Below, piece by piece: positions 1 through 64,000 of a stretch of DNA of 64,000 nucleotides (position 1 is the stretch's first letter; every line of letters starts with the position of its first letter). Origin of the DNA: an uncultured Pelagibacteraceae bacterium (lineage in GTDB: Bacteria; Pseudomonadota; Alphaproteobacteria; Pelagibacterales; Pelagibacteraceae); assembly GCA_902569975.1 (NCBI GenBank), contig CACFWD010000005.1, positions 1 through 64,000 on the forward strand, written 5' to 3'. The position numbers and the translations under genes are program-made. Under the pieces are notes generated by a model. It was not told where the DNA came from. It did not search any database and saw nothing but the letters and a program-made list of their open reading frames with translations.

Positions 1-258
1 AACTGCCATCACAGCTTCTACATTTCCATCATTAAAAGTAACGATTGAATGGTGTACACCAACTTCATCATTTTCGTAAACAATTCGCGCCTTATCTTGA
101 TTTATATCACCACTCATTGCCCATTTGATTACATCAGCTTTTCCTAGAGAATTTCCAGATTTATGCATTGTAAACTTAAAATCATCATGCAAAAGTTCAT
201 TCATCGTTGCTTCGTCTTTCTTATCTATTGCATCAGTATATCTTTTTAATATCGACAT
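1..258 (-). CDS. SnoaL/NTF2-like protein, 3' end cut by window edge
   Basis: The frame is open from an ATG at 258 to the left edge, giving 86 codons of a protein whose C-terminus lies outside the window. The start reads MSILKRYTDAIDKKDEATM, followed by a pattern of alternating strands (HDDFKFTMHKSG, VHHSIVTFNDGNVEA) typical of the SnoaL/NTF2 cone fold used by small isomerases, hydrolases and ligand-binding proteins. AAGAAAGGAAAA lies just upstream as ribosome binding site. It is the last visible gene of the small-protein operon, 15 nt after the membrane protein. The fold call is by eye; no catalytic role can be assigned. Confidence 0.6.
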   Translation of the reverse strand, partial: MSILKRYTDAIDKKDEATMNELLHDDFKFTMHKSGNSLGKADVIKWAMSGDINQDKARIVYENDEVGVHHSIVTFNDGNVEAVMAV

Positions 259-273
259 GTTTTCCTTTCTTAA

Positions 274-690
274 TTAAACATAAATTTTATCGGCAAGACC
301 GTAACATAAAACAGCACTTAAAATAGTTAAAACTAAAGGAGCATAAATTCCTTCATCCGATGTTTTATCAGTGTGTCCAAGTTTATTTATCTTTGTGTTA
401 TAAAATCCAACTATAAAGGCAGATAAGTTTTGTAAAAAAATAAGGTTAAAGAATCCCCATGTTGCTTCTAAACCGTTAGGTCTTATGAAACCAACATAGA
501 TAGCCATAATTACAGAACCAAAAAAAATTGATCCAAAAAATCTAACCATCCCTGCACCGGTATCATCAATACCATACTGATCTAAAAAGGATTTAGTTTG
601 GAAAACACATCTAAATCCATAATAAGCAAATCCTATAAAATGAATTATAAAAACTGCTAAATAAAATATTCCATTAAATTTCTCTATCAT
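274..690 (-). CDS. small four-helix membrane protein, unknown function
   Basis: A 138-residue integral membrane protein with about four hydrophobic segments (roughly residues 7-27, 49-67, 78-98 and 117-134). The segment near residue 30 carries a short polar loop with KSFLDQYGIDDTGAGMVRF, and a second polar loop (TKINKLGHTDKTSDEG) separates helices three and four. I do not recognise a named family; it resembles small DUF4345-like membrane proteins in length and topology only. It sits 12 nt downstream of the preceding small gene in a tight minus-strand operon. The start has only a weak A-rich ribosome binding site. Confidence 0.65.
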   Translation of the reverse strand: MIEKFNGIFYLAVFIIHFIGFAYYGFRCVFQTKSFLDQYGIDDTGAGMVRFFGSIFFGSVIMAIYVGFIRPNGLEATWGFFNLIFLQNLSAFIVGFYNTKINKLGHTDKTSDEGIYAPLVLTILSAVLCYGLADKIYV

Positions 691-702
691 ATTTTAAATT
701 CT

Positions 703-1011
703 TTAACTAAATATCGGTCTTATTTCATCCTCAATAGTACCTTCTATTGCAACTTCTTTCAACTGCTCTAAAAGTTTTATATATTCAGGATCTGCAGACA
801 TGTTAGCGTCAGCATCATTATCACCTTCAAACATTGGTCCTATTAAAGTTTCTCTAATTGTTCTTGGGTCTCCACCCATTTGAAAAGAAAAATAAACATC
901 ATGGTTAGGGTAATGTTTTTTTCTAACTGCAGCTAGACCTTTTCCAATTTCCATTGCTTTTCCTAGGCCGTCATCTTTTACTCTCATTGTTCTTGTATAA
1001 ATTACTTTCAC
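703..1011 (-). CDS. small protein, probable dimeric alpha/beta-barrel (NIPSNAP/ABM-like)
   Basis: A 102-residue soluble protein with no signal peptide. The start is GTG at 1011, chosen because AAGGATT lies a few bases upstream; an internal ATG at codon 9 is an alternative. The layout (beta strand KVIYTRTM, long helix DGLGKAMEIGKGLAAVRKK, strand DVYFSFQMGG, second helix EYIKLLEQLKEVA) fits one ferredoxin-like ABM half-barrel, and the end IEGTIEDEIRPIF resembles NIPSNAP-type proteins. The gene lies 15 nt after the next small gene of the operon. Function unknown; the fold is inferred from the pattern. Confidence 0.6.
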   Translation of the reverse strand: MKVIYTRTMRVKDDGLGKAMEIGKGLAAVRKKHYPNHDVYFSFQMGGDPRTIRETLIGPMFEGDNDADANMSADPEYIKLLEQLKEVAIEGTIEDEIRPIFS

Positions 1012-1026
1012 TTCTAATCCTTTTTT

Positions 1027-1317
1027 TTATTTAGCATTAAAATCTATGACGTCATTAGTACACTCTACAAACTTATGAGGTTCATAGAAATCGTTCATCG
1101 ACTCTAATTGCTTATTAATCGCATCAGGGCTAGTACCTTTCCACCAACAATACATTGTTAAATTATCACCTGGCGTATTCCAGCTCATTTGACATTTTGC
1201 ATTTTCACTTGTCATTGCTTTAGTCATATCTTCCATTGACATTGAGCCAGTAACTTCAATCATTTTAGCTTTAGCTTCTTTTGATTTAAAAGTGTGTGTT
1301 ACTATATAGTTTTTCAT
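1027..1317 (-). CDS. small protein, DUF3303/DUF4242-like dimeric barrel candidate
   Basis: A 96-residue soluble protein beginning MKNYIVTHTFKSKEAKAKM. It has an edge strand, a helix rich in Met (MSMEDMTKAMTSENAKC), a strand with two Trp (MYCWWKG) and a second helix (DAINKQLESMNDF), which is the usual order of an ABM/DUF3303-type half-barrel. It contains three Cys, unusual for such a short cytosolic protein. AAAGGAAAAAA precedes the ATG. It follows the next upstream small gene by 10 nt, so the two are almost certainly co-translated. No function is assigned. Confidence 0.6.
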   Translation of the reverse strand: MKNYIVTHTFKSKEAKAKMIEVTGSMSMEDMTKAMTSENAKCQMSWNTPGDNLTMYCWWKGTSPDAINKQLESMNDFYEPHKFVECTNDVIDFNAK

Positions 1318-1327
1318 ATTTTTTCCT

Positions 1328-1618
1328 TTAAAGGTTCACTTTTGATAGTTCATACAACTGAGCACTTTCTACACACTCTGCATAGATAGCTTTTGCGGTA
1401 GGATTATTACCGGTTACAAATTCTTTCATTCCAGCTTCATTATGAACATTAACTTTAAATAACATTCCACTTTTATCTGGTATCATTGCTCCAACTGTTT
1501 TTTCAGGATAGGCAACACTTTTTCTAACGCTCATGCCTTCATCTGATTGCATCCAACCCATGAAAGTTTCTAATTTACCCTCTTTAAGTTTAAGATGTAC
1601 TAACATTTCTTTTTCCAT
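1328..1618 (-). CDS. small protein, ABM-like, unknown function
   Basis: A 96-residue soluble protein, MEKEMLVHLKLKEGKLETF, with strand-helix-strand-strand-helix-strand order: helix near residues 15-30, strands around GAMIPDKSGMLFKVNVH, then helix AGMKEFVTGNN. Same length and layout as its operon neighbours, though direct identity is low. An excellent ribosome binding site (AAAGGAGA) lies upstream. It may form a homodimer or pair with a neighbouring paralogue. No catalytic residues can be named. Confidence 0.6.
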   Translation of the reverse strand: MEKEMLVHLKLKEGKLETFMGWMQSDEGMSVRKSVAYPEKTVGAMIPDKSGMLFKVNVHNEAGMKEFVTGNNPTAKAIYAECVESAQLYELSKVNL

Positions 1619-1641
1619 TTTTTCTCCTTTACTTAATTAAT

Positions 1642-1947
1642 TTAATATGTGTTTGACTCTTCACAGATAACAATTGTACTTTTTGGATCTGTTGCCGCTC
1701 TTCTGTGAACAACAATTTTTTGATGTTCTTCAGAATTATACCAGCCTAAAGCCTTTTCTTTATTCGGGAACTCCATCACAACTGTAAGAGTTGGCTCATC
1801 TCCCTCTAAGACCAATTTATTTGGAGTTCTTACAAGAAACTTTCCATCAAAAGGTTTTAGTGTGTCTGCAACTTTACTAGCATATTCTTTTCCAAACATA
1901 TCTGCATTCGTGACCTTAGGAACTGCTACTAGGTAAGCTTTTGTCAT
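1642..1947 (-). CDS. DUF1330-family protein
   Basis: A 101-residue protein matching the DUF1330 pattern: an N-terminal strand (KAYLVAVPKV), a helix with YASKVADTLKPFDGKFLVR, the strand TLTVVMEFPNKEKALGWYNSEEHQK and a closing RRAATDPKSTIVI. DUF1330 proteins adopt the dimeric alpha/beta-barrel fold; no general biochemical role is established. The ribosome binding site is AAGGAGAT. It is the first of four consecutive barrel-like small genes, 25 nt after the exported protein at 1973-2344. This is the most securely classified member of the operon. Confidence 0.8.
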   Translation of the reverse strand: MTKAYLVAVPKVTNADMFGKEYASKVADTLKPFDGKFLVRTPNKLVLEGDEPTLTVVMEFPNKEKALGWYNSEEHQKIVVHRRAATDPKSTIVICEESNTY

Positions 1948-1972
1948 TTTATCTCCTTACTTAACTTATTAT

Positions 1973-2344
1973 CTAATATAAAGTTTGAACTACTTTTTTT
2001 ACTCTTTCAGCTCCATTGGGAACTAAAGCCTCAACAAATGAATGACATTTTTCAGTTTCAGCTTTGTCATATTTTGAACCATAATGCTTATCTACTGCTT
2101 TGTTTGCTCCATCATCCCAATCTTTTTCAGGAATACCAATTTCTAGAGCATACGCTTTTAGAACCTTTGCAGTCGAAATAGATTTTTCTTTCATTCCATA
2201 TTCAAATTCTTCACCAGGTGGAAGAAAGTAGTTAGCCATGTAGATCCCTACACAATCCCACGCTTTAGCTTTATCATTGTTACTCATTCCTGCATTAGCA
2301 GAGGTGAAAATAAAAAAAGATAAAAGTAAAATAATTTTTTTCAT
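1973..2344 (-). CDS. exported small protein, first gene of the small-protein operon
   Basis: A 123-residue protein with a clear Sec signal peptide (MKKIILLLSFFIFTSANAG, cleavage after ANA near residue 18). The mature part is mostly helical and charged, with Cys at WDCVGIYMANYF and EKCHSFVEALV that could form one disulfide in the periplasm. No recognised family. Its position upstream of five cytosolic genes and a membrane protein suggests it is transcribed with them, but whether the products cooperate is not shown by the sequence. Confidence 0.65.
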   Translation of the reverse strand: MKKIILLLSFFIFTSANAGMSNNDKAKAWDCVGIYMANYFLPPGEEFEYGMKEKSISTAKVLKAYALEIGIPEKDWDDGANKAVDKHYGSKYDKAETEKCHSFVEALVPNGAERVKKVVQTLY

Positions 2345-2417
2345 AACACTCCAATGTTAATTATAATTTAATTAAATTAATTAATATTATTTTAAAAATG
2401 TAACTGTTTTGTTACAT

Positions 2418-2444
2418 AGCTGGTATGCGTTATGATAACCAGCT
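2418..2444 (-). terminator. hairpin over the cysK stop codon, possible terminator
   Basis: AGCTGGT and ACCAGCT form a perfect 7-bp inverted repeat with a 13-nt loop, spanning the end of cysK. A second small repeat, GTAAC/GTTAC, follows at 2400-2415. On the minus strand there is no strong U run after the stem, so it may act as a 3'-end stabiliser instead of an intrinsic terminator. Confidence 0.35.
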
Positions 2445-3434
2445 AGGAATAGGTAGGTTTTTTTCCTTTAAAAATGATTTATTAAACATCTTAGAGTTGT
2501 ATTTATCTGATTTATCACAAAGGATTGTAACTATGGTTTTTCCAGGACCAAGTTCTTTTCCAAGCCTAATTGCGCCTGCAATATTTACTCCACAACTTGT
2601 TCCTAAGCTCAAACCTTCATTTTGAATTAAGTCATAAAGAACAGGTAGAGATTCTTCATCACTTATTGAAAAAGCTCCATCAATTTTAGCCTCTGCAAAA
2701 TTTTTAGTAATTCTACTCGATCCAATACCTTCCGTGATCGATCCACCTTCTGCTTTTAATTCTCCATTAACTATATGATTATATAGAGCTGAGCCAGTAG
2801 GGTCTGAAAGATAAATTTTAATATCTTTATTTTTCTCTTTTAAGAATTTACTAACACCACCGATAGTTCCACCAGTTCCTGATGCACAAACAAATCCATC
2901 AACTTTTCCATCTGTTTGTTCCCATATTTCAGGACCAGTAGTTTCGTAATGCCCTTTAGCATTAGCAGTGTTGTCAAATTGATTGGCCCAAACTACACCA
3001 TTGTTATTTGTGCTTTTTAGTTCTTCTGCAAGTCTCCCTGCAACCTTAACGTAATTACCATCATCTTTATATGGTTTTGGTGGAACCAATCTTAAATCTG
3101 CACCAATATTTCTTAAAGTGTCTTTCTTTTCCTGTGTTTGATTGTCATTCATAACAATTATTGTTTTATAACCTAAAGAGTTTCCAAGGAGACATAATCC
3201 TATTCCTGTATTCCCTGCAGTTCCTTCAACTACAATCCCACCTTCAGATATTAATTTTTTTTCTTGTGCGTCTTTGATTAAAGCTAGTGCAGCTCTATCT
3301 TTAACTGAGCCACCTGGATTTAAATACTCAGCTTTACCATAGATATTGCACTTAGTAATTTCTGATGCTGCTTTTAATTTTATTAAAGGGGTGTTCCCAA
3401 TTGAGTCGATGAAATTATTTTTTATATGTTTCAT
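2430..3434 (-). CDS. cysK: cysteine synthase (O-acetylserine sulfhydrylase)
   Basis: A 334-residue PLP fold-type II enzyme that makes cysteine from O-acetylserine and sulfide. The PLP lysine is K45 in NPGGSVKDRA; the substrate loop EGTAGNTGIGL follows, the phosphate-binding GTGGTIGG lies near residue 186, and the C-terminal SLGTSCG motif is present. An insertion around residues 118-160 (PPKPYKDDGNYVK) is typical of the longer alphaproteobacterial/fungal-like cysteine synthases. Its ATG overlaps the cysE stop by one base (TAATG), so the two are translationally coupled. Cystathionine beta-synthase is a less likely alternative. Confidence 0.9.
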   Translation of the reverse strand: MKHIKNNFIDSIGNTPLIKLKAASEITKCNIYGKAEYLNPGGSVKDRAALALIKDAQEKKLISEGGIVVEGTAGNTGIGLCLLGNSLGYKTIIVMNDNQTQEKKDTLRNIGADLRLVPPKPYKDDGNYVKVAGRLAEELKSTNNNGVVWANQFDNTANAKGHYETTGPEIWEQTDGKVDGFVCASGTGGTIGGVSKFLKEKNKDIKIYLSDPTGSALYNHIVNGELKAEGGSITEGIGSSRITKNFAEAKIDGAFSISDEESLPVLYDLIQNEGLSLGTSCGVNIAGAIRLGKELGPGKTIVTILCDKSDKYNSKMFNKSFLKEKNLPIPSWLS

Positions 3435-4003
3435 TATTCTTTATCTTCATCTATAACAGCATAAGGTTTAAATCCTTTAGTAGCATCACCAACTCTTCTA
3501 GCTGGTATGCCAGCCATTACTGATTTTTCAGATACATTTTTTGTTACAACTGAGTTTGAACCTATTAATGAATTTTTTCCAATAACAATTGGTCCTAATA
3601 TTTGTGCACCCGATCCTACTACAACATTATCTTCTAATGTTGGATGTCTTTTCATATTTCTTTGATCATTTGAGTTAATACTAGGGGCAATTCCACCAAG
3701 AGTAACATTATGATAAATAGTTACATTATTTCCAATTTCTGAAGTTTCACCTATTACCACACCCATTCCATGATCAATAAATAAATTATTTCCAATTTTA
3801 GCTTTTGGATGAATTTCTATTCCAGTTAAAAATCTAGAAAATTGAGATATAATTCTTGCGACTAAATTAAATTTAGCAGTAGCAAAAAAATTCGCAATTC
3901 TATGAAAAAAAACTGCCTTAACACCTGGGTAAGTTAAGATTAAACTTAACTTAGATTTCGCCGCAGGATCACGATCAATTATAGATTGCAAAAAATCATT
4001 CAT
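3434..4003 (-). CDS. cysE: serine O-acetyltransferase, short form
   Basis: A 189-residue acetyltransferase making O-acetylserine from serine and acetyl-CoA for CysK. The N-terminal helical part is short compared with the E. coli enzyme, and the left-handed beta-helix carries the signature HGMGVVIGETSEIGNN and YHNVTLGG, with hexapeptide repeats to about residue 165. The start ATG at 4003 lies downstream of a short A+T-rich divergent promoter region shared with the VOC gene. A missing N-terminal extension suggests a trimer-type (EpsC-like) enzyme, an inference from length. Confidence 0.9.
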   Translation of the reverse strand: MNDFLQSIIDRDPAAKSKLSLILTYPGVKAVFFHRIANFFATAKFNLVARIISQFSRFLTGIEIHPKAKIGNNLFIDHGMGVVIGETSEIGNNVTIYHNVTLGGIAPSINSNDQRNMKRHPTLEDNVVVGSGAQILGPIVIGKNSLIGSNSVVTKNVSEKSVMAGIPARRVGDATKGFKPYAVIDEDKE

Positions 4004-4086
4004 ATTTTTTTGAGTTTTCTAACAGTTGATAATAAAAAGTATATACTTTATATAGTTATCAAATACGTAATTTAAAGAGGGTAAAG

Positions 4087-4497
4087 ATGTATAAAAATAC
4101 AAATTGTTTTCATTTGGCTATTCCTTGTGGAGACTTAGAAACAGCAAAAAAATTTTATAGTGAAACACTTGGTTGTAGACTTGATAATTCTGCTCAAGAA
4201 TGGGCAGATGTTGATTTTTGGGGAAATGAGTTAACACTTCATGCTAGTGAGCACAAACTAGATAATGAAAGACATGATGTTGATATGGGAAATGTTTCTG
4301 TTCCTCATTTTGGAGTTCATTTATCTAGAAAAGATTTTGATGCTCTTAAAAAAAGATTAAAGGAAAAAGGTGCGAAATATTATGATGAGCCTTATTTAAG
4401 ATTTAAAGGCACAAAGTATGAGCAAGAAACTTTTTTTGTAAAAGATCCTAACGAAAATATTTTAGAAATTAAGACATTAACTGCTAACGCAGAATAA
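4087..4497 (+). CDS. VOC (glyoxalase/dioxygenase) superfamily protein
   Basis: A 136-residue single-domain protein with the vicinal-oxygen-chelate pattern: FHLAIPCGDLETAKKFYSE at the N-terminus, a His in VPHFGVHLS and the C-terminal metal Glu in NENILEIKT. Such proteins bind a divalent metal and act as lyases, isomerases or dioxygenases. The sequence does not reveal the substrate. AGAGGGT lies upstream of the ATG. It is divergent from cysE and 12 nt before the exporter gene. Confidence 0.8.
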   Translation: MYKNTNCFHLAIPCGDLETAKKFYSETLGCRLDNSAQEWADVDFWGNELTLHASEHKLDNERHDVDMGNVSVPHFGVHLSRKDFDALKKRLKEKGAKYYDEPYLRFKGTKYEQETFFVKDPNENILEIKTLTANAE

Positions 4498-4509
4498 TCT
4501 TACCCTTAG

Positions 4510-5127
4510 ATGGAATACCTAATATTAGGGTTCTTTACTGGGCTTAGTTTAATTTTAGCAATTGGTGCACAAAATATCTTTGTAATAGAGCAAGGGTTAA
4601 AAAAACAACATATCTTTTTAGTCTGTCTTGTTTGCTCTATTTCAGATCTATTCTTAATTTTTTTAGGAATATATTTATTTTATTTTTTTCAACAATACTT
4701 TAATATTTTTTTTGAATTAACGTTAAATATTCTATTAATTATATTTTTGATCTATTTTATTTATTCAAAAATAAAATCTTTTAGAATTAAGGTTTCTTTT
4801 GACAGTGATAGAAAAGAAATTTCTATCATAGAAATATTTTTTAAAACTCTTGGTTTTACTTATCTAAATCCTCATGTATATTCAGATACAGTCTTTTTTT
4901 TGGGTAATTTTTCTAAAAATTTTTTAGTAAAAGAAAAGATTTTTTTTGGAATTGGTGCTTCAATTGCATCTTTTATTTTTTTTTTTATTCTTGGTTATTT
5001 ATCAAAATATTTGTCAAGATACGCTCAAAATAAAAACACATGGCAATATATTAATTTATTCATTATTTGCTTCATGTCATTACTTGTAATTTATATAGCT
5101 AGAGAAACATTGAATTTTTTTAACTGA
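4510..5127 (+). CDS. argO: LysE/ArgO-family amino-acid exporter
   Basis: A 205-residue inner-membrane protein with about six hydrophobic helices. The N-terminal ILAIGAQNIFVIEQGLKKQ and the later FTYLNPHVYSDTVFFLGNF match the conserved GAQN and LNPHVYLDT motifs of ArgO, which exports arginine. Family membership is firm; the actual substrate could also be lysine or another basic amino acid. It follows the VOC gene by 12 nt, and its C-terminal end faces the glucosylglycerate operon. Confidence 0.8.
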   Translation: MEYLILGFFTGLSLILAIGAQNIFVIEQGLKKQHIFLVCLVCSISDLFLIFLGIYLFYFFQQYFNIFFELTLNILLIIFLIYFIYSKIKSFRIKVSFDSDRKEISIIEIFFKTLGFTYLNPHVYSDTVFFLGNFSKNFLVKEKIFFGIGASIASFIFFFILGYLSKYLSRYAQNKNTWQYINLFIICFMSLLVIYIARETLNFFN

Positions 5128-5149
5128 TAAGAGCAGATTTTTAATAAAT

Positions 5150-6871
5150 TTAATTATTACTTAACCAAATTGTTTCAAAGGGTTTCAATACTAAAAGTGC
5201 ATTTTTAGTTTCAATTTTAGGTCCAATAAGATTATTCCAGCTATGGTAAATTTTATTAAGGTACGTTTTTTGAATTTTTGAGGATAAATTTGTAATACAA
5301 ATAATGGTTTGATTTTTATCAATACTCACTCTTTTAAATGAAAAAAAATTTGTTCCAAGATTTAAATTGTGTCTTGAGGCGTTTGGATGAAATGCTTTTT
5401 GTTTTCTTCTAACTTTAAGTAAATTTGAAATTTTCTTATAAAATATACTTTGTTTAGAATTTTTATTACCAAGTTTTTTTGAAATATCTTTAAAATTCCA
5501 TTTATATCTATTTAAGTCTCTACTATTTCCAGTCATTATATACTTTGCTTCATCATTAGATGTTCCAAACATAGAATTAAAATATATCGCTGGGATTCCC
5601 TCAAAAGAGATCATGATTGCGTGAGCAGACACATATCTCTCTAGATAATATATACCTTTTTGATCATAATCTGATCTTTTCAAAGCATCAAAAACTGTGA
5701 TATTTGCTTCATATACTTTTTTAATTTTATTATGAATTTTTCTATAAGAAAATTTGGATCCATTTTTTCTTAATCTTTTTAAAAAGTCATTTAATGTTTT
5801 TTTATTTAATAATCCCTCAGTGGGTCTAATTCCTATCCCATCGTGTGATGCTATGAAATTTAAATAACAGTTTCCATTTTTTGTATTTGGAAGATTTTTA
5901 CTCCATTTATTTAAGCATGAACTATTTTCGAATAAAAAAGCATGAATTAATAATGGTGGTAAGGAAAAGTTATAAATCCAATTTGCCTCATCATTTTTAC
6001 CAAAATAACTTAGATTTTCTTTTTCAGGTAAATTTGTTTCTGTAATTATTTTTGTTTGTATATTTAGTAAATCAATCACATTTCTTAAAAGTTTAATTAT
6101 TTCATGAGTTTGTTTTAAATTAATACACCTAGTTCCATTTTCTTTCCAAAGATATGCAATAGCATCTAATCTAAAAATAGTTACACCATTATTTATTAAA
6201 TGTAACATTATTTTAATAAATTGAATTAATACAGATGGATTTTTAAAATTTAAATCAATTTGATCTGGGCTAAAAGTTCGCCAAAGATAATCAGTTTTTT
6301 TAAAAATTTTTATTTTTTTTAATAATTTGTGATCTCTAGGTCTAACCACTTTGGATGTATTAAATTTTGAGTCAACGGTTAAGAAATAATCTTTTCCTGG
6401 TTTTTTTTTCTTAAGAAAATTTTTAAACCATAATCCTCTTGCAGATGAATGATTAATGACCATATCTGCCATAACCGAATTTGACTTTGAAAAATTTTTA
6501 ATGTTCGACCAGTTACCCAGTTTATTTTCAACTTTATAATGATCTTTTACAGCAAAGCCACTATCACTGCTTGAAGGGTAAAAGGGTAAAAAATGAATAG
6601 TGTTAAAGCAATTCTTTAATTTTTTTTGAAAAAAATTCTGAAAAACTTTTATTGATTTCTTCTTTTCCAAATATACACTATCACCATAACAAATAACTAA
6701 TGTAGTTTTTTCGGAAATTTTTTTTTTCTTTTTTGAGTTTTTTTTATTAAAATGTTTTATTATTTGAACTATGTCATTTTCAAAATAATCAATATCTTTT
6801 TTTGTTAGGATTGTTTTGTAAATATTATCTAATTTAGATCTAATGGTTTTTTGATCTTTTTGAGTTAACAT
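5150..6871 (-). CDS. GH13 sucrose-phosphorylase-family enzyme, likely glucosylglycerate phosphorylase
   Basis: A 573-residue GH13_18 protein. The catalytic triad is visible: nucleophile D236 in IFRLDAIAY, acid/base E278 in IITETNLPE, and transition-state D344 in ASHDGIGIRP. This subfamily holds sucrose, glucosylglycerol and glucosylglycerate phosphorylases, which release glucose-1-phosphate. The gene overlaps the upstream synthase by one base (TAATG) and shares its operon, so 2-O-glucosylglycerate is the most likely substrate; that is inference from context. Very Lys/Asn-rich loops reflect the A+T bias. Confidence 0.8.
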   Translation of the reverse strand: MLTQKDQKTIRSKLDNIYKTILTKKDIDYFENDIVQIIKHFNKKNSKKKKKISEKTTLVICYGDSVYLEKKKSIKVFQNFFQKKLKNCFNTIHFLPFYPSSSDSGFAVKDHYKVENKLGNWSNIKNFSKSNSVMADMVINHSSARGLWFKNFLKKKKPGKDYFLTVDSKFNTSKVVRPRDHKLLKKIKIFKKTDYLWRTFSPDQIDLNFKNPSVLIQFIKIMLHLINNGVTIFRLDAIAYLWKENGTRCINLKQTHEIIKLLRNVIDLLNIQTKIITETNLPEKENLSYFGKNDEANWIYNFSLPPLLIHAFLFENSSCLNKWSKNLPNTKNGNCYLNFIASHDGIGIRPTEGLLNKKTLNDFLKRLRKNGSKFSYRKIHNKIKKVYEANITVFDALKRSDYDQKGIYYLERYVSAHAIMISFEGIPAIYFNSMFGTSNDEAKYIMTGNSRDLNRYKWNFKDISKKLGNKNSKQSIFYKKISNLLKVRRKQKAFHPNASRHNLNLGTNFFSFKRVSIDKNQTIICITNLSSKIQKTYLNKIYHSWNNLIGPKIETKNALLVLKPFETIWLSNN

Positions 6872-8091
6872 TAATAATAATTTTTATTATCATCATTAAC
6901 TACTTTTTCAAGTCTTCCAAGAAAATCTGGTATAGCACTTTTTACCCTGCTCCATGTGGGTATAAATGGAGTATCCATTGGATTAAGCATAAAAGCCTCT
7001 CCAGCTTTCATTATATTCATTGCAAATAATTCGACTGCTTTCTCTTCTGTATGAGAATCAAATTTGAGGCCGTTCATAACAGCATCATTTCTATATATAT
7101 CAATTAAATCTAAAGCAGATCTATAATAGGTAGCTTTTAATGATCTAAACTTTTCCCTACTAAAAGTATTGCCTTGAGTTGCTAACTTTTTGATAAATGT
7201 TTTTATGATATCAATAGACATTCTTGATAATCCTTTTGTGTCATCATCGATTGATAGTACTTGGTGTTTGTGATCATAAGTATCGGCTAAATCCACTTGG
7301 CAGATATTTTGAGGAGAAAAACTTCTCTGCATTTCTGATAAAATTCCAACTTCAATTCCCCAGTCAGAGGAAATTCTTAATTCAGGTAAAATGTTTCGCC
7401 TAAATGAAAACTCACCTGCTAAAGGATATTTAAATGATTTCATAAAGTCTAAGTAATCACTTTTACCAATAGTTTTTTCTAGTGCTGTTAATAACGGAAA
7501 AACTAATAATCTTGCAACTCTTCCATTCATCTTTTCATTAGTTACTCTTGGGTAATAACCTTTGCAAAATTCAAAGTTGAATAGGGGATTTACTACTGGG
7601 TAAAATAGTTTTGCAAGCATTCTTCTATCATAAGTTTTAATATCACAATCGTGTAAAGCAACTGATCGTGCACTATCTCTCGCAATACACATGCCTATAC
7701 AATACCATACATTTCTACCCTTACCCAGTTCGCTTGGTGCAAGGTTATTTTTTTTTAATTCTTTATCAAGTTTTTTTAGGCTGGGTCCATCATTCCAAAG
7801 AATTGAAAAAGGTGATTTTAATTTCTTAAAAAATTTCCAAGCTTTTTTAGCTTGTGTTTCATTTGCGTTATCTAGTCCAATAATTATATGATCTAAATAT
7901 TTTGTTTTACTTATTTCCTCAACAATTTTTGGTAATGCTGTTCCCTCTAATTCAGAATAAAGACATGGTAAAATTAATTCCATCTTTCTTTGTTTTGAAA
8001 ATTTTGATAACTCACTTTCGATATTTAAGGTCGACTTTGTATTAAAGTCGTGCAAAGTTGAGATTATTCCATTTTGTGAAAAATCACTCAT
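6871..8091 (-). CDS. gpgS: glucosyl-3-phosphoglycerate synthase (GT81)
   Basis: A 406-residue GT-A glycosyltransferase that transfers glucose from an NDP-sugar to 3-phosphoglycerate. Features: LPCLYSELEGTALPKIVEEI near residue 41, IIGLDNA at 70-76, the metal-binding D148-C149-D150 in ALHDCDIKT, and GEFSFRR further on, all characteristic of GpgS. Length fits the family. It sits between the phosphatase and phosphorylase genes. Mannosyl-3-phosphoglycerate synthase is a related alternative, but those enzymes differ in the region after the DxD. Confidence 0.85.
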   Translation of the reverse strand: MSDFSQNGIISTLHDFNTKSTLNIESELSKFSKQRKMELILPCLYSELEGTALPKIVEEISKTKYLDHIIIGLDNANETQAKKAWKFFKKLKSPFSILWNDGPSLKKLDKELKKNNLAPSELGKGRNVWYCIGMCIARDSARSVALHDCDIKTYDRRMLAKLFYPVVNPLFNFEFCKGYYPRVTNEKMNGRVARLLVFPLLTALEKTIGKSDYLDFMKSFKYPLAGEFSFRRNILPELRISSDWGIEVGILSEMQRSFSPQNICQVDLADTYDHKHQVLSIDDDTKGLSRMSIDIIKTFIKKLATQGNTFSREKFRSLKATYYRSALDLIDIYRNDAVMNGLKFDSHTEEKAVELFAMNIMKAGEAFMLNPMDTPFIPTWSRVKSAIPDFLGRLEKVVNDDNKNYY

Positions 8092-8100
8092 GTCAGATTT

Positions 8101-8907
8101 CTAGTCACAATAATCTAGTTTAACTAGTGCCGTTTTAATCACATCAGCCCAGCCCTCAGGTGATGGCTTGTTAGAAACTATTAGATTATCTATATTTATT
8201 TGATCTTGTTTAAATTGATCATTAAAGACTAAACATGGAATATCACAATTTCTCAACATATCTAAATCATTAAAATTATCTCCTACAGCTATGACTTTTA
8301 TTTTGCTTTCTATTTTTTTATATATTTTAAGAACTTTATTCATTGATTTAACTTTATCTATATTATCACCTAAATTTAAAACTCGACCACCTTCTTGCAT
8401 AGTTAATGAAGAAGATCTTAAAACCTTAAATAATTTATTTTTTTCAACTTTATTACCTTTGAATAAAAAAGGTATTGTATATTTCCTATCTAAAGCATTT
8501 TTTAAATTTTTGTCTTGAAGTCCCAAAATATCAATTTGTTCTTTTGTATTCATATCTGAAATAAATTTACATTTAGCTTTTAGTTCTTCAGAAACCTTAG
8601 AACTAAAAATTTTAATTATTTCTTGTTTATCCCTACTTAGAATTATTTTGTTTGGAAAATTGGAGTTAATTAAATCCAATCCATGTATTGAAGATCCATT
8701 TTCAGAAATAAAAGGAAGATTTAAGCCAAGTTCTTTTATAAACTCCTCTATCTCTTTTTCAGTTTTACTAGTATTAGGAATAATTATAATCCCTTCATCA
8801 TTAAGACTTTTTATATATTCTTTTATCTCATCAAATTTAAAATTATCTCTGTGTAATAATGAGCCATCTAAATCTGTGAATATAATTAATGAAAATTTTT
8901 TTCTCAA
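8101..8907 (-). CDS. gpgP: HAD-IIB phosphatase, glucosyl/mannosyl-3-phosphoglycerate phosphatase
   Basis: A 268-residue HAD hydrolase of the MpgP/GpgP group. Motif I is FTDLDGSLL with nucleophile D12 and acid D14, motif II is the TSKT segment near 47, and motif IV is GDNFNDLD at 209-216; the cap is the IIB type. It should dephosphorylate glucosyl-3-phosphoglycerate to glucosylglycerate. It lies 9 nt upstream of gpgS and 6 nt downstream of the ABC ATPase gene, within one operon. Confidence 0.85.
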   Translation of the reverse strand: MRKKFSLIIFTDLDGSLLHRDNFKFDEIKEYIKSLNDEGIIIIPNTSKTEKEIEEFIKELGLNLPFISENGSSIHGLDLINSNFPNKIILSRDKQEIIKIFSSKVSEELKAKCKFISDMNTKEQIDILGLQDKNLKNALDRKYTIPFLFKGNKVEKNKLFKVLRSSSLTMQEGGRVLNLGDNIDKVKSMNKVLKIYKKIESKIKVIAVGDNFNDLDMLRNCDIPCLVFNDQFKQDQINIDNLIVSNKPSPEGWADVIKTALVKLDYCD

Positions 8908-8913
8908 AGAAAT

Positions 8914-9966
8914 CTATCTTATCCTTTTTTTGTCTTTATCAAAAAATAAGACCTTATCTTTTGAAAAAGATATTCTAAGTTGTTGATTACTAATATCTTC
9001 TGACGATTTAATTATGATTTGTTTTTCTAACAATCTAGCATAAACAATTTTCTCGGATCCCAAATTTTCTATAAGGTCAACTTTAACATCTAATTGAATA
9101 TCACGATCACTTTGTATGCTTATATCTTCAGGTCTTATACCTATATAAACTTCATCTTTAAAATTTAAATTTTCAAAAGTTATCTTATTAGTAAATAATT
9201 TTATTGTATTTGAATTTATAATTTGATCTTTATTCATTTTAATAATATTCATTTTTGGAGAACCAATAAACTCTGCAACAAAAATGTTATTTGGATCATT
9301 GTAAATCTCATTTGGCGATCCAAATTGTTCAATATTTCCTTTATTAAGAACTACAATTCGATCAGCTAGTGTCATAGCCTCAACTTGATCATGAGTTACG
9401 TAAATTATATTTGATTTTAGTTTTTTGTGTAATTTAGATATTTCAACCCTCATTTCAGATCTAAGTGCTGCATCTAAATTTGATAACGGTTCATCAAACA
9501 AAAAAACTTTAGGATTTCTCGTGATTGCTCTACCAATGGCAACTCTTTGTCTTTGTCCACCTGAAAGTTGTTTAGGTTTTCTTTCAAGCAGATCTTCAAT
9601 TTGAAGTGTTGCAGCAGCATTATTAACTTTTTTATTAATTTCACTTTTTGGAATCCTTTCCATTTTTAAACCAAAAGCCATATTTTCAAAAACATTCATG
9701 TGTGGATACAGAGCATAGGATTGAAAAACCATTGCAATTTCACGTTTAGAAGGAATTAAATTATTTATAAGTTTATTGTTTAAATAAATTTCTCCTATGT
9801 CAACTGACTCTAAACCAGAGATCATTCTTAAAAGCGTAGATTTCCCACATCCAGATGGACCAACCAAAACAACGAACTCTCCATCGTTTATTTTTATATC
9901 AAATTTATTTATTACTTTGTTTGATCCAAAACTTTTTTCGATATTTTTTAGTTCAATAGATGCCAT
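8914..9966 (-). CDS. sugar ABC transporter ATPase (MalK/UgpC family)
   Basis: A 350-residue CUT1-family ATPase. Walker [10 protein letters not shown] is at 36-44, the Q-loop in [10 protein letters not shown] at 80-89, signature LSGGQ at 134-138, Walker B LFDEP at 156-160 and the switch His in [11 protein letters not shown]-terminal TOBE/OB domain includes YIGIRPEDI. It heads the minus-strand glucosylglycerate operon and is divergent from the binding protein and two permeases at 10133-13947, which lack their own ATPase. The expected job is to energise uptake of a small glycoside. Confidence 0.9.
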
Positions 9967-10122
9967 AAAAAAATTTCAACTTGGAGTTTAGTTATAATAG
10001 TTAAATTTTATAATAAGCCAATAATGAGGTTAATTTAAAATTTGCATACCTTCCATATTTTTTTTTACAGATTTATTTTTACAACAAATTTTGATAAATT
10101 TTTTTAAAAAGTTAATAATAAT

Positions 10123-10129
10123 AGGAGGT
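10123..10129 (+). promoter_or_regulatory. Shine-Dalgarno deciding the binding-protein start
   Basis: AGGAGGT lies 3 nt before the ATG at 10133 in an otherwise A+T-rich leader. It argues against the longer reading from 10091, which would place an extra 14 residues before the signal peptide. The whole 166-bp divergent gap (9967-10132) presumably holds both promoters, but no convincing -35/-10 pair stands out. Confidence 0.7.
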
Positions 10130-10132
10130 ATA

Positions 10133-11455
10133 ATGAAAAAATTATTGATATTCATATTTACTTTTTCTTTTTTGTTTAACTCAAGTTATGCAGGAATTAC
10201 ATTCTGGACTACAGAGGTCCAACCAGCAAGGATGGCAAAACAAGAGGAGATGGCTAAAGCTTTTGAAGCTAAAACTGGTATTAGTGTTGAGGTAATACCC
10301 ATTGAAGAAAAAGATCTTGGCACAAGGGCTACTGCAGCAGCAGCAGCGGGAGATCTGCCAGATGTGATTTATCACACTCTACAATATGTATTACCATGGG
10401 CTGAAGCAGGCATATTAGATGTTGATGCGAATAACGCTGTAGTTAAGTCATTAGGCAAAAAAACATTTGCACCGGGTGCATTAAATATGGCTAAGAAAGG
10501 TGGAAAAATTGCGGCTGTTCCAGTTGATGGCTGGACGCAAATGGTTGTTTACAGAAAAGATCTATTTGCTGCAGCTGGTTTAGAACCACCAACATCATAT
10601 GCAAATATAGTTAAAGCTGTAAACGCATTATCAAGTAATGATATGTTTGGCTTTGTAGCTGCTACTAAAACAGATGAAAACTTTATGAGCCAAGTACTTG
10701 AACATGTACTTTTAGCTAATGGAGTTAATTTTGTTAAAAAAGGTGGAACTAAAAAGCAAGGTAAAGCTTTAAAGAATTCTTTAGAGTTTTATAAAGTAAT
10801 AGCTAAAGCAAGTCCTCCAGGAGAATTATTCTGGAAACAATCAAGAGCTTTATACTTTGCTGGAAAAACACCAATGATTATTTGGTCACCATTTATTATG
10901 GATGAGTTGGCAGGTTTAAGAGACTCTGCTCCTCCAACAATAAATAGTGATCCAACATCACCAGAGTTAGCTTCTAAAACTGGTTTCATTACTAATTTTA
11001 GCGGACCTAACAATAAAAAAGGTGCTGCTTGGGCTGACGTAAGATACTTTGGTATTACTGCGGATGCAGATACTGATGAAGCTAAAAAATTCATAGAGTA
11101 CTCTATGAGCGAAGGTTATACGGCGACATTAGGAATAGCTCCGGAGGGAAAATTTCCAGTAAGAAGAGGAAACAAGAGTGATCCTAGTGCTTACACTAAA
11201 GCTTGGAGTAAATTACCAGTAGGTGTTGACAGAAAAGCTCCTTTAACAGATCTTTATTCTGCAGATGTTATTGATAACATCGTTGCAGGTTTAGATACTG
11301 CAAACAGATGGGGTGTTAAAGAAGGTGAACTATCTAGAGCATCCAAAATCATTAATTCTCAATTCTTAAATAGAATCACAAGAGAATACATTGATGATCA
11401 AATCTCAGTTGATGAAGCGGTTAAGAAAATTAACGCTGAATTAGCTAAGTTTTAA
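10133..11455 (+). CDS. sugar ABC transporter substrate-binding protein
   Basis: A 440-residue periplasmic binding protein of the family-1 (CUT1, MalE/UgpB-like) class. The signal peptide MKKLLIFIFTFSFLFNSSYA is cleaved near residue 20, and the mature part begins GITFWTTEVQPARMAKQ. The typical IWSPFIMDELAG and GFITNFSGP hinge-region segments are present. The start at 10133 is set by a strong ribosome binding site. Context with gpgS, gpgP and a GH13 phosphorylase suggests a glycoside such as glucosylglycerate or glucosylglycerol as ligand, which is not provable from sequence. A hairpin follows the stop codon. Confidence 0.88.
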   Translation: MKKLLIFIFTFSFLFNSSYAGITFWTTEVQPARMAKQEEMAKAFEAKTGISVEVIPIEEKDLGTRATAAAAAGDLPDVIYHTLQYVLPWAEAGILDVDANNAVVKSLGKKTFAPGALNMAKKGGKIAAVPVDGWTQMVVYRKDLFAAAGLEPPTSYANIVKAVNALSSNDMFGFVAATKTDENFMSQVLEHVLLANGVNFVKKGGTKKQGKALKNSLEFYKVIAKASPPGELFWKQSRALYFAGKTPMIIWSPFIMDELAGLRDSAPPTINSDPTSPELASKTGFITNFSGPNNKKGAAWADVRYFGITADADTDEAKKFIEYSMSEGYTATLGIAPEGKFPVRRGNKSDPSAYTKAWSKLPVGVDRKAPLTDLYSADVIDNIVAGLDTANRWGVKEGELSRASKIINSQFLNRITREYIDDQISVDEAVKKINAELAKF

Positions 11456-11472
11456 AAAATAAATTTATAAAG

Positions 11473-11501
11473 AGCGGATAATATTTTATTATCCGCTTTT
11501 T
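11473..11501 (+). terminator. hairpin with U run after the binding-protein gene
   Basis: AGCGGATAATA (11473-11483) pairs perfectly with TATTATCCGCT (11487-11497) over a 3-nt loop and is followed by TTTT. This is a textbook intrinsic terminator/attenuator lying between the binding-protein stop and the permease start, so it should cut read-through and keep the binding protein in excess over the membrane parts. Confidence 0.8.
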
Positions 11502-11504
11502 ATT

Positions 11505-12764
11505 ATGAGTGATTCATTATCAAAATTAGAAAAAAGAACTGCTTACACCTTAGTTTTACCTGCAGTCCTATTAGTTTTCGCTATTGTTTTATTTCCTATA
11601 TTTACCAATATTTGGATTAGTTTCAAAGATATTGAATTAAAAGATATTAGAATTCCAGAACCTAGAGCAAAGAAAATTGTTAAATCAATTTCAGAAAATC
11701 AATCAGAATTAAAAATTATTTATAAATTACGAAATAGTTCTTTAATTCAAGAAATAAGAAATGTTGAATTTCAAGATAAATTTCCAACAAATGTTTCACC
11801 AGTAAATCTAGATTCAAGATGTAATTTTAAATCTAAAAAAATTGTTTGTAATTTTGGAAATTGGCAGGCAAAATACAGGGAAAATTTTGAGATAATTATA
11901 AAGAATAATAATGGTGAAATAATTGATAAAAAAATAATTAAATCTCAAAAACCAATTTTAAGTGGAAAAGCAGATAATCCATTACTGACTACAAACTTTA
12001 CTTTAGAAAATTTTAAAAAAGTTTTTTATGAAAATAATTTTGTTGAATTACTTTTAACTACATTTTATTTTACTTTTTTTGGCACTGTAGGTGCAATTAT
12101 CTTTGGAATTTTAGCAGCGCAATTAGTTAACCAGAATATACAAGGTCGAACGTATATGCGGGGTATTTTACTTTTCCCTTATGTGGGTCCAGTGGTTGCT
12201 TTAGCTTATACTTGGACTTTATTACTAGATCCTAATAGTGGAACTTTAAACGCATTATTAGTCAATTTTAATATCATAGAACAGCCAATAAATTTATTAG
12301 GCCAAAAATATATAACTATGAGTATTTTAGGTTTTGAATTTAAATTAAGGTTAGCTTTAACGACAGTTATATTTTTTGAAATTTGGCGTTATTTCCCACT
12401 CGCTTTTCTTTTTATTTTAGCAAGATTACAAGCAATCCCACAAACTTTGTATGAAGCAGCGGAGGTAGATGGAGCAAGCCCAATTCAAAAATTTATCCAT
12501 ATTACACTGCCTCAAATTACAGCAATCATTTCAATTTTATTTATGATTAGGTTTATTTGGAACTTTAATAAATTTGAAGATATCTTTTTGTTAACTGGTG
12601 GTGCATCGGGCACAAGAACTTTACCTATTAATGTCTATCAACAAGGGTTTGCAGTATCAGATATTGGAATGGGCTCCGCGGTTTCAATAGTAATTGTAAT
12701 GTTACTTCTTAGTTTCATGGTTATTTATTTTAGATTAATTGGAAAGAGGGCTAATGAAGTTTAA
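11505..12764 (+). CDS. sugar ABC transporter permease with periplasmic insertion (MalF-like)
   Basis: A 419-residue MalF-family permease. TM1 spans about residues 16-38; a soluble insertion of roughly 115 residues (45-160) with alternating strands (IIYKLRNSS, FEIIIKNNNGEIIDKK) follows, and the permease core begins near 175. The EAA loop AAEVDGASPIQKFIHITLP is present. Most CUT1 permeases of this size lack such a loop, which recalls the P2 domain of E. coli MalF but looks like a short beta-sandwich. The start is 8 nt after the upstream hairpin, and the gene overlaps the next permease by 11 nt. Confidence 0.85.
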   Translation: MSDSLSKLEKRTAYTLVLPAVLLVFAIVLFPIFTNIWISFKDIELKDIRIPEPRAKKIVKSISENQSELKIIYKLRNSSLIQEIRNVEFQDKFPTNVSPVNLDSRCNFKSKKIVCNFGNWQAKYRENFEIIIKNNNGEIIDKKIIKSQKPILSGKADNPLLTTNFTLENFKKVFYENNFVELLLTTFYFTFFGTVGAIIFGILAAQLVNQNIQGRTYMRGILLFPYVGPVVALAYTWTLLLDPNSGTLNALLVNFNIIEQPINLLGQKYITMSILGFEFKLRLALTTVIFFEIWRYFPLAFLFILARLQAIPQTLYEAAEVDGASPIQKFIHITLPQITAIISILFMIRFIWNFNKFEDIFLLTGGASGTRTLPINVYQQGFAVSDIGMGSAVSIVIVMLLLSFMVIYFRLIGKRANEV

Positions 12765-13947
12765 GTCTCTTGCAATATTATTGATTATTTCATCTTTTTT
12801 TCTGACTTGTATTTTGTCAATTTGGAAGATCATGGCTACACTTCAAGGATTAAGTTTTACTATTTTAAACATCATACCTGTTTTCTTAATTGGTATTTTG
12901 TTATCTTTAGCATTTGTCTTAATTGGCAATAAAATTAATCACTTAATGAAAATATTTTCATTATCATTTGTATTTTCAATTTTATATTTTTACTTAAATG
13001 AGGTATCTCCATATTGGTATATCCTTGGAGTTTTCTTAATTACTTTATTTTTTACGAACAAACTCAAAAAATATAGTATGCAATCTTTAAAAGAAGATTT
13101 CATATCTGAAAAAATTATTTTTGATTTTATTACTTTGTTTGGCATTGTTTTCTTTGCTTTTGTAATTTTATTTCCATTTTATATTATGCTGGTTACAAGT
13201 TTTAAAACTCAGATAGCTTTATTAGTAAATCCTTTAGACTTTAGTCTAGATTTTACAAAGAGTTTGACTGAGTTATTTAAATCTTATTTTGTAATCTTCG
13301 AAACTTACAGTTTTGGAAGATATATTTTAATAAGCTCAGCAGTCTCAATTGGAACTGTTATAGTAACATTATTATTTGCAATCCCCGCAGCATACGCTGT
13401 TGCTAGATTAAATTTCTTTGGCAAAAACTTTTTATCTACTTCAATTTTAATCATCTATATGTTTCCAGCTATAGTGTTAGTGATCCCCTTATATACAGTT
13501 TTTAGTCAACTTGGATTGAGAAACTCAATCTTTGGTTTATTGATTGTTTATACAGCTACAACCTTGCCAGTCGCTATTTATATGTTGCAAGGATATTTTA
13601 AAAGTATTCCAAAAGAAATTGAAGATGCAGGAATCATGGATGGTCAAAATTGGTTTGGAATAATTTTAAAGATTATTATTCCTCTAAGTTTACCAGCTAT
13701 TGCATCTGTGGCACTTTATGTTTTTATGATTGCTTGGAATGAATTTCTTTTTTCATTGATGTTTTTAGATAGTCCTAAATCTTTTACATTATCAAGAGCT
13801 ATTCAATATTTAAGTGGGGATGCAGAAACTCCGCGGCAATATTTAATGGCTGGATCAGTTATAGTCACAGTACCAGTTCTTTTAATTTTCATATATTTTG
13901 AAAAATATTTAGTCAGCGGCCTAACAGCTGGCAGTGTAAAAGAATAA
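12754..13947 (+). CDS. sugar ABC transporter permease (MalG-like)
   Basis: A MalG-family permease of about 397 residues. I place the start at the ATG at 12754 (MKFKSLAILLI), preceded by AAAGAGGG, not at an in-frame TTG 15 nt earlier. It has three or four additional hydrophobic helices (about residues 5-120) before the standard six-helix core that starts FGIVFFAFVILFPFY; normal MalG is near 280-300 residues. The EAA loop DAGIMDGQNWFGIILKIIIP is clear. It completes the importer with the permease upstream and the ATPase at 8914-9966. Confidence 0.85.
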   Translation: MKFKSLAILLIISSFFLTCILSIWKIMATLQGLSFTILNIIPVFLIGILLSLAFVLIGNKINHLMKIFSLSFVFSILYFYLNEVSPYWYILGVFLITLFFTNKLKKYSMQSLKEDFISEKIIFDFITLFGIVFFAFVILFPFYIMLVTSFKTQIALLVNPLDFSLDFTKSLTELFKSYFVIFETYSFGRYILISSAVSIGTVIVTLLFAIPAAYAVARLNFFGKNFLSTSILIIYMFPAIVLVIPLYTVFSQLGLRNSIFGLLIVYTATTLPVAIYMLQGYFKSIPKEIEDAGIMDGQNWFGIILKIIIPLSLPAIASVALYVFMIAWNEFLFSLMFLDSPKSFTLSRAIQYLSGDAETPRQYLMAGSVIVTVPVLLIFIYFEKYLVSGLTAGSVKE

Positions 13948-13960
13948 TTTTTAAAAATTA

Positions 13961-15247
13961 TTAGTTTGAATATCCGTACTTACGCAGCCTAACATCACCA
14001 GTTCTTGCATGGGCTTCCATTCCTTCATATCTAGATATTCTAGCTGCAGCAGCACCAACAAGTTCTGTAGATTCTTTCGTCATTCTTTGGAAACTTAAAG
14101 TTTTAATAAATTTTCCCACAAATAAACCACCTGTATATCTTCCAGCACCTTTTGTAGGTAAAATATGGTTTGTTCCTGAGCATTTATCTCCATAAGCTAC
14201 TGTTGTTTCTTCACCTACAAATAAAGATCCGTAATTTGTTAATCTATCATGAAACCATTTAAGATTTTCTGTTTGAACCTCAAGATGTTCAGGAGCATAT
14301 TCATCACTTATTTTAACCATCTCTTCATCAGTGTCACAGAGAATTACTTCACCGTAATCTTTCCATGCAGCCTCAGCATTTGTTCTTGGCATTTCAGGAA
14401 GTTCTGCAATTAATTCTGGAACCCTTTGCATAACTTTCTCTGCAAGTTCTTTGCTTGTTGTATATAACCAGCAGGGTGAGTTATAACCATGTTCAGCTTG
14501 TCCAACTAAATCAACAGCTACAATTTCAGGGTCTGCTTTTGCATCAGCGATAATTCCTATTTCTGTTGGTCCAGCAAATAAGTCTATACCAACTTTTCCA
14601 AATAAAATTCTTTTTGCTTCAGCTACAAATTGATTTCCTGGACCAACAATAATATCGGCTGGAGGATTTTTAAATAATCCGTTAGTCATCGCCGCTATAG
14701 CAGGTACACCTCCTAAATTTAAAATTACATCAGCTCCACAAAGATCAGCAGTGTAAATAATAGTCGGATGGGAACCGACACCTTCTTTAGGTGGACTGCA
14801 AGCTATAATATTTTTTACACCAGCTACTTTAGCAGTTGTTACACTCATCACAGCAGAGGCTATATGAGCATATCTTCCTCCAGGAATATAGCATCCAGCT
14901 GTATTAACTGGCACCAATTTTTGGCCAGCATATAAACCGTCTGATAATTCTACTTCAAAATTTTGTCCATAATTTTTTAATTGAGCTTCAGCAAATTTTT
15001 TTACTCTGTCATAAGAAAATTGAATGTCATCTTTAGTTTTTTGATCTAAAGTTTTTTTTATTTCTTCAATTCTTTCTTTCGATACAATAATTTCACCATC
15101 ATACTTGTCAAATTTTTTTGTTAAATCAATACACCCTTGTTCTTCTGTTTTTTCTAAATTTTTTAGTAAATCTTGGACAATTCCTGATGTTTTTGTATCA
15201 TCAGTGGATGATGTTTTTGGTGATTTTTTTAAATAAGTGATTGCCAT
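13961..15247 (-). CDS. hpsN: HisD-family dehydrogenase, probably HpsN-type sulfopropanediol dehydrogenase
   Basis: A 428-residue zinc-dependent NAD dehydrogenase of the histidinol dehydrogenase family: GGRYAHIASAVMSVTTAKVAG, VGPGNQFVAEAKR, GQAEHGYNSPCW and CSGTNHILPT are conserved HisD blocks. The N-terminus MAITYLKK and the AGRYTGGLFVGKF segment resemble HpsN, which oxidises 2,3-dihydroxypropane-1-sulfonate to sulfolactate, more than biosynthetic HisD. No other histidine genes are nearby, while a phosphotransacetylase and an Ldh2-family dehydrogenase are. Substrate assignment is inference. Confidence 0.7.
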   Translation of the reverse strand: MAITYLKKSPKTSSTDDTKTSGIVQDLLKNLEKTEEQGCIDLTKKFDKYDGEIIVSKERIEEIKKTLDQKTKDDIQFSYDRVKKFAEAQLKNYGQNFEVELSDGLYAGQKLVPVNTAGCYIPGGRYAHIASAVMSVTTAKVAGVKNIIACSPPKEGVGSHPTIIYTADLCGADVILNLGGVPAIAAMTNGLFKNPPADIIVGPGNQFVAEAKRILFGKVGIDLFAGPTEIGIIADAKADPEIVAVDLVGQAEHGYNSPCWLYTTSKELAEKVMQRVPELIAELPEMPRTNAEAAWKDYGEVILCDTDEEMVKISDEYAPEHLEVQTENLKWFHDRLTNYGSLFVGEETTVAYGDKCSGTNHILPTKGAGRYTGGLFVGKFIKTLSFQRMTKESTELVGAAAARISRYEGMEAHARTGDVRLRKYGYSN

Positions 15248-15306
15248 TATTTTATTTCAATTGATCAGCTATTTAAGACAATTTTGATTTTATTGCAATC
15301 AAACAA

Positions 15307-16218
15307 TTAATCTAATGCAACAACAGCTGCAGCTATTGAGGCTAATCTTGCCTGAGCTTCATCTGATCGACTTGTTATTACTACAGGCACCTTACCTCCA
15401 ATCACAACACCTGCTGCACATGCTCCACAAAAATATATTAACATTTTGACTAATGCGTTACCTGCCTCAACACTTGGTACAAGCAGAACATCTGCCATAC
15501 CTGCTACATTATTTTTGATACCTTTAATTGCTGCAGATTTTTTTGAGATGCAATTATCAAAAGCTAATGGACCAAAAACATCAGCATTCAAATTTTCTTT
15601 TTTTGCTAATTTTGTTATTTCTTCAGCTTCTTTTGAACTTGGAACACTATCAAGTACTTCTTCTGTAGCTGATAATACTGCAACTTTAGGTCTCTCAATA
15701 CCAATACGATTGGAAAAATTAATCACATTTTTTAAAATATGCATTTTTGTTTTTACATTAGGTAAAACATTTAATGCACCATCAGTAATTATCAGAGGTT
15801 TATCCTCTTTTTCTAATGTCATATGCCATATATGACTTAACCTAGTTTTTCCTAATAGATTGTATTCTCTTCTAAGAACCTCTTTCATTAAAATATCTGT
15901 ATGGATATGACCTTTTACTATAATCTTAATTTTATTTTCACTTGCAAGTTTAGCAGCAATTTTAGCTGTGTTATTTTCAACAGACTCATGAATAATTTGA
16001 TATTTAGAAATATTCCAGTTTAGATCCCCAGCACATTTTAATATTTCTTTTTCATCTCCAATAAAAATAGGCTCTATAAGATTTTCATTTACTGAATCTT
16101 GAACAGAAAGCATTGGCAATGGTTTTCCAGCGTTAACAATTGCAGCTTTAACTCCTTTTTTTTTATGAGCAAAATCTAACAAATTATCAGGACAGACAAT
16201 TTCTTTGTTTGAAAGCAT
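15307..16218 (-). CDS. pta: phosphate acetyl/butyryltransferase
   Basis: A 303-residue PTA/PTB-family protein that converts acyl-phosphate and CoA to acyl-CoA. The C-terminal half is typical: DVFGPLAFDNCISKKSA, VLLVPSVEAGNALVKML and GGKVPVVITSRSDEAQARL. The length fits the short single-domain Pta that works after sulfoacetaldehyde acetyltransferase in sulfonate degradation. It lies 59 nt upstream of the HpsN-like gene on the same strand. A phosphotransbutyrylase is an alternative; no xsc or ackA is in the window. Confidence 0.82.
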   Translation of the reverse strand: MLSNKEIVCPDNLLDFAHKKKGVKAAIVNAGKPLPMLSVQDSVNENLIEPIFIGDEKEILKCAGDLNWNISKYQIIHESVENNTAKIAAKLASENKIKIIVKGHIHTDILMKEVLRREYNLLGKTRLSHIWHMTLEKEDKPLIITDGALNVLPNVKTKMHILKNVINFSNRIGIERPKVAVLSATEEVLDSVPSSKEAEEITKLAKKENLNADVFGPLAFDNCISKKSAAIKGIKNNVAGMADVLLVPSVEAGNALVKMLIYFCGACAAGVVIGGKVPVVITSRSDEAQARLASIAAAVVALD

Positions 16219-16284
16219 TTTGTATAGATATAATTATTTATCAAAAGAACAATAAATTAAATCAAAATTTTGTTTATAATTTGA

Positions 16285-17289
16285 TTATTTTAACAATAAT
16301 TCTAAATCTTTTTTAATAATTTTAGGAATATTTATCTTTTTTTTTGAGTTTTCTCTAAATCTTCTAAATTTATTTTGGCCGGGATACATTATTTCTTTAA
16401 CACCTTTAATTTTAGGGAGTCGTTTTGTTATTCTAATATTTTCTTTAATTCTTTTATTGTAATTTTTTTGAAAAAGATTTGATTTAAAGGTAACAAATAA
16501 ATGACCAACGTTTTGAGGTCCAGTAAAATTATCAAATGGATCTTTTACTTTACCAGCATGATTAGCCCCTGTGAACACACCACTTAAAATATCTACCATC
16601 CATGCCAAACCAGATCCTCTAAAACCAGCCATTGGAAGTTGAACACCAGACAATGCTTTTTTTGCATCTGTAGTTGGTTTTCCAAATTTATCTAAAGCAA
16701 CACCTTCAGGAATTTTCTGATTATTACGTGCTGCGACTCTAATTTTTCCTCTATTTATCATTGATATTGATGTATCTAAAATAAAGGGAACTTTTGATCC
16801 AGTCGGTGTTCCAAAACAGATTGGATTAGTCCCAAATAAACTTTTTATTGCACCGTGAGGTGCTATAGCAGGTGGAGCATTAGTATAAATCATTGTGATT
16901 AAATTTTTTTTGACTGCTTGCTCTGCGTAATAACCAGATAAACCATAATGACCACTGTTTTTTACTGCAACTAAACCAATTCCAGTATTTTTAGCATTCT
17001 CTATTGCTTTTTTTATTCCAATATCAGCTGCAACAAATCCAATGCTATTATTTGCATCAATAAAAGAAATTGAAGGTGAAATTTTTTTAATTTTAATTTT
17101 AGGTTTTGCATTAATTAGATTTTTATTTATCCTATCACAATACATTTTAAGCCTTGAGAGACCATGTCCATAGGCTCCAACCATTTCAGCATTGATTATA
17201 GCATTTGCAGATATTAAGGCATCTGAAGAGTTTAGACCTTTTTTTTTAAAAATCTGTATTAATAAAGATTTAAGTTTTGTTACTTTCAT
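16285..17289 (-). CDS. Ldh2-family malate/sulfolactate-type dehydrogenase
   Basis: A 334-residue NAD(P)-dependent 2-hydroxyacid dehydrogenase of the Ldh2/ComC/MdlC family, unrelated to classical LDH. Key segments: AEMVGAYGHGLSRLKMYCDR near residue 33, VKNSGHYGLSGYYAEQA with the catalytic His near residue 117, and FGTNPICFGTP. ComC of this family oxidises (R)-sulfolactate to sulfopyruvate, which would follow HpsN. Malate, ureidoglycolate or other substrates cannot be excluded. It is 66 nt upstream of pta. Confidence 0.78.
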   Translation of the reverse strand: MKVTKLKSLLIQIFKKKGLNSSDALISANAIINAEMVGAYGHGLSRLKMYCDRINKNLINAKPKIKIKKISPSISFIDANNSIGFVAADIGIKKAIENAKNTGIGLVAVKNSGHYGLSGYYAEQAVKKNLITMIYTNAPPAIAPHGAIKSLFGTNPICFGTPTGSKVPFILDTSISMINRGKIRVAARNNQKIPEGVALDKFGKPTTDAKKALSGVQLPMAGFRGSGLAWMVDILSGVFTGANHAGKVKDPFDNFTGPQNVGHLFVTFKSNLFQKNYNKRIKENIRITKRLPKIKGVKEIMYPGQNKFRRFRENSKKKINIPKIIKKDLELLLK

Positions 17290-17348
17290 GTAAACAGTAT
17301 CCCTATATCAAGTTTTTAAAAAAACAATTAATTTATTAATTTAATCAT

Positions 17349-18224
17349 ATGAAAATTATTGATACCACAACTTATTTTGAGGAAAGTATGATGATGGATA
17401 TAAGATTTAATATTCTGAATTCTTATGTAGATAAATTTATAGTTTGTGAAAGCTTGTATACTCACAGCGGTAAAAAAAAAGAGATAAATTTTGACGTAAA
17501 TGATTACCCAAAATTTAAAAATAAAATAACTCATTTAATTTTAAAAGATGAACCAAATGATTTAAATAAAAATGAAAATATATCTGTCAAAGATAAAAGA
17601 TTGAACAGTATCTATAGGATAAGAGATCAAAGAAATTATATTAAGATTTTTTTAAATGAATTTTCACCTGAGGATTACATTATTTATAGTGATAATGATG
17701 AAATTCCAAATTTGGAAAAATTTGATTTTAAAACAAACAAAAAAAAATTTGTAATTTTCAATCAACAAATATTTTATTATAAACTTAACTTAACTTTACC
17801 TAATTTAAATTGGTATGGTTCTAAAGCATGTAAACTGAAATATCTGAAAAGTGTGGATTTTTTGAGAAATATAAAAAATAAAGAATATTCTTATTTGAGA
17901 TTAGATACTATCTTTTCAGACAAAAAACAAAATAGCGTTAAACTCGTAGAAAACGGCGGATGGCATTTTTCAAATTTAAAAACTCATAAAGATCTTGAAA
18001 AAAAATATCTTAATGATGAAAATCATGCTGAGTATGAATTAAAAAATAATTCATTAAAAAAAATTCAAGAAAATATTAATAGAAAAGTAGTACCATATAA
18101 TTATCAAGCTAAAAAAGATTCACTTGATAGATTTAATGAAACTAGCTTAACAAAAGTAGATATAAACATCTTACCTGAATATATAAAAAAAAATATTGAT
18201 AAGTATAAAGATTGGATAGTTTGA
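17349..18224 (+). CDS. GT17-family glycosyltransferase
   Basis: A 291-residue protein of glycosyltransferase family 17, the group of beta-1,4-N-acetylglucosaminyltransferase-like enzymes. It opens MKIIDTTTYFEESMMMDIR, contains KFIVCESLYTHSGKKK and the acidic metal-site region YIIYSDNDEIPNLEKF near residue 120, and GGWHFSNL near 205. It is paralogous to the protein at 49665-50477, with the same order of motifs. It probably adds a sugar to a surface glycan. The downstream glycosyltransferase starts 4 nt after its stop. Confidence 0.82.
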   Translation: MKIIDTTTYFEESMMMDIRFNILNSYVDKFIVCESLYTHSGKKKEINFDVNDYPKFKNKITHLILKDEPNDLNKNENISVKDKRLNSIYRIRDQRNYIKIFLNEFSPEDYIIYSDNDEIPNLEKFDFKTNKKKFVIFNQQIFYYKLNLTLPNLNWYGSKACKLKYLKSVDFLRNIKNKEYSYLRLDTIFSDKKQNSVKLVENGGWHFSNLKTHKDLEKKYLNDENHAEYELKNNSLKKIQENINRKVVPYNYQAKKDSLDRFNETSLTKVDINILPEYIKKNIDKYKDWIV

Positions 18225-18228
18225 TAAA

Positions 18229-19251
18229 ATGAAAAATATAATTTTTTTATCACATGCAGAAAATAATCCCTCAGGAGGAGCAAAAGTTATTTACAGATTT
18301 TCAGAAATAATCGATAGAACAAAAAATTATTCATCAGAAGTTTTACATATAAAAAAAAAGAAGCTATCAAAATTTAAAAATTCATTAAATAAAAAATTGA
18401 ATTTTAAAAAAAATGCTTACTCTGGTTGGCAACTGAAAGAAATTACAAGTGTAAAAAATTTTAAATATGATTGGTTTTATAATAAAATTAAGATTAAAGA
18501 AAATCTTCAATTTGATAGTGAAAAAGACTTTGTCATTTTGCCAGAGATTTTTGCTCATTTTGCTGAAGAACTTCTAATTAAAGAAAATATTCAATATGCA
18601 ATTTTTGTTCAAAATGGATACATTATTGATTCTACGAATAATGATCTGAAACTTTTTAAAGCTTATGATAATGCAAAGTTTGTCTTATCAATTTCTAATG
18701 ACACTACAAAGTGTATTAAATTAAAATTTCCTGGATTAAAAACTAGAATTATAAAAGTTTCATATTCAATTGATTTAGGAAAAATCAATTTTAAAAAAAA
18801 AAAAAATTTAATTACATACATGAGTCGAAAATTACCACAGCATAGCAATTTGGTGACTTCATATTTAAAACCTCGTTTGAATATTAAGTGGAAATTAAAA
18901 AATTTACAAAATCTCTCTGAAAAGGATACTTATGAATACCTAAGAAAATCTAAAATCTTTTTATCTTTTTCAAGTCTAGAGGGTCTTGGACTTCCACCTG
19001 TAGAAGCTGCCTTAGCTGGTAATTATGTGATTGGATATACGGGCGAGGGTGGAAATGAGTACTGGCAAAATCCTTTGTTCACAAGAATAAATTCAGGTGA
19101 AATAAATAAATTTGTATTAAAAATTGTTGAAAAAGTTAATAGAAACACTGAAAAAATGAATTATAAAAAAAATCATCTCAACAAAATTAAGAAAATTTTT
19201 TCAAAAGAAAATGAATTAAAAAATATTAACAAGTTTCTCAATTTAATTTAA
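18229..19251 (+). CDS. glycosyltransferase, GT4-like (GT-B)
   Basis: A 340-residue GT-B protein beginning MKNIIFLSHAENNPSGGAKV, with a nucleotide-sugar-binding C-terminal part SKIFLSFSSLEGLGLPPVEAALAGNYVIGYTGEGG that has the Glu-rich ExxGxxxxEA pattern of family 4. Two Lys-rich stretches reflect A+T bias. It forms a two-gene unit with the GT17 gene and faces tauC convergently with a 13-nt gap. Donor and acceptor are unknown. Confidence 0.75.
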   Translation: MKNIIFLSHAENNPSGGAKVIYRFSEIIDRTKNYSSEVLHIKKKKLSKFKNSLNKKLNFKKNAYSGWQLKEITSVKNFKYDWFYNKIKIKENLQFDSEKDFVILPEIFAHFAEELLIKENIQYAIFVQNGYIIDSTNNDLKLFKAYDNAKFVLSISNDTTKCIKLKFPGLKTRIIKVSYSIDLGKINFKKKKNLITYMSRKLPQHSNLVTSYLKPRLNIKWKLKNLQNLSEKDTYEYLRKSKIFLSFSSLEGLGLPPVEAALAGNYVIGYTGEGGNEYWQNPLFTRINSGEINKFVLKIVEKVNRNTEKMNYKKNHLNKIKKIFSKENELKNINKFLNLI

Positions 19252-19264
19252 TTAAGATTTAAAA

Positions 19265-21190
19265 TTAACCTTTTCCACGCCAAGGAATATATTTGTCAAT
19301 AAGTTTTCTTAAAGTTATATCAAATAATAAACCCAGCATTCCCATGATGAAAATTGTGATCCAAATTACCTCATATTGAAAATATTTTTTTGCAACATTT
19401 TCAACGAACCCAATACCAGTTGTTCCAGCTAAAAATTCAGCAGCGACTAAAGTTCCCCAGCACATACCAACAGCAACTCTAATTCCAGTTAAGATTTCAG
19501 GAAGAGAATTTGGAAATATTACATATCTTAAAATTTGTTTTTTTGATGCTCCCAAGGAGTGAGCAGCATGTATTTTTGAAAGTTGAGTACCAGAAGCCCC
19601 AGCTCTTGCTGAAATTATCATAATAGATAATGAAACCATGAATAAAAGAAAAACTTTTCCAGTATTATCAATTCCTAATACTGAAATAATTAGTGGTGCC
19701 CAAGCTAAAGGGGGGACAGGTCTATAGAGTTCAATTAAAGGATCAAAAAAGCCTTTAGCAAATCTGTTTAAACCCATGAATAGTCCTAAAGGAACACCAA
19801 TAATAATTCCAAAAACTAATCCTAAGAAAACTCTCATAAAAGAGTCCCAAATATGTCCATAAGGAACCGGAATCTTTAATAAATTAAAATCACCAGTTAC
19901 AACTTTAAGAACCCCTCCTTTAAAGTTTTGTTCTACCACTCCATCTTTTGTGTGAATTGGATATTCACCTGGCAAAATATCTGCAATCCAATCAGGCAAA
20001 ATAAAACCAACTACATTACTTAAATCAACCATTTTAATCCATAGGAGAGGAATATCCTTATAACCAACACTTGGTTTTGACATTAAAATAAATTTATTGA
20101 ATGTATCTGATGGTTTTGGAAGCCATCTACCTGAACCTTGCTCTGAACAGCTCGATCCACTAGCAACAATTGTTCCAGCAGGAAATAAAAAGATATCTAT
20201 AAATCTTAATCCACCTTGAGCTTTTAATTGTGCATTATCAAATTTTACAATAGCACTTTGCATTTTATCTAAAGCATTTGGCGGATATATACTCGCAAAT
20301 TCTATTCTTCTCGCAATTTTTACAATATTTTTAGCATAGGTTGATGCTACTTCCTCACTATCGTTCAAGTCTTTTCTGAAAGTTTTAACACTATCTTTAA
20401 TTTCTTTTATTTTATTTTTAAATTGAGGATTATGGTTTCGTAATTTGAAAAACTCTTCACTAATCAAATTTAATTCTTGAGCTGCAGCATGAAATTTTAA
20501 TCCTCTATTTGTTGCTGGAATAAGAGGTACCTCTAATGTATTTTCTATAGATCCTGATCCAGCATTGACTTTGGTAATCCCCCAACCACCTTCTTCATTT
20601 ACCGCTTGAAGTCTCTTATTCAATTCCTGTTCAGTTTCTAGAGGATAATCAGGTTTTTGAAAATTTTCTGTTAGTAGGTTAATTTTACTTGTGATATTAA
20701 TTATTTTTTGCTTCGTCTCATTTTCAAGTAAATCCTCATTAGTTAATAGAGGTATTAGTTGATTTGTTTTAATAATAAATCCTTCTAAAATTGATTTATG
20801 TTGAGTGCTAATTTCTTCTGAGCTTTTTATTTCTTCAAGAATTAATTTTAGATTTTTATTTTCTTTTTTAATTTGTGAAGTACTTTTTAGCTCTCTTTCT
20901 TCAATAGGAAATTGATATTTAAGCCCAAGTAAAGAGTCATTTACTTTTGCTACTTGACATAGTTCATTTGCTGATTTTGGATAAAAACCTTTTGCAATAT
21001 CCCAAGAATAATAAAGCCACACTAAAAGAATAAAACTACTTCCAACAATAACCCAATGGGTACCACCTAATGCTCTTTCAGGGTTACCAAAAACAGCATC
21101 AATTTTTTCAGTTTTAATTAACCTTCTTCCATAGAAGATACAGCCAATGATAGAAAATAATATTAAAAAAGTTACTATTTGAGTTAGCAT
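19265..21190 (-). CDS. tauC: TauC-type ABC permease with a very long N-terminal extension
   Basis: A 641-residue permease, more than twice the usual 250-280 of TauC/SsuC. TM segments lie near residues 5-20 and 46-65, then a soluble stretch of about 370 residues containing charged helical repeats (residues 110-280), then the normal core from about 435: FGIIIGVPLGLFMGL, LYRPVPPLAWAPLIIS and the EAA loop AHSLGASKKQILRYVIFP. The extension would be periplasmic if the two early TMs hold. It abuts the ATPase gene with no gap. Taurine specificity is inferred from neighbours. Confidence 0.82.
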   Translation of the reverse strand: MLTQIVTFLILFSIIGCIFYGRRLIKTEKIDAVFGNPERALGGTHWVIVGSSFILLVWLYYSWDIAKGFYPKSANELCQVAKVNDSLLGLKYQFPIEERELKSTSQIKKENKNLKLILEEIKSSEEISTQHKSILEGFIIKTNQLIPLLTNEDLLENETKQKIINITSKINLLTENFQKPDYPLETEQELNKRLQAVNEEGGWGITKVNAGSGSIENTLEVPLIPATNRGLKFHAAAQELNLISEEFFKLRNHNPQFKNKIKEIKDSVKTFRKDLNDSEEVASTYAKNIVKIARRIEFASIYPPNALDKMQSAIVKFDNAQLKAQGGLRFIDIFLFPAGTIVASGSSCSEQGSGRWLPKPSDTFNKFILMSKPSVGYKDIPLLWIKMVDLSNVVGFILPDWIADILPGEYPIHTKDGVVEQNFKGGVLKVVTGDFNLLKIPVPYGHIWDSFMRVFLGLVFGIIIGVPLGLFMGLNRFAKGFFDPLIELYRPVPPLAWAPLIISVLGIDNTGKVFLLFMVSLSIMIISARAGASGTQLSKIHAAHSLGASKKQILRYVIFPNSLPEILTGIRVAVGMCWGTLVAAEFLAGTTGIGFVENVAKKYFQYEVIWITIFIMGMLGLLFDITLRKLIDKYIPWRGKG

Positions 21191-21988
21191 TTAAATATCT
21201 TTACCCATAATTTCTTCTTCCATATTCCAAATCATTTCTAATATTTCTTCTCGTTTAGCAGAAAAGTCTTTATCTTTTTTAATTTCTCTTAAGTCTCCTT
21301 TTAATCCCATGGAGGCAAAAGGAAGATTGTATTCTTTATGTATTCTACCTGGTCTAGGAGCCATCACATAAAGCCTTTCACCAAGCAGCAGGGCTTCCTC
21401 AACTGAGTGAGTTATTAAAATAATTGTTTTTCCAGTTTCTTTCCAAATTTTAAGAACTAAAGACTGCATCTTTTCTCTTGTTAAAGCATCAAGAGCTCCG
21501 AGTGGTTCGTCCATTAATATTAAATCAGGATCGTTTATAAGACATCTTGCAAGAGCAACTCTTTGCTGCATACCCCCAGACAACTGATAAGTTGGAGTAT
21601 TCCCAAATCCTTTAAGACCTACAATTTCTAACCATTCATCAACTTTTTTTTGTGTTTCTTCTGGATCTTTTTTTTTCATTCTTAATCCAAAATTCACATT
21701 TTCTGCTACAGTTAACCACTCAAACAAAGCTCCCTGCTGAAAAACCATACCTCTTTCAACGCCTGGTCCATCAATTTCATTGTTATTTAAAGTAATGCTG
21801 CCGGAAGTTGGCTTAATAAATCCAGCAGTGATGTTTAATAAAGTTGTTTTTCCACACCCAGAAGGTCCTAGAACTGTTAATAGTTCTCCTTTTTTAAGTG
21901 TGAAATTTAAGTCTTTCAATGCATGAACAGTTTCTCCTTTTGGAGTTTTAAAAATCATATTTAGATTTTGAGAAATTAGATCACTCAT
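21191..21988 (-). CDS. tauB: TauB-type ABC ATPase
   Basis: A 265-residue nitrate/sulfonate/taurine-family ATPase. Walker A GPSGCGKTT is at 41-49, the Q-loop in MVFQQGALFEW, signature LSGGM at 136-140, Walker B LILMDEP at 157-162 and the switch His in LITHSVEEA. The end KRLEEI-like tail is short, with no TOBE domain, as usual for this family. It lies between tauC (no gap) and an intrinsic terminator that separates it from the binding-protein gene. Confidence 0.85.
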   Translation of the reverse strand: MSDLISQNLNMIFKTPKGETVHALKDLNFTLKKGELLTVLGPSGCGKTTLLNITAGFIKPTSGSITLNNNEIDGPGVERGMVFQQGALFEWLTVAENVNFGLRMKKKDPEETQKKVDEWLEIVGLKGFGNTPTYQLSGGMQQRVALARCLINDPDLILMDEPLGALDALTREKMQSLVLKIWKETGKTIILITHSVEEALLLGERLYVMAPRPGRIHKEYNLPFASMGLKGDLREIKKDKDFSAKREEILEMIWNMEEEIMGKDI

Positions 21989-22011
21989 AAAATTTTAATT
22001 GAATTTCTTTT

Positions 22012-22050
22012 AAAAAAATAGGCACCAATTTATTAAATTGGCGCCTATTT
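22012..22050 (-). terminator. strong intrinsic terminator after the TauA-like gene
   Basis: On the minus strand, AAATAGGCGCCAATTT pairs with AAATTGGTGCCTATTT over a 3-nt loop (16 bp with one G-U), directly followed by a run of U. It sits between the binding-protein stop at 22070 and the ATPase start at 21988, so it should attenuate transcription into tauB-tauC. Confidence 0.88.
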
Positions 22051-22069
22051 AATTTTAATCTCCTATAGA

Positions 22070-23011
22070 TTATAAAGGTAAGAAACTTGTATCCACGTTT
22101 CCTCTAGGAGTACCCATACCCTCTAGGAATTTATGAAGGTTTCCGCTCTCCATTGACTCTTTAGTTTCTTCTGGAGTTAAGAATTTCATTCCGGCTAAAG
22201 TTTCTTTCAAGTCAGCAACTTTCATTTCAGAAGCTTTAGATAATGCATTTACGTCATGTTTGCCTGCATGATATCTTGCATTAGCTTCATGAGTAACTTC
22301 TACGAAAGTTCTAAGCATTCCTGGATTTTCCTTCATAAACTTTGTAGTTACCGAAGTAATATCTATACCCAAGATACCAGCATCTCTAGCTTCTTGAACA
22401 GTTAATACTTTTGTTCCAACTGCAAGAGCTGCTTTAATTGAATTACCACCAAATAAACATGCCATTACAACATCACCGCTAACTAATGCAGCAGCTCCTT
22501 CTTCAGGATCCATTTGAATGATATCCATTTTATTTCTATCAGCTCCAATTACTTTCATACTTTCATCGAAAACATACTCAGCCATTGTTCCAAGTGGAAC
22601 AGCAACTTTTTTACCTTCAAGTTCAGAACCATTAGCTTTTGTGATACCGGAAGCGTTGGAAGTAACGCAAGTTGTTCCTCCCATTCCATATTCCATAGCA
22701 ACATCAACTAATTTAATTGGTGCCTTAGATTTAACAGCATTAATAAAAGGCACTAAACCTTGTGAGTAAGAAATATCAATATCTCCTGCTAACATAGCAT
22801 CAGTCATAGCTCCACCATTAGTGAAGTTTGTCCATTTAACTGGAACACCTAAAGCTTTTGAATAATTCTTTTTAATCATGTCTTCTAGATTTGGACTTGG
22901 CCATTCTAGAAAGTAAGCAACTCTAACTTCATTAGCAGCAGAATTGGCTGTGCTAACACTTAAGTTAAGCGCTACGAAACATCCTAAAAGAAAACTAACT
23001 ATTTTTTTCAT
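22070..23011 (-). CDS. tauA: TauA-type substrate-binding protein
   Basis: A 313-residue periplasmic binding protein of the SsuA/TauA/NMT1 class. The signal peptide MKKIVSFLLGCFVALNLSVSTANSA is followed by VRVAYFLEWPSPNLEDM; later come the ligand-site segments DISYSQGLVPFINAVK and AVPLGTMAEYVFDESMK. The family binds taurine, sulfonates or similar small anions; which one cannot be read off, but the neighbouring aminotransferase and alanine dehydrogenase favour taurine. It is first in the importer operon and divergent from the aminotransferase gene. Confidence 0.82.
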   Translation of the reverse strand: MKKIVSFLLGCFVALNLSVSTANSAANEVRVAYFLEWPSPNLEDMIKKNYSKALGVPVKWTNFTNGGAMTDAMLAGDIDISYSQGLVPFINAVKSKAPIKLVDVAMEYGMGGTTCVTSNASGITKANGSELEGKKVAVPLGTMAEYVFDESMKVIGADRNKMDIIQMDPEEGAAALVSGDVVMACLFGGNSIKAALAVGTKVLTVQEARDAGILGIDITSVTTKFMKENPGMLRTFVEVTHEANARYHAGKHDVNALSKASEMKVADLKETLAGMKFLTPEETKESMESGNLHKFLEGMGTPRGNVDTSFLPL

Positions 23012-23061
23012 TTAACATCTCCGTTGTTTATTTATATATAAATTAACTTATTTAATTTGAA

Positions 23062-23079
23062 TTTTACTACGAAGTAAAA
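23062..23079. promoter_or_regulatory. inverted repeat in the tauA/aminotransferase divergent gap
   Basis: TTTTACT and AGTAAAA form a perfect 7-bp inverted repeat with a 4-nt centre, in the 177-bp gap between two divergent genes. A TTGACA-like -35 on the minus strand lies close by (23112-23117 in reverse complement) without a well-spaced -10. It could be an operator or a small leader hairpin. Confidence 0.35.
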
Positions 23080-23188
23080 CAAAAAAAAATGATCATACAA
23101 TCTCTAGTTGTGTCAATAATGTTGTAGTTAATGTATTATTTTTAGTCTAAAGAGAATTTAGATTTTAATTTTAAAAAAAATAATTTTT

Positions 23189-24535
23189 ATGAGTTCAGAA
23201 AAAAGAACATCAGTACCTAATTCACTTAACGAACATTGGATGCCGTTTACATCTAATAAGGATTTCAAAGAAAATCCAAAATTAATTGTTGAGGCAAAAG
23301 GTGTTTATTTAAAAAATCATCATGGCAAAACACAAATTGATGCCAGCTCAGGATTATTCTGTAATCCATTAGGACATGGAAGAAAAGAGATTATAGAGGC
23401 AATAACAAATCAATTAAACACTCTTGATTATTGTCAGCCATTTCAACAAGGTTTTGGTGGTTCATTTGAATTAGCTACAAGAATTTCAAAACATACACCA
23501 GGAAACTTAAATAAAATTTTTTATACAATATGTGGATCCACGGCAGTTGAGACGGCAATTAAAATTAGTATTGCTTATCATAAAGCGAGAGGTGAAGGTC
23601 AAAGATTTAGATTTGTTGGAAGAGAGCGTGCATATCATGGAATGAATATTGGAGCAACATCAGTAGGTGGTATGATCAACAACGTTAAAGCGTATGCAAG
23701 TGTATTAATGCCAGGTGTCGTTCATATGAGACATACACATTTAGATGAACATAAATATATTTCAGGTCAACCTGAGACAGGAGCTGAGATTGCAAATGAC
23801 TTAGAGAGAATTTGCACTAATTTTGGATCAGAAAATATTGCAGCATGTATTGTAGAGCCTATTGCTGGCTCAACTGGAACTTTAGTTCCACCAGTTGGAT
23901 ATTTACAAAGACTGAGAGAACTTTGTGACAAACATAAAATACTTTTAATTTTTGATGAAGTTATTACTGGTTGGGGAAGAACTGGTTCAGCGTTTGGAGC
24001 ACAAGAGTTTGGTGTAACACCTGATATAATGACAATGGCAAAAGCAACAACTAATGGAATAGTTCCATTTGGTGTAGTTGCTTGTAAAGAAGAAATTTAT
24101 GACGCTGTCATGGATAATTCTCCAAAAGGTGCGATAGAATTATTTCATGGATATACTTACTCTGGTATTCCAGTTTCAGTAGCCGCAGCATTAGCAGTTC
24201 AAGATATTTTTGAAAAAGAGGATATTTTTAACAGAGCAAAAGATCTTGCTCCTTATTTTCAAGAGGGTCTATTTTCTCTTAAAGATATTGATGTTGTTGA
24301 TAATATAAGAGGTTACGGAATGATGGGTGGTATAGATATTAAAACTGATGGAAGACCAGGTAAAGCGGGTTTAGCTACTTTCAAACATTGTTATGATGCT
24401 GGAGTAAATTTCAAAGCTACTGGTGATTGTTTAATTATAGCACCAATGTTTATTTGTGAAAAAAAACATATTGATGAAATTATTGAAAAATTAAGAACTG
24501 GAATAACTAATTACGCAAAAAGTAAAAAGAATTAA
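23189..24535 (+). CDS. class III omega-amino-acid:pyruvate aminotransferase, candidate taurine transaminase
   Basis: A 448-residue PLP enzyme of the class III group. The N-terminus NEHWMPFTSNKDF is typical of omega-amino-acid:pyruvate aminotransferases; DASSGLFCNPLGHGR, YTICGSTAVETAIK, the PLP-binding Asp in IFDEVITGWGRTG and the Schiff-base Lys in MAKATTNG are visible. With tauABC divergent and alanine dehydrogenase downstream, taurine:pyruvate aminotransferase (Tpa) is a good candidate; beta-alanine or GABA are alternatives. No good ribosome binding site precedes the ATG. Confidence 0.8.
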   Translation: MSSEKRTSVPNSLNEHWMPFTSNKDFKENPKLIVEAKGVYLKNHHGKTQIDASSGLFCNPLGHGRKEIIEAITNQLNTLDYCQPFQQGFGGSFELATRISKHTPGNLNKIFYTICGSTAVETAIKISIAYHKARGEGQRFRFVGRERAYHGMNIGATSVGGMINNVKAYASVLMPGVVHMRHTHLDEHKYISGQPETGAEIANDLERICTNFGSENIAACIVEPIAGSTGTLVPPVGYLQRLRELCDKHKILLIFDEVITGWGRTGSAFGAQEFGVTPDIMTMAKATTNGIVPFGVVACKEEIYDAVMDNSPKGAIELFHGYTYSGIPVSVAAALAVQDIFEKEDIFNRAKDLAPYFQEGLFSLKDIDVVDNIRGYGMMGGIDIKTDGRPGKAGLATFKHCYDAGVNFKATGDCLIIAPMFICEKKHIDEIIEKLRTGITNYAKSKKN

Positions 24536-24544
24536 ATTTCGTTA

Positions 24545-25657
24545 ATGAGAATTGGCGTACCTAAAGAAATTAAATCACAAGAAAATAGAATAGGTTTAAC
24601 ACCTGAAAGTGTAAAAACTTTAGTTTCAGAAGGTCATGAAGTTTTAGTCGAAAACAATGGTGGTTTCGAAGCAGGTTTTGAAAATGATCAATATATAAAT
24701 GCTGGAGCAAAAATTGTTAATAAAGCTTCTGATATTTTTAATGATGCAGAAATAATTGTAAAAGTTAAAGAACCTCAGAAAGTGGAAATAGACATGATCA
24801 AAGAAAATCAAATTGTTTATACTTATCTTCATTTAGCTGCAGCAAAAGAACTTACAGAGGGTTTAATTAAATCGAAAAGTATTAATATTGCATATGAGAC
24901 GGTTACAGATGATAATGGCAGACTCCCATTGCTCGCTCCAATGAGCGCTGTCGCAGGAAGAATGTCAGTTCAAGCAGGAGCACATTGTTTAGAAAAAAAT
25001 CAAAAGGGTAGAGGTCTTTTATTAGGAGGCTCCCCAGGAGTAGAAGGTGGAACGGTAGTAATTTTAGGTGGTGGGGTTGTTGGAGAAAATGCTGCAGTTA
25101 TCGCGGTAGGTCTTCAAGCAAAAGTACATATAGTTGATAAATCAGAAGCAAGATTAAATCAATTGGTCGAAATGTTTGGTGATAAAATAATTCCAGAACA
25201 AAGTGATAAAATAGATTTAAGTAAACTTGTTGCTGAGGCAGATTTATTGGTTGGCGGAGTTTTAATACCTGGCGCGGAAGCACCAAAATTAATAACTAAA
25301 GACATGTTAAAAATAATGAAAAGAGGTTCCGTCATCGTCGATGTTGCAATTGATCAAGGAGGCTGTGTTGAAACAAGTAAACCAACGACTCATGGAGATC
25401 CAACATATATTGTTGATGATATAGTGCATTATTGTGTAGCAAATATGCCAGGAGGTGTTCCTAGAACATCAACTCTTGCATTAAATAATGCAACCTTGCC
25501 TTTTCTAGTCAAACTTGCAAATAAAGGTTATCAAAAAGCTTTAAGCGAAGATAAAAATTTTTTAGCAGGATTAAATGTTCATAAAGGTCATGTGACTTAC
25601 AAAGCTGTTGCTGATGCTTTTGGACATCAATTTGTAGACCCTCTATCTATACTTTGA
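24545..25657 (+). CDS. ald: alanine dehydrogenase
   Basis: A 370-residue NAD-dependent L-alanine dehydrogenase beginning MRIGVPKEIKSQENRIGLTPESV, with the catalytic Lys and His in IVKVKEPQ and TYLHLAAAKE, and the Rossmann motif VILGGGVVGENAA near residue 178. It is 9 nt after the aminotransferase. Regenerating pyruvate from alanine would let the transaminase run continuously, the known role of Ald beside taurine:pyruvate aminotransferase. Its stop nearly touches the following FAD-oxidoreductase gene. Confidence 0.92.
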   Translation: MRIGVPKEIKSQENRIGLTPESVKTLVSEGHEVLVENNGGFEAGFENDQYINAGAKIVNKASDIFNDAEIIVKVKEPQKVEIDMIKENQIVYTYLHLAAAKELTEGLIKSKSINIAYETVTDDNGRLPLLAPMSAVAGRMSVQAGAHCLEKNQKGRGLLLGGSPGVEGGTVVILGGGVVGENAAVIAVGLQAKVHIVDKSEARLNQLVEMFGDKIIPEQSDKIDLSKLVAEADLLVGGVLIPGAEAPKLITKDMLKIMKRGSVIVDVAIDQGGCVETSKPTTHGDPTYIVDDIVHYCVANMPGGVPRTSTLALNNATLPFLVKLANKGYQKALSEDKNFLAGLNVHKGHVTYKAVADAFGHQFVDPLSIL

Positions 25658-25662
25658 TAAGA

Positions 25663-27009
25663 ATGAAAAACATTTATCATTCGGACATTTACAATTTTGA
25701 AAAACCTGTAAATAGTTATTGGGAAGACACTACAAAAGAAAATTTTAATTTAAATAAATTAACTAAAGACATCAATTCTGAAGTAACAATTATTGGTGGA
25801 GGTTACACAGGTTTATTGTGTGCTATAAATTTAATTGAAAAATATAGTTTAGATGTAGTTTTACTCGAAGCAGGAAAAGTTGGATGGGGTGCTTCATCAC
25901 GTAATGGAGGTTTTTGTGCATTTCCACCAATAAAAACAAATTTCAAAAATTTACAGAAAATTTTTGGGAAAGATGAGACAAAAAAATTTTTTAGAAATTC
26001 TGTTGAGGGATCAAATTATACCAAGAGTATAATTAAAGATTATAATATTGATTGTGACGTTTCTGGTGAGTCCAATTTTATTTTGGCTCATCACCCAAAT
26101 AAATTTCAACAAATTAGGGAGCAAGCTGAAATATATAAAAGTGAATTTGGTATTGAAGCTGAAATTTATTCTAAAGAAGAGTTTGATAAAATTGGTCATA
26201 CAGGAACCGAGCAATATGGGGCCCTTTCATATAAACCTGGTTTTGCAATAAATCCTTTAAAATTTGTTAATGGAATTGCAAAGTATGCTTTATCTAAAAA
26301 ATTAAAAATATTTGACCATACTTTAGTAAGTAAAATTGAAAAAAATAATAATTCTTATATTTTAAGAACTAGCGAAGGATCTGTTAATACAAAAAAAATT
26401 GTAGTTGCAACCAATGGATTTTATCAAGAGGGTTTAGTTCCTCAAATGAATTCCAGAATTTTACCAGTAATATCAAATATTATAGTTACAAGAAAATTAA
26501 CAAAAGATGAAATTGATTTACACAATTTTAAAACTTATTCACCGATAATGAATACTAAAAATCTTTTATATTATTACAGGAAGTTACCTGATGATCGTAT
26601 CTTATTTGGCACAAGGGGTGATTTTATTGGAAGCGACCAATCAAATTTTAATAGATCAAAAAAAATGGAAATATTTTTTAAAAACATTTTTCCAGATTGG
26701 TCTAAAATCTCGATAGATTATAGTTGGCGAGGGTTAATTGCTATGTCGCAAAAATTAACTCCATCGATAGGAAAAATTGAAAACGAGGAAATATATTATG
26801 GTTTTGGATATCATGGAGTAGGTGTTAGTACAGCCCCATGGACTGGCAAGCAACTTTCAAAATTAGTTTTATCTTCTAATAGTAAAGATCTAAATATTTC
26901 AAAAATATATAAAGGATTACCTAAAAAATTTATTTTTCCAAGATTAAGAGTGTTTTACTTTAGAATTGCAGTTTTATTCTATATTATAAAAGATAAATTA
27001 AATATGTGA
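25663..27009 (+). CDS. FAD-dependent amine/amino-acid oxidoreductase (DAO family)
   Basis: A 448-residue DAO-superfamily flavoprotein. I start it at the ATG at 25663 (MKNIYHSDIYNFEKPVNSYWED), since the longer TTG reading would overlap ald. The dinucleotide-binding motif VTIIGGGYTGLLCAINL lies near residue 45, and the C-terminal FAD contact YYGFGYHGVGVSTAPWTG is typical of PuuB/OrdL-like amine oxidases. It is 5 nt after ald, so a role in oxidising an amine or amino acid in the same pathway is plausible; the substrate is unknown. Confidence 0.8.
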   Translation: MKNIYHSDIYNFEKPVNSYWEDTTKENFNLNKLTKDINSEVTIIGGGYTGLLCAINLIEKYSLDVVLLEAGKVGWGASSRNGGFCAFPPIKTNFKNLQKIFGKDETKKFFRNSVEGSNYTKSIIKDYNIDCDVSGESNFILAHHPNKFQQIREQAEIYKSEFGIEAEIYSKEEFDKIGHTGTEQYGALSYKPGFAINPLKFVNGIAKYALSKKLKIFDHTLVSKIEKNNNSYILRTSEGSVNTKKIVVATNGFYQEGLVPQMNSRILPVISNIIVTRKLTKDEIDLHNFKTYSPIMNTKNLLYYYRKLPDDRILFGTRGDFIGSDQSNFNRSKKMEIFFKNIFPDWSKISIDYSWRGLIAMSQKLTPSIGKIENEEIYYGFGYHGVGVSTAPWTGKQLSKLVLSSNSKDLNISKIYKGLPKKFIFPRLRVFYFRIAVLFYIIKDKLNM

Positions 27010-27029
27010 GTAAGATTAAATTGATTATT

Positions 27030-28031
27030 TTAGTGATAAAAATTTATATACCAATTCAAAAATTTTTTTATCCCTAATTTATAATCAGTTTTAGATTTAT
27101 AACCTGTTATTTTTCTCAAAAGCTTAGTATCAGATAGTGTCTGTTTCACATCACCTCTTTGTAAAGGCATATAATTTCTAATTGCCTTTTTTTTTAACAT
27201 AAATTCAATTTGTTTGATAAAATCTAAAAGATAAACTTTTTTTGTGTTACCAATATTTAAGACACGAAATGGTGCAATTGGAGACAAACTGTCATTTTTA
27301 AATTTGTTTTTTTGTTTTAAGTTTGGAGGTTTTTTAATTAAAAGGTTAATGCCTTTGACGATGTCATCAATATAAGTAAAGTCTCTATACATTTTACCGT
27401 TATTATAGATATCAATTTTTTTATTATTAATAATACCCTTAGTGAATTTAAATAAAGCCATATCAGGCCTACCCCATGGACCATAAACAGTAAAAAATCT
27501 GAGCATTGTAATAGGAAGGTTCCATATGCTTGAGTATGAATGGGCCATACTTTCATTAGCTTTTTTAGTAGAAGCATAAATGCTTAATTGTGATTCTGTT
27601 TTATCATTTTCTTTGAAAGGAATCTTTTTATTTGCACCATATACCGACGAACTTGAAGCCATGATTAAATGAAAAACTTTACATTTATGAGATGACTCGA
27701 TTACATTAAATGTTCCATTTATATTCGATTTCAGATATACCCTTGGTTTATCTATACTATATCTGACTCCTGCTTGAGCTGCCAAATGAACGACAACTTT
27801 AGGCTTAACCTTTTTAAAAATATTTTCTATTTTTTTACTATTTTCAAGATTAGCTTTTGAAAAACTAAAATTTTTATATTTTTTTAAAATTTTTAATCTA
27901 GCTTTTTTAAGACTCACATCGTAATAATTATTCATTGAATCAATTCCATAAACAGAGTTACCCTTTTTTAAAAGTAGTTTCGATAAGTGAAACCCTATAA
28001 ACCCTGATGAACCTGTAATTAATATTTTCAT
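27030..28031 (-). CDS. NAD-dependent UDP-sugar epimerase (UDP-glucuronate 4-epimerase-like)
   Basis: A 333-residue extended SDR. The Rossmann motif GSSGFIGFHLSKLLLKKG is at the N-terminus, followed by GIDSMNNYYDVSLKKARL, a pattern typical of UDP-glucuronate 4-epimerases (LpsL/CapI). The catalytic Ser/Tyr/Lys are in MASSSSVYG and YASTKKANE. It likely supplies a uronic acid for surface polysaccharide and is set apart from the main sugar island. A 4-epimerase acting on another UDP-sugar is possible. Confidence 0.82.
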   Translation of the reverse strand: MKILITGSSGFIGFHLSKLLLKKGNSVYGIDSMNNYYDVSLKKARLKILKKYKNFSFSKANLENSKKIENIFKKVKPKVVVHLAAQAGVRYSIDKPRVYLKSNINGTFNVIESSHKCKVFHLIMASSSSVYGANKKIPFKENDKTESQLSIYASTKKANESMAHSYSSIWNLPITMLRFFTVYGPWGRPDMALFKFTKGIINNKKIDIYNNGKMYRDFTYIDDIVKGINLLIKKPPNLKQKNKFKNDSLSPIAPFRVLNIGNTKKVYLLDFIKQIEFMLKKKAIRNYMPLQRGDVKQTLSDTKLLRKITGYKSKTDYKLGIKKFLNWYINFYH

Positions 28032-28069
28032 TATGAATATATTATTTATTATAATATATTTTGTATTAT

Positions 28070-28921
28070 TTAAGTTTTATTTTTAAGAAGAAATACAAAT
28101 ATAAATCCAGTTATATACATAATTAATCCATAAGCCGCGGTCGGAGTTATATATAAAATATCAGCACCAAATATTTGAGTTGAAACAAATATTGCTAGTG
28201 TACCATTTTGTAAGCCACACTCTAATGAAATAGCTTTCCTTTGAGCAATTCCTGAAGCAAAGTATTTCGCAAGATAGAACGCAATAACCATCATTGTTAT
28301 ATTTAGAGCTAAGGCAATTACACCGGCTTGTTTAAAGAAACTAATAAAGTTTTCCTTTTCTTCATAAAATGCTGCTATGAAAAAAATAATAAATAAAACA
28401 ATATTAAGTTTGTTAAATATTTCAGCTTTTGAGGCTACAAAATTTTCAGCAAATTTCCTGATAATCATGCCTATAATTACTGGCACTGTTACAACTAAAA
28501 ACATTTTTAAAGCAATACCAATCATTGAGATATTTTCTGTTATATTTGTAACTCCTAATAAATCAGCAGAAGTAAAAATTATAAAAGGAACTGTAAAAAT
28601 ACAAATTAAACTTATGATAGCTGTTAAAGTAATTGATAATGCAACATCTCCATTGGCAAACTTAGTTAATATGTTTGATGTAACTCCACCTGGTGCTGAA
28701 GCAACGATCATTACTCCAATTGCTATTTCAGGAGGCGTTTTTAAAATTATTATTAGCAGATAAGCAATAATAGGAAGAATTATTAATTGTGAAAAAAAAC
28801 CAACAAAAAAATCTTTTGGTGTTTCTAATACTCTTGTGAAATCTTTAACTTTTAAACCTAAACCTAACCCTAGCATTATTAATGCTAAAATAATCGGTGC
28901 AATTTTTGTTACTATTTCCAT
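28070..28921 (-). CDS. BASS-family sodium symporter
   Basis: A 283-residue inner-membrane protein of the bile acid:sodium symporter family, with about nine hydrophobic segments. ASAPGGVTSNILTKFANGDVALSITLTA near residue 80 contains the sodium-site Asn/Gly motif, and the end SLECGLQNGTLAIFVST holds the conserved ECGxQN crossover motif. Members carry diverse organic anions, not necessarily bile acids. No neighbour reveals its substrate; it is 46 nt before the regulator gene and on the same strand. Confidence 0.85.
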   Translation of the reverse strand: MEIVTKIAPIILALIMLGLGLGLKVKDFTRVLETPKDFFVGFFSQLIILPIIAYLLIIILKTPPEIAIGVMIVASAPGGVTSNILTKFANGDVALSITLTAIISLICIFTVPFIIFTSADLLGVTNITENISMIGIALKMFLVVTVPVIIGMIIRKFAENFVASKAEIFNKLNIVLFIIFFIAAFYEEKENFISFFKQAGVIALALNITMMVIAFYLAKYFASGIAQRKAISLECGLQNGTLAIFVSTQIFGADILYITPTAAYGLIMYITGFIFVFLLKNKT

Positions 28922-28967
28922 AGACCCCTCTCTGAAAATATATTTTGAAATTAAGTGTATTGTAGAT

Positions 28968-29945
28968 TTATGAAATTACAAGAAGATTCAAAATTTTACG
29001 AATAAATTTAGCTTTGAACTTAAAAACTTCTGTCTGATAAGGTAATATTTTTTTAAAATTTAAACTAGATAATACATACTGCTTTTTATTATTTACTCTA
29101 ATCAAATCTTCTTTAATTAAATATTTACATTTTCTGATAATTGTAGCTCTAGGAATTTGAGTCATTTCAGAAATTGACATAGCGCTTATTCCTGTCTCAT
29201 TACCTACATTATCTATAATTATGCCACTAGTCGTGAAGTGATCTAAAGGAAATTCATTAGAGTTTTGTTCTAAATGTTTTGAAATATTCAAAACTTGATT
29301 CATACAAATCGTTCCCCAAATATGAAACGTAGTTAAATCTTGCATAAACTTATTGTAACCAATTACAAGTGGTATTTGCATTCTATAAAACCATCGCCAA
29401 CATAATGTAAAATTTTTTTTAATTATACTTTCAACCATGTTGGGTGTAATTTTTTTTAAATAAACTTTATCTTTATTTAATCCTTTCGAAACAAGATGAA
29501 TATATTTCGCTGATAATTTAATTTGATTTTTAGGCTTAACAAACGAAAAAGCTTTACGGTCAATTACTATTTTTCGACTATCACGATTAATCACTCCTTC
29601 TCTTTGAAGCTCTAAAACTTTTCTTCTAACGGTTTCTTTAGGCAAATTTAGTTTTATGCAAAGTTCCGAAATACTAAATTTTTCAATTTGTAAATATGAT
29701 TTAGAATAATATTCCTCATAAGAATATGAAATATTCATTTGGTCATAAAATTGAAAAGTTTTTTCAATCAAAGAAATCACAATCATATATTTATGATGAT
29801 CATTAAATGCCCAGTAAACACTATTCATCCAATTCCATTGATGTGAAATCCATTCCTTGCTTAAATTTGAATAATGAGACATTATACTTTCATAAACTTG
29901 ATCATCTGAAAGAGTTTTTGAAAAATCTATTTCTTGAATGTTCAT
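28968..29945 (-). CDS. regulatory protein with two winged-helix domains
   Basis: A 325-residue protein with two separate winged helix-turn-helix units: residues 91-120 (SISELCIKLNLPKETVRRKV) and 255-282 (SISEMTQIPRATIIRKCKYL), both with the ETVRR/ATIIRK recognition-helix pattern. The N-terminal 85 residues and the centre are rich in aromatic residues (EWISHQWNWMNSVYWAF) and look like a helical bundle. I recognise no named family. It is probably a DNA-binding regulator, divergent from two small membrane proteins at 30056-30533 that it could control. Confidence 0.65.
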   Translation of the reverse strand: MNIQEIDFSKTLSDDQVYESIMSHYSNLSKEWISHQWNWMNSVYWAFNDHHKYMIVISLIEKTFQFYDQMNISYSYEEYYSKSYLQIEKFSISELCIKLNLPKETVRRKVLELQREGVINRDSRKIVIDRKAFSFVKPKNQIKLSAKYIHLVSKGLNKDKVYLKKITPNMVESIIKKNFTLCWRWFYRMQIPLVIGYNKFMQDLTTFHIWGTICMNQVLNISKHLEQNSNEFPLDHFTTSGIIIDNVGNETGISAMSISEMTQIPRATIIRKCKYLIKEDLIRVNNKKQYVLSSLNFKKILPYQTEVFKFKAKFIRKILNLLVIS

Positions 29946-29959
29946 AAATTATGAATGTT

Positions 29960-29988
29960 AATAGAAACCCATTTTGAACACTTGTCAA
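29960..29988 (-). promoter_or_regulatory. candidate sigma-70 promoter of the winged-helix regulator
   Basis: A perfect TTGACA (29988-29983 on the minus strand) is followed after 17 nt by TCTATT. The predicted start would leave a leader of under 10 nt before the ATG at 29945, so translation would be almost leaderless. Only sequence pattern supports it. Confidence 0.3.
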
Positions 29989-30055
29989 ATAAAATCTGAC
30001 CCAGATTGAACTCTAGAAATTTTGAGAAATAACTTAAATGTGATTTAATGTTATT

Positions 30056-30286
30056 GTGAATAGAAAAGGCTTAGAAGCAAATTTGTATTTAGAGGAGACC
30101 CCAAATCCTGTAGAAGAAGCTAATAAGCCTTTAAAAACCGAAAAATTAGAGAATAAAAGGGTTGATATTAACGTTCTCAAGGCAAGAGCTAAAGCCATTC
30201 AAGACAAACAAAATATTAAAAACACAATTTCTATAATTTTTATTTTAGTGTCTCTTGGAGCCGTAGGAATTTATTTTTCAATATAA
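30056..30286 (+). CDS. small membrane protein with C-terminal helix, paralogue A
   Basis: A 76-residue protein starting at GTG 30056; no ATG gives this frame. The N-terminal 50 residues are charged and hydrophilic, ending in VDINVLKARAKAIQDKQNIK, and a single hydrophobic segment (about residues 58-75) forms the C-terminus, as in tail-anchored proteins. It shares the layout and the INVL-x-R-x-K motif with the next protein at 30327, so the two are paralogues. Function unknown. Confidence 0.6.
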   Translation: MNRKGLEANLYLEETPNPVEEANKPLKTEKLENKRVDINVLKARAKAIQDKQNIKNTISIIFILVSLGAVGIYFSI

Positions 30287-30326
30287 ATAATTTGTAAATC
30301 CTAAATATTGATGATTAAATGATCTT

Positions 30327-30533
30327 ATGAAAAATACTTTATCGTCAATTAAAAAACATCTTATTCACAAATATACTATTGAAGACGATAATACATATGC
30401 GAAAAAATCTACAAATATAAATGTATTGTTAAACAGAGTTAAATTAGATCAAAAAAGAGAAAGTCGAAAAAAACTATTGTTTACAGCCGCAACGTCAGTT
30501 GGGGTACTTTTATTTGGTGTTTTAATTTTTTAA
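30327..30533 (+). CDS. small membrane protein with C-terminal helix, paralogue B
   Basis: A 68-residue protein: charged N-terminal 45 residues ending TNINVLLNRVKLDQKRESRKK, then a single C-terminal hydrophobic helix (about residues 50-68). It shares the NINVL-x-x-R-x-K block and the tail-anchor layout with the 76-residue protein 40 nt upstream. The pair was probably produced by duplication. No known family. It precedes the decayed tRNA-Met region. Confidence 0.6.
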   Translation: MKNTLSSIKKHLIHKYTIEDDNTYAKKSTNINVLLNRVKLDQKRESRKKLLFTAATSVGVLLFGVLIF

Positions 30534-30585
30534 AAATTATCAATTAAGTTTTTTAAATATTAAGAAAAAAATTATCAAAATTTTA

Positions 30586-30660
30586 TGTTAGCGGGAAGTT
30601 GGATTGAACCACTTACCTCGAGCTTATGAGTCTATCGCCATGAACCCTGCTCACCTAATC
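30586..30660 (-). pseudogene. decayed tRNA-Met copy
   Basis: About 48 bases from 30586 match the 3' two-thirds of the intact tRNA-Met at 31700-31776 in the same orientation, with only about six differences, nearly all toward A or T. The anticodon CAT region is preserved, but the 5' D-arm and acceptor half have drifted beyond folding. It is therefore a non-functional copy, either a decayed tandem duplicate or the far attachment repeat of an integrated element. Confidence 0.75.
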
Positions 30661-30698
30661 TAGAAAAATTACTCCTGTAAATGCTCTCTTTCCTTTCT

Positions 30699-30747
30699 AA
30701 TGATATTGAATCAAATTAAAGAATCTTAATCAAAAACCAATATCATT
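30699..30747. repeat. 10-bp perfect inverted repeat
   Basis: AATGATATTG at 30699-30708 is matched by CAATATCATT at 30738-30747 with a 29-nt spacer. It lies between the tRNA remnant and the oxygenase gene. It could form a transcript hairpin or mark an old recombination site; nothing else identifies its role. Confidence 0.5.
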
Positions 30748-30835
30748 GACGTGTATATACTGGAGAGATTAGAGTGATTGGACTCTCTAATTAAGATTTG
30801 TTTATATTAAATTCGTATTAGTTTTTTTTAATTTG

Positions 30836-31651
30836 CTATTTCAACAAACGTTTTACTACTTTAATAAATATGGGAGGTATAATTTCCTTTATAATCGATT
30901 TAAAAGTAACACTATCTTTAAATGATTCACCTTTACGTTCTTTAAAAAGCGTTGAATGCTGTTTATTAGAAATTTCATTTTGTGGTCTACCAGTAGAAAA
31001 ATAATAGTAAGCTAATGACTTTCTGGAGCGGTTTTCTGGGCAAGTTAATGTATCTGGATGCCCATGATAAGTGTAGGAAGTTGTTGTAAATATCACAGCA
31101 GTGTTAAATCTTGGATAAATAGTTTGTATTGCTTTCTCCATATTTTTATCGAACAATTGCAAAGCGCCGCCCCATTCATCTTTCCAATTCTCATTTAGAT
31201 AAATTAATAGGTTTAACCGTCTATCAAGATTAAGTTGTGGGTGCTTGTTAAAGTCTGCATGAACTTTAAGGAAGCCTCCAGTCTTTATTTCATGATAACC
31301 ACCACCACTTAAATAAGGATCAGAAATAAGTGGCTCTTCTATACTTGTAAGATCTTTAAGCCAATTCATCATAAGGTCAGACTGGAGGTAAGTGTTTAGC
31401 TCAAGTGCAGCTGGACTTAGAACTTGCATTCCCTTCCCAGCAAGTTTTATTTCCCTACTATTATTATATTTATGAATAACTGTGTCTTTGAACTTTGACA
31501 GATCAGGAAATTCTAATAAAACTCTTTTAAGTAAATCCTCTTTTATGAAATTTTCTATTACAATATGTGGAAATGGTGCAGCATGGCTATATATTGACGC
31601 CAAGGACTTTGCATCAATCCACTGCTCATTGATTACATCGTTTAATTCCAT
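30836..31651 (-). CDS. 2OG-Fe(II) oxygenase, prolyl-hydroxylase-like
   Basis: A 271-residue dioxygenase. I start at the ATG at 31651 (MELNDVINEQWIDAKS), preceded by AGGGAG and AAGAAG, because a longer reading runs into the tRNA gene. Iron ligands H131 and D133 in LKVHADFN and H196 or H198 in YTYHGHPD, and the 2-oxoglutarate Arg in SRKSLAYYYF, are present. Such enzymes hydroxylate proteins, lipids or small molecules. Its base use is less homopolymer-rich than the adjacent sugar genes, and it lies exactly between tRNA-Met and its decayed copy, so acquisition by integration is likely. Confidence 0.8.
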   Translation of the reverse strand: MELNDVINEQWIDAKSLASIYSHAAPFPHIVIENFIKEDLLKRVLLEFPDLSKFKDTVIHKYNNSREIKLAGKGMQVLSPAALELNTYLQSDLMMNWLKDLTSIEEPLISDPYLSGGGYHEIKTGGFLKVHADFNKHPQLNLDRRLNLLIYLNENWKDEWGGALQLFDKNMEKAIQTIYPRFNTAVIFTTTSYTYHGHPDTLTCPENRSRKSLAYYYFSTGRPQNEISNKQHSTLFKERKGESFKDSVTFKSIIKEIIPPIFIKVVKRLLK

Positions 31652-31699
31652 AACTTCTTTCTCCCTTCCGATATGGAATCTTTCAAAATCCCAGTCGAA

Positions 31700-31776
31700 T
31701 GGTAGCGGGAAGTGGGATCGAACCACTGACCTCGGGCTTATGAGTCCCGCGCTCTAACCAACTGAGCTACCCCGCC
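31700..31776 (-). tRNA. tRNA-Met (CAT), elongator type
   Basis: A 77-nt cloverleaf on the minus strand: acceptor GGCGGGG with TCCCGCT, D-arm GCTC...GAGC, anticodon loop CTCATAA, T-arm AGTGG TTCGATC CCACT and an encoded CCA. The sequence resembles the elongator tRNA-Met (GG start, GTTGGTTAGAGC D-arm) and not initiator tRNA. The anticodon stem ends in an A-G mismatch, which is tolerated. Ile-CAU tRNA is a less likely alternative. Confidence 0.93.
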
Positions 31777-31880
31777 ATTAAATTCACGTTGATATATACT
31801 ACTAATTTTTTTTCTTTCAAACAAGAATTTGTAAAATAATCATTATGTTAGTACATATGATATAATGTAATTTATATCTA

Positions 31881-33071
31881 ATGAAAAAAACTTTTTTAAA
31901 ATTAGGCAAACAGCCTTTAGCTAATTCTTTTTTGTCCAATCTTACAAAAAAACTATTAAGACAAGAGTTTTTTTATAATTTAAATGTTTCCTTTAATTCA
32001 AAAAACTTTTTAGTTTCTGTAAGCAATCCCGTAAATCCAAAATTACAATACACTGATAATTATGCGCATAGAGCATCAGAGTCTGCCACTATGAGAAATG
32101 CATTTAAACAAACGGCTAGAAAACTCAAAAAAAGATTTAATCCAAAAATTATTTTAGAAATTGGAAGTAATGATGGAGTTTTCATTAAAAATTTTAATAG
32201 GAAAAAAGTCATTGCAGTAGAACCTTGTAAAAACTTAGCTAATTTAACTAAAATTAGATACAAAACTTTTCCAAATTTTTGGGATAAAAAACTTGCATAT
32301 AAAATTTTTAAAAAGTCCAAAAAAGCTGATCTAATTTTTTCAGCAAATACAATTTCACATATTCCAAATTTAAATGAAACATTTCAAGCAATAAATTATA
32401 GCTTAAGTGAAAAAGGAGTCCTAGTTATCGAAGATCCATCATTATTTTCTGTGATTAAAAATAATTCATATGATCAATTTTATGATGAACATGTTTATGT
32501 TTTTTCTACACTATCAATATCTAAGGTTGTAGAAGAATTTGATTTAAGATTATTTCATGCAGAACATATTCAGACTCATGGAGGTTCAATGAGATATTAT
32601 ATTTGTAAAAAGGACGCGATATACAGAAAGTCAAAAAAATTAATATCAATTTTAAAATCTGAAAGAAATAATAAGTTACATAAATATATTACTTTTAAGA
32701 AATTTTCAATTAGAGTACAGAAATCAAAAAAAGCACTTAAAAAAATTTTTAAAAAATTAAAAAATAAAGGTAATAAAATTATTAGTTATGGTGCAACTTA
32801 TAAATCAACAACTGTTTTTAATTATTGTAATATAGATTCAAAATTAATTGATTATGTTACTGATACCACTTTAAATAAGCAGGGAAGATTTACGCCAGGA
32901 ATGCATATCCCAATAATTTCACCTGAAAAAGGTATGAACGAGTCGGTAAATTATGCTTTCTTAGGTGCTTGGAATTTTAAAAAAGAAATATTTCGTAAAG
33001 AAAAAATATTATTAAATAAAGGATTAAGATTTATCTCTCACGTGCCATGGCCTCAGATAATCGGCAAATAA
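31881..33071 (+). CDS. sugar C-methyltransferase (TylC3/KijD1-like)
   Basis: A 396-residue SAM-dependent methyltransferase that C-methylates 3 of a 4-keto-2,6-dideoxy sugar in related pathways. LGKQPLANSFL opens the protein; the SAM motif EIGSNDG is at 93-99; H160 and Y201-x-E203-H204 reproduce the spacing of the catalytic residues I recall for KijD1/TcaB9. The C-terminal domain has YGATYKSTTVFNYC and KQGRFTPGMHIPI. The usual N-terminal Cys-rich zinc module is absent. It overlaps the 2,3-dehydratase gene by one base (TAATG). Confidence 0.82.
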   Translation: MKKTFLKLGKQPLANSFLSNLTKKLLRQEFFYNLNVSFNSKNFLVSVSNPVNPKLQYTDNYAHRASESATMRNAFKQTARKLKKRFNPKIILEIGSNDGVFIKNFNRKKVIAVEPCKNLANLTKIRYKTFPNFWDKKLAYKIFKKSKKADLIFSANTISHIPNLNETFQAINYSLSEKGVLVIEDPSLFSVIKNNSYDQFYDEHVYVFSTLSISKVVEEFDLRLFHAEHIQTHGGSMRYYICKKDAIYRKSKKLISILKSERNNKLHKYITFKKFSIRVQKSKKALKKIFKKLKNKGNKIISYGATYKSTTVFNYCNIDSKLIDYVTDTTLNKQGRFTPGMHIPIISPEKGMNESVNYAFLGAWNFKKEIFRKEKILLNKGLRFISHVPWPQIIGK

Positions 33072-34285
33072 TGGATTTAAAAAAATTTTATAAATGGTTT
33101 GATCATCAAAAAAAAATAAACAAATTTATAATAAAGAAAAAAAAATTAATTGAAATCAAAAATTGGAAAATAAAATCTGAAAAGATATTTCATGATACAA
33201 ATAAATTTTTTAAAATAATCGGTATAAAAGTTAAAACAAATTATTATAGAAAAAATTGGGATCAACCTATCATTTTACAAAATGAGATAGGAATTTTGGG
33301 TATTATTAAAGATAAAAAAACAAAAAAATATTTACTTCAAGCTAAAGTAGAGCCAGGAAATATTAATAAATTACAATTGGCCCCATCAGTTCAAGCTACA
33401 GAAAGCAATTTTAAAGGAGCTCATGGAGGTAAGAAAGTGCCTTATGTTGAGTATTTTCATAAAATAAAAAATAAAAAAATGTATCTTCAATCTGAACAGG
33501 GATTCCGATATTTAAAAAAATTTAATTCTAATATTTTAATAACAATTAATAAAAACTTTAAAAAAAAAAATAATTTTTTTTGGTTTTCAAAAGATGAAAT
33601 TAAGACTTTGATTTTAAAAAAAAATATTCTGAACATGGATACTTTATCAGTATTTTCAACGGTAATTAAAAAAAAATTTTTTAATCAAAAACCAATAAAT
33701 TCAAAAAAAAAAATTTATCAATGGTTTAAAGAAAATGATAAAAAATATTTTATTCAAAGTAAAAAAACTAATTTAAATTCCTTAAAAGATTGGATAATAA
33801 ATAAATCACACATTTACCATAAGGACAAAAAGCATTTTTCTGTAATAGGAATTGATGTTAAAACCAGCAGAAGAGAAAATAATGAATGGTGTCAACCAAT
33901 TTTAGCTGGAAAAAAAATTTCATTTGCTGGTTTTGTTAAAGCTAATATCAAAAATCAAGCTCACTATTTATGTAAATATATATTAAAACCGGGTTTAACA
34001 AATAGCGTAGTTGGCTGTACTGTCAATACTTCAGATTTATTAAACTATCGTACTGATAAAAATTTGTCTTATTTAGATAAACACTTCATTAAAAATTATT
34101 TTTTTAAAAAAAATAACTCAATTGAATATGATAATATTTTATCAGATGAAGGAGGTAGATTTTATAAGTGTCAGACTAGATACATGATAATAAATTTAGA
34201 TTTAAATCAATTACCTAAAATTTCAAAAAATTATATTTGGTTATCTCATAATCAAATAATAGAACAAATAAAAAAAAACGTCTAG
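33071..34285 (+). CDS. NDP-hexose 2,3-dehydratase (EvaA/TylX3-like)
   Basis: A 404-residue enzyme that removes water across C2-C3 of NDP-4-keto-6-deoxyglucose, giving the 3,4-diketo-2-deoxy intermediate. It is built as an internal duplication: NWDQPIILQNEIGILGI with LLQAKVEPGNINKLQLAPSVQ in the first half, and EWCQPILAGKKISFAGF with YILKPGLTNSVVGCTVNTSD in the second. I place the start at ATG 33071 (MDLKKFYKWF), one base into the stop of the methyltransferase, rather than 24 nt earlier. This is the defining enzyme of 2,6-dideoxysugar pathways. Confidence 0.87.
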   Translation: MDLKKFYKWFDHQKKINKFIIKKKKLIEIKNWKIKSEKIFHDTNKFFKIIGIKVKTNYYRKNWDQPIILQNEIGILGIIKDKKTKKYLLQAKVEPGNINKLQLAPSVQATESNFKGAHGGKKVPYVEYFHKIKNKKMYLQSEQGFRYLKKFNSNILITINKNFKKKNNFFWFSKDEIKTLILKKNILNMDTLSVFSTVIKKKFFNQKPINSKKKIYQWFKENDKKYFIQSKKTNLNSLKDWIINKSHIYHKDKKHFSVIGIDVKTSRRENNEWCQPILAGKKISFAGFVKANIKNQAHYLCKYILKPGLTNSVVGCTVNTSDLLNYRTDKNLSYLDKHFIKNYFFKKNNSIEYDNILSDEGGRFYKCQTRYMIINLDLNQLPKISKNYIWLSHNQIIEQIKKNV

Positions 34286-34348
34286 ATATTGAGTCACGAC
34301 TACTCTTTGCTTGTGGCAATATAGAAAATATTATGTGATCGGTAATTT

Positions 34349-35272
34349 GTGAAAACTCAACCTCATGTACTGTTAATTGGCTATTCAAATATTTCGAGAA
34401 AACGTTTTATAAATTATTTCATAAAAAAAAAAATAAGATTTTCTATCGCTACTAGATCATACAAGGGAAAAATTGATAAAGTCTTTAATCAATATAATAA
34501 TTATAATATAGCACTGAAAAATTCTAAGGCGAATATTGCGTATATTTCCTTACCAAATTCTCTCCACTTTGTCTGGGCTAAAAAAGCATTAGAACTTGGT
34601 TATCACGTTATTGTTGATAAACCAATTTGTAAACAATATTTAGATTCATTTAAATTAATAAATTTAGCTAAAAAAAAAAATAGATTAATTAGTGAAGCAA
34701 CATTTTTTAATTATCACAGACAAATAAAAAAAGCTTTAAAAATTGTACAGGGTAAAAAAAATATATCCAAGGTATATGCAAATTTTACGATTCCCTTACC
34801 ACCTAAAAATTCAATATTATTATCTAGAAGATTACAGGGTGGAGTAATTATGGATATGGGCCCCTACGGTGCCGCTATTCATAGAATATTTTTTAACACG
34901 AATATTTTAAAAAAAAAAATATTGATTAAACATAATAAAAAAAAACTTCCAATAGAGATAAATTTAAATTTATCTTATAAAAACAAGATCTATAAAGGCA
35001 AGTTTAGATTTGGTGGCAAATATAAAAATCAAATAATTATATTTTTTAGTAATACTAAGATTATTATAAATAGAGCTTTCTCTCCACCTGAAAGTGAAAA
35101 CCTAGTTTTAGAATTACACAAAAATTTATTGACTAAAAAAATATTAATCAAAAAAGATAATTGTTTTGGAAATTATTTTGATAAAATTTTAAGCTCTATC
35201 AAAAAGAAAAATTTTTCTAAATTTTATAGAGAAATTTTAGTCGATCAAGAATTTAGAAATCTTATCAAATAA
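34349..35272 (+). CDS. Gfo/Idh/MocA oxidoreductase, likely NDP-hexose 3-ketoreductase
   Basis: A 307-residue NAD(P)-dependent oxidoreductase starting at GTG 34349. The Rossmann part has VLLIGYSNISRKRF, the conserved ISLPNSLHFVWAKKALELG and the catalytic Lys of VDKPICKQ; the central part QGGVIMDMGPYGAAIHR is the substrate-domain signature. Gfo/Idh enzymes reduce the 3-keto group after the 2,3-dehydratase in dideoxysugar pathways. It is 63 nt downstream of that gene and converges on rmlC with 4 nt between stops. Confidence 0.78.
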   Translation: MKTQPHVLLIGYSNISRKRFINYFIKKKIRFSIATRSYKGKIDKVFNQYNNYNIALKNSKANIAYISLPNSLHFVWAKKALELGYHVIVDKPICKQYLDSFKLINLAKKKNRLISEATFFNYHRQIKKALKIVQGKKNISKVYANFTIPLPPKNSILLSRRLQGGVIMDMGPYGAAIHRIFFNTNILKKKILIKHNKKKLPIEINLNLSYKNKIYKGKFRFGGKYKNQIIIFFSNTKIIINRAFSPPESENLVLELHKNLLTKKILIKKDNCFGNYFDKILSSIKKKNFSKFYREILVDQEFRNLIK

Positions 35273-35276
35273 TAGA

Positions 35277-35806
35277 TTAAAGTTTGAATCTACTTAGGTA
35301 TTCTTTGAAGCTTATATTACCTTTATCTTTTTTTGATATTATTGGTCTTTTTACTGGCCAATTTATGCTCAATGCAGGGTCATTCCAGATTATACCAACT
35401 TCAGATTTTGCATTTCTATACTTCGTACATTTGTAGTGCATAATTGTGTTATTTTCTAATGCGCAGAAACCATGAGCGAAACCTGGAGGAATATAAAATG
35501 ATATATTCTGACTCCCAGAAAGAACTATTGAAACATACTTACCAAACGTTTTTGATTTTTTTCGTAAATCTACCGCTACATCAAAAGCTTTTCCATTAAG
35601 AACGGTTACATATTTACCTTGGGAGTCTTTTTTTTGAAGGTGTAGTCCTCTAATAACATTTTTTTTGATTTAGATAAAATTTCAAATACAAACTTTTTTG
35701 AGATAATTTTTTCTTTATATATTTCTCTTAAATAACCTCTTTTATCACTAAACGTCTCTTTTTGAATAATTAACGGACCCTTAATTTTTGTTTTTATTAC
35801 TTTCAT
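35277..35806 (-). pseudogene. rmlC: RmlC-type dTDP-sugar epimerase, frameshifted at an A8 run
   Basis: The protein starts MKVIKTKIKGPLIIQKETFSDKRG and, after SKSKK, should continue NVIRGLHLQKKDSQGKYV with the RmlC catalytic His, then PPGFAHGFCALE and the ending NDPALSINWPVKRP. The second part is in another frame. The break falls in eight consecutive A (minus strand, around 35661-35668); nine A would join the frames into 176 residues, the normal size. It may be a real single-base deletion, a sequence error, or corrected by slippage of RNA polymerase. It converges on the ketoreductase. Confidence 0.8.
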
Positions 35807-35954
35807 TGTTATCTTATTAGAATCATTATTTAAGGTTTAATTAATTACAAGATTATACTTTGTAAGTAAAATTATTTCTTTTAATTTAAATTTTTTATAA
35901 TAAGTTATTTATATTATTGTGATTAAGTGTTGATAATTAAACTCAGCAGGTTAA

Positions 35955-36776
35955 ATGAAAAATTTAAAAAAATCATTTCAATCATCTCCTAAATACTCAA
36001 TTAAATGGAGTAATTATTTTGAAATTTATGAAAATTTATTCAAAAGATTTGAGAAAAAAAAAATTACTCTAGTCGAAGTTGGTATAGGAAATGGTGGTTC
36101 ATTATTTATGTGGAGAAATTATTTTGGTAATAGAGCAAAAGTTATTGGAGTTGAATTGAATCCAGAAGCTAAAAAATTAGAAAAAAATGGTTTCAAAATT
36201 TTTATTGGTGACCAGTCTAACCCTAATTTTTGGAAAAAGTTTTATAAAAAAGTTGGAAAAATTGATATTTTAATTGATGATGGAGGACATACAAATCTTC
36301 AACAAATCACCACACTGATGGAGTCAATAAACAACATCAAACCCGGTGGAATGATTGTTATAGAAGATACCCATACTAGCTTTATGAAAAATAAGGGTTT
36401 TAAAAACCCATCTAAATTTTCATTTATAAATTTCACATCATCAATAATTGAAATTCTTCATAGAAGAAATCCAATGATAAATAAAAAATTAAATTATTTA
36501 TCTAAAATAATTAATTCAATTGAATATTTTGACTCTATTACGGTATTCAATTTTGCAAAAAAAAAATTAACTGAGTCAAGAAATATTGAAAATAATAAAA
36601 ATTTAAGAGTCTATTTTGATGATTTTAGATTTCATAAAACAAATATGAGTTCATATCCAAAAAAAACAAATTTTTTTTTAGATTTAATAAAAAAAAAAAT
36701 ATCGAAAAGGAGTTATTTGTACAGGTTTTACGAAAATATTCTAATTAAGAACTATCTTAAAGAAATTAAAAAATAA
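35955..36776 (+). CDS. SAM-dependent methyltransferase-like protein, sugar-cluster paralogue 1
   Basis: A 273-residue class I methyltransferase fold. ITLVEVGIGNGGSLFMWRNYFG holds the SAM-binding motif near residue 40, GVELNPEAKK the second motif, and IDILIDDGGHTNLQQ a catalytic-looking Asp-rich block near residue 110; KPGGMIVIEDTHTS follows. It resembles the family that includes macrocin-O-methyltransferase and cephalosporin hydroxylase. The protein at 54050-54862 is a paralogue with the same motifs. It probably modifies a sugar of the surface glycan. Confidence 0.75.
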   Translation: MKNLKKSFQSSPKYSIKWSNYFEIYENLFKRFEKKKITLVEVGIGNGGSLFMWRNYFGNRAKVIGVELNPEAKKLEKNGFKIFIGDQSNPNFWKKFYKKVGKIDILIDDGGHTNLQQITTLMESINNIKPGGMIVIEDTHTSFMKNKGFKNPSKFSFINFTSSIIEILHRRNPMINKKLNYLSKIINSIEYFDSITVFNFAKKKLTESRNIENNKNLRVYFDDFRFHKTNMSSYPKKTNFFLDLIKKKISKRSYLYRFYENILIKNYLKEIKK

Positions 36777-36778
36777 AA

Positions 36779-37495
36779 TTATTTTTTAATTATTTTTAAA
36801 TATTTACTAATATTCATTGATTGCTTAAGAGGAAACTTTTTACCAAGTATTTTTTTTGCCGAAACTGGTTTGACTAGCGGATTTGTTTTTTTAGCAAAAT
36901 TAAATACAATTTGCTTAGGTCCTCCAACATTAATAATTCCTTTTTTGTTTATCAGTTTTAACAAGTGTTTTGCAAAGTCTTCATGATACATAAAATTTGT
37001 CTCTACATCATTAAAAGCTTTTTTATGAATAAATGGTTTTTCAGACATACAAATTCTTAAAATTAGAGAATTTTTATACATTTGAACTGCACATTCACCA
37101 CCTAGCTTAGACAGAGCATAATTATTTATTGGCATCACTGGATCATTCTCTGAATAATTTCCTCTAGTGCCGGCATAAACATAATTAGTAGAGAAATAAA
37201 TCAATTTAATTTTTTCTTTATTGCAAACTGTTACAATATTGCAAGTACCAATTATATTTTTTGAAATACTCATATTTATATTTTTTTCATGGATATCCAT
37301 TGGTCTAGACAATGCAGCACAATGAATAAAATAATTTGGTCTTATCTTTTTAACATATCTTTGAATTGAATTAATATTTGTAATATCTAATGTCTTTTTA
37401 GATGGAAAAAAAATTTTATTTTTATTTTTGATCTTTTTAAATATTTGAGCGAATCTACCACTTCCTCCTGTCATTATAATTTTTTTTTGCTTCAT
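36779..37495 (-). CDS. RmlD-like NDP-sugar 4-ketoreductase
   Basis: A 238-residue short-chain dehydrogenase of the RmlD group, shorter than the usual 290. The NAD(P) motif MTGGSGRFAQIFKK, ALSRPMDIHE, the Tyr of STNYVYAG and YALSK pair supply the cofactor and catalytic sites. In the context of RmlA, RmlB, RmlC and the 2,3-dehydratase, the job would be the last 4-keto reduction to the dTDP-deoxysugar. It overlaps the DUF4422 gene upstream by 4 nt. Confidence 0.72.
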   Translation of the reverse strand: MKQKKIIMTGGSGRFAQIFKKIKNKNKIFFPSKKTLDITNINSIQRYVKKIRPNYFIHCAALSRPMDIHEKNINMSISKNIIGTCNIVTVCNKEKIKLIYFSTNYVYAGTRGNYSENDPVMPINNYALSKLGGECAVQMYKNSLILRICMSEKPFIHKKAFNDVETNFMYHEDFAKHLLKLINKKGIINVGGPKQIVFNFAKKTNPLVKPVSAKKILGKKFPLKQSMNISKYLKIIKK

Positions 37496-38307
37496 ATTGA
37501 ATTTTCACTTCTTAAATCATTAAATACAATCGGCCAATCAAGACATTTAGCATATTTATTAAACCAGAAAGGTAAAAACCTTTCAGCAAGGAAGCCGTAA
37601 ATTCTCATTTGACCATAACCTTTAAGGTCAAAACCAAAAATTTTTTCACAATTATTAAACCATTCAAAGATAGTTTGGTAATATGTGCTCATCAAACTGT
37701 TTGATCTACAAATAAATAAATTAGCTGGGTTGAATGCATTATTATTGTTAACATATTCTCTAAAATCTTCTCTATCATTAATATTTAAAAGGTTAATTGC
37801 TTTATCTAAAACACCAATTCCATGAAACATATCAAAATGGAATTTGATATTTCTATTTTTCTTAAAAATAGATTTAGGATTATTTACCAAAGCTAATTTA
37901 CCATATTTCAAAATTTTAATTAACTTTATATTGTCCATATAAACTTTATCTGCCAGTATTACATCATAATTGTTCCAAATTTCCGGCACCTCTCTTAATA
38001 TTTTATCTCTGAACAATAAATTTGAATTTGATGTATGATTTTCATTTAACCAAAATCTTCTGTAGGCACAAAATCCAATCCAGTCTTTATTATTGAAGGT
38101 ATCCATTTTATTTTGCCAAAGCCAGTAATGAAAAGAATATTCACCGTAATACTTATTTTTATGTGAAATGTTTTTGCCAATATTGTCCCTCAACCAACCA
38201 TCTTGATAACTATTTCCACCTAATGCCACAGGTATATAATTGAGTTTTTTCACTTTTCCTAATAATTCATCATGTATGCACAAGCAAAAAATTTTTAGAT
38301 TATTCAT
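37492..38307 (-). CDS. DUF4422-type glycosyltransferase
   Basis: A 271-residue protein with the DUF4422 pattern: YGEYSFHYWLWQNK, DWIGFCAYRRFWL and a C-terminal GQMRIYGFLAERFLPFW. DUF4422 domains are found in capsule and O-antigen loci and are thought to be GT-A glycosyltransferases. It overlaps rmlA at its 5' end (4 nt) and the reductase at its 3' end (4 nt), so all are translationally coupled. Its donor may be the dTDP-deoxysugar made here. Confidence 0.78.
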   Translation of the reverse strand: MNNLKIFCLCIHDELLGKVKKLNYIPVALGGNSYQDGWLRDNIGKNISHKNKYYGEYSFHYWLWQNKMDTFNNKDWIGFCAYRRFWLNENHTSNSNLLFRDKILREVPEIWNNYDVILADKVYMDNIKLIKILKYGKLALVNNPKSIFKKNRNIKFHFDMFHGIGVLDKAINLLNINDREDFREYVNNNNAFNPANLFICRSNSLMSTYYQTIFEWFNNCEKIFGFDLKGYGQMRIYGFLAERFLPFWFNKYAKCLDWPIVFNDLRSENSI

Positions 38308-39173
38308 TTATTTAAATTAGCTAGATATTTCGAATAATCACAGTTGCCGTAAAATTTGATTGATTTTTTAATATGTTTTTTATTTATCCATCCATTATTT
38401 AAAGCTATCTCTTCTATACATGCAATTTTCAACCCTTGCCTATTTTCTATTGCCGAGACAAACGTGCTTGTTTTATAAAAATCGTCCATCGAACCGGTGT
38501 CCAACCATGCACCACCTCTCCCTATTAAATCTGCAGATAGTTGATTTTTTGATTTATAAAAATTTAATAAATCTACAATTTCTACCTCTCCTCTTTTAGA
38601 AGGTTTAAGTTTTTTTGAATAATCTACAACTTTATTATCAAAAAAATACAAGCCTGTGATTGCTAGGTCAGAAAAAAATTTTTTTGGTTTTTCTTTAATT
38701 TTTGTTATTTTTTGATTTTTATTTATTTGTGCAATACCAAATAATTCAGGTTTTTGAACTTTATGCAATACAACTCTAGCTCCTTCTTTAAGCTTAGTAT
38801 TGTTTTGAAGAAGTGTAGACAAATTTTGACCATAAAAAAAATTATCACCTAAAATCATAGCAACATTATCTTTTCCAATAAATTTCTTTCCAATCACGAA
38901 TGCATCTGGCAGACCTCGTGGTTTAGATTGCTCTAAATAAGTAATTTTAATTCCTAAGTTTTTACCATTTGGTAAAACCTTTTTATATTGATTTAGCTGA
39001 CCTTTGTTTACTATGATTAATATATCTTTTATCTTTGACAACATTAAAATTGACAAAGGGTAAAAAATCAAAGGCTTGTCGTAAATAGGTAATAATTGTT
39101 TATTAACCGCCTTAGTTAAAGGACTCATTCTTGTTCCTTTACCCCCTGCTAAAATAATACCTTTCTTTATCAT
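38304..39173 (-). CDS. rmlA: glucose-1-phosphate thymidylyltransferase
   Basis: A 289-residue nucleotidyltransferase that makes dTDP-glucose from dTTP and glucose-1-phosphate. The N-terminal GGKGTRMSPLTKAVNKQLLP signature and DKPLIFYPLSILM are followed by AMILGDNFFYGQNL and ITGLYFFDNKVVDYSKKLKPSKRGEVEIVDL, all characteristic of RmlA. Full length. It overlaps rmlB by 4 nt (ATGA), giving the pathway's first two steps in one transcript. Confidence 0.93.
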   Translation of the reverse strand: MIKKGIILAGGKGTRMSPLTKAVNKQLLPIYDKPLIFYPLSILMLSKIKDILIIVNKGQLNQYKKVLPNGKNLGIKITYLEQSKPRGLPDAFVIGKKFIGKDNVAMILGDNFFYGQNLSTLLQNNTKLKEGARVVLHKVQKPELFGIAQINKNQKITKIKEKPKKFFSDLAITGLYFFDNKVVDYSKKLKPSKRGEVEIVDLLNFYKSKNQLSADLIGRGGAWLDTGSMDDFYKTSTFVSAIENRQGLKIACIEEIALNNGWINKKHIKKSIKFYGNCDYSKYLANLNK

Positions 39174-40183
39174 CCTTTTCCTAATCTATTTACAATATCT
39201 TTTTTTGATAGAGCATTATAATAAGATCTATTTTTAAAATACCAATTTAAAGTTAATTTAATTCCTTTGGAAAATTTTGTTTTTGGTTTCCAGCCTAATT
39301 TTTTTTTAATTTTATTACTATTTAATGCATATCTAATATCATGCCCTGGACGATCTTTAACAAAATTTATTTTAACTTTGTTTCCTATCTTAACTAGTTT
39401 TTTTGAGCTATTTAAAAGTTCTCTTGTAACTTCTAAATTGTTCATATTTTTATTAGAGCCAATGTTATAGAATTCTCCAATTTTACCTTTTAAAAAAACC
39501 TTTATCAAAGCTTCGCAGTGATCTTTTACATAAATCCACTCTCTGGAGTTAGTCCCTTTACCATAAATAGGCAGAGGTTTATTATTTAGAATATTATAAA
39601 TAAGTTTAGGAATTAATTTTTCTGGGTGTTGTTTGGGGCCATAATTATTTGAACAATTAGTGACTATTGCCGGCAAGTTATAAGTTCTAACATAAGAGCT
39701 TACTAGGTGATCCGAAGCTGCTTTACTTGCTGCATAGGGAGAGCTAGGTTGATAAGGATAATTTTCACTTGATCGACCATTTAAAATATCACCATAAACC
39801 TCATCGGTAGAAATATGAATTAATTTTGATTTGTTTGTTTTGGAAAAATTTTTAAAACTTTCTAAAAGATTGTAAACTCCAACTATATTACTTTGAATAA
39901 AGCTATCAGGATTATCAATTGACCTATCAACATGTGTCTCAGCTGCTAAATTAAATACACCATGCGGTTTATATTCAAATAATACTTTTTCAAATCTTTT
40001 ATTTTTAATATCAAGCTTGATAAATTTATATTTTTTTGAAGTTTTGAATTCTTTGACATTATAATCATTAGAGGAGTAAGTAGCTTTATCTACATTTATT
40101 ACATGAAAATTTTTTTTAATCAAAAGATCTATGAGATTACTACCTATAAAACCTAATCCACCAGTTACTATGATTTTTTTCAT
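39170..40183 (-). CDS. rmlB: dTDP-glucose 4,6-dehydratase
   Basis: A 337-residue extended SDR that converts dTDP-glucose to dTDP-4-keto-6-deoxyglucose. The NAD motif GGLGFIGSNLIDLL is at 8-21, the catalytic triad T126-D127-E128 in ISTDEVYG and Y150-x-x-x-K154 in YAASKAAS, and the NNYGPKQHPEKLIP block is intact. It is first in the minus-strand operon that also holds rmlA, DUF4422 and the RmlD-like gene, divergent from the GT2 gene. Confidence 0.93.
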   Translation of the reverse strand: MKKIIVTGGLGFIGSNLIDLLIKKNFHVINVDKATYSSNDYNVKEFKTSKKYKFIKLDIKNKRFEKVLFEYKPHGVFNLAAETHVDRSIDNPDSFIQSNIVGVYNLLESFKNFSKTNKSKLIHISTDEVYGDILNGRSSENYPYQPSSPYAASKAASDHLVSSYVRTYNLPAIVTNCSNNYGPKQHPEKLIPKLIYNILNNKPLPIYGKGTNSREWIYVKDHCEALIKVFLKGKIGEFYNIGSNKNMNNLEVTRELLNSSKKLVKIGNKVKINFVKDRPGHDIRYALNSNKIKKKLGWKPKTKFSKGIKLTLNWYFKNRSYYNALSKKDIVNRLGKG

Positions 40184-40237
40184 TATTTGATTTTTACATT
40201 ACAAAAAAGTTTTAGTATAGTTGAATATACACACATC

Positions 40238-41122
40238 ATGTCAATAAGTAGGCAAAACCTTTCAGTAGTAATTGTGAGCTTTAAAAGTGATCATGTAATT
40301 CATCGTTGTATTAACTCCATTAATAAAGATATTGAAATTATTGTAATTGATAATTCAAATAATTCACAATTTAAAAAAAATCTTGAGAAAAAATATGAAA
40401 ACGTAAAATGTATTCTTTCATCAAAAAATATAGGTATGGGAGCTGGAAATAATATTGGTATAAAGAATATAAATAAGGATTTTGCTTTAATTTTAAACCC
40501 AGATGTGGTTTTAGAAAAAAATGCAATTGATGAAATGATAAATGCATCGAAATCACTAGAAACATTTGGCGTTATTGCACCAATTTCTGATAAACCAAAA
40601 TTTCCAAATTATCGAATTGATAAAAATAAAAATTATAAATTTGAATATGTAGATCCATTTAAAGTTGATTCAGTAGACGGATACTCGATGCTTTTAAATT
40701 TAAAAAGACTAAAAGAATTAAATAATTTTTATTTTTTTGATGAAAATATTTTTTTATATTTGGAAAATGATGATTTCTGCAAAAGATTGAGATCGAATAA
40801 TGAAAATATTTATGTTGTTCCAAAATCCAAAATTCATCATTTAGGAGGTGAAGCAGTTGATCCTAGATATGATTTTGAAATTGAACTTTCTCGAAACTGG
40901 CACTGGATGTGGTCAAAATTTTATTTTAATAGAAAACACTACGGTTATCTAAAGGCTTTATTAAGTATCTTTGGCAACCTTTTCTCTGCAAAAATTAAGT
41001 TTTTTTATTTTTTGATAACTTTTAATTCTTACAAGAGAAAAATTTATCAAATGAGATTGTCTGGATTATTAAATTCGATGATTGGAAAAAAGTCTTTTTA
41101 TAGACCAAAATTAGAAAACTAG
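40238..41122 (+). CDS. GT2 glycosyltransferase, rhamnosyltransferase-like
   Basis: A 294-residue GT-A protein. I start at the ATG at 40238 (MSISRQNLSVVIVSFKSD); a longer in-frame TTG reading has no ribosome binding site. The donor site is VIDNSN near residue 36 and ALILNPDVVLEKNAIDEM, with the later ENDDFCKRLR and HLGGEAVD, as in rhamnosyltransferases that use dTDP-deoxyhexoses. It ends with a 4-nt convergent overlap with apt. It probably adds a deoxysugar made by the adjacent enzymes. Confidence 0.8.
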   Translation: MSISRQNLSVVIVSFKSDHVIHRCINSINKDIEIIVIDNSNNSQFKKNLEKKYENVKCILSSKNIGMGAGNNIGIKNINKDFALILNPDVVLEKNAIDEMINASKSLETFGVIAPISDKPKFPNYRIDKNKNYKFEYVDPFKVDSVDGYSMLLNLKRLKELNNFYFFDENIFLYLENDDFCKRLRSNNENIYVVPKSKIHHLGGEAVDPRYDFEIELSRNWHWMWSKFYFNRKHYGYLKALLSIFGNLFSAKIKFFYFLITFNSYKRKIYQMRLSGLLNSMIGKKSFYRPKLEN

Positions 41123-41646
41123 TGACCAGGAAATTCCATTAAATTTTCAACCTTATAGTTTTTATTTTTAAGTAAATCACATCCACCCAAATCAAATAAA
41201 TTAATAACAAAAATAAAAGCTGCAACTTTTGCTTTTGATATTTCAATTAGTTTTGCAGCTGCTTCAGCCGTTCCTCCTGTTGCAATTAAATCATCTACAA
41301 TTAAAACAGAGTCATTTTCTTTAAAAGAATCTTTGTGTACTTCAATTGTAGCCGTTCCATATTCTAATTCAAAATCTACAGAATAAAGTTCAGCTGGTAA
41401 CTTATTTTTTTTTCTCAACAATATGAATGGTTTCTTTAAAATATAAGAAACTGCAGAAGCAAAAACAAACCCTCTAGATTCGATTGCTGCGATTTTATCT
41501 ATTTTATATTTTTTTGATTTTTCAACAATCTGGTTAATACACTCCGCAAAAGCTTTTTCATTTTTAATAAGTGTTGTGATATCTCTAAATAATATACCTT
41601 TTTTTGGATAATCTGGAATAGATCTTATAAAGTCTTTTAAATTCAT
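41119..41646 (-). CDS. apt: adenine phosphoribosyltransferase
   Basis: A 175-residue type I phosphoribosyltransferase converting adenine and PRPP to AMP. The N-terminal LKDFIRSIPDYPKKGILFRDIT and the IAAIESRGF segment fit Apt; the PRPP loop VLIVDDLIATGGTAEAA is intact. It is divergent from mtnP, which releases adenine from methylthioadenosine, so the two gene products act in sequence. The short gap of 41 nt must hold both starts. Confidence 0.93.
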   Translation of the reverse strand: MNLKDFIRSIPDYPKKGILFRDITTLIKNEKAFAECINQIVEKSKKYKIDKIAAIESRGFVFASAVSYILKKPFILLRKKNKLPAELYSVDFELEYGTATIEVHKDSFKENDSVLIVDDLIATGGTAEAAAKLIEISKAKVAAFIFVINLFDLGGCDLLKNKNYKVENLMEFPGH

Positions 41647-41687
41647 AATACTTAATTATAAAACCATAAATAAATTAATTTTTTAAC

Positions 41688-42560
41688 ATGACAATAAATA
41701 AATTAGCAATCATAGGTGGCAGTGGTCTTTATGATGTTGAAGAGTTTAAAAATAGAGAATTATTGAATTTAGACACTCCATGGGGAAAGCCATCTGATCA
41801 AATTTTAAAAACTAATTTTCATGAAAAAGAGGTTTATTTTTTGCCTAGACATGGACGGGGTCATTTTATTTCTCCTACAAAAATAAATTTTAGGGCAAAT
41901 ATTGATGCTCTTAAACAATTGGGAGTAACAGATATTGTATCTATTTCTGCAGTCGGTTCTTTAAAAGAGGATTTGCCGCCAGGTAAATTTGTAATTGTGG
42001 ACCAATTTATAGACAGAACATTTGCAAGAGAAAAAACATTTTTTGATGATGAAATTGTTGCACATGTTTCTATGGCTCATCCAACATCAAATGGTTTAAT
42101 GAATGCTTGTGAGGAAGCAATTAAAAAAGAAAAAATTGATTATCAAAGAAATGGTACTTACATAGTTATGGAGGGGCCTCAATTTTCAACATTAGCAGAG
42201 TCAAATTTATATAGATCTTGGAAAGCGGATGTTATTGGCATGACCAATATGCCTGAGGCAAAATTAGCAAGAGAAGCAGAAATTAGATATGCGTCTATAT
42301 CAATGGTTACTGATTATGATTGTTGGCATCCAGATTATGAAAATGTTGATGTTCAAAAAGTAATAAAAGTTTTATTAGGAAATGCAGCTAAAGCAAAAAA
42401 TATGATTAAAAATTTAATTCAAAATTTTGAAACTCATATTGATCCAAATGATCCTACAAATAATTGTTTGGATGTGGCAATTATTACAGCACCTGAAAAA
42501 AGGACCAAAAAAACAAAAGATAAACTGAATACAATAGCTGGGAGAGTTCTAAGTAAATGA
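41688..42560 (+). CDS. mtnP: methylthioadenosine phosphorylase
   Basis: A 290-residue purine-nucleoside-phosphorylase-family enzyme that splits 5'-methylthioadenosine into adenine and methylthioribose-1-phosphate. AIIGGSGLYDVEEFK at the N-terminus, the phosphate site PRHGRGHFISP, SAVGSLKEDLPPG and the base-site block MEGPQFSTLAE, then GMTNMPEAKLAREAE, identify MtnP. It starts the plus-strand operon and overlaps the periplasmic hydrolase by 4 nt (ATGA). Confidence 0.92.
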   Translation: MTINKLAIIGGSGLYDVEEFKNRELLNLDTPWGKPSDQILKTNFHEKEVYFLPRHGRGHFISPTKINFRANIDALKQLGVTDIVSISAVGSLKEDLPPGKFVIVDQFIDRTFAREKTFFDDEIVAHVSMAHPTSNGLMNACEEAIKKEKIDYQRNGTYIVMEGPQFSTLAESNLYRSWKADVIGMTNMPEAKLAREAEIRYASISMVTDYDCWHPDYENVDVQKVIKVLLGNAAKAKNMIKNLIQNFETHIDPNDPTNNCLDVAIITAPEKRTKKTKDKLNTIAGRVLSK

Positions 42561-43465
42561 AAAAACTTATAGCAATATCATTTATCATTTTATTTAACAC
42601 AAATGTCTTGGCTGATAAAATGACTAAGAGTGGATTTTTGACTAACAAAGTTAGCTATTCAAAAAAACAAAAAATAGATAACCCACAAAATAAAATTCTA
42701 TTAATTTATAATCATGGTCAAACTACTCATGATGGTCCTTCCAGTGATTGTGCATGGAAGGGAGGAATGCATAATATGTCATCTTTAGTAGGAAAAAAAG
42801 TTAAAGATAAAGAGATAGTGGTTTATCTTTTTTGTACAGGTAAACTTAAAGGAGATGATTATAAAAGATTATGGAATAAAAAAAAATTCACAGAACCATA
42901 TAAAGGTAAGCCAAAACTTGAAAAAAGATTAGATGCAAATTTAAAACTTATTGAGGATTTTACTGCTCAAGGATTTAATAAAAAACAAATATTTATAACT
43001 GGGCGATCTTGTGGTGGATGGATGACAATGATGTTACTCAGTAGATATCAAGATATTGTCGCTGGTGGTATTTCTTTTGTACCTGAATGCTATGGTCGTT
43101 TAACTAAAACGTATAAAGTTAAAAAAGTTGGAGTAGAGTATGCTTTAAAAAAATTTAAAGAAAAAGATGGTACTGGTCCAGCCAATATGAGGCAAATGCA
43201 AATAGATGAGATCAAAAAAAGCTCAAATTTACCTGTATTAGTTTTTACTCATCCTAAAGATCCATTTGGTGGATTAGTATCTGATTGGGTTGAAGAAGTT
43301 TCTGGTGTTGAAAGAGTAGTTATTTCTCAAGATAACAAAGTTAATGGAAAAAGCTGCAGTGTATGGGGAAAACCAATAAAAAATTATCATGATATGGACA
43401 GAGCAAATTGTTTCAAAGAATTTAATCAAAAAATTTTAGATTTTATTGCCTCAAGAGTAGATTAA
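42557..43465 (+). CDS. exported alpha/beta-hydrolase inside the MTA operon
   Basis: A 302-residue protein with a signal peptide (MKKLIAISFIILFNTNVLA, cut near residue 19). The alpha/beta-hydrolase nucleophile elbow is GRSCGG at 149-154 with S151, preceded by LLIYNHGQTTHDG (oxyanion region); a C-terminal His in NYHDMDRANC is a candidate for the triad. Four or more Cys suggest disulfides in the periplasm. It overlaps mtnP by 4 nt and abuts mtnA, yet no role in MTA salvage is known. Possibly an esterase or peptidase. Confidence 0.7.
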   Translation: MKKLIAISFIILFNTNVLADKMTKSGFLTNKVSYSKKQKIDNPQNKILLIYNHGQTTHDGPSSDCAWKGGMHNMSSLVGKKVKDKEIVVYLFCTGKLKGDDYKRLWNKKKFTEPYKGKPKLEKRLDANLKLIEDFTAQGFNKKQIFITGRSCGGWMTMMLLSRYQDIVAGGISFVPECYGRLTKTYKVKKVGVEYALKKFKEKDGTGPANMRQMQIDEIKKSSNLPVLVFTHPKDPFGGLVSDWVEEVSGVERVVISQDNKVNGKSCSVWGKPIKNYHDMDRANCFKEFNQKILDFIASRVD

Positions 43466-44536
43466 ATGAAAATAGATGGAAAAGAATATCGTACGATTTG
43501 GTTTGAAAACAATGTCGTAAAAATTATTGATCAAACCAAACTTCCACATCGATTTATTATAAAAGACCTTAAAACTGTTAAAGATGCAATAAATGCAATT
43601 AAAGTAATGGAGGTGAGAGGTGCACCATTAATAGGAGCGACAGCAGCTTATGGATTAGTATTAGCTATTATTGAAAATAATGACCAATCTTTTTTAAAAA
43701 AATCAGCTGAAGATTTAGTCAATTCAAGACCTACAGCTATAAATCTTAAGTGGGCTGTTGATAGATTGATGAATAAATTATCAGGCTTAAATAGTGATAA
43801 ACTTTTAGAAATAGCTTTAATTGAAGCAAAAGAAATCTGTGAGGAGGATATAAAGTTTTGTGAAAACATAGGATTAAATGGCCTTAAGATTATTGAAGAA
43901 ATTTACAATAAAAAAAAAGATACAGTTAATATTTTAACTCATTGTAATGCCGGATGGCTTGCTACAATCAATTGGGGTACTGCGACTTCACCAATTTACC
44001 ATGCACATAAAAAAGGAATTCCTATTCATGTATGGGCTGATGAAACTAGACCAAGAAATCAAGGGGCAAATCTTACTTCTTATGAGTTGAATGAAGAGGG
44101 AATAAAAAATACCATTATTGCTGATAATACAGGTGGCATATTAATGCAAAGAGGTGAAGTTGATATGTGTATTGTTGGAACAGACAGAACTCTAGGCAAT
44201 GGAGATGTTTGTAATAAAGTTGGAACTTATCTAAAAGCACTAGCAGCTTATGATAATAAGATTCCTTTTTATGTTGCACTACCAAGTTCAACAATTGACT
44301 GGAATATTAAAGATCATAAAGATATTCCAATAGAGGAGAGAAATTCAGATGAATTATCTCACGTTGAAGGTTTAGATGAAAAAGGAGATATAAAGAAAAT
44401 ACAAATTTATCCGAAAAAAAGTAAAGCTATGAATTTAGCCTTTGATGTAACACCAGCAAAATATGTTTCAGGATTAATTACTGAAAAAGGTGTATGCGAA
44501 GCTTCGGAAAAGGGACTTAAAGAATTATTTAAATGA
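43466..44536 (+). CDS. mtnA: methylthioribose-1-phosphate isomerase
   Basis: A 356-residue isomerase giving methylthioribulose-1-phosphate from the MtnP product. The substrate site EVRGAPLIGATAAYG is at about 49-63, catalytic C160 in ILTHCNAGW and D240 in VGTDRTLGNGDVCNK, in the same numbering as I recall for the Bacillus enzyme. It begins directly after the hydrolase stop and overlaps the aldolase gene by 4 nt. An eIF2B-alpha homologue is ruled out by the two catalytic residues. Confidence 0.92.
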   Translation: MKIDGKEYRTIWFENNVVKIIDQTKLPHRFIIKDLKTVKDAINAIKVMEVRGAPLIGATAAYGLVLAIIENNDQSFLKKSAEDLVNSRPTAINLKWAVDRLMNKLSGLNSDKLLEIALIEAKEICEEDIKFCENIGLNGLKIIEEIYNKKKDTVNILTHCNAGWLATINWGTATSPIYHAHKKGIPIHVWADETRPRNQGANLTSYELNEEGIKNTIIADNTGGILMQRGEVDMCIVGTDRTLGNGDVCNKVGTYLKALAAYDNKIPFYVALPSSTIDWNIKDHKDIPIEERNSDELSHVEGLDEKGDIKKIQIYPKKSKAMNLAFDVTPAKYVSGLITEKGVCEASEKGLKELFK

Positions 44537-45192
44537 AGAATTTAGATCAAAGAAATCAAATTATTGAATACTCATTAAAGTTAAATTCTACAAATCTTTC
44601 ACCATTAAGATCAGGTAACATATCTTTGAGGGTAAAGGAAAACAATATAGAGGGTTATTTAATTACTCCATCTGGAAAAAAATATGAAACATTAAAATCT
44701 GAAGATATTGTTTTTATGGGCTTAAATGAAGAAGAGGAAGAAAATAACAAATCCAACAATAAACCTTCATCTGAATGGAGATTTCACAGAGATATTTATC
44801 TTAATAAAAATGATGCCCAAGCAATTGTTCATGCCCATTCTCCACACGCAACAGGTGTATCTTCTCATGGAAAATCGATACCACCGTTTCACTATATGAT
44901 TGCTCTTGCTGGAGGTGAGGACATTAAATGTGCTGATTACGCTACTTTTGGAACTGAAGAACTTTCTAATAATGTAATTAAAGCTTTAGAAAATAGAAAT
45001 GCTTGCTTGATGTCTAATCACGGACAGGTTGCTTTCGGGAAAAATTTAGAACAAGCTTTTGAACTTGCACAAGAGATAGAAAATATTTGTCATCAATACA
45101 CTATTGCACTAAAGTTAGGAGACCCCAAAATTCTTTCATTTGATGAAATGAAAAAAGTTTTGGAAAAAGCTAAAGACTATAAAAAAGGGTGA
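44533..45192 (+). CDS. class II aldolase, methylthioribulose-phosphate aldolase/dehydratase-like
   Basis: A 219-residue zinc aldolase of the AraD/FucA family. The Zn ligands H100 and H102 in IVHAHSPHAT and H163 in MSNHGQV are visible, and E81 in SSEWRFHRD is the probable catalytic Glu. After MtnP and MtnA, it could be the Ald2 of the DHAP shunt, yielding DHAP and methylthioacetaldehyde, or an MtnB dehydratase; no mtnC or mtnD gene follows, favouring the aldolase. It overlaps mtnA by 4 nt. Confidence 0.8.
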   Translation: MKNLDQRNQIIEYSLKLNSTNLSPLRSGNISLRVKENNIEGYLITPSGKKYETLKSEDIVFMGLNEEEEENNKSNNKPSSEWRFHRDIYLNKNDAQAIVHAHSPHATGVSSHGKSIPPFHYMIALAGGEDIKCADYATFGTEELSNNVIKALENRNACLMSNHGQVAFGKNLEQAFELAQEIENICHQYTIALKLGDPKILSFDEMKKVLEKAKDYKKG

Positions 45193-45193
45193 C

Positions 45194-46234
45194 ATGATTA
45201 AAGTAGGGGAGCATATTACTTTAGATATAATTGGAACTTCCAAGGAATACGATCCTTCAGTTTATGAGAGAGTTATCAATAAAATTGCTAAAGAAGCTAA
45301 TGTAACTATCCTAAAAATCTCAAAATACAAATTTGAACCTCAAGGATTCACAATCTTAGCTTTACTTGCAGAAAGTCATATAAGTTTTCACACTTTTCCA
45401 GAAAAAGGAATTATAAGTTTTGATTTTTTTACTTGTGGAAAAATAAGTCCGTCTGTCGCAATTGATATTATAAAAAATGAATTTGAACATAAAAGAATAG
45501 TAAAAAAAGAATTTAATAGAGACACAAGATCACTATACCATGACATATATAGCTCACCTGGATTACAAAAATCATACGTAGTAAATGAAGTTTTAGAGGA
45601 TTTTAAATCAAAAGTTGGGCAACACATCGAAATCTTAAATCTAGAGCAATTTGGAAAATCATTGTTTATTGATGGTGAAATTCAAGTAGCAGCTTCTGAT
45701 GAACATTTATATAGTTCAACTTTCGTGGGCGCAGGTTTAAAGTTAAATAAGTCTAATGAAAGAGCAGCGATCATTGGCGGAGGTGATGGTGGTGTAGCAA
45801 GAGAATGTATTTCTAAAAAATTTAATTTTGTTGATTGGTACGAACTTGATCCTGAAGTAGTTGAAGTTTGCAATAAACATTTAGGTAATATTGGAAATAA
45901 AGCTACAGAAAAAAATTCAGTTAAATGTGTTTGGGGAGATGCTTTTGAAAGTATTAAATCTGTTAATGATGATACCTATGATCATATATTTGTAGATTTA
46001 AATGATGATCAATTTTGTATTGATTTAGCATCAAAAAATATGGACTCCTTAGTAAGAATTCTTAAACCAAAAGGCGTAATTACTGCTCAAGTAGGAAGTC
46101 AAGACAAAAAACCTCTTCAAGTTGAAAATTGGCTAAATGTCTTTAACCATCATTTTGGAAATACCAATTTATCAAGAGTTTATATACCTAGTTTTGATTG
46201 TTCTTGGAATTTTTCTTCATCAATAAATCATTAA
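45194..46234 (+). CDS. speE: SpeD-SpeE fusion: AdoMet decarboxylase plus spermidine synthase
   Basis: A 346-residue fusion. Residues 1-105 are a prokaryotic AdoMet decarboxylase: E60-S61 in LAESHISFHTFPE is the pyruvoyl-forming cleavage site and C81 in FFTCG a catalytic Cys. Residues 110-346 are an aminopropyltransferase with IIGGGDGGVARECIS (195-204) and VDLNDDQFC. It makes decarboxylated AdoMet and uses it on putrescine, releasing MTA that the upstream mtnP, mtnA and aldolase recycle. One base separates it from the aldolase stop. After self-cleavage the enzyme would be two chains. Confidence 0.87.
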   Translation: MIKVGEHITLDIIGTSKEYDPSVYERVINKIAKEANVTILKISKYKFEPQGFTILALLAESHISFHTFPEKGIISFDFFTCGKISPSVAIDIIKNEFEHKRIVKKEFNRDTRSLYHDIYSSPGLQKSYVVNEVLEDFKSKVGQHIEILNLEQFGKSLFIDGEIQVAASDEHLYSSTFVGAGLKLNKSNERAAIIGGGDGGVARECISKKFNFVDWYELDPEVVEVCNKHLGNIGNKATEKNSVKCVWGDAFESIKSVNDDTYDHIFVDLNDDQFCIDLASKNMDSLVRILKPKGVITAQVGSQDKKPLQVENWLNVFNHHFGNTNLSRVYIPSFDCSWNFSSSINH

Positions 46235-46295
46235 TTTTTTCTTTTTTAAATCTCTAAATTATGAAATACTAATTTTTTTATTAAAGGAGATTATA

Positions 46296-47123
46296 ATGAA
46301 TATATTCAAAAAAACTATTTTCTCAGTTTTACTTTCTTTACTAGTAATAGGGAGTGCTAATGCTGATAAAATTAAAATTGGAACAGAAGGTGCCTATCCT
46401 CCATGGAATTCAAAAAATGAGGCAGGTAAATTAATTGGCTTTGAAGTAGAATTAGCTTACACACTATGTAGATATATTGGTCAACAGTGTGAAATAGTTG
46501 AACAAGATTGGGATGGTATGATCCCAGCATTAATCATGAGAAAGTTTGATGCAATAATGGCTGGAATGTCAATTACTGCTGAAAGACAAAAAGCAATTAG
46601 TTTTTCACAAGGTTATGCCGATGAGGTTGCTTCACTAGCAGTAATGAAAGGATCTAGTCTTGAAGGTTTAGATACACCTGCAGGAATAAATCTAACAAAA
46701 CCTGATGCAGCAGCTAAAAAAGCTTTAAAAACTCTTACAGCTGCTTTAGCAGGCAAAACAGTTTGCGTACAAACTGCAACAATTCATCAAAACTTTTTGG
46801 ACTCAGGCGATGTAGGTAAAGTTAATGTTAGAACTTACAAAACTCAGGATGAAGTCAATTTAGACTTAGCTTCTGGAAGATGTGATGCTGCTTTAGCTGC
46901 TGCTGTTGCATTTAGTGACTATGCAGAAAAATCTGGTAAACCAGTAGTTTTAACTGGACCAACTTTTTCAGGTGGCGCATTTGGTAATGGTGTAGGTGTT
47001 GGTATTAGAAAAGATGATACTGAACTTTTAAATGCATTTAACAAAGCTATCGATAAAGCGAGAAAAAACGGAGACATTAGTAGAATTGCTACCAAGTGGT
47101 TCGGCTTCGATGCATCTATGTAA
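46296..47123 (+). CDS. amino-acid ABC transporter substrate-binding protein
   Basis: A 275-residue periplasmic binding protein of the family-3 class (HisJ/ArtJ/OccT). The signal peptide MNIFKKTIFSVLLSLLVIGSANA is followed by KIKIGTEGAYPPWN, then DWDGMIPALIMRKFDAIMAGMSIT, which is the alpha-amino-acid binding core. Similar proteins bind arginine, lysine, ornithine or octopine. Proximity to the spermidine gene makes a polyamine precursor attractive but unproved. A strong ribosome binding site (AAAGGAG) precedes it, and a hairpin follows. Confidence 0.85.
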   Translation: MNIFKKTIFSVLLSLLVIGSANADKIKIGTEGAYPPWNSKNEAGKLIGFEVELAYTLCRYIGQQCEIVEQDWDGMIPALIMRKFDAIMAGMSITAERQKAISFSQGYADEVASLAVMKGSSLEGLDTPAGINLTKPDAAAKKALKTLTAALAGKTVCVQTATIHQNFLDSGDVGKVNVRTYKTQDEVNLDLASGRCDAALAAAVAFSDYAEKSGKPVVLTGPTFSGGAFGNGVGVGIRKDDTELLNAFNKAIDKARKNGDISRIATKWFGFDASM

Positions 47124-47132
47124 TTAATTTTA

Positions 47133-47164
47133 GATTCGGCGACTATAATGTATAGTCGCCAATC
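47133..47164 (+). terminator. perfect hairpin after the amino-acid binding-protein gene
   Basis: GGCGACTATA (47138-47147) pairs perfectly with TATAGTCGCC (47151-47160) over a 3-nt loop, extended by GATT/AATC with one bulge. There is no long U run, so it more likely stabilises the upstream transcript or attenuates weakly than ends it. It lies between the binding-protein and permease genes. Confidence 0.75.
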
Positions 47165-47167
47165 TGT

Positions 47168-47860
47168 ATGGAACTTCTAGCATTTGGAGATACTGGTTGG
47201 GGAGATGAGTTATTTTATGCTACCCTAATGACTATAGCTGTATCAATTACAGCAATGATAATTGGTTTTGTTTTTGCAGCGATTTTTACCCCACTTAAAT
47301 TATCAAAGAGTAAATTATCAAATTTTATAGCAAATTCTTACACAACAGTAATTAGAGGTGTTCCAGAATTATTAGTAATATATCTTTTCTTTTTTGGTGG
47401 TTCTGGAGCAGTGATGTTTGTTGCCTCTATATTTGGTTATAATGAATATATTGAAATAAATGCATTTATAACTGGCGCATTTGCAATTGGAATTATTTCT
47501 GGGGCTTATTCAACTGAAGTTTTTAGAGGAGCAGTTCAATCAATTGATAAAGGTCAGTTTGAGGCTGCTAATGTTCTAGGTTTAGGTAAATTTGGCAAAT
47601 TTTTTAAGATTATACTTCCTCAAACATTAAGATTGGCCATACCCAACTTAAGTAATGTTTGGCAAATAACACTTAAAGACACATCATTAATTTCTGTAAC
47701 TGGTTTAGTTGAAATTATGAGACAATCTTATATTGCTGCTGGATCAACAAGAGATCCATTATTCTTTTATTCATTTGCTGCAGTTTTATATTTATTACTT
47801 ACTTTCGTGAGCATGAAATTAATCAATAAATTAGAAGTTAAATATAGTAGGGGATATTAA
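47168..47860 (+). CDS. amino-acid ABC permease (HisQ/OccQ-like)
   Basis: A 230-residue polar-amino-acid permease with five hydrophobic helices. VIRGVPELLVIYLFFFGG, the AYSTEVFRGAVQSIDKGQFEAANVLGLGKFGKFFKIILPQ EAA region and DTSLISVTGLVEIM match HisQ. It pairs with the next permease, whose ATG overlaps its stop by one base (TAATG). Together with the binding protein at 46296 it forms an importer; the ATPase subunit is not encoded in the window. Confidence 0.85.
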   Translation: MELLAFGDTGWGDELFYATLMTIAVSITAMIIGFVFAAIFTPLKLSKSKLSNFIANSYTTVIRGVPELLVIYLFFFGGSGAVMFVASIFGYNEYIEINAFITGAFAIGIISGAYSTEVFRGAVQSIDKGQFEAANVLGLGKFGKFFKIILPQTLRLAIPNLSNVWQITLKDTSLISVTGLVEIMRQSYIAAGSTRDPLFFYSFAAVLYLLLTFVSMKLINKLEVKYSRGY

Positions 47861-48531
47861 TGGATTTAGAATTAATGATTAATAGTTTTCCAAAATTACT
47901 TAGTGCAGCTGTTATAACTTTAAAACTTTTATCAGTTTCTTTAATTATAGGTTTATTTATTGGATTATTATTTGCAATTTTGAGATTAAATAAAAATATC
48001 TTAATTAATAAATTTGCATATGGATACTCTTATATATTTAGAGGGACACCTTTATTAGTTCAAATATTTATAATTTATTTTGGCTTAGGACAAATTGAAT
48101 ATTTGCGAACTACGTTTTTGTGGGTTATTTTGAAAGAACCATATTGGTGTGCAATAATTGCATTTGCATTAAACACAGGTGCTTATACATCAGAAATTTT
48201 ACGTTCAGCATTTCAAACTATTAAACCTGGTATAGTAGAAGCTGGTCAGAGTTTAGGAATATCTAGTAAAATTATCTTTTATAAAATCCAAATTCCAATA
48301 GCCATTAGGCAATCACTTCCAGCATATGGAAATGAGATAATTCTGATGATGAAGGGAACGTCATTAGCTAGTACAGTAACAATTATGGATTTAACTGGAG
48401 TTGCAAAATATATAATTTCAACAACATTTAAACCTATTGAAGTTTTTATTTTAGCAGGCGGAATTTATTTATTTATGACTTTTTGCATTCATAATCTAAT
48501 TCAATTATTGGAAAAAAAGTATAAATATTAA
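47860..48531 (+). CDS. amino-acid ABC permease (HisM/OccM-like)
   Basis: A 223-residue partner of the preceding permease. FRGTPLLVQIFIIYFGLGQ, the AYTSEILRSAFQTIKPGIVEAGQSLG EAA motif, and MKGTSLASTVTIMDLTG identify the HisM type. Its start codon overlaps the previous stop, which ensures equal amounts. No hisP-like ATPase gene follows; the next gene is on the other strand, so the importer must borrow an ATPase from elsewhere. Confidence 0.85.
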   Translation: MDLELMINSFPKLLSAAVITLKLLSVSLIIGLFIGLLFAILRLNKNILINKFAYGYSYIFRGTPLLVQIFIIYFGLGQIEYLRTTFLWVILKEPYWCAIIAFALNTGAYTSEILRSAFQTIKPGIVEAGQSLGISSKIIFYKIQIPIAIRQSLPAYGNEIILMMKGTSLASTVTIMDLTGVAKYIISTTFKPIEVFILAGGIYLFMTFCIHNLIQLLEKKYKY

Positions 48532-49572
48532 TTATAAAAATTGATTAATAAATAAATCTAATTTTTTAAAATTTTTATTGATTTCAAAATGTTTCAAAAA
48601 AGTATTTTTAGATTTATTTTTTAATTTTTTTCTATACTCGAAAGAGTTTACATATTTTTTAATAAATTTATTAAAATTTTTATTCTCAGGTTCTTTTAAT
48701 AAGAAAATACCTTCGTTTTCATTCAAATAAATTCTTGCTGCCTTTGTGTTTTTTGTAATTATTACTTTCCCAAGGTTAGCACTAGTAACTATAAAGTTAC
48801 TTATTATGTTTTGAGATTTTTCAGTATCACCAAATAAACCCATACAAATATCTGATTTGTTAATAATTTTGAGATATTCATTATAATTTAGAAAATTTAT
48901 TAATTTAATATTTTTTGTACATTTAAATTTGTTGATTAATTTTTGATATTTTTCGAAGTTATGTGTACCGATAATTGTAAAATGAATTTTTTTCTTTAAA
49001 TTAGCAGGAAGGTTACAAACAAGACTTATCATTTTTTTAATATTATGTAGTTTTCTGTCAGCACCTGCATGTATTAATCCAATTTTTTTATTTAAATTTT
49101 TTCTATTGGATAATCTTGTTTTTTTTTGTGAAACATTTAGAGATAATACTTTTTTATCAGGTCTAGTTAAAAGTATAATTTTTTTTTGGTGTAATTTAGT
49201 ATCTGTGATGAGTGAATTACAATTTGAAAATATTATTTTTTCAATTTTCTTATATAAATAATTTAATATAAAATTTTTCTTTAATTGGCTGTCTAAATAA
49301 TCTTCGTATATGAGTGTATAAGCATCATATATAATTGGTTTATTCTTAAAAAAATTAATATATCTTATAATAAAAAACGAGCTCCAGGAATTCCAGTTAA
49401 TCAAAATTAAGTCAAACTTTAAAAAAAAAATTTTTAATAGTTTTAAATTTTTAAAAATAATATTTCCATTATAATAAACTTCCTTTAGATCATATTTTTT
49501 TTTTAAATGGTTATTAATTGATATATTTCTAATATAGTCGATTGAATTAATAACTAAAATTTTTTTTTTCAT
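48532..49572 (-). CDS. GT4-like glycosyltransferase
   Basis: A 346-residue GT-B protein, opening MKKKILVINSIDYIRNISIN, with Lys/Asn-rich linkers typical of this A+T-rich glycan locus. LILINWNSWSSFFIIRYINFF and KIGLIHAGADRKLHN precede NYNEYLKIINKSDICMGLFG, which is the donor domain pattern, then SANLGKVIITKNTKAARIYL. It faces the permease gene without a gap. Donor and acceptor are unknown. Confidence 0.7.
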   Translation of the reverse strand: MKKKILVINSIDYIRNISINNHLKKKYDLKEVYYNGNIIFKNLKLLKIFFLKFDLILINWNSWSSFFIIRYINFFKNKPIIYDAYTLIYEDYLDSQLKKNFILNYLYKKIEKIIFSNCNSLITDTKLHQKKIILLTRPDKKVLSLNVSQKKTRLSNRKNLNKKIGLIHAGADRKLHNIKKMISLVCNLPANLKKKIHFTIIGTHNFEKYQKLINKFKCTKNIKLINFLNYNEYLKIINKSDICMGLFGDTEKSQNIISNFIVTSANLGKVIITKNTKAARIYLNENEGIFLLKEPENKNFNKFIKKYVNSFEYRKKLKNKSKNTFLKHFEINKNFKKLDLFINQFL

Positions 49573-49664
49573 TAATAAGCGAATACAATTTTTTATTAAT
49601 TTCTATATCGTTTAATTATAAAAATATTCATTTTTTTTCAAAATTTTTTTGTTAAGCTCTGATT

Positions 49665-50477
49665 ATGAAAGTAATAGATTGTATAACTTATTTCAATGAA
49701 GATGTGGTACTAGATGTAAGATTAAACACCCTAGATAAATTTGTTGATTATTTTGTAATTGTTGAATGTGCTTATGAGCATCAAGGGAAAAAAAAAATTC
49801 AAAATTTTGATATTAATAAATTTAAAAAATTTGAAAAAAAAATTATTTATAAGTTTATAGATGAGTTACCAAAAAATTTCTTAGAATATCAAAAAAAAAA
49901 TCACTGGTGGATTGAAAATTATCAAAGAAATTACATTTCTAATTTATTAAAATTTGATAAAAATGATTTTATAATTATTTCTGATCTAGATGAAATACCC
50001 AATCTTGAAAATATTAATTTAGAAATTCTACTTAAAAAATATGAGTATATATTCTTTGCACAAGATCTTTTTTATTATAAATTTAACAATCAAAATTTAA
50101 CTTTTAAGAAATGGCCTGGATCAAGAGGTTGCCAATTGAAAAATCTAGTTTCTCCTCAACATCTTAGAAATACCAAGTTTCCAAGAAAATATGAATTCTT
50201 TAAAAGATATTTTAGTAAGAATTATGTTGTTGATGATGGAGGATGGCATTTTTCATTTATATTTAAGACAAACGAGATAATTAAAAAGATCAAGAGTTTT
50301 GCTCATAAAGAATGGAATAACAGTTTCTTTACTGATAAAAAAAAAGTTGAGGAAAGAATAAATAATAACCTAGATTTGTTTGATAGAGGATATGTTTATA
50401 AAAAATATGATCAAAATAAATTGCCAAAATATATTATAGAAAATAAGGAAAAATTTAAAGAATATTTAATTTCGTAG
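49665..50477 (+). CDS. GT17-family glycosyltransferase
   Basis: A 270-residue GT17 protein: MKVIDCITYFNEDVVLDVRLNTLDKFVDYFVIVE, YEHQGKKKIQNF, the metal site IIISDLDEIPNLENI near residue 105, and a DGGWHFSF motif near 190. It is a paralogue of the 291-residue protein at 17349 with the same motif order. Prokaryotic GT17 proteins are often in O-antigen loci and probably attach N-acetylglucosamine or related sugars. Its donor is not evident. Confidence 0.82.
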   Translation: MKVIDCITYFNEDVVLDVRLNTLDKFVDYFVIVECAYEHQGKKKIQNFDINKFKKFEKKIIYKFIDELPKNFLEYQKKNHWWIENYQRNYISNLLKFDKNDFIIISDLDEIPNLENINLEILLKKYEYIFFAQDLFYYKFNNQNLTFKKWPGSRGCQLKNLVSPQHLRNTKFPRKYEFFKRYFSKNYVVDDGGWHFSFIFKTNEIIKKIKSFAHKEWNNSFFTDKKKVEERINNNLDLFDRGYVYKKYDQNKLPKYIIENKEKFKEYLIS

Positions 50478-50494
50478 ATGCAAAATAAATTAAA

Positions 50495-50884
50495 TTAATA
50501 TTTAGTATATTCTTTAATCTCTTTAATAACTGAACTAGTATGATTATTTATTTCTAATTTAATTTTTGCACGATCATCGTTTAAAAAATGCACATCTCTT
50601 GAAAGCTTAATAAACTTTTCACCAAAATCTTTATGTTTTTCACAATCTCTTTTATCATCTTCTATGACCCAAAGTTTAGAATTTATTTCTTTAAGTGATA
50701 AATACATCTTATTGAGTCTATCATCAGACTTAACATTTTTTTCTAATTGATCTTTTAAAATAGAATGCTCTTTGTTGATGAATTTTAATTTTTCAGGATC
50801 TTTTATTTTATCTTGTTTAATCTCTAAAATTGAAATTTTGTCTAAAAGTTCACCAACTGAAACTTCTGCTATAATTTTATTCAT
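50495..50884 (-). CDS. DUF6165-like coiled-coil protein
   Basis: A 129-residue soluble helical protein resembling DUF6165: it begins MNKIIAEVSVGELLDKISILEIK and continues with amphipathic helices (EHSILKDQLEKNV, LNKMYLSLKEINSKLW, CEKHKDFGEKFIKLSRDVHF). DUF6165 genes commonly lie next to glycosyltransferase family 9 genes, as here. Function unknown, maybe a scaffold for glycan assembly. It is divergent from the GT9 gene with a 32-nt gap. Confidence 0.78.
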   Translation of the reverse strand: MNKIIAEVSVGELLDKISILEIKQDKIKDPEKLKFINKEHSILKDQLEKNVKSDDRLNKMYLSLKEINSKLWVIEDDKRDCEKHKDFGEKFIKLSRDVHFLNDDRAKIKLEINNHTSSVIKEIKEYTKY

Positions 50885-50916
50885 AAAATTTAATACTGTG
50901 CTATCTTGTTATAAAT

Positions 50917-51858
50917 ATGTCTAATATTTTAATTATTAAACATGGATCATTAGGAGATATAGCTCAAGCAAGTGGCGCAATTCAAGATATATCTTTAAAC
51001 CATAAAAATGATCATATATTTCTACTTACAACTAAACATTATTTAGATTTATTTAGGAAAAATCCTTTTGTTCACAAGGTGATTTTAGACAAGAGATTGC
51101 CTAGATATAATTTAATTTATTTATATTTTCTAATGAGAGAACTAAAAAAGCATAAGTTTTCAAAAGTTTTTGACCTTCAAAATTCTTCCAGAACAAATTT
51201 TTATAAAAATATTCTTTTTCCAAAAGCAAGAAAAGAAGTTTGGTCAAGTTCACTTACAACTATACCATCTGAAAAAAACAAAGATGAATTCGATAAAAAC
51301 TCTGTTCTTGAAAGGTTTGATTATCAATTAAAAGTTTCTAATTTAAATACATCTCATACTTTAAAGCCTAATTTTAGTTGGGCTGCTACAGATATAAGTG
51401 AGATTAAAAATTTTTATAAATTAAACAAGTATATTTTACTATTTCCTTTTTGCTCACCTCATTTAACTTTAAAAAAGTGGCCTTATTACAATAATTTAAT
51501 TGAATTAATTTCGCACAAATATGGTAAAGAATATAAAATTGTTACTGCACCAGGGCCCTCAGAAATAAGTGAAGCAAAAAACTTTAATGCATTAGCTTTA
51601 TTAGACAATGGAAGAGCGCTTGATATATCTCAATTAACTTCATTGATTAAAGAAAGTTCTTTTGTAGTGGCTAATGATACTGGTCCTGCACATATAACAG
51701 CTCATGTTGGAGCTAAAGGTCTTACATTATTTGGGAAACATACAACAGCCTATAAAGTAAGTATTGAGAGGGAAAATTTCAAAGCTATCGAAGTATCAGA
51801 TCTTAATAATTTAAGTGCTGAAAAAGTTTTTGAAAAATTATCAAACTTTTTATCTTAA
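50917..51858 (+). CDS. glycosyltransferase family 9 (heptosyltransferase-like)
   Basis: A 313-residue GT9 protein beginning MSNILIIKHGSLGDIAQASG, a close match to the heptosyltransferase start, and ending with the ADP-heptose-site motif VANDTGPAHITAHVG plus LTLFGKHTTAYKV. Family members build the LPS inner core from ADP-heptose. It probably acts on core lipid A of this cell. Gene orientation is divergent from the DUF6165 gene and convergent with the GT4 gene. Confidence 0.85.
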   Translation: MSNILIIKHGSLGDIAQASGAIQDISLNHKNDHIFLLTTKHYLDLFRKNPFVHKVILDKRLPRYNLIYLYFLMRELKKHKFSKVFDLQNSSRTNFYKNILFPKARKEVWSSSLTTIPSEKNKDEFDKNSVLERFDYQLKVSNLNTSHTLKPNFSWAATDISEIKNFYKLNKYILLFPFCSPHLTLKKWPYYNNLIELISHKYGKEYKIVTAPGPSEISEAKNFNALALLDNGRALDISQLTSLIKESSFVVANDTGPAHITAHVGAKGLTLFGKHTTAYKVSIERENFKAIEVSDLNNLSAEKVFEKLSNFLS

Positions 51859-51869
51859 TATTTTTTATT

Positions 51870-52952
51870 TTAGTCAAGAATTTGTTTATATTTTTTAAGT
51901 ATAACTTCCCAATCAAACTTTGTAACGTATTCTTTAGCATTTTTTCCTAGCTCAAGATATCTCTTATTTTCAATCATAAAATTTAATGATGAATATATAT
52001 CATCAAGATTATTTCCATCACAAATTAATCCTGTTTGATCATGATTAATTGCATCTGTTGCACCACCATCTTTTCCACCAAGCGAAGGAACACCATATTG
52101 TGCAGCTTCTACATAAGATATTCCGAAGCCTTCAACAGAGGATTTGTGAATTATAGATGGCATGACAAATATATTTGATTTAGCTAATAAAGAATTTTTT
52201 AAACTTTCGCTTATATTTTTGAAGAACATTACTTGGGAATCTAGCTCAAGTTCTTTTACTAACTTCTTAATATTTTCTTCCTCATCTCCATGGCCAATAC
52301 AAATGTAAACAATTTCAGGATAAATTTGTTTTAAATTTCTTAGAGCCATAATTATTTTTTCATGATTTTTTCGTTTATCAAATCTTGAAATAGTAATTAA
52401 TCTAGGAGTTTTTATTTTTAATAAACTCTCAACCTTTTCTGTTGATTTTTTATCCAATTCTGGGACAGGACTTATACCTGGATTAATTACAACTATTTTC
52501 TCTTCTCTTACTCCAATTTTAATAGCTAAATCTTTTGTATAATTTGAATTTGCTATTACTTTTTCAACATTGTTTAAAACCTTTAAAATTCTGTAATTTA
52601 ATCCACCTCCCTTAGGATGATTAATTTCTTTTCCATGAATCAAGCAATATTTTTTTTTATTTGATTTTAAAAGTTCTAAACTTTTCCAATGGTCACCTAT
52701 AATTCCTTCAATTTTTTTTTCTCTAGTTACTTCATCAATTAATTGAGCTTTCCTTATATTTCTTAAAAACTTGATACCACCAACTCTTTCGATAGAGAAA
52801 CTGACATTTTTATCAAATTCTTCATGGTTCTTTTGATAATCTGCAAAAACTTTAATCATAAAGCTTTTAGATATTTCTTTTGAGAGACCCCACATTAAAC
52901 TTTGCATACCACCTAGTTCTGGTGGAAAAGCTCTAGTTACAATTAAATACAT
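51870..52952 (-). CDS. GT4-family glycosyltransferase
   Basis: A 360-residue GT-B enzyme. The N-terminal FPPELGGMQSLMWGLSKE has the acceptor-domain GG motif, the linker RLITISRFDKRKNHEKII begins the donor domain, and HKSSVEGFGISYVEAAQYGVPSLGGKDGG holds the conserved ExxGxxxxEA. It is a typical GT4 hexosyltransferase of lipopolysaccharide or glycolipid synthesis. It is 3 nt from the thioredoxin-like gene, and both are on the minus strand. Confidence 0.85.
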   Translation of the reverse strand: MYLIVTRAFPPELGGMQSLMWGLSKEISKSFMIKVFADYQKNHEEFDKNVSFSIERVGGIKFLRNIRKAQLIDEVTREKKIEGIIGDHWKSLELLKSNKKKYCLIHGKEINHPKGGGLNYRILKVLNNVEKVIANSNYTKDLAIKIGVREEKIVVINPGISPVPELDKKSTEKVESLLKIKTPRLITISRFDKRKNHEKIIMALRNLKQIYPEIVYICIGHGDEEENIKKLVKELELDSQVMFFKNISESLKNSLLAKSNIFVMPSIIHKSSVEGFGISYVEAAQYGVPSLGGKDGGATDAINHDQTGLICDGNNLDDIYSSLNFMIENKRYLELGKNAKEYVTKFDWEVILKKYKQILD

Positions 52953-52955
52953 TAA

Positions 52956-53507
52956 TTATGTTTTCCATTTTATGCCACAACCCGCACTTGGAATTTGATC
53001 AACTGGTCCCTTTCCAGTTTCACTGATTTGCTTCATGGCTTTGAAAAGGTCACTTTCTCCTTCTCTTACTGGAATTAAATTTTTAAGCTCTCTTAATCTT
53101 CCTCTGTACTGAAGTTCTAATTCTTTGTTATAACCAAAGAAATCTGGCGTACACACTGCATCATAAGTTCTTGCAATCTCTTGTGTTTCATCAATTAAAT
53201 AAGGAAAATTAAATTGATTTTTTTTGGCAAACAAGATCATATTATCAAATGAATCTTCAGGATAGTTTTCAGCATCATTTGCACAGATAGCAACTGAATT
53301 AATACCTAATTCTTTTAATTTTTTACAATCTTCAACAATATCTTTTGTAACTGCTTTAACGTATGGACAGTGGTTACATATAAACATCATTAAAGTTCCA
53401 TTTTCACCTTTAATATCATTTAAAGAAATAATTTTATTCTCTGTTGATTTAAGCTTAAAGTCATGAGCTTTTTGGCCGAAATCACATATTGGAGTTTGTA
53501 TAGGCAT
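52956..53507 (-). CDS. thioredoxin-fold thiol peroxidase-like protein
   Basis: A 183-residue cytosolic protein of the AhpC/TSA-Redoxin group with the active CxxC as C44-N-H-C47 in ICNHCPYVKAVTKDI. No signal peptide is seen. The rest (DETQEIARTYDAVCTPDFFGYN) follows the redoxin fold, with cis-Pro region CTPDFF. It likely reduces disulfides or peroxides; the physiological partner is unknown. It is co-directional with the GT4 gene and divergent from the gamma-carbonic-anhydrase-like gene. Confidence 0.82.
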   Translation of the reverse strand: MPIQTPICDFGQKAHDFKLKSTENKIISLNDIKGENGTLMMFICNHCPYVKAVTKDIVEDCKKLKELGINSVAICANDAENYPEDSFDNMILFAKKNQFNFPYLIDETQEIARTYDAVCTPDFFGYNKELELQYRGRLRELKNLIPVREGESDLFKAMKQISETGKGPVDQIPSAGCGIKWKT

Positions 53508-53527
53508 AATGTAATAATATATAAATT

Positions 53528-54040
53528 ATGTTTTACGATTTAAAAGATAAAAAACCAAAAAACTCTGGCGAAAATTGGGTAGCTCCAAATGCAACAATAA
53601 TAGGCGATGTTACTTTAGAGAAGAACTCTAGTATTTGGTTTAATGCAACTTTAAGAGGAGATATTGAAAATATTCATATAGGCGAAGGTTCAAATGTTCA
53701 AGATGGAAGTGTATTACATACAGATCCTGGCTATCCTTTAAGGATAGGAAAAAATGTTACTGTTGGACATATGGTTATGCTTCATGGATGCACTATAGGT
53801 GATAACAGTTTAATTGGTATAGGAGCTGTAATTCTTAATAATGCGAAGATTGGAAAAAATTGTATCATAGGTGCAAAAGCTTTAATTACAGAAAATAAAG
53901 ACATACCCGATAATTCTCTTGTAATTGGATCACCAGGTAAAGTTGTAAGAGAAGTATCAGAGGAAGAAAAAAAAGCAGTTTTTGAAAATACAAAACATTA
54001 TCAAGATAATTGGAAAAAATACTCAAAATCTATATTTTAA
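53528..54040 (+). CDS. gamma-carbonic-anhydrase-family hexapeptide protein
   Basis: A 170-residue left-handed beta-helix protein of the YrdA/PaaY/gamma-carbonic-anhydrase group. [51 protein letters not shown] has three His at the usual metal-binding spacing. It forms trimers in known members. Zinc-dependent activity is possible but not certain since many relatives are not carbonic anhydrases. It is only 20 nt from the redoxin gene and 9 nt before a methyltransferase gene. Confidence 0.88.
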
Positions 54041-54049
54041 AATTTTTTA

Positions 54050-54862
54050 ATGTCATCAATGCAAAATCTCTCTTCGATAGCAGACTTTTATAAAACAGAT
54101 AAATATGAACACGGCTATACAAAAGTTTATGAAAAATATTTTGATAATATCAGAGATCAAAAATTAAAAATTCTTGAAATAGGAATTGCAGATGGAAAAT
54201 CCTTGTTAATGTGGTCAGATTATTTTCAAAATTCGACTATTATTGGTATTGATATTCATAAAATTGATATTCAAAAAAAAAAATTAGATAGAAATAATAT
54301 TAAAGTTCACCAAGGATCACAAAGTGATGAAAAATTTATTGATGAGATTATTAGTGAATATGGGAGCTTCGATGTCATAATTGATGATGGAAGTCATTTA
54401 AAAAAAGACGTTATAAAAAGCTTTCACTTGCTTTTTCCTCATTTAAATGATGATGGTTTATATGTGGTTGAAGATATTCAAACAAGCTACAACCACTTTT
54501 TTGGTGGGAATCCTTTTGATTTGAAATATTCAAACTCACATATGAATTTTTTTAAACATTTAACTGATAGACTTAATTATCAAGAAATAGCAAATCCATT
54601 TTATGTTGGGAATAAATATGATGCTAAAATTACAAATATTTCTTTTTACCACAATCTAGTTTTTGTAAGAAAAGGAGTGAATGATAAATTAAGTAAAGAG
54701 GTGATTAACCACTCTTATGAAGATATGAAGTTTAGTGAAAAATCTTCACGAACTGGTAATTCATTTAAATATTATTTAAAGTACAAAATTTTCTATAAAA
54801 TCTTCACATTAGTTTTTTTGATATTTACTATGATAAAGAGGATATTGTTGTTAAGATTTTAA
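54050..54862 (+). CDS. SAM-dependent methyltransferase-like protein, paralogue 2
   Basis: A 270-residue class I methyltransferase fold. LKILEIGIADGKSLLMWSDYF is the SAM-binding region near residue 40, IIGIDIHKIDIQ the second motif, and FDVIIDDGSHLKKDV an acidic block near residue 108; then LYVVEDIQTSYN. The C-terminus carries a hydrophobic stretch (about residues 248-268) that may anchor it to the membrane. It resembles the 273-residue protein at 35955; both belong to the macrocin-O-methyltransferase/CmcI-like group. Confidence 0.75.
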   Translation: MSSMQNLSSIADFYKTDKYEHGYTKVYEKYFDNIRDQKLKILEIGIADGKSLLMWSDYFQNSTIIGIDIHKIDIQKKKLDRNNIKVHQGSQSDEKFIDEIISEYGSFDVIIDDGSHLKKDVIKSFHLLFPHLNDDGLYVVEDIQTSYNHFFGGNPFDLKYSNSHMNFFKHLTDRLNYQEIANPFYVGNKYDAKITNISFYHNLVFVRKGVNDKLSKEVINHSYEDMKFSEKSSRTGNSFKYYLKYKIFYKIFTLVFLIFTMIKRILLLRF

Positions 54863-54887
54863 AGGGCGTTCTGTTGACAGGTGCCCT
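54863..54887. terminator. hairpin between convergent genes
   Basis: AGGGC and GCCCT flank an inner CTG/CAG pair (54863-54887), giving a stem with small bulges right after the plus-strand stop and before the minus-strand stop at 54902. No long U run is present on either strand; on the minus strand TTT follows. It may serve both genes as a weak bidirectional terminator. Confidence 0.4.
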
Positions 54888-54901
54888 AAACCCCAAATAA
54901 T

Positions 54902-55108
54902 TTATCCTTTAAATAATTCTAAAGCTTTATTTAATAACTCTTCTGACTTAGCATGATCGCCACTTTTATGTGCATTCATACCTGCATCTCTTAATTCTTG
55001 AGCCTCTGCAATTTTGGCATCAATTTTTTTTGCCATCATTGGACAAGAACCTGCAAATGCAGAACCAGAAAATAGAATTATAAAAGTTAATGTTAAAAAA
55101 TTTTTCAT
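54902..55108 (-). CDS. small exported helical protein
   Basis: A 68-residue protein with a signal peptide (MKNFLTLTFIILFSGSAFA, cut near residue 19). The mature 49 residues are helical, with SCPMMAKKIDAKIAEAQELR and KSGDHAKSEELLNKALELF, one Cys near the new N-terminus and a few Met and His; this could be a small metal-binding or chaperone-like protein, which is a guess. It lies 13 nt after the 40-residue membrane protein and is on the same strand. Confidence 0.55.
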   Translation of the reverse strand: MKNFLTLTFIILFSGSAFAGSCPMMAKKIDAKIAEAQELRDAGMNAHKSGDHAKSEELLNKALELFKG

Positions 55109-55121
55109 AATTTTACTTTTG

Positions 55122-55244
55122 TTAAAATCCCATATTTGACCAATTATCTTTGTCGTTATACCTTTCTAGTTCTTTTTTTGTAACAGGCCTAAAAAGTACA
55201 AAACCAACTACAATTGCTAAAATTACTAGAATTATTGTCTCCAT
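55122..55244 (-). CDS. tiny single-helix membrane protein
   Basis: A 40-residue reading frame from ATG 55244: METIILVILAIVVGFVLFRP forms one transmembrane helix, followed by a charged tail (VTKKELERYNDKDNWSNM). It is too short for ordinary gene finders, but codon use is normal, there is no overlap with a larger gene, and it lies between the PNPOx gene and the small exported protein on the same strand. No ribosome binding site of note precedes it. Confidence 0.5.
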   Translation of the reverse strand: METIILVILAIVVGFVLFRPVTKKELERYNDKDNWSNMGF

Positions 55245-55324
55245 AAGATTTATATAATTTATAAATTTTTTTTAACACTGCGATATTTAGACTTATTACT
55301 TATAATAATTATTGAATTCATTTG

Positions 55325-55924
55325 CTATGGAACTAGCCAAGCATTTTTATTGGTCTCTAAATCAAATTTAGCTCTTCGATGTCCTTTAGCTGCAAGATAA
55401 AGCCATTCAATAGATTTAATCTTACATTTAATAACAGTAAAGTTTTTATATCCTTCTTCGCTTTGTTCCATGGTGTAATCAAAATCTTCTAATTTAGATA
55501 TCATCCCAGAGGTTGGATTTTCTGATGCAGTTCCTGGTGGACTATCAGTTAAATAACATCTCCTGCTTATATGTTGAGTTTTTTTCCAAGACATTTCTGT
55601 TGTAGAATTTTGATTATTAACTTCACATTCTACTTTTACTCTTAATTGTATCTTTTCTTCTTTGTCATAGAAAACTAGAGAAGCATTCTTATTTTTCTTA
55701 AGAATATCTACTTTTGGAGATCTTAAATCAGTATGAAATTGTAACAGATTATTTGCTCTATCTGATTTTCTTAGAACAACAATTCTACCATCAACTTCAT
55801 CTTGATGAGCACATATAAAGACTGGTATTCTGAATGGTGAACTTCTGTTAGTTACTGCATCATCCAGCATAGACCAGTACTTATTCTGAATTTCTTCTAG
55901 ATTTTCATAGTATGCTGGCTGCAT
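55325..55924 (-). CDS. pyridoxamine 5'-phosphate oxidase-family flavoprotein
   Basis: A 199-residue split-barrel protein of the PNPOx/FMN-binding class: GRIVVLRKSDRANNLLQFHTDLRSPKV is the FMN-site region, RVKVECEV a central strand, and the end IEWLYLAAKGHRRAKFDL resembles PNPOx-like oxidases. It is unlikely to be the true PdxH because the N-terminal substrate loop is not typical. It is 3 nt downstream of the beta-hydroxyacid dehydrogenase gene and on the same strand. Confidence 0.75.
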   Translation of the reverse strand: MQPAYYENLEEIQNKYWSMLDDAVTNRSSPFRIPVFICAHQDEVDGRIVVLRKSDRANNLLQFHTDLRSPKVDILKKNKNASLVFYDKEEKIQLRVKVECEVNNQNSTTEMSWKKTQHISRRCYLTDSPPGTASENPTSGMISKLEDFDYTMEQSEEGYKNFTVIKCKIKSIEWLYLAAKGHRRAKFDLETNKNAWLVP

Positions 55925-55927
55925 ACA

Positions 55928-56797
55928 TTACTTTCTAAATCTTTTGATTAAACTTGAAGTATCCCAACGATTTCCACCTAGACCTTGAACTTCTCCATAA
56001 AATTTATCAACAAGCTCTGTGACAGGTAATAGTGAACCATTATTTTTTGCTTCATCCATTGCTATCTTTAAATCTTTTCTCATCCAGTCAACTGCAAAAC
56101 CAAAATCAAATTTATCATCTATCATTGTTTTGTATCTATTTTCCATTTGCCAAGATTGAGCAGCTCCTTTTGAGATTACCTCAATAACATCTTCCATGTT
56201 TAATCCAGCTTTCATTCCAAAATTTATTCCTTCAGACAATCCTTGAACAAGTCCTGCTATACAAATTTGATTAACCATCTTAGCTAATTGTCCACAACCA
56301 GCTTTACCAAGTAGTTTCATTTTCTTACTGTAGCAATCAATTTTGTCTTTTGCTTTATCAAAGTCTGCTTGGTCTCCACCAATCATCACTGTTAGGGCAC
56401 CGTTTTCTGCACCAGCTTGACCACCAGACACAGGAGCATCTAATGCACCAAATCCATTTTTCTTAGCATATTCATAAATTTCTCTAGCAATTGTTGCTGA
56501 TGCTGTGGTGTTATCAATATATATTGCATCTTTTTTTATTGTTTTAAATGCACCATTGTCACCAAAAGTAACTTCTCTTAAATCATTATCGTTACCAACA
56601 CATGTAAAGACATACTCTGCATCTTTTGCAGCCTCAGCAGGAGTTTCTGCCATTTTACCTTTGTATTCTTTAATCCATTTTTCTGCTTTAGACTTTGTTC
56701 TGTTAAAAACAGTTACATTATGTCCACCTTTTGATATATAACCGGCCATTGGATAACCCATGACACCAAGTCCTATGAAAGCAACATTACAACTCAT
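55928..56797 (-). CDS. beta-hydroxyacid dehydrogenase (3-hydroxyisobutyrate dehydrogenase family)
   Basis: A 289-residue NAD(P)-dependent enzyme. The NAD motif IGLGVMGYPMAGYISKGGHNVTVFNRT is at the N-terminus, the substrate loop APVSGGQAGAENGALTVMIGG near residue 120 and the catalytic Lys in LAKMVNQICIAG near 175 fit this family (MmsB, GarR, GlxR). Candidates for substrate are 3-hydroxyisobutyrate, tartronate semialdehyde or glyoxylate. It is 9 nt from the divergent MFS transporter start. Confidence 0.85.
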   Translation of the reverse strand: MSCNVAFIGLGVMGYPMAGYISKGGHNVTVFNRTKSKAEKWIKEYKGKMAETPAEAAKDAEYVFTCVGNDNDLREVTFGDNGAFKTIKKDAIYIDNTTASATIAREIYEYAKKNGFGALDAPVSGGQAGAENGALTVMIGGDQADFDKAKDKIDCYSKKMKLLGKAGCGQLAKMVNQICIAGLVQGLSEGINFGMKAGLNMEDVIEVISKGAAQSWQMENRYKTMIDDKFDFGFAVDWMRKDLKIAMDEAKNNGSLLPVTELVDKFYGEVQGLGGNRWDTSSLIKRFRK

Positions 56798-56805
56798 AAT
56801 TTTTT

Positions 56806-58008
56806 ATGTTTAATAATTTAAGTTTAAAAGTAATTTTATTCGGATTTATCTTTACATTTTTTTCTAGCTTTGGACAGAGTTTTTTTCTTGGTTTATTTAA
56901 TTCTAGTATTAGAGATGCTTTAACAATTACACATGGACAATTTGGCTCAATATATGCATCAGCTACTCTATTAAGTAGCATTGTTTTAGTTTGGATTGGA
57001 AAAAAAATTGATGATGTAAATATATTAAAGTTTGCATCTTATGTAATAATTTTTCTATCTGTTTCTTGTTTTGTATTTTCAAAAATTTCATCTGTAATTT
57101 TTTTATTTATAGGTATTTTTTTAATGCGTTTAGCTGGACAAGGATTATCAAGTCATACCGCAACTACAACTATATCTCGTTTTTTTGAAAAAAATAGAGG
57201 AAGGGCTTTAAGCACAGGTTGGTTAGGATTGTCGTTGGCTGAATTTACGATGCCAGTTTTAATTGTTTTTTTATTAACTTTTATAGAATGGAGAGATATT
57301 TGGGTTTCAATTTCTATTTTAGTGATACTTGTTTTACCTGTTGCAACTTTTATTTTAGTAAAAGAGGTTAAACTTGATACTAGAGAGGAATCAAAGATAG
57401 ATGAGAACAATAAAATCAAACAATGGAAAAGAATAGAAGTTTTAAAAGATTATAGATTTTATATAATATGTATGACCATGTTGGCTATGCCATGGATTGC
57501 TACTGGATCTTTTGTTTATCAATCATTTATATCTTCATCCAAAGAATGGGGTCCTTATGTGATTGCACAGTCATTTATGGCTTATTCAATTTTATCGGTA
57601 ATTACTCTTTTTATTTCAGGTTTTTTAATTGATAAATTTTCCAGTAGAAAATTACTTATCTACATGAATATCCCTCTTTTTTTTGGAACTATAGTTATTT
57701 ACTACTTTGACGCTTCTTTATATTCATTTGTATTTTTTGGTTTACTTGGGATGACTAATGGGCTTGCGAATGTATTAGGCTCTTCAACTTGGGCTGAGAT
57801 TTATGGTGTTAAATATATTGGATCTATAAAAGCACTTACTACAGCACTAATGGTATTTTCAACTGCTTTTGGCACTGCTTTATTTGGCTTTTTAATTGAT
57901 ACTGGTTTTTCAATTGAACAAATAGCTGTGATTTCAGGGACATATATTTTTGGCTCTATTATTCTTCTTTATTTAATTAAAAATAAGCTAAATCCCCATT
58001 ATTTATAA
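56806..58008 (+). CDS. MFS transporter
   Basis: A 400-residue major-facilitator protein with about 12 helices. Between helices two and three, VWIGKKIDDVN represents the usual motif A-like loop, and RFFEKNRGRALSTGWLGLSLAEF resembles the organic-anion (OxlT/OFA-like) group; the mid-loop is charged (KEVKLDTREESKIDENNKIK). Substrate unknown; adjacency to the beta-hydroxyacid dehydrogenase hints at a hydroxy or keto acid. It starts 9 nt from that divergent gene. Confidence 0.8.
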   Translation: MFNNLSLKVILFGFIFTFFSSFGQSFFLGLFNSSIRDALTITHGQFGSIYASATLLSSIVLVWIGKKIDDVNILKFASYVIIFLSVSCFVFSKISSVIFLFIGIFLMRLAGQGLSSHTATTTISRFFEKNRGRALSTGWLGLSLAEFTMPVLIVFLLTFIEWRDIWVSISILVILVLPVATFILVKEVKLDTREESKIDENNKIKQWKRIEVLKDYRFYIICMTMLAMPWIATGSFVYQSFISSSKEWGPYVIAQSFMAYSILSVITLFISGFLIDKFSSRKLLIYMNIPLFFGTIVIYYFDASLYSFVFFGLLGMTNGLANVLGSSTWAEIYGVKYIGSIKALTTALMVFSTAFGTALFGFLIDTGFSIEQIAVISGTYIFGSIILLYLIKNKLNPHYL

Positions 58009-58051
58009 AATAGACCTTGATTTTTAAAGTCTCACTGTGTAGATACTCCGC

Positions 58052-58579
58052 ATGGCTAGAGTTACTGTAGAAGATTGTGTAGATAAAGTAGATAGTCCCT
58101 ATGAATTAGTTCTTGTTGCTAAAGAAAGAGCCACTCAATTAAATTCTGGTATAGAACCCACTCTTGAGAGAGATAATGACAAGAATACAGTAATTGCATT
58201 AAGAGAAATTGCTGAAGATAAAATTAAAGTTCCAGATTTAACTGAAAGTGCTGTTTATAAGTTAAGAAAACACGTTGAACAGGTAGATGATGGTGCTGAA
58301 GACGACGAAGAGATAGGTGACGATTTTGAAAGTTTATATAAAGGTGAAATATCAAAAAGCGGGACACCAATTCTTCCATCAAAAAGAGCTAGGAAATCAC
58401 CAGAAAAAATTCAAGTATCTAAAGAAGATTTAGCAGAATTATCTGAAACAGCTCAACCAACTGTAGAGGATACCGTGTCGGATGAGCCTCGAACTGATGA
58501 AGATGTTTCTCTAGATCAAATTTCCAAGTCAGAAGAGCAAATTACAGAAGCTAACTCTGAAGAAACAGATTCGAATTAA
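58052..58579 (+). CDS. rpoZ: RNA polymerase omega subunit with acidic tail
   Basis: A 175-residue protein. Residues 1-70 are omega: [30 protein letters not shown], then [18 protein letters not shown], the typical helices that fold over beta-prime. The remaining 100 residues are low-complexity and very acidic ([35 protein letters not shown]). Standard omega is about 90 residues in E. coli and up to 130-140 in other alphaproteobacteria, so this tail is longer than most. It converges with the CoA-transferase gene by 4 nt. Confidence 0.92.
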
Positions 58580-59718
58580 TTAAATTCTTTTAAAATTTTC
58601 TCTCTGTGCTCATCTAAATCTGGGATATCACCTCTGGTTTTTTCATCTTCATAAGCTGACATTTTTATTGGATTACCAGCTAATTTAAAATCTCCAATAA
58701 CTTTATGATAAGCTTTAACAATCATATTTCTTGAATTTATTTGAGGATTTTCAACAGCTTCTTTAATATTAAATATTGGACCACAAGGAATTTTTTTCTT
58801 TTCCATATCCTTGACCCATTCATTAGTTTTTCTTAAAGATAATTTATTTTCTAAGATTTTTTTAAGTTCATCCATATTTTGGGCTCTTGATGAATTATCA
58901 GAAAATTTTGGATCTTGAATTAATCCTGGTAATTCTAAAAGAGTACAAAGTTTTTCAAACAGTTTGTCGTTACCAGCAGCAATAATTATATAGCTATCCT
59001 GAGTTTTAAAAGCCTCAAATGGTGCAATCGAAGGATGTCGTGATCCCATTGGCTTTGGGATTTCATTTTTTGCCAGATATCGAGCTATAGCATTTTCTAA
59101 AATTGCTATTTGACAATCAAGCATTGAAACATCTATGTACATTCCTTTACCAGTTTTTTGTCTATCATAGAGAGCAGCATTAATTCCAATAGCTGTAAAT
59201 AAACCAGCAGTTATGTCTCCAATTGATGTTCCAACTCTAGTTGGCTCAGAATTAGGTTGTCCAGTTACACTCATTAAACCACCCATACCTTGTACAACCA
59301 TATCGTAAGCAGGCAATTCTTTTAGAGGACCTGTTTGCCCAAATCCTGAAGCAGATGCATAAATTAATTTAGGATATTTTTTATTTACATCTTTCCAACC
59401 GTAACCCCATTTTTCTAAAGTACCTGGTTTGAAATTTTCAACCAAAATATCTGCTCTAGATAAAATTTTATCAAAAATTTTTTTATCATCCTTATTTTTT
59501 AGATTCAGTGCAATACTTTCTTTACCTCTATTCAATGACATAAAATAGGCTGAGTAATCTTTAATGAATGGTCCAAACTTTCTGGAATCATCACCAATCT
59601 CTGGGGCTTCAACTTTAATTACCCTTGCACCAAGATCTGACAGTATCATTGTACAGTAAGGACCAACCAATACTCTTGTTAAATCAACTACTAGTAGGTT
59701 TTTTAACGGTCCATCCAT
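58576..59718 (-). CDS. CaiB/BaiF-family CoA-transferase (class III)
   Basis: A 380-residue family III CoA-transferase. [29 protein letters not shown] opens the protein, followed by the catalytic Asp region [18 protein letters not shown] near residue 160 and [16 protein letters not shown]. Family members move CoA between carboxylic acids such as carnitine, formate/oxalate or mesaconate; the substrate is not evident. It ends inside the last bases of rpoZ on the opposite strand and is divergent from the truncated ABC ATPase. Confidence 0.85.
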
Positions 59719-59782
59719 AATTTCTATCTAATTTGAGTTATTGTCGACTTGACTCTTATTAATAAGTTCACTTCTTCATAAA

Positions 59783-60271
59783 ATGAACTTTATTTCACCA
59801 TACATAGAATTGCCTAAAAAACTTAAAGTTAAACAAAATTTAATTGTTTACGGTAAATTATATAATGTTCAAAATTTAAATGACCGAATAGATTACCTCA
59901 CAAATAAACTTAGATTAAAAGATCTTTTAAACAAAATTACTGGAGAGCTTTCTTCCGGACAAAAAAATAGAGTAAGTCTTGCTAAAGCTTTAATAAATGA
60001 TCCAACTGTACTTCTGTTAGATGAACCTACTGCTTCCTTAGATCCTGAAACAGGTGATTTTGTAAGATCTTTTCTAGAGGAATATAAAAAGGAAAAAAAA
60101 ATATCAGTTTTACTTGCATCACATAATATGGAAGAGGTGAAAAGATTATGTAGTTCTGTTCTAATGATGAAGGATGGTTTGATAGTAGATAGAGGAACTC
60201 CTGAAGATTTAACTAAAAAATATGGGAGAAAAAATTTAGAAGAAGTATTTTTAGAAATTGTGAGAAAATAA
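59783..60271 (+). CDS. ABC ATPase lacking the Walker A region
   Basis: A 162-residue C-terminal two-thirds of an ABC ATPase. The visible signature LSSGQ at 56-60, Walker B LLLDE at 77-81, D-loop SLD and switch H114 in ASHNMEE are intact, but the protein begins just after the Q-loop (NFISPYIELPKKLKVKQN), so about 70 residues with Walker A are absent. An in-frame stop at 59750-59752 prevents extension. It cannot bind ATP normally by itself. It is 2 nt before an intact ABC-2 permease gene. Confidence 0.8.
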   Translation: MNFISPYIELPKKLKVKQNLIVYGKLYNVQNLNDRIDYLTNKLRLKDLLNKITGELSSGQKNRVSLAKALINDPTVLLLDEPTASLDPETGDFVRSFLEEYKKEKKISVLLASHNMEEVKRLCSSVLMMKDGLIVDRGTPEDLTKKYGRKNLEEVFLEIVRK

Positions 60272-60273
60272 AA

Positions 60274-61065
60274 ATGAATTTAGTTAGAATATATGGCCTT
60301 TTTTTAAGACACTTTTATTTAATAACAAGATCGTTTCCAAGAGTATTAGATTTAATTTATTGGCCCTCAATTCAAATTACTCTTTGGGGATTTATTTCTA
60401 ATTTTTTTGCAGAGCATAGTACTTATTACAGTGGTACAGTAGGAGTTATACTTTCATGCGCAATTCTTTATGATTTTTTATTTAGAACTAGTATTGGGTT
60501 TAATATGTTATTTTTGGAGGAAATTTGGAGTAGAAATTTTACCAACCTATTTATCGCTCCAATGAAAATAAGCGAGATTATTGTGTCCCTAGTGTTTACT
60601 GCATTGATAAGAGCATTAATTGGATTAATCCCGGCAATATTATTAACCTCTCCATTATTTGGTATTTCTTTGTTAAAACTTGGCCTTCCTTTGGCATTTC
60701 TTTTTTTAAGTCTATATTTGTTTGGAATTACACTTGGTCTATTTGTATCAGCAGGTTTATTAAGATTTGGGCCATCTTTTGAAAATATTGCTTGGTCAAC
60801 TATGTTTCTTTTGGCACCGTTTGGTTGCATATATTATCCAGTAGAAATATTACCTGAAATTTTTCAATCAATAGCATATTCACTTCCGTTAGTTTATATA
60901 TTTGAGGAAACAAGGAATATTTTAGTAAATAGCGAAGTAAATTTTGAGAATATCTTAAACGCTCTTTATTTAAATATTTTCTATTTAGTTTTATCAATAT
61001 TTGTATTTTACTATTCTTTTGACAAAGCAAGAGATAAAGGAACTTTAATTAACATTGGAGAATAA
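60274..61065 (+). CDS. ABC-2 type permease
   Basis: A 263-residue membrane protein of the ABC-2 exporter class, with about six hydrophobic helices. PRVLDLIYWPSIQITLWGFIS is the N-terminal amphipathic-plus-TM start typical of these, and FGCIYYPVEILPEIFQSIAYSLPLVYIFEETRNIL is the characteristic C-terminal pattern (cf. NodJ/DrrB). It is usually encoded next to its ATPase, here the shortened 162-residue protein 2 nt upstream. Cargo unknown. Confidence 0.85.
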   Translation: MNLVRIYGLFLRHFYLITRSFPRVLDLIYWPSIQITLWGFISNFFAEHSTYYSGTVGVILSCAILYDFLFRTSIGFNMLFLEEIWSRNFTNLFIAPMKISEIIVSLVFTALIRALIGLIPAILLTSPLFGISLLKLGLPLAFLFLSLYLFGITLGLFVSAGLLRFGPSFENIAWSTMFLLAPFGCIYYPVEILPEIFQSIAYSLPLVYIFEETRNILVNSEVNFENILNALYLNIFYLVLSIFVFYYSFDKARDKGTLINIGE

Positions 61066-61067
61066 AT

Positions 61068-61144
61068 TGGTGCGCCTGCTAGGAGTCGAACCCAGAACCT
61101 CCTGATCCGAAGTCAGGCGCTCTATCCAGTTGAGCTACAAGCGC
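61068..61144 (-). tRNA. tRNA-Arg (TCG)
   Basis: A 77-nt cloverleaf on the minus strand. The acceptor GCGCTTG pairs with CAGGCGC, the D-arm is GCTC...GAGC, the anticodon arm CCTGA CTTCGGA TCAGG gives anticodon TCG (reading CGA), and the T-arm carries GGTTCGACTCC. CCA is encoded. It lies between the ABC-2 permease and rluD. Confidence 0.93.
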
Positions 61145-61167
61145 ATATAGTATTAATATTATATTTT

Positions 61168-62148
61168 ATGGAAAAAAACATTAATTTTATAGTTAAGAAG
61201 AGTGAAAATAATTTAAGAATCGATGTTCTTATTAATAAAAAAGAAAACTTAATTAGTAGGACACGAATTAAAAATTTAATTCTAAAAGAAAAACTGAAAT
61301 TAAATGGTGAGGTTTTGAAAAATCCCTCCAAAAGAGTTATTACAGGTGATAAGATAAATCTATTAGTGTCAGAGCCTGAGAAGACCTCTTTAAAGCCTTA
61401 CAATTTTAAATTAAAGATTGTTTATGAGGATGATGATTTTTTAATAATTGATAAACCAGCTGGAATTATTATGCACCCAGGAGCAGGTAATTACGACAAG
61501 ACAATTGTTAACGCATTAATACATTATGATAAAGAGTCCCTTTCAACTATTGGTGATGAACAAAGGCCGGGTATTGTTCATAGAATTGATAAAAATACAT
61601 CTGGTTTAGTTGTAATTGCAAAAAATAATGAAACTCATGAAAATTTGTCAAAGCAATTTAGTAAACATGCAATAATAAGAGAATACCAACTTTTAATATG
61701 GGGGAAACTTAGACCAAGTTCAGGAAAAATTGATACCCACATTACAAGAAGTTCTAGAAATAGGCAAATTATGGAGGTCAGTCATTCAAAAGGAAAAAGG
61801 GCTATAACAAATTATAAAACAATAGAAATTTTTGAAAATAAAAATATACCAACTTTAAGTCTGGTAGAATGTAAACTAGAAACTGGTAGAACTCATCAAA
61901 TAAGAGTCCACATGAGCTATAAAGGTAATTGTCTTGTTGGTGATGACAAGTACAAAAAAAAATACAAAAAAATTAAAAATGTTGATCTAGATATTCAGAA
62001 AGCAATTGAAGGATTAAGTAGACAGTTTTTACATGCAAAGACATTAGGATTTATTCATCCTAGAACAAATGAGGAAATGATTTTTTCATCAATTTTACCT
62101 ATAGAGCTAAATAATATTTTAAAAATGCTTAGAAATACTAAAGAATAA
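61168..62148 (+). CDS. rluD: RluD-type 23S rRNA pseudouridine synthase
   Basis: A 326-residue enzyme with an N-terminal S4 RNA-binding domain (LRIDVLINKKENLISRTRIK, LKLNGEVLKNPSKRVITGD) and a RluA-family catalytic domain. The catalytic Asp is D141 in HRIDKNTSGLVVI; DKPAGIIMHPGAG and LETGRTHQIRVHM are also conserved. It isomerises U to pseudouridine in helix 69 of 23S rRNA. It lies 41 nt before rpoH, an arrangement shared by many alphaproteobacteria. Confidence 0.92.
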   Translation: MEKNINFIVKKSENNLRIDVLINKKENLISRTRIKNLILKEKLKLNGEVLKNPSKRVITGDKINLLVSEPEKTSLKPYNFKLKIVYEDDDFLIIDKPAGIIMHPGAGNYDKTIVNALIHYDKESLSTIGDEQRPGIVHRIDKNTSGLVVIAKNNETHENLSKQFSKHAIIREYQLLIWGKLRPSSGKIDTHITRSSRNRQIMEVSHSKGKRAITNYKTIEIFENKNIPTLSLVECKLETGRTHQIRVHMSYKGNCLVGDDKYKKKYKKIKNVDLDIQKAIEGLSRQFLHAKTLGFIHPRTNEEMIFSSILPIELNNILKMLRNTKE

Positions 62149-62189
62149 ATTATTGAAAATTCAGAAAAATTAATTAAATAAATCCTGCT

Positions 62190-63083
62190 ATGAGTAATGT
62201 AACATATAATAATGTACCAGCACTCTCCAACGAAGGAGGTCTATCGGCTTATTTGGAACAGATAAAAAAGTTTCCAATGCTTGATGCAGAAGAGGAATAT
62301 ATGCTAGCAAAAAATTGGAAAACGAATGGAAATATTAAAGCAGCAGAAAAACTGGTTACTAGCCACCTAAGGTTAGTTGCAAAAATAGCAATGGGATACA
62401 AAGGGTATGGCCTACCAGTAAATGAAATGATTTCTGAGGGAAATGTTGGTCTTATGCAAGCCGTAAAAAAGTTTGAACCTGAAAAAGGTTTTAGACTCGC
62501 TACATATGCGATGTGGTGGATCAAAGCTTCAATACAAGAATATATTTTAAGATCTTGGAGTTTAGTAAAAATTGGTACTACAACTGCCCAAAAAAAATTA
62601 TTTTTTAATTTAAAAAAACTCAAAAATCAAATTGCACCTCAATCTGAAGGTGATCTTAGAAATGAACATGTTAATGAAATAGCTAATAAACTTGATGTGG
62701 GTAAAGATGAAGTTATTTCAATGAATAGAAGATTATCTGGTAAAGAATTTTCTTTAAATGTTCAAGTTGGTGAAGATGGTGATGAATGGCAAGATTGGTT
62801 GGTTGATAAAGAATTGGACCATGAACTTAAATTTGCACATCAGGAGGAAATGAGACAGAGAAAAGATTTACTTAAAAATTCAATTAAAGTCTTAAATCAG
62901 AGAGAAAAAGAAATACTTCATCACAGAAGATTAAACGATAATCCAACTACCTTAGATGATTTAAGTAAAAAATATAAAATAAGTAGAGAGAGAGTAAGAC
63001 AAATTGAGAATAAAGCTTTTGAAAAACTTCAAAAGCATATGTTGTTACTGGCCAAATCAAAAAACCTTTTACCTGTTAATTAA
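62190..63083 (+). CDS. rpoH: heat-shock sigma factor RpoH (sigma-32)
   Basis: A 297-residue sigma-70-family factor. The RpoH box [10 protein letters not shown] near residue 135, the region 2 core [36 protein letters not shown] and region 4 helix-turn-helix ([26 protein letters not shown]) are intact. It directs transcription of heat-shock genes. Its stop and the stop of purA overlap by 4 nt, with the two genes convergent. Confidence 0.95.
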
Positions 63084-64000
63084 ACTTCAAAAGGATTCTC
63101 AACTAATATTGTATCGTTCCTTTCTGGACTAGTTGAAATACTTGAAATTTTTGACCCAGTAAAATCCTCAATTTCAAAAATATATTTTTTTGCATTATCA
63201 GGTAGATCACTTATATTCTTAATTCCACTCGTTATAGTTTTCCATCCAGGTAAAGTCTTATAAATTGGTTTAATTTTCAGTTGATCTTCAACAGCTGCTG
63301 GTAGATAATCAATTTTTTTACCGTCTAAATCATACTCTACACAAATTTTAATTTCATCTAATTCATCTAAAACATCTAACTTAGTTAGTGCTATTCCATC
63401 AATTCCTGAAACTTTTATTGTTTGTCTTACTAAGACACCATCAAACCATCCGCATCTTCTTTTTCTACTTGTCACAGTTCCAAACTCTTTTCCTCTAGTT
63501 CCTAATAACTCACCAATCTCATCTTTTAATTCTGTTGGAAACGGACCTTCTCCGACTCTCGTAGTATAAGCTTTTGTTATTCCAAGCACATAATTAATTG
63601 AATTAGGTCCACATCCAGTTCCTGTAGCAGCACTCGATGCGACTGTATTTGATGATGTAACAAATGGATATGTACCATGGTCTACATCAAGCAAAACTCC
63701 CTGGGCACCCTCAAATAATATTTTTTTTTTTTGCTTTTTATATTGATCAATTTTTACCCATACAGGTTGGGAAAATTTTAAAATTTCTGGTGCTATTTTT
63801 AGTAAGTTATTTTTTAATTGCTTTTTTTCAAACAATTTTTTTCCTAAACCTTTTCTTATCGCATTATGATGTAACAAAACTGTTTCAAGTCTTTGGTCTA
63901 AGTTTTTTTCTGATCTTAAATCCATCAAACGAATTGAACGTCTGCCCACTTTGTCTTCATATGCGGGGCCTATACCCCTTCTAGTGGTTCCTATTTTACC
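63080..64000 (-). CDS. purA: adenylosuccinate synthetase, 5' end beyond the window
   Basis: The reading frame is open from the right edge to the stop at 63080 and codes for the C-terminal 306 residues or so. The visible start is [21 protein letters not shown], a core PurA motif; later come [38 protein letters not shown] and the GTP/IMP block [11 protein letters not shown]. The enzyme makes adenylosuccinate from IMP and Asp. A GTG at 63949 is an internal Val codon and not a start. Confidence 0.95.

What the first reader, a model, noticed from the sequence alone, without database searches (positions are those of the whole stretch)
30586..31776. A single cargo gene flanked by tRNA-Met and a decayed tRNA-Met copy
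Seen: an intact tRNA-Met at 31700-31776 and a same-orientation copy at 30586-30660 with about six substitutions over 48 bases, enclosing a 2OG-Fe(II) oxygenase gene and a 10-bp inverted repeat. Known: integrases often target tRNA genes and leave a partial repeat at the far end. Inference: this is a relic of an integration event that also marks the edge of the variable sugar island.
Basis: partly seen in the sequence, partly recalled or inferred. Interest (0 to 1): 0.65.

Follow-up and report, generated by a model that had tools for sequence, protein, structure and literature searches.

The report
Decayed gene cassette at SAR11 tRNA-Met
Next to a tRNA gene in a marine SAR11-type bacterium lies the worn-out remnant of a small mobile gene cassette; better-preserved relatives in other ocean bacteria sit at the same tRNA gene, sometimes in rows, carrying different genes between similar ends but, as far as was seen, no working enzyme to move themselves.

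Summary
The second tRNA-Met stretch is real (43/48 identical, nt 31-77, same orientation), but similarity stops at 30632; 30633-30760 is a separate conserved element end. That end plus the tRNA 3' half recurs (147-173 bp, 81-91%) in 8 other genomes of 300 congeners searched, downstream of intact tRNA-Met in all 8, with six cargo sets, none the oxygenase. An exact-junction scan of GTDB genomes found 18 stretches. Of 218 congeners with this tRNA end, 18 carry at least two copies, against 1 of 135 for a control tRNA-Arg. Related cassettes start TTCTAGA after the tRNA, usually carry a repeat pair spaced 11 bp, occur in tandem, and have empty sites in other genomes (15 of 28 flanks). Near-identical cassettes (95-99%) occur in genomes whose rpoB regions are 79-84% alike. 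25 of 26 segments hold no detectable integrase; one holds a broken start. Integrase-bearing elements and a probable prophage use the same tRNA. The window copy looks dead: left end gone, tRNA copy decayed, tRNA-cassette block inverted relative to its flanks (the only one of 27 comparable loci). Best reading: a relic of an integrase-less cassette family, CIME-like. Mobilisation in trans is inferred, not shown.

The parts
31700..31776 (-). intact tRNA-Met(CAT), the attachment gene
   Evidence: ARAGORN; Rfam RF00005 62.6 bits
31777..31836 (-). stretch upstream of the tRNA (promoter-bearing by inference), matched in part at 75-94% in many congeners
   Evidence: blastn
31652..31699 (-). place where other cassettes carry their left end (TTCTAGA, repeat pair from +22/23); here absent, TTCGAC... 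runs straight into the oxygenase
30836..31651 (-). cargo: 2OG-Fe(II) oxygenase (271 aa plus stop)
   Evidence: Pfam PF13640 1.8e-19; start codon chosen by inference (ATG with GGGAGAAAG upstream)
30633..30760 (-). conserved right end (family alpha), 128 bp, 83-95% identical in other members (partial pieces included); its arm-like repeats are worn
30586..30632 (-). decayed copy of tRNA-Met nt 31-77 (89-90% identical), the far attachment site
30558..30585 (.). left breakpoint of the inverted block (the relatives' tRNA 5'-flank homology ends at about 30558)
   Evidence: match ends; orientation; inference
31837..31880 (.). right breakpoint of the inverted block, between the tRNA upstream stretch and the methyltransferase gene
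   Evidence: inference
28968..29945 (-). host flank gene (HTH_Crp_2 just under its cut-off), normally on the 5' side of tRNA-Met
30056..30286 (+). small ORF S1, conserved host flank
30327..30533 (+). small ORF S2, conserved host flank that normally precedes tRNA-Met
31881..33071 (+). C-methyltransferase (PF08484) at the edge of the sugar island; in G173 and G207 a homologue lies about 0.75 kb downstream of tRNA-Met

Best explanation
The locus is a dead member (family alpha) of a family of small integrase-less gene cassettes that insert at the 3' end of tRNA-Met in Pelagibacter. A cassette is [left end, usually with a repeat pair] - one to several genes - [right end], and after insertion an intact tRNA stands at one border and a 3'-half copy (from nt 24-31 to nt 77) at the other; several cassettes can stand in a row. 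Shown here: recurring ends, target copies, empty sites for other members, arrays, different cargo between the same ends, cassette identity far above core-gene identity, no integrase detected inside. Inferred: the cassette brings the tRNA 3' half and so rebuilds the tRNA on insertion; the repeats are arm sites of tyrosine integrases supplied in trans by phages or integrase-bearing elements that use the same tRNA. In the window the left end is lost, the copy has decayed and the block is inverted, so it should no longer move.
For: 147-173 bp of end plus tRNA half at 81-91% in 8 other congeners of 300 genomes searched; 18 exact junctions in GTDB genomes; at least four end families and tandem arrays, some mixed (G149, G141, G214; L155, L159); all 6 strong matches of the beta end, in 5 of 250 genomes, sit at a tRNA-Met copy; TTCTAGA start in 21 of 24 cassette loci and one mismatch in 2 more, the window being the exception, against 1 of 60 loci without a detected 3' copy; repeat runs of 6+ nt at spacing 10-12 in 16 of 24 against 6 of 60 and 39 of 1200 shuffles; empty sites for 15 of 28 flanks; LysE cassettes 95.3-98.8% alike with rpoB regions 79.2-80.5%, ArsP cassette 97.1% with 83.9%; 18/218 against 1/135 for tRNA-Arg (Fisher p 0.0013); integrases in two 5'-type elements and a probable prophage at the same tRNA.
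Against: No integrase was shown to act on these ends and no circular form was sought in reads. No exact match to the end motifs was found in viral contigs, nor a confirmed relative of the G226 integrase. 13 of 28 flanks, the window's among them, found no empty site. At the right ends the repeat test is weak: 8 of 21 against 97 of 1050 shuffles, two of the 8 being unrelated runs. One shared-cassette pair (G340/G345) has rpoB regions already 95.4% alike. The window copy lacks the left end, so its membership rests on the right end and tRNA copy. Homologous recombination between flanking repeats could also move cassettes.
Confidence: 0.82

Rival explanations
1. Remnant of a larger integrase-bearing element (phage, island or tycheposon-like) that lost its integrase and most of its cargo, keeping one gene.
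For: Integrase-bearing elements and a probable prophage use this tRNA; G286 keeps a broken integrase start.
Against: The same compact ends surround different genes in many genomes with no integrase trace (25 of 26 segments; no integrase in the whole held stretch of 16 of 17 loci with 3' copies); repeated independent loss would have to stop at the same borders.
Confidence: 0.1
2. tRNA pseudogene made by local duplication or gene conversion, with no mobile element involved.
For: The window copy is decayed and near the parent gene.
Against: The copy is joined to the same conserved end in many genomes, with changing cargo and, for other members, empty sites.
Confidence: 0.02
3. Cassettes are exchanged mainly by homologous recombination across tRNA-Met and its copies; the ends are passive.
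For: Copies of about 47-54 nt flank the cassettes; SAR11 is known for recombination (recalled).
Against: Left ends carry a repeat pair at a fixed place (+22/23, spacing 11) that recombination would not need. Cassette identity does not continue into the 3' flank: 79.1-89.2% in four of the eight pairs compared and no alignable flank in three; but 95.3% in the G340/G345 pair.
Confidence: 0.15
4. The inverted tRNA-cassette block is an assembly or binning artefact of an incomplete genome, while the cassette relic itself is real.
For: Only 1 of 27 comparable loci is inverted, and it is this 62%-complete genome.
Against: No long inverted repeat joins the two breakpoints.
Confidence: 0.4

Closest known systems
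cis-mobilizable elements (CIMEs) and the ssrA genomic islands of Dehalococcoides (PMC3146451, passages seen)
   Same: tandem islands bounded by direct repeats of a stable RNA gene's 3' end; 15 of them without an integration module, proposed by the authors as possible CIMEs moved with neighbours
   Different: there a serine recombinase and ssrA with a 20-bp repeat; here segments of 0.7-5.6 kb, tRNA-Met, tyrosine integrases in elements at the same site, and recurring end families, several with repeat pairs
islands of Ca. Methylopumilus: additive fGI-2 with repeats of the last 20 nt of tRNA-Lys, and a tycheposon starting at tRNA-Met(cat) (PMC10872708, passages seen)
   Same: recurring tRNA 3'-end repeats with pieces of 330 bp-42 kb, mostly unknown genes; tRNA-Met also used there
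   Different: another bacterial group; no conserved end families or empty-site comparison in the passages I saw
tycheposons of Prochlorococcus (known here only through PMC10872708 passages and recall)
   Same: tRNA-bordered cargo elements of streamlined ocean bacteria
   Different: described as 4-200 kbp with a tyrosine recombinase; the cassette segments here are mostly smaller and show none
integrons
   Same: works loosely alike: rows of small gene cassettes added at one site
   Different: the site is a tRNA gene and no integrase was found in the held stretch of 16 of 17 loci with 3' copies, the other having a broken start; Wilhelm 2007 reported no attC at SAR11 variable regions (PMC2217521, passages seen)
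integrase-bearing elements and phage satellites at tRNA genes
   Same: same attachment gene; G226 and G261 elements carry an integrase, G226 also an AAA protein
   Different: no integrase in the cassettes; no replication gene among the ten alpha cargo proteins scanned

Membership tests
element integrated at a tRNA gene by site-specific recombination | intact tRNA at one end and a partial same-orientation tRNA copy at the other | tested here: met
element integrated at a tRNA gene by site-specific recombination | unoccupied site in relatives | tested here: met
   15 of 28 cassette flanks; not found for the window itself
element integrated at a tRNA gene by site-specific recombination | integrase in the element | tested here: not met
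   none in 25 of 26 3'-type segments, a broken start in G286
cis-mobilizable element (CIME) | flanked by att-like sites, no integrase | tested here: met
   for the family; in the window the left-end repeats are lost
cis-mobilizable element (CIME) | no transfer genes | tested here: inconclusive
   only ten alpha cargo proteins and the oxygenase were scanned with Pfam, none a transfer protein
cis-mobilizable element (CIME) | mobilised by accretion with a neighbouring element | tested here: inconclusive
   probable prophage directly beside a cassette in G344, tandem arrays; movement not shown
tycheposon | tRNA border | tested here: met
tycheposon | tyrosine recombinase, 4-200 kbp (as given in PMC10872708) | tested here: not met
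   segments with the tRNA are 0.7-5.6 kb, the window's 1.2 kb
integron | integron integrase beside the array | tested here: not met
   profile of ten tyrosine integrases over the held stretch of 17 loci with 3' copies: only the broken start in G286; some stretches are short on one side (1.2 kb at least), and no integron-specific model was used
integron | attC hairpin sites | not tested
   no attC model was run

The most novel reading that the evidence does not exclude
SAR11 has an integron-like gene-capture platform at tRNA-Met: several families of integrase-less cassettes with their own paired arm sites enter one tRNA gene in tandem, driven in trans by whichever phage or plasmid-like element supplies an integrase of matching arm specificity, so that the most abundant ocean bacteria trade single genes without paying for the moving machinery.
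Probability: 0.4. Interest if true: 0.82.

Novelty: new variant of a known kind. Interest (0 to 1): 0.66.

Why it matters
How streamlined SAR11 cells, which carry few visible mobile elements (recalled), swap single genes is an old question: Wilhelm 2007 reported that no attC sites were found at the SAR11 variable regions (PMC2217521, passages). A cassette family with defined ends, target, empty sites and candidate integrases makes it testable. By titles and abstract starts, none of the papers listed is about such cassettes in SAR11; the lists were capped (10 of 143 and 12 of 353), and most subscription journals are outside that library.

Tried and rejected
Lone tRNA pseudogene: rejected, the copy recurs with the same end. 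Rfam family for the end: no match; the sub-threshold rows all lie at the intact tRNA and its surroundings, none in the end. Integrase beside tRNA-Met in the first relatives: none near among the places listed; most congeners there show one chromosomal match of about 310-325 aa, some none or two. End motifs in viral contigs: 0 in five exact scans; integrase relatives there: seven stretches matched a peptide pattern, none confirmed. Promoter in or near the end: consensus scan no better than shuffles (8 found, mean 6.6). Oxygenase as shared cargo: not supported. Second tRNA-Met of G002 beside the same methyltransferase gene: a different tRNA, apparently the relocated-cluster arrangement of PMC11898729 (my inference), so not the parent of the copy.

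Rows dropped and limits: one search uses 77 of 81 loci (four lack an intact copy of this tRNA). One search uses 24 cassette loci: 17 plus 7 of the 18; six of the 18 duplicate loci already held and five (L147, L149, L152, L157, L158) have no intact tRNA in the stretch held. Its 60 comparison loci include six with a 5' copy and G012, whose 3' copy is too decayed to be detected. Shuffles there keep base content only. In one search L150 was left out (flank too short); L157 came near the criterion and was not counted. The fetched loci were partly chosen for having two matches, so only searches give fair rates, and score two candidates per genome. In one search the G327/G012 cassette comparison failed (empty segment); only their 92% protein identity is used; three pairs had no rpoB value; rpoB of G344 is interrupted by stops.

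Full report
Observation. The window has tRNA-Met(CAT) at 31700-31776, minus strand. A 48-nt direct repeat, 43/48 identical, lies at 30585-30632; it corresponds to tRNA nt 31-77 in the same orientation. Between them is one gene, a 2OG-Fe(II) oxygenase (PF13640). The window's genome is an 863-kb, 62%-complete assembly; that it is Pelagibacter is my inference from the named records that share its cassette end.

The copy is an end, not a lone decayed gene. Searching 300 congeners with 30586-30760 gave matches of 147-173 of the 175 bp at 81-91% identity in 8 genomes besides the window's. In all 8 it lies downstream of the intact tRNA-Met in the same orientation, starting about 0.65-3.5 kb from the tRNA start, with six cargo sets among the eight (G161/G275 share one, G012/G327 another). 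An exact 25-mer across the junction was found in 18 stretches of GTDB genomes: 15 have isolate names of the AG type (single-cell genomes of a known survey, as I recall, although four of those records are titled MAG), one is SCGC AAA795-P11, one a Candidatus Pelagibacter MAG and one a MAG titled only Proteobacteria. An alignment of 12 members shows the end and the tRNA part conserved, with G012 and the window the most worn in the tRNA part.

Families and arrays. In the fetched loci, 3' copies of tRNA-Met are preceded by at least four kinds of end, which I call alpha (window), beta, gamma and delta; within a family the copy starts at nearly the same tRNA position (31; 24-25; 25-28; 27). Cassettes stand in tandem: G149 beta+beta, G141 delta+beta, G214 delta+alpha, L155 delta-like then alpha, L159 alpha followed by a new left end. 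The beta end was found in 18 of 250 congeners; its 6 strong matches (E below 1e-40, 5 genomes) all end at a tRNA-Met copy, and the weaker ones are partial, some beside tRNA-Met and some not.

Left ends and paired repeats. Directly after the tRNA's CCA, 21 of 24 cassette loci begin TTCTAGA and two differ by one base; the window is the exception. Among 60 loci without a detected 3' copy, 1 has such a start. At +22 or +23 most cassettes have a repeated stretch spaced by 11 bp (TGCTCCA, TGCGTC or TGACACA types). A run of 6 or more at spacing 10-12 occurs in 16 of 24 cassette loci, 6 of 60 others (AT-rich runs) and 39 of 1200 base-content shuffles. At the right ends the same test is weak: 8 of 21 against 97 of 1050 shuffles, and only six of the 8, gamma and delta ends, are the expected repeats; alpha right ends are often hybrids of two repeat types and beta ones are imperfect. 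I read the pairs as integrase arm sites; that is inference from their layout.

Insertion and mobility. For 15 of 28 cassette flanks, the host sequence after the last copy matches another genome in which it starts within 25 nt of the intact tRNA: the empty site. 13 did not, the window among them. The LysE cassettes of G184, G341 and G342 are 95.3-98.8% identical pairwise over 854-1350 bp, with rpoB regions 79.2-80.5% alike; the ArsP cassette of G275 and G344 is 97.1% (1594 bp) against 83.9%. The sigma-factor cassette pair (99.0% against 95.4%) is weak evidence, and three pairs had no rpoB comparison.

Rate and control. With the 47-nt tRNA end and up to two mismatches, 218 of 300 congeners match and 18 have at least two copies. 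For tRNA-Arg(TCG), 135 of 300 match and 1 has two, on two contigs; Fisher p = 0.0013. One control tRNA was tested. One of the 18, G122, is a one-contig genome with an integrase near its copies and is not a simple cassette. The decayed copies of the window and G012 are below this threshold; by eye, G126 holds a decayed beta-type relic.

Cargo. Of ten alpha cargo proteins scanned, nine have Pfam matches: ArsP permease, LysE, flavodoxin-fold reductase, pirin, dienelactone-hydrolase-like, ECF sigma factor, GcvT-like, tautomerase, and a glyoxalase match just under its cut-off; the G327/G012 protein has none and is called a methyltransferase only from weak likeness to a window ORF. Labels such as ArsR are mine. 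Beta, gamma and delta cargo was not scanned; it includes many small proteins, several with an MKKLLGIVVLGLL-like signal peptide. The oxygenase has homologues in 24 of 250 congeners counting the window's own; the best other is 51% identical; in 16 of the 23 others it lies on another contig than tRNA-Met, in 7 the place of that tRNA is unknown to me.

Who moves them. A profile of ten integrases found nothing in 25 of 26 3'-type segments and a broken start in G286. Over the whole held stretches of 77 loci it found only G226, G261 and that broken start. The window's own genome, as far as held, has no PF00589 match. The same tRNA is used by 5'-type elements, which leave nt 1-56 to 1-63 upstream of an intact tRNA with its own upstream stretch: G037, G008, G231, G226, G261, G117. 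Two of these six, G226 and G261, carry an integrase next to the 5' copy, and G226 an AAA protein. In G344 about 33 kb lies between intact tRNA-Met and an nt 33-77 copy; at the tRNA side is a 425-aa integrase, at the other side three of four ORFs tested match phage protein families of unknown function, and an alpha cassette follows directly. I read this as a prophage but saw only its two ends. G231 and G222 show beta-like repeats on the 5' side. So integrases with the right target exist; that they act on the cassettes is inferred.

The window copy. It has the right end and a tRNA copy with five differences, but no left end. In 26 of 27 loci with the S2 or HTH flank genes near tRNA-Met, these lie on its 5' side; the window is the one exception. 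Its methyltransferase gene lies on the 5' side of the tRNA, while in G173 and G207 a homologue lies about 0.75 kb downstream of it. The simplest reading is an inversion of the block from about 30558-30585 to 31837-31880. No long inverted repeat links the ends. It may be a real rearrangement or an assembly fault; I cannot tell.

Relation to known things. Dehalococcoides ssrA islands include 15 without integration modules, which their authors suggest may be cis-mobilizable elements (PMC3146451, passages). Methylopumilus has tRNA-Lys-end repeats with 330 bp-42 kb pieces, and tycheposons are described there as 4-200 kbp, with a tyrosine recombinase and tRNA-Met at the border (PMC10872708, passages). 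Wilhelm 2007 reports no attC sites at SAR11 variable regions and tRNA genes flanking HVR4 (PMC2217521, passages). PMC11898729 (passages) describes a relocated sugar cluster near tRNA-Val and tRNA-Met, which fits the second tRNA-Met of G002. PMC7318151 and PMC12416821 (passages) do not describe such cassettes in what I saw; the latter mentions tyrosine recombinases and tRNA genes beside a transferred phn operon in Pelagibacterales. I saw passages, not whole texts. I file the family as a new variant of the cis-mobilizable kind and the window copy as its relic.

Noticed in passing
L122, L123, L127, L039, L040, L131 (G231, G226, G261, G037, G008, G117): Elements on the 5' side of tRNA-Met leave a 5' partial tRNA and seem to supply a new upstream stretch and 5' half to the working tRNA, the mirror image of usual tRNA integration.
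   Followed up: partly
L036 (G002 contig 1), 4468-8176: A homologous GFO-hexose dehydratase-methyltransferase set lies between tRNA-Val(GAC) and a second, different tRNA-Met, as in the relocated cluster described in PMC11898729.
   Followed up: partly
G261:C3, G176:C5, G006:C8: Homologues of the oxygenase lie about 2 kb from the chromosomal 310-325 aa tyrosine recombinase in three genomes, perhaps another variable spot.
   Followed up: no
L116, L115, L113, L041, L122: Several cassette proteins start with almost the same signal peptide (MKKLLGIVVLGLL...) although the rest differs.
   Followed up: no
L198 (G122:C1:9012-12209): One-contig genome with two opposite-facing tRNA-Met 3' copies about 3 kb apart next to an integrase; another copy of the tRNA end lies at the far end of the record.
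   Followed up: partly
L233 (G222), just upstream of tRNA-Met: Beta-like repeats directly before the tRNA upstream stretch, perhaps an older 5'-type insertion; a 5' copy was not looked for.
   Followed up: no
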